Source: a bacterium | Lineage (GTDB): Bacteria; ARS69 | NCBI GenBank assembly: GCA_025774865.1 | Contig: JALGZO010000236.1 | Location: 1 to 10,703 of the forward strand | Length of the DNA stretch: 10,703 nucleotides | Direction: 5' to 3' | Shown here: piece by piece, positions 1-10,703 of the stretch | How positions within the stretch are numbered: position 1 is the first letter of the stretch | Layout of the letters: every line of letters starts with the position of its first letter | Translations under genes and position numbers: made by a program | The notes under the pieces: generated by a model | What the model saw: only the letters and a program-made list of their open reading frames with translations | Database searches by the model: none | Told to the model about the DNA's origin: nothing

Positions 1-1
1 G

Positions 2-319
2 GAGGCCATGGCGGAGTTTTTCGGGGAGAAGCTCCCGATCCGGCTCGACACCGTGGTCGCCGGAGCGATTCTCGCGGACGTCGGCAAGGTTCTGGAGTAC
101 GAGCGCGTTGAGGGGAGCGCGGTCCAGAGCCGCCGCGGCGCGCTCCTCCGCCACCCGTTCACCGGCGTGGCGGTCGCGATGGAGTGCGGCGTTCCCGACG
201 AGGTGACGCACATCATCGCAGCCCACGCGGCCGAGGGCGACCTGGTAAAGCGATCGACCGAGGCCACGATCGTCCATCACGCCGACTTCATGAGCTATCT
301 CCCGTTCAAGAACCGCTAG
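2..319 (+). CDS. HD-domain (HDIG-like) protein, C-terminal part, cut by the window edge
   Basis: The reading frame is open from base 2, so the gene probably begins before the window. An internal ATG at 8 follows GGAGG at 1-5 by only 2 bases, too close for a normal start. Counting from that ATG, the visible 103 residues carry the spaced metal-ligand pattern of HD phosphohydrolases: the HD doublet position (LADVGK, residues 22-27), H49 in RHPF, H73 in AAHAAEG and D93 in HHADF. The family usually hydrolyses phosphoester bonds in nucleotides or signalling nucleotides. Here the His of the HD doublet is Ala23, which removes one expected metal ligand, so activity may be altered or lost. Stop TAG is at 317-319 and the next gene starts 10 bp later. 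The HD fold is fairly certain; the substrate is unknown. Confidence 0.75.
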   Translation, partial: EAMAEFFGEKLPIRLDTVVAGAILADVGKVLEYERVEGSAVQSRRGALLRHPFTGVAVAMECGVPDEVTHIIAAHAAEGDLVKRSTEATIVHHADFMSYLPFKNR

Positions 320-322
320 GAG
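318..322 (+). promoter_or_regulatory. Ribosome binding site of the M42-like peptidase
   Basis: AGGAG lies 7 bases before the ATG at 330 and overlaps the stop codon of the preceding HD gene. This supports ATG 330 as the start and suggests coupled translation. Confidence 0.6.
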
Positions 323-329
323 TTCAGCG

Positions 330-1523
330 ATGGCCAGCCGCGCGGCCGAGAAACGCTGGCTGAGGATCGCCGAGGGGATCCTTTCACGCCCGACCGCCAC
401 ATGCCTGGAGCAAATGCCGGCCGCGTATGTGCGGTCGTTTGTCGCCCGCCGGGCGGGTCTGCGCATCGAAGCGGATCGCTACGGGAACCTCCTCGTGAAG
501 TGGCCCGGTCGCGGCAAGCCGAAAGCGCCCCCGCTGGTCCTCATGGCCCACCTCGATCACCCCGGGTTCGTCGTGAAAGAAGTCGCGAACGGGATCGTGC
601 AGCTGGAGTTCCGCGGCGGAGTTCGCTTGAAGCATGCGAAGCGCGGAACGCCGCTGGAGTTCTTTCGAACAGGCTCGGCGAAGCCGACCGGGCGGGGAAA
701 GCTGGTGTCCGCTTCCTCGGAAGGCGCGCGGCGCGCGGGCATGCTCGGGTCTGGCACCGCGCGCGTGACATCGGGGCGCGCCGTCGCCGGGGGGTTCACG
801 ATGTGGGCGTTCCCCGCCTGGTCCGTGCGAGGGGGCAAGATCGTCTCGCGGTGCCTCGACGATCTCCTCGGAGCGGCCGCGGCGCTCGCCACGCTCGATG
901 AAGTGCATCGCGCTCGTCCGCGCGGCTCGCATGTCTGGGGCTTCTTCACGCGCGCGGAGGAGGTCGGCTTGCTCGGCGCGATCGGCGGTATCCGGGCCGG
1001 CACGATCCCGCGGAACGCCCGCGTGCTCTCTCTCGAAACGTCGCGGGCCCTGCCGCACGCGGCGCAGGGCGACGGGGTGATCGTCCGCGTGGGCGACGCG
1101 CGCTCGCTGTTCGAGCCGCGCCTGACCGGTGTGTTGCACGACCTGGCGGCCGAGCTCGCCGCGGAAGACCCGAGCTTCCGCTACCAGCGTCGTCTCATGG
1201 ATGGCGGGTATTGCGAAGCCACTCCCTTCTGTGCGGCCGGCTACCGATCGAGCGGCGTGGCACTCCCGCTCGGGAACTATCACAACATGAAGGGTCTGGA
1301 CGGTGGACCGGTGGGCATCGGCCCCGAGCACATTCGGGTGTCCGACTATCTCTCGGAGGTCGAGCTGCTCGTCCGCCTGGCCGAACGCTCCGCGCGCCTG
1401 CCGGAGCTGGAGAAGCGTACGGAGGCCTGGATGGAGTCTCTCTCGCGGACCGCCCACGAGATGCTGACCGCGAACCCGCTCGGGGCGGGGGGCCGGCGCG
1501 TGCGGCGTGGGAGGTCGCGATGA
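330..1523 (+). CDS. M42-like zinc metallo-aminopeptidase
   Basis: This 397-residue protein looks like the M42 (glutamyl aminopeptidase/TET) branch of the di-zinc exopeptidases, cytoplasmic enzymes that trim N-terminal residues from peptides. The ligand motifs appear in family order: H74 and D76 in AHLDHPGF, D177 in RCLDDLLG (bridging Asp), E210-E211 in AEEVGLLGA (catalytic Glu then ligand), E236 in LSLETS and H318 in GNYHNMKG. GGYCEATPF (292-300) matches the conserved substrate-side loop. Two departures are visible: His77 stands where M42 enzymes usually have Glu, and E236 stands where an Asp ligand is common. The length is a little above the usual ~350, mostly through an Arg-rich tail after residue 355. 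There is no signal peptide. The start is supported by the AGGAG at 318-322. The stop overlaps the next start as ATGA. An M28 or M20 relative is possible. Peptide specificity cannot be read from sequence. Confidence 0.85.
   Translation: MASRAAEKRWLRIAEGILSRPTATCLEQMPAAYVRSFVARRAGLRIEADRYGNLLVKWPGRGKPKAPPLVLMAHLDHPGFVVKEVANGIVQLEFRGGVRLKHAKRGTPLEFFRTGSAKPTGRGKLVSASSEGARRAGMLGSGTARVTSGRAVAGGFTMWAFPAWSVRGGKIVSRCLDDLLGAAAALATLDEVHRARPRGSHVWGFFTRAEEVGLLGAIGGIRAGTIPRNARVLSLETSRALPHAAQGDGVIVRVGDARSLFEPRLTGVLHDLAAELAAEDPSFRYQRRLMDGGYCEATPFCAAGYRSSGVALPLGNYHNMKGLDGGPVGIGPEHIRVSDYLSEVELLVRLAERSARLPELEKRTEAWMESLSRTAHEMLTANPLGAGGRRVRRGRSR
1509..1514 (+). promoter_or_regulatory. Ribosome binding site setting the start of the receiver/PEP-binding protein
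   Basis: GGGAGG lies 5 bases before the ATG at 1520. That ATG overlaps the TGA of the peptidase (1521-1523) as ATGA. The same frame is open back to 1211, but that upstream part lies entirely over the peptidase gene, has Arg/Pro-rich shadow composition and lacks any family match, so 1520 is chosen. Confidence 0.65.
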
Positions 1524-4501
1524 CCCATCCGATTCTCGACCGTCTACTCAGGTCCGAGGAGCAGCAGGCGGTCGAATTCGACTCCCTGCGACCCTTCCAC
1601 GTGCGGGACATCCTGCTCGTCGCGAGTCTCTACGACTCCTTCACGCTGGCCGAGGACGGCCGGCTCGCAGAGCAAATCTTCGGAGAGTTCCACGCCCTCT
1701 CGTTGTCGGCGCCCGCGTACTTGACACGAGTCTCCACGGCCGAAAAGGCGTTGAAGCTGCTCCACGAACGCCACTTCGACCTCGTCATCACGATGGCCCG
1801 CATCGGTGACCTCTCGGTCCAGGAGTTCGGTGAGAAAGCGAAGGAGGTTCGCCCCGAGATCCCCATCTACCTGATGACTTACGACACGCGAGAGCTCGGA
1901 GGACTCGAGGGTGGCAGCAGCCCGCTGCGCGGTATCGACAAGGTCTTCGTCTGGCGGGGCGACGTGCGTCTGTTCCTCGCGGTGATCAAGCTCGTCGAGG
2001 ACCACCTCAATGCCGCGCATGATACGGAAGTCGGTCAGGTCAGGGTGATCACTCTCGTCGAAGACAGCATCCCATTCTACTCGTCGTACCTGCCCATGCT
2101 CTTCGACGCGATCATGAAACAGACGGCGTCGCTCATGCAGGAGGGTGTCAACACGACGCAGAAGCTTCTCCGGATGCGGGCCCGCCCCAAAATCCTCCTC
2201 GCCACCTGCTACGAAGAAGCCTGGGATCTCTACGAGAAGTACGGAGAGGTCATGCTCGGGATGATCTCGGACGTGCGCTTTCCGCGGAAGGGGCGCGTCG
2301 AGCCCGAGGCGGGACTCGAGCTGATTCAGAGCATCCGCGCCGAGAAGCCGTACCTCCCGATGGTGCTGCAATCGTCGGATCGCTCGTTCGCCAGTCGAGC
2401 CGAGGACATCGGGGCGACCTTCCTCTGGAAGAAGTCACGCACTCTCCTCCAGGAATTCCGGCAGTTCATGTTGGACAACCTCGGATTCGGGGAGTTCGTC
2501 TTCCGACGACCGAACGGTGACGAGGTCGGGCGGGCTTCCGACCTCCTCGAAATGGTCAGCGTGCTCGAAACGGTGCCGGAGGACTCTATCGAGTTTCACG
2601 GCCGCCTCAACCATTTCTCCAACTGGCTGATGGCGCGGACCGAGTTCAGCGTCGCCTCGGCGCTGAGGGGGCGGCGGGTCACGGATTTCGAATCGGTGGG
2701 GGAGATGCGCGATTTCCTCCGCCGGACTCTTCTCCACCACCGGCAACGCAGCCGTCGCGGCCTGGTGCAAGACTTCGACGCCGCCCGTTTCGACGCGAGC
2801 TCCGAGTTCGTGCGGATCGGGGGCGGCTCGCTCGGCGGGAAAGGAAGAGGGCTCGCGTTCATCCACGAGCTCCTGAATCGGCACGATGTCGAGAATCACT
2901 TCCCGGGCCTCCGGATCTACGTGCCGCCGTCCGCCGTGCTCGGCACGGAGGTATTCGACCGTTTCCTCGAGTGGAACAAGCTGCACGAGTTCGCGCTGCG
3001 CGAGACGAGCGACCAGGAGATCACGCGTCGCTTCCTCACGTGCCGCATGCCCCGGGACGTCGTAGCCGATCTCGCCGCGTTCCTCGACAACATCCGATAC
3101 CCGCTCGCCGTCCGGTCGTCGAGCCTGCTCGAGGACTCGCACTACCAACCCTTCGCGGGGGTCTACTCCACGCAGATGTTGCCGAATGCCGACACCGATC
3201 GGGAGGTTCGGCTTCAGGAGCTCCTCGACGCCGTGAAGTTCATCTATGCCTCCACGTTCTTCCGTGCCGCGAAGGCCTACGTGGATATGACGCCGAATCG
3301 CATAGAAGAAGAGAAGATGGCGGTAGTCATCCAGGAGATCGTGGGTGGCCGTTCGGGGAACTACGTCTATCCCCACGCGAGCGGAGCGGCGAGCTCATAC
3401 AACTACTATCCGGTGGGCGCGATGAAGCCGGAAGAGGGCATCGCGAGCGTCGCACTCGGACTCGGCAAGCAGGTCGTCGAGGGCGGGCGCGTCGTCCGTT
3501 TCTCTCCGGCCCACCCACAATCGCTGCCTCAGTTCTCGCGACCGGACGATGTCCTGGAGAACGCCCAACGACATTTCTGGGCGCTCGATCTAACACGACC
3601 GCTCGATTTCCTCAAGCCCGACTCCAACCTCACGCGGCTCGACCTCGCGCAGGCCGAGAGGCACGGGAAGCTGTGGTCCGTCGCGTCGACTTACTCGGCC
3701 GAGGACGATGCCGTCTACGACGGGATCTCGCGCCCCGGCGTGCGCCTCGTGACGTTCGCACCTCTGCTCAAGAACCAGATTCTCCCGTTCAACGAGGTGG
3801 TCCAGCTGCTCTTGCAGGTCGGACAACGCGGCCTGTCCGGGCCGGCCGAGATCGAGTTCGCGCTCAATCTGGAGCCGGGCCAGGATCCTCCCAACGAGTT
3901 CGCGTTTCTCCAGATTCGCCCCATGCCGATCGTCGACTCCGGCGAGACGAGGCTCGACGGCATCGAGGCCGATCGCGTCTTCGTCCGGTCGAGCCAGGCT
4001 CTGGGAAACGGCCGAAGTTCCGAGATTCGTGACATCGTGTCGGTGCGAATGGACGTCTTCCGGCGTGAGTGCACGCCCGAAATCGCAGCGGACGTGGGGA
4101 AGATGAACGCGGAGCTGACGGCCGCCGGCCGCCCGTACCTCCTGCTCGGGCCCGGGCGCTGGGGCACGGCTGATCGCTGGCTCGGGATCCCGGTCACGTG
4201 GTCCCAGATTTCGGGGGCGCGCGCGATTCTCGAGGCCGACCTGACGGATCTCGCGGTCGAGCCTTCGCAGGGAACGCACTTCTTCCAGAACATGACGAGC
4301 TACGGAATCGGCTACTTCAACGTTCACGTTCGTACGGGCGGCCACGTGGACCAGGAGTGGCTCGCCGGCATTCCCGTCGCGAAAGAGACGCCCTGGCTCC
4401 GGCACGTGCGTCTCGACGAGCCTCTCGAAGTGCTGATCGACGGGAGGCGCGGAGAGGGCCTGATTCTCAAGAAGGTCCGGGAGCCCGTCGAGGCCGTGTG
4501 A
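1520..4501 (+). CDS. Receiver-receiver-PEP/pyruvate-binding (PpsA-type ATP-grasp) fusion protein
   Basis: This 993-residue soluble protein has three parts. Residues ~28-163 form a receiver-like domain with no phosphoacceptor: Met92 sits at the Asp position and Arg146 at the conserved Lys. Residues ~174-320 form a second receiver that keeps the key residues (E181-D182, D251 in ISDVRFP, S285, K304) with extra helical sequence before its second strand. Residues ~432-803 match the nucleotide-binding domain of PEP synthase and pyruvate phosphate dikinase: GGSLGGKGRGL (K441), AVRSSSLLED (R532), EIEF (E779) and FLQIRP (Q798, R800). The usual phospho-His swivel motif and PEP-binding barrel are absent. 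The last ~190 residues contain LLGPGRWGT and a GTHFFQN motif (918-924) instead. Proteins annotated as PEP/pyruvate-binding with a receiver occur in Bacteroidetes-like genomes, with role unknown to me. It ends one base before thrA, so it is probably co-translated. Complete PEP synthase activity is unlikely. Confidence 0.85.
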   Translation: MTHPILDRLLRSEEQQAVEFDSLRPFHVRDILLVASLYDSFTLAEDGRLAEQIFGEFHALSLSAPAYLTRVSTAEKALKLLHERHFDLVITMARIGDLSVQEFGEKAKEVRPEIPIYLMTYDTRELGGLEGGSSPLRGIDKVFVWRGDVRLFLAVIKLVEDHLNAAHDTEVGQVRVITLVEDSIPFYSSYLPMLFDAIMKQTASLMQEGVNTTQKLLRMRARPKILLATCYEEAWDLYEKYGEVMLGMISDVRFPRKGRVEPEAGLELIQSIRAEKPYLPMVLQSSDRSFASRAEDIGATFLWKKSRTLLQEFRQFMLDNLGFGEFVFRRPNGDEVGRASDLLEMVSVLETVPEDSIEFHGRLNHFSNWLMARTEFSVASALRGRRVTDFESVGEMRDFLRRTLLHHRQRSRRGLVQDFDAARFDASSEFVRIGGGSLGGKGRGLAFIHELLNRHDVENHFPGLRIYVPPSAVLGTEVFDRFLEWNKLHEFALRETSDQEITRRFLTCRMPRDVVADLAAFLDNIRYPLAVRSSSLLEDSHYQPFAGVYSTQMLPNADTDREVRLQELLDAVKFIYASTFFRAAKAYVDMTPNRIEEEKMAVVIQEIVGGRSGNYVYPHASGAASSYNYYPVGAMKPEEGIASVALGLGKQVVEGGRVVRFSPAHPQSLPQFSRPDDVLENAQRHFWALDLTRPLDFLKPDSNLTRLDLAQAERHGKLWSVASTYSAEDDAVYDGISRPGVRLVTFAPLLKNQILPFNEVVQLLLQVGQRGLSGPAEIEFALNLEPGQDPPNEFAFLQIRPMPIVDSGETRLDGIEADRVFVRSSQALGNGRSSEIRDIVSVRMDVFRRECTPEIAADVGKMNAELTAAGRPYLLLGPGRWGTADRWLGIPVTWSQISGARAILEADLTDLAVEPSQGTHFFQNMTSYGIGYFNVHVRTGGHVDQEWLAGIPVAKETPWLRHVRLDEPLEVLIDGRRGEGLILKKVREPVEAV

Positions 4502-4502
4502 C

Positions 4503-6959
4503 GTGAGGATTCTCAAGTTCGGTGGCTCGTCGTTAGCCAAGCCCGATCGAGTGGAGCGCGTTTGCGGGATCGTGCGGCGGTCGCGCGACGAGGGGCCGAT
4601 CGCGGTCGTCGTGTCCGCGTTCGGAGGCGTCACCGATTCGCTGATCGCGGCCGCCCACGCGGCGGCTCGTCGCGACGGGACGAGCGGCTCGCGCATAGAC
4701 GGCCTCGAGAAGCGGCACCAGGTCGCCGCCGAGTCGCTGGCCTCCGAGGTCGAGCTCGAGGAGCTGCTCGAGCGGATCACCACTGTCTTCCGTCACGTCC
4801 GCGAGCTCGTGCACGGCGCGTCCATCCTCCGGGAGACGAGCGATCGCACGCTGGACGCGGTGGCGAGCGTCGGGGAAACGCTATCCGCCGCGATCGTCGC
4901 CGCCGCCCTCCGTCGGCGTGGAGTCGAGGCGGAGGACTGCGACGCCCGCCGCCTCATCGTGACGGAGCCCCGGGTCGATGGCGCCCGAGTGAAGGAAGTC
5001 GAGACCCGCGAGCGAATCCGGCGGCACTTCGCGGAACCGGGACGTCTCCAGGTCGTGACCGGCTTCATCGCGAGCACGGAGGACGAGGAGACCACGACGC
5101 TGGGGCGCGGCGGCTCGGACTACACGGCCTCGATCCTGGGGTCGGCGCTCCGGGCCGAGGCGGTCGAGCTCTGGACCGACGTAGACGGTGTTCTGAGCGC
5201 GGACCCCAGCATCGTTCAAGACGCCGTTCCCAATGAGCGCCTGAGCTACGACGAGCTCATGGAGCTCGCGCACTTCGGAGCCAAGGTCGTTCACCCACCG
5301 AGCGTCCACCCGGCGCGCCGTGAGTCGATCCCGCTCTGGATCAAGAACACGTTCCGGCCGGACTGGGCGGGGACGTTCGTGACGGACGTCCCGACCGCAT
5401 CGGCGTCCCCCGTGCGCGGCGTCGCGTCGATCGGGCGGGTCACGCTGCTGCGGTTGGAAGGCGACGGCATGATTGGGGTGTCGGGCATCGCGATGCGGCT
5501 CTTCGGCGCGCTCGCGCGGGAGGGAGTCAGCGTCATCATGATCAGCCAGGCGTCGAGCGAACACTCGATCTGCTTCGTCGTCTCCCCGACGGACGCAGAG
5601 GTCGCGGCGAGAAGTATCGCCGAGGAGTTCGCGGTGGAGCGCCGCGCGGGGCTCATCGACGATCTCGTGATCGAAGAGCGCCAGTCGGTAGTGGCCGCCA
5701 TCGGCGCCGGCATGCGGGAGAGGTGCGGAGTCGCGGCCCGTCTCTTCGGGGTGCTCGGCCGCCACGGGATCAACGTGCGCGCGATCGCACAGGGATCGTC
5801 GGAGCTCAACATCTCGCTCGTCGTGGACGCGGACGACGAAGTCAAAGCGGTCAATGCGATCCACGACGCGTTCTTCGTCCCCGGCTGGAGCCGAGTGGAG
5901 ATCGCACTCGCCGGGATCGGTGGAGTCGGAGGAGCCCTGCTCGAGCAATTCGCCGAGCGGGCTGCCGCTCTCGAACGGGAGCGCGGGCTTCGCCTCCACC
6001 TCGTCGCGGTGGCCGACTCGCGGGGAGCGGTGCTCAATCCGGCGGGGATCGATCCGGCCAGCGCGGTTCAGCGGCTGCGGAGCACGGAGGACCGCGAGGC
6101 GCTCGATACGATGATCGAGTACCTGGAGTGCGACCGCGGCTCGGCGCGCGTTCTCGTGGACTGCACCGCGAGCGAGACGGTGCCGGCGAAGTACGGTCCG
6201 GCTCTGCGGTCGGGGGCTGCCGTCGTCACGGCGAACAAGCTTCCGTTCGCCGGACCCCTCGACGAGTGGCATGCGCTCCGGGATGCGGGGCCGGGGCGTC
6301 TCTATCACGAGACCACCGTCGGGGCGGCGCTGCCCGTGATTCGCACGCTCCAAGAGCTCATCGCGACCGGGGATCGCGTGCGGCGGATCGAGGGCGTGCT
6401 GTCCGGGACGCTGGGCTTTCTCCTCGACCAGGTGACCGCCGGTCGCGCGTTCAGCGAAGCACTGCGCATCGCGCACGAGCGTGGCTACACCGAGCCCGAC
6501 CCGCGCGAGGATCTCGGCGGGCGCGACGTGGCTCGCAAGCTCCTCACGCTCGCTCGCCTCCTCGGCCGCGAGCTGTCGCCGGAGGATGTCGACGTGATGC
6601 CGTTGCTGCCGGACGAGTCGTGGGGTGCCTTGTTGCTGGACGAATTCTGGGCTCGGGTGCCGGAGGCGGACGAGACCATGGTCCGGCTGCGCGATTCTGC
6701 TGCCGCCGCCGGCAAACGGCTGGTGTACCTCGCGCAGCTGGGGGAGGGCGAAGCCCGCGTAGGTCTGGAAATGGTGGACCGCGAGCGCGCTTGTGCGCGG
6801 GTGCGCGGATCGGACAACCTGGTCGCTTTTACGACCGACCGCTACCACGAGACCCCGCTCGTCGTGCAGGGGCCCGGCGCAGGCCCGGGCTTGACCGCAT
6901 CCGGGGTCTTCGCCGACCTTCTTCGCGCCATCGATGAGGCAGAAGGAGGCGGAGCTTGA
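4503..6959 (+). CDS. thrA: Bifunctional aspartokinase / homoserine dehydrogenase
   Basis: This enzyme catalyses the first and third steps from aspartate to threonine. The 818 residues match the ~820 of E. coli ThrA and the domain order is the same. The aspartokinase spans 1-~295: KFGGSS at 5-10, SAFGGVTD at 38-45, TTLGRGGSDYTA at 198-209, WTDVDGV at 224-230. Two ACT repeats cover ~315-455, with QASSEHSI at 349-356 and QGSSELNI at 430-437, typical of allosteric threonine control. Homoserine dehydrogenase spans ~465-818: nucleotide-binding GIGGVGG at 471-477, TANK with K579, GVLSGTLGF at 631-639, and GGRDVARK with D675 and K679, where the two lysines correspond to catalytic residues. The GTG start lies one base after the previous stop, with only a weak GAGG about 10 bases upstream, so translation probably depends on coupling. 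Its stop overlaps asd. The fused form and residue conservation make this call very secure. Confidence 0.97.
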   Translation: MRILKFGGSSLAKPDRVERVCGIVRRSRDEGPIAVVVSAFGGVTDSLIAAAHAAARRDGTSGSRIDGLEKRHQVAAESLASEVELEELLERITTVFRHVRELVHGASILRETSDRTLDAVASVGETLSAAIVAAALRRRGVEAEDCDARRLIVTEPRVDGARVKEVETRERIRRHFAEPGRLQVVTGFIASTEDEETTTLGRGGSDYTASILGSALRAEAVELWTDVDGVLSADPSIVQDAVPNERLSYDELMELAHFGAKVVHPPSVHPARRESIPLWIKNTFRPDWAGTFVTDVPTASASPVRGVASIGRVTLLRLEGDGMIGVSGIAMRLFGALAREGVSVIMISQASSEHSICFVVSPTDAEVAARSIAEEFAVERRAGLIDDLVIEERQSVVAAIGAGMRERCGVAARLFGVLGRHGINVRAIAQGSSELNISLVVDADDEVKAVNAIHDAFFVPGWSRVEIALAGIGGVGGALLEQFAERAAALERERGLRLHLVAVADSRGAVLNPAGIDPASAVQRLRSTEDREALDTMIEYLECDRGSARVLVDCTASETVPAKYGPALRSGAAVVTANKLPFAGPLDEWHALRDAGPGRLYHETTVGAALPVIRTLQELIATGDRVRRIEGVLSGTLGFLLDQVTAGRAFSEALRIAHERGYTEPDPREDLGGRDVARKLLTLARLLGRELSPEDVDVMPLLPDESWGALLLDEFWARVPEADETMVRLRDSAAAAGKRLVYLAQLGEGEARVGLEMVDRERACARVRGSDNLVAFTTDRYHETPLVVQGPGAGPGLTASGVFADLLRAIDEAEGGGA
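6943..6949 (+). promoter_or_regulatory. Strong ribosome binding site that fixes the asd start
   Basis: AAGGAGG lies 9 bases before ATG 6959. It decides between that ATG and a TTG one codon upstream at 6956. The site lies inside the last codons of thrA and is the best Shine-Dalgarno match in the run. Confidence 0.75.
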
Positions 6960-8029
6960 TGAAGATCCCCGTTGCAGTGCTCGGGGCCACCGGGAGCGTC
7001 GGGCAGCGGTTCGTCGGGTTGCTCGCCGCGCATCCTTGGTTCGAGATTCGTCGGCTCGTCGCGTCGGAGCGGTCGGTGGGCAAGCCCTACGCGGAGGCGG
7101 TGGACTGGATGCAGTCCACGCCGTTGCCGCCGAGTGTCGCTGAGATCAAGCTCGCCCGGGCGACGCCGGAGGAGGCCGATGGTTGTCCGCTCGTCTTCTC
7201 GTCGCTCGACGCCGGGGTCGCGGGAGCCGCGGAGTCGGCGTTCGCGCGCGCCGGAGCCGTCGTCGTGTCGAACGCGAAGAGCCACCGCATGAGTCGGAAC
7301 GTGCCGCTTCTCGTGCCCGAAGTGAACGCGGACCATCTCGAGCTCGCCGAACGCCAGGATCACCCGGGAATGATCCTCACGAACCCGAACTGCTCTACGA
7401 TCGGTCTCGTCCTCGCTCTCAAGCCGCTCGTGGATGCGTTCGGGGTCGAGGCGGTGAGCGTAGTCACGATGCAGGCGCTCTCCGGGGCCGGATTACCCGG
7501 CGTGCCGGGAATGCGCGCCGTCGACAACGTCGTGCCGTTCATCGCGGGCGAAGAGGAGAAGATCGAGAGCGAGAGCTCGAAGATTCTCGGCCGCTTCCGC
7601 CGTGACCGCATCGAACCGGCGGACGTGAGCGTGAGCGCGCACTGCAATCGAGTGGCGGTGATCGACGGTCACACGCAATGTGTGTCCGTCAAGATGAGGC
7701 GCCCGGCGCGGGCCGAAGACGTCCGCAAGGCCTGGATCGAGTTCACGGGAGAGCCGCAGGAGCTCGGTCTACCGTCGGCCCCGGTACCACCGATCCACTG
7801 GCTTCCCGAAGCTGACGCACCGCAGCCGCGTCTCCACCGAAACCTGGGCGCCGGCATGGCGATCTCGGTGGGACGGCTGCGCTCGTGTCCTCTACTCGAC
7901 TATCGGTTCGTGACCCTCTCGCACAACACGGTGCGCGGTGCGGCGGGGGGCGCGCTCCTCGTCGCCGAGCTCGCCGTCGAGAAGGGCTGTCTCACCGAGC
8001 GCTCCGCCGGGACCCGTTCCCGTGGATGA
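6959..8029 (+). CDS. asd: Aspartate-semialdehyde dehydrogenase, archaeal/fungal-like type
   Basis: This enzyme reduces aspartyl-4-phosphate with NADPH to aspartate semialdehyde, the second step of the pathway. The product has 356 residues. The N-terminus shows the NADP-binding GATGSVGQRF (9-18). The catalytic cysteine is C145 in NPNCSTIG. HCNRVAVIDGHTQ (228-240) contains the conserved C-terminal substrate-binding region and a probable general-base His238. GATGSVGQRF, NPNCSTIGLVLALKPL and CNRV-DGHT resemble the ~350-residue branch found in archaea, fungi and some bacteria, rather than the E. coli or Gram-positive forms. The start ATG at 6959 overlaps the thrA stop by one base, and the AAGGAGG above supports it. 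The C-terminus overlaps the start of thrB by 8 bases. The function is secure; the subfamily assignment is from memory of motifs. Confidence 0.95.
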   Translation: MKIPVAVLGATGSVGQRFVGLLAAHPWFEIRRLVASERSVGKPYAEAVDWMQSTPLPPSVAEIKLARATPEEADGCPLVFSSLDAGVAGAAESAFARAGAVVVSNAKSHRMSRNVPLLVPEVNADHLELAERQDHPGMILTNPNCSTIGLVLALKPLVDAFGVEAVSVVTMQALSGAGLPGVPGMRAVDNVVPFIAGEEEKIESESSKILGRFRRDRIEPADVSVSAHCNRVAVIDGHTQCVSVKMRRPARAEDVRKAWIEFTGEPQELGLPSAPVPPIHWLPEADAPQPRLHRNLGAGMAISVGRLRSCPLLDYRFVTLSHNTVRGAAGGALLVAELAVEKGCLTERSAGTRSRG

Positions 8030-8975
8030 CCGCATCTGGGCCTGGGCACCCGCCACGGTGGCCAACGTCGGACCCGGCTTCGACGTGTTCGGTTTCGCCA
8101 TCGAGGGAGCCGGTGACCGGGTCGCGGCCCGGCGCCGCGACGAGCCGGGGGTAGTGCTCGTGGGCGTCGAAGGCGACGAGGGGCGCCTCCCCCGCGACGC
8201 GGAAAGCAACACGGCCGGGGTGGCGGCGCGGGCGCTGCTCGAAGCGGTGGGCGAGACGGAATTCGGTATCGAGCTCTCGCTCGAGAAGGAGACACCCCTG
8301 GCGTCGGGGCTCGGTTCGAGCGCGGCGAGCGCGGTGGCGGCCGTGACCGCGGTGAACGAGCTACTGTCCTCGCCGGCGAGCCTGCCGGTGCTGCTGCAGT
8401 GCGCGACCGAGGCGGAACGGGCCGCTTGCGGTTTCGCTCCCGCCGACAATACCGCTCCTTCGCTTCTGGGCGGGTTCGTCCTCGTGAGAGGCGGCACCCC
8501 TCCTCGCGTCGCCCAGCTCCCCGTTCCGGAAGGCCTCTCGTGTGCGCTCCTCCACCCGCACCAGCAAGTGCGGACCGAGGAAGCGCGAGCGGTCCTGCCC
8601 GAAAGCGTTCCCCTCGCGACGGCAGTGGAGCAGTGGGGGAACGTCGCGGCCTTCGTTGCGGGCCTCGTGCAGGGAGAATTGGACCTGCTGCGGAGCTCGA
8701 TCCACGACGCGATCGCTGAGCCGGTTCGGAAGGCGAACGTGAAGGGTTTCGAAGAGGTGAGTCGGGCGGCCCTGGACGCCGGGGCGCTCGGCTGCGGCCT
8801 GTCGGGCTCGGGACCGTCGATCTTCGCCCTCTGCCACTCGCCCGCCCGGGCGGAAGAGGTCGTGCGGGCCATGTCGATCGCTCTCGAGAAAGCGACCGAC
8901 GATCGAGGCGACATTCTCGTGTCGCCCGTCGGTGTCGCCGGGGCCCGAATCACCACCGAGGGATCGAGCGTATGA
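8022..8975 (+). CDS. thrB: Homoserine kinase, GHMP family
   Basis: This enzyme phosphorylates homoserine with ATP to give O-phosphohomoserine. The chosen GTG start gives 317 residues, close to the usual ~310. The protein then opens directly into the family's APATVANVGPGFDVFGFA substrate-side segment (9-26). The ATP-binding GHMP motif is at 91-101 (TPLASGLGSSA), and the C-terminal glycine-rich motif is SGSGPSIFAL at 261-270. The frame is open further upstream, but that part has Arg/Ser/Pro-rich shadow composition over asd and no family similarity. The upstream Shine-Dalgarno is weak, so the 8-base overlap with asd probably gives translational coupling. It ends in an ATGA overlap with thrC. Confidence 0.95.
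   Translation: MDDRIWAWAPATVANVGPGFDVFGFAIEGAGDRVAARRRDEPGVVLVGVEGDEGRLPRDAESNTAGVAARALLEAVGETEFGIELSLEKETPLASGLGSSAASAVAAVTAVNELLSSPASLPVLLQCATEAERAACGFAPADNTAPSLLGGFVLVRGGTPPRVAQLPVPEGLSCALLHPHQQVRTEEARAVLPESVPLATAVEQWGNVAAFVAGLVQGELDLLRSSIHDAIAEPVRKANVKGFEEVSRAALDAGALGCGLSGSGPSIFALCHSPARAEEVVRAMSIALEKATDDRGDILVSPVGVAGARITTEGSSV
8958..8963 (+). promoter_or_regulatory. Ribosome binding site of thrC
   Basis: GAGGGA lies 8 bases before ATG 8972, inside the last codons of thrB, supporting that start. Confidence 0.5.
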
Positions 8976-10270
8976 AGTTCGTCAGCACTCGCGGGGCGGG
9001 CTCTTCGGCGGATCTGCGAACGGCCGTCCTCGGCGGTCTGGCCCCGGACGGCGGCCTCTATTTGCCCGAACAGGTGCCGCTGCTGCCGGAGTCGTTCTTC
9101 GCGCGCCCGGGGGGAGCGTCACTCGGAGAAACGGCGGTCGCGGTGCTGCACCCGTATCTCGAAGAGCTCGCCGAGCCGGACCTGAAAGGTCTCGTGAACG
9201 ACGTGTTCTCCTTCGACATCCCGCTCGTTCGGCTCGGAAGCGACGTCCGGGTCCTCGAGCTCTTTCACGGTCCGACGCTCGCGTTCAAGGACGTCGGCGC
9301 GCGCTTTCTCGCGAGGCTCGTGAGTCGGTGCCTGCGCGATGCGGACGACAGGTCGACCGTTCTCGTCGCGACCTCCGGGGATACCGGGAGCGCCGTCGCC
9401 CGAGCGTTCCTGGGTGTGCCCCGCACCCGAGTGGTCGTGCTCTATCCCGAGGGCCAGGTCAGCCCGGTGCAGCAGAAGCAGTTCACGACGCTCGGCGACA
9501 ACGTGCGGGCGCTCGCGGTGGCAGGCACGTTCGACGATTGCCAACGCCTCGTGAAGGAGGCGTTCGCGGACGACGAGCTTCGCCGTACCGTGCGGCCGAT
9601 CTCCGCGAACTCGATCAACATCGGGCGGCTCCTGCCGCAGATCGTGTACTACTTCCACGCGGTCGCGCAGCTTCCGGCGGGTGAGCCGCCGGTCCTGTTC
9701 GCGACGCCGAGTGGCAACTTCGGAAACTTGTGCGCGGGGCTCATCGCGAAGCGCATGGGCCTCCCGGTCTCGGGCTTCGTCGCCGCGACGAACGTGAACG
9801 ATGTCGTGCCCGTGTATCTCGAAACCGGCGAGTTCCGGCCGCGCTCGTCGCGGCGCACCATCTCCAGCGCGATGGATGTCGGTGACCCGAGCAATTTCGA
9901 CCGGATTCGATTCCTCTACGGAGACGACCGAACAGCGATCCGGCGCGACCTCACCGGCCGCCGGTACGATGACGACGAGACCCGCACCGCGATCCGCGAG
10001 GTACGGTCCCGCTACGGCTACACGCTCGATCCTCATACGGCGGTCGGCTATCTCGGCCTGCGGGCGGTCATGGAGACGCACGGGGACGTGACCGGCGTCG
10101 TGCTCGCCACCGCCCACCCGGCGAAGTTCCGAGACGAAGTGGAGCCGGAGATCGGGGAGTCGGTCGAGCTCCCGGCCCGGCTGGCGGAATGCCTGGAGCG
10201 GGAAGACCGCTCCACGCGGATGGCGCCCGAGCTCGCGGCGCTCCGGATCGTGCTGACCGAGACGGCGTAG
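8972..10270 (+). CDS. thrC: Threonine synthase, PLP-dependent
   Basis: This enzyme converts O-phosphohomoserine and water to threonine and phosphate, the last step of the pathway. The 432 residues match the E. coli-type enzyme (~428). The N-terminal STRGAGSSADLRTAVLGGLA followed by DGGLYLP is typical of the family. The PLP lysine is K106 in HGPTLAFKDVGARF. ATSGDTGSA (133-141) and PSGNFGNL (246-253) bind substrate and the cofactor phosphate. NSINIGRLLPQ (213-223) and DPHTAVGY (353-360) are further family signatures. Translation probably couples to thrB through the ATGA overlap. It is the last gene of the run. A hairpin lies 11 bp after its TAG stop. Confidence 0.96.
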   Translation: MKFVSTRGAGSSADLRTAVLGGLAPDGGLYLPEQVPLLPESFFARPGGASLGETAVAVLHPYLEELAEPDLKGLVNDVFSFDIPLVRLGSDVRVLELFHGPTLAFKDVGARFLARLVSRCLRDADDRSTVLVATSGDTGSAVARAFLGVPRTRVVVLYPEGQVSPVQQKQFTTLGDNVRALAVAGTFDDCQRLVKEAFADDELRRTVRPISANSINIGRLLPQIVYYFHAVAQLPAGEPPVLFATPSGNFGNLCAGLIAKRMGLPVSGFVAATNVNDVVPVYLETGEFRPRSSRRTISSAMDVGDPSNFDRIRFLYGDDRTAIRRDLTGRRYDDDETRTAIREVRSRYGYTLDPHTAVGYLGLRAVMETHGDVTGVVLATAHPAKFRDEVEPEIGESVELPARLAECLEREDRSTRMAPELAALRIVLTETA

Positions 10271-10276
10271 GACACG

Positions 10277-10304
10277 AAAAAGGCGGGACCTCTCGGCCCC
10301 GCCT
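10277..10304 (-). terminator. Rho-independent terminator of gdhA, between convergent thrC and gdhA
   Basis: AGGCGGG at 10281-10287 pairs perfectly with CCCGCCT at 10298-10304 around a 10-base loop. Five A residues at 10277-10281 become a T-tract directly after the stem when read on the minus strand, the normal form of an intrinsic terminator for gdhA. On the plus strand the stem is followed by TCCTCG with no T-run, so it would stop thrC transcripts poorly, if at all, unless another mechanism helps. The 60-bp gap (10271-10330) shows nothing else. Confidence 0.75.
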
Positions 10305-10330
10305 CCTCGCTACGTTCTCGCGACTCGAAA

Positions 10331-10703
<373 letters not shown>

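Follow-up and report, generated by a model that had tools for sequence, protein, structure and literature searches.

A gene for a receiver-receiver-PPDK-like protein (RR-PPDK), located in the stretch of 10,703 nucleotides analysed here (the window), shows a strong and old linkage to the gene for glutamate dehydrogenase (GDH), a link which is apparently unreported. Because the gene usually lies beside the GDH gene, its product may well be a dedicated controller of this enzyme. We propose that RR-PPDK is a dedicated, receiver-gated phosphotransferase which would control GDH via a phosphohistidine at H920, and we assign this reading a probability of about 0.45.

Gene organization in the window

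The RR-PPDK gene (1520-4501, plus strand) is complete and forms an uninterrupted reading frame of 993 amino acids with no internal stops. The frame proposed in the initial annotation is therefore real, and it is matched by orthologs and by the best 80 of at least 583 relatives. On the upstream side an M42-type peptidase gene (330-1523, plus strand) overlaps the RR-PPDK gene at the start/stop sequence ATGA. An HD-domain fragment and this peptidase gene (together 2-1523) are kept with the RR-PPDK gene in all five genomes of its own family. At the other end one base separates the RR-PPDK stop codon from the GTG of a bifunctional aspartokinase/homoserine dehydrogenase, which belongs to a threonine operon (AK-HSD, asd, thrB, thrC; 4503-10270, plus strand). 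The 3' end of a convergent GDH gene follows (10331-10702, minus strand; PF00208, 157 bits) and is cut by the end of the contig. This gdhA fragment carries the C-terminus MMDQGLV, which is typical of linked GDHs. A role of RR-PPDK in anti-phage defence was rejected, as a PADLOC search gave no match.

Distribution of the family

Each of the other four genomes of the small phylum carries an ortholog with 69-70% identity, and a scan of GTDB species yielded at least 583 confirmed relatives. The best 80 of these align over nearly their whole length with 41-53% identity. They represent about a dozen phyla, with bins labelled Eisenbacteria, Krumholzibacteria, Zixibacteria, Ignavibacteria, Bacteroidales, Acidobacteria, Gemmatimonadetes, Desulfobacterales, Calditrichaceae, Planctomycetes and others, and a few archaeal bins. 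Common to these 80 proteins is one architecture, consisting of a pseudo-receiver, an intact receiver, a DUF5752-like linker, a PPDK-type ATP-grasp domain and a C-terminal domain. The shared architecture and its conservation across these relatives identify an ancient conserved combination and not an oddity of one genome; the family is old, widespread in bacteria and uncharacterized. Among unselected genomes, a match was present in 20 of 148 from the G005 phylum (Bacteroidota, broadly defined), in 39 of 119 from the G006 phylum (Acidobacteriota; one had partial copies) and in 4 of 118 from the G008 phylum (Desulfobacterota); the phylum of each group was deduced from the named locus around which it was centred.

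Several variants were seen in addition. A second RR-PPDK copy in an Ignavibacteria genome (G005:C31:102108-104995) is in two pieces and is possibly a pseudogene or an assembly error. The genome of the window itself encodes a paralog of 1083 amino acids (L003/L093 on G000:C379; L003 886-4137, minus strand), in which PPDK_N and the same GRWG/GTHFFQ domain are accompanied by a C-terminal NTP_transf_2 nucleotidyltransferase and by an N-terminal part with no Pfam match that is GAF-like by eye. This paralog looks like a second regulatory variant of the family. At L008 (G003:C160, 1-3974) a Glu/Leu/Phe/Val dehydrogenase-like gene, a short protein with PPDK_N and the C-terminal domain, and the N-terminal part of an L003-like PPDK_N paralog stand in tandem. 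Eight loci from Bacteroidales/Chlorobiota bins (L036, L068, L069, L071, L077, L078, L083, L088) have a gene of ~1150-1270 amino acids directly upstream of RR-PPDK. The one scanned, in L068, encodes a paralog with receiver, DUF5752 and PPDK_N, so that a two-paralog operon results, and GDH is the next gene in some such loci. A 1059-aa NuoF/GltD-like flavoprotein fusion was found at most 10 kb from RR-PPDK in eight loci (L030:6642-9818 and seven others).

Linkage of RR-PPDK with glutamate dehydrogenase

The initial annotation had implied a link to the thr genes and had missed GDH. The thr genes adjoin RR-PPDK in three of the five genomes of its own family (the window genome, G002 and G003) and in none of the loci of the best 80 of at least 583 relatives. 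This association is lineage-specific and was rejected as local. Of the two remaining family genomes, G001 has GDH about 140 bp from RR-PPDK, tail to tail and with no thr genes between, and G004 has it at a distance of 3.8 kb.

Clustering of the genes neighbouring the relatives' loci gave one dominant cluster, GDH (PF00208/PF02812). It lies within 1 kb of RR-PPDK in 46 of the 80 loci (best 80 of at least 583), often on both sides, and in L021 and L024 GDH and RR-PPDK genes alternate in a cluster. For an unselected test we took all full-length RR-PPDK genes of the sampled genomes from the Bacteroidota and Acidobacteriota groups (n = 64) and looked for PF00208 in those genomes. A GDH domain was located at a distance of at most 1.5 kb from 52 of the 64 genes; it was on the same strand in 50 cases and directly upstream on the same strand in 49. 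With 2.2-2.4 GDH-family genes per genome, chance would place a given gene this close in about 0.4% of cases. About one in five RR-PPDK genes is not near GDH. Short paralogs, which consist of the ATP-grasp and C-terminal domains and have no receivers, also adjoin GDH (7 of 11 within 1.5 kb, as well as L002 and L008), and their neighbours are other GDH subfamilies.

The GDH sequences were compared in a tree of 82 proteins. The linked GDHs are clustered, with 14 changes versus a mean of 27.4 after shuffling, and none of 500 shuffles gave a value as low. One clade of 32 rows comprises 26 linked GDHs, five from genomes bearing the gene and one from a genome without an RR-PPDK gene. Of 43 linked GDHs, 39 carry an Asp close to the C-terminus (Asp449; MLDQGxV), versus 1 of 29 GDHs from genomes without RR-PPDK. 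L088 has both forms, a linked GDH with Asp and an unlinked GDH with Ala. This contrast recurs between the pair L078/L088 and L114/L115; exceptions are L025, L045, L067, L144 and L153. The association, which is confounded by ancestry, hints that the Asp may be a contact or target site. Two GDHs, one with the linked signature (L153, G379) and one within the linked clade (L147, G346), come from genomes in which RR-PPDK was not found.

Receiver domains and linker

Both receivers of RR-PPDK are weak by Pfam sequence match and clear by fold (27-162 and 174-324, Z 13-15). Receiver 1 (residues 27-165; 1598-2014, plus strand) matches the fold of PorX receivers with Z about 14 and is degenerate, as the phospho-acceptor Asp and the Lys are both missing from the 81-row alignment. 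Receiver 2 (residues 174-325; 2039-2494, plus strand; Z 13-15), in contrast, has the full response-regulator set of acidic pair, phospho-Asp, Thr/Ser and Lys (E181/D182, D251, S285, K304). D251 and K304 are conserved in 81 of 81 rows and E181 in 80 of 81. The receiver with D251 ahead of the ATP-grasp domain which the initial annotation had described as phosphorylatable is thus present, with D251 (codon 2270-2272, plus strand) as the predicted phosphorylation site. Its receiver-receiver label applies to the two folds, but only the second of them is phosphorylatable. Clustering of the neighbouring genes in the relatives' loci revealed no recurrent cognate histidine kinase gene. Between receivers and ATP-grasp domain lies a DUF5752-like linker (residues about 335-412; 2522-2755, plus strand). 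The equivalent segment of relatives matches PF19027 with up to 30.1 bits (cut-off 23), and a search of the window protein itself with this model gave no match.

Receivers naturally take phosphate from phospho-His. An internal phosphorelay could therefore be imagined, in which the phosphate would pass from the ATP-grasp domain to H920 and on to D251 of the same protein and the receiver would report the adenylate energy status to a downstream partner; H920 and D251 are both invariant. Because the short paralogs keep the ATP-grasp and putative His domains and have no receivers, the receiver cannot be the sole acceptor, and we regard such a relay as quite improbable.

ATP-grasp domain and C-terminal domain

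The PPDK_N ATP-grasp nucleotide-binding domain (residues 428-802; 2801-3925, plus strand) was recognized by Pfam with 110.6 bits (residues 437-802, E 1.2e-31) and by its structural similarity to the ATP-binding domain of rifampin phosphotransferase (RPH; 5hv6, Z 23.7). K441, R532, E777, E779, Q798 and R800 are invariant in 81 of 81 rows, and all but E777 had already been pointed out in the initial annotation.

The segment behind it (residues 803-986; 3926-4477, plus strand) carries the motifs GRWG(T/S) and PSQG(T/S)HFFQN. In the window protein GRWGT (residues 879-883) and GTHFFQN (918-924) were located as previously described. Invariant residues of this part in the 81-row alignment are G879, R880, G882, L888, G889, E905, H920, F921, F922 and N924, and H920 (codon 4277-4279, plus strand) is invariant in 83 of 83 proteins, paralogs included. 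Profile methods did not detect a His domain here. Pfam gave no match to residues 803-993 of the window protein and recognized none of the C-terminal domains of 83 members as a swivel His domain; PF00391 was silent at this position in every genome searched. A sequence profile search of the PDB with the C-terminal domain produced only chance matches to longin-domain proteins, hhalign against the canonical swivel domains of the same genomes gave a probability of 0.5%, and Foldseek with the isolated domain found nothing below E 0.06, which is not significant. The hhalign and Foldseek values, together with GRWG and HFFQN motifs that are unlike SHAAIVAR, would suit an unrelated ligand-binding or GDH-docking domain, with the ATP-grasp domain acting in another way, for example in ligation.

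Structure prediction, however, indicates a hidden swivel fold. The AlphaFold model, calculated on 81 sequences, has a pLDDT of 87 for the whole protein and of 91 for the C-terminal domain alone. VIA-align of the whole model placed residues 418-986 on residues 4-467 of the Neisseria PEP synthase (2ols; Z 26.6, 363 residues, 4.3 Å) and residues 428-986 on residues 7-511 of PPDK (1dik; Z 19.3, 349 residues, 5.0 Å), and both superpositions cover the ATP-grasp and His domains of these enzymes as a single unit. With the isolated domain the top match was maize PPDK 377-511 (Z 6.9, 120 residues, 3.7 Å), followed by the extra C-terminal domain of the Bacillus pyruvate kinase 2e28 (6.7) and the phosphoryl-carrier domain of PPDK 2fm4 (6.7); RPH 756-867 (Z 6.3) and Enzyme I (5.3-5.6) ranked lower, with unrelated folds intermixed further down. 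VIA only re-aligns Foldseek candidates, so this ranking is limited to those, and Z values of 6-7 are modest.

In the model a strand (900-906) precedes H920, which is the first residue of helix 920-927, and the next strand follows at 931-935; this we take to be the position of the catalytic His in PPDK. The spacing from the ATP-grasp Arg to H920 is about 120-121 residues (121 in 71 of the best 80 of at least 583 relatives), and true PPDKs of the same genomes have 122-123. The domain closes with a DGxxxxG-like motif similar to DGxTGEV, with which the PPDK domain ends, and the last positions paired in the structural alignment (986 to 511 in 1dik) fit this register. We judge it likely that the C-terminal domain is a cryptic swivel phosphohistidine-type domain, a rating held at this level because the VIA scores are modest and Foldseek alone was not significant. 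Topology and spacing suggest H920 as its catalytic (phospho-)His. With the whole-model superposition on PEP synthase and PPDK running through the His domain, with phosphohistidine domains ranking first in VIA and with matching spacing, an unrelated domain is an unlikely alternative.

No Pfam model of a PEP/pyruvate-binding barrel matched the protein, which ends 7 residues past the swivel-like domain. Of the canonical pair of swivel His domain and barrel, the analysis thus recovered a predicted swivel-like fold and no barrel, and the barrel is probably the only module of PEP synthase/PPDK which is missing from RR-PPDK. The initial annotation was right about the barrel; its second statement, that the phospho-His or swivel domain is missing too, is probably wrong in view of the predicted fold, the VIA ranking, the invariant H920 and the Arg-His spacing. 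Its suggestion that the protein is not gluconeogenic but a regulated ATP-dependent transferase agrees with an intact ATP-grasp domain, one intact receiver and the absent barrel.

The absence of the PEP domain would also suit an ATP/AMP (energy-charge) sensor which regulates GDH by contact and without phosphoryl transfer, H920 and the swivel domain serving for conformational sensing. A precedent for regulation of glutamate metabolism through direct binding is the GarA type in Actinobacteria (PMC5448819, PMC12321487). However, the catalytic ATP-grasp residues and H920 are invariant in 81-83 proteins, which goes beyond the need of a binding-only role, and we consider pure contact sensing rather improbable.

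Comparison with known systems

RR-PPDK resembles PPDK/PpsA in its ATP-grasp domain, which carries the residues K, R, E, Q and R, and in the predicted swivel-type domain right behind it, at the same spacing. It differs from these enzymes by the absence of the PEP/pyruvate TIM barrel, by the unrecognizable sequence of the predicted His domain, by the two receivers and DUF5752-like linker that precede the ATP-grasp domain and by its linkage to GDH. Identity with PEP synthase or PPDK was rejected on account of the missing barrel, and conversion of pyruvate to PEP is not expected. RPH is the best structural match and likewise combines an ATP-grasp and a His domain without a PEP barrel, but its rifampin-binding domain lies between the two, whereas in RR-PPDK the predicted His domain follows directly. 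With only about 120 residues between the ATP-grasp Arg and H920 there is no middle domain, and identity with RPH was rejected as well; the RPH model NF041857 scored 25.9 bits against a cut-off of 999. The top NCBIfam similarity, over the ATP-grasp part, is to the prodigiosin ligases PigC and RedH (46-54 bits, cut-offs 1300/1350), which unlike RR-PPDK are secondary-metabolite ligases and have no receivers. To judge by such near-matches, many RR-PPDK genes probably carry a wrong annotation as PEP synthase or pyruvate phosphate dikinase.

As the nearest relatives in structure and sequence are RPH, PEP synthase, PigC and RedH, and as genes of one operon often share a pathway, RR-PPDK could be a metabolic enzyme of the GDH pathway. 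Phospho-H920 would then phosphorylate or activate a small molecule (e.g. a glutamate- or 2-oxoglutarate-related acid) under regulation by the receivers, and GDH would be a neighbour and not the target. This seems doubtful, since the third, substrate-binding domain of the RPH/PEPS type is absent, the two receivers and the nucleotidyltransferase-bearing paralog look regulatory, and a separate copy accompanies each of several GDH subfamilies.

Two further systems can be compared with RR-PPDK and its proposed control of GDH. In Actinobacteria, GarA/OdhI together with PknG controls glutamate metabolism at the protein level in response to nutrients (PMC5448819). The analogy is one of function only, GarA being an FHA protein that works with a Ser/Thr kinase, and the folds are unrelated. 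In the DVU0246/Dde_0604 region of Desulfovibrio an uncharacterized PPDK-like protein is encoded beside an NtrX-type response regulator gene (PMC4001038). Unlike RR-PPDK, the Desulfovibrio protein is annotated with a recognizable PEP-utilizing mobile domain, has the receiver on a separate protein and stands in a different context. Beyond this PPDK with a mobile domain, the open-access literature yielded nothing relevant on the motif, the architecture or GDH-linked PPDK-like proteins.

Proposed role of RR-PPDK

Linkage, architecture and conservation are what the analysis shows; the mechanism proposed on this basis would have GDH as its target. ATP would occupy the PPDK-type ATP-grasp site, as the invariant residues and the fold suggest. 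The swivel domain would present H920, which by analogy with the PEP synthase/PPDK family would take the beta-phosphate, with conversion of ATP to AMP. As there is no PEP/pyruvate barrel, phospho-H920 would donate elsewhere, most likely to GDH or to a GDH-bound effector, and GDH activity would change with the energy charge; this outcome, to which the linkage alone points, is the least certain step. Receiver 2 might gate the cycle through D251 in response to a sensor kinase, and receiver 1 may act as a pseudo-receiver for dimerization or docking.

GDH is a main gate between carbon and nitrogen metabolism. To our knowledge no dedicated protein-level regulator of GDH is known for most bacteria, GarA in Actinobacteria being the known case. 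In a somewhat more tentative generalization of the RR-PPDK proposal, GDH would be controlled in many phyla by a dedicated phosphohistidine machine, in which the ATP-grasp/swivel unit is derived from PEP synthase, the barrel is replaced by interaction with GDH, a receiver gates the activity and separate controllers serve the individual GDH isoenzymes. It would do for GDH what GlnE does for glutamine synthetase or AceK for isocitrate dehydrogenase. The conserved partner that accompanies GDH in Bacteroidota, Ignavibacteria, Acidobacteria, Desulfobacterales and other groups is a directly testable regulator candidate. It also suggests that a PPDK/PEPS module can shed the PEP barrel, that the His domain of such a module can become invisible to profiles, and that the module can come under two-component control.
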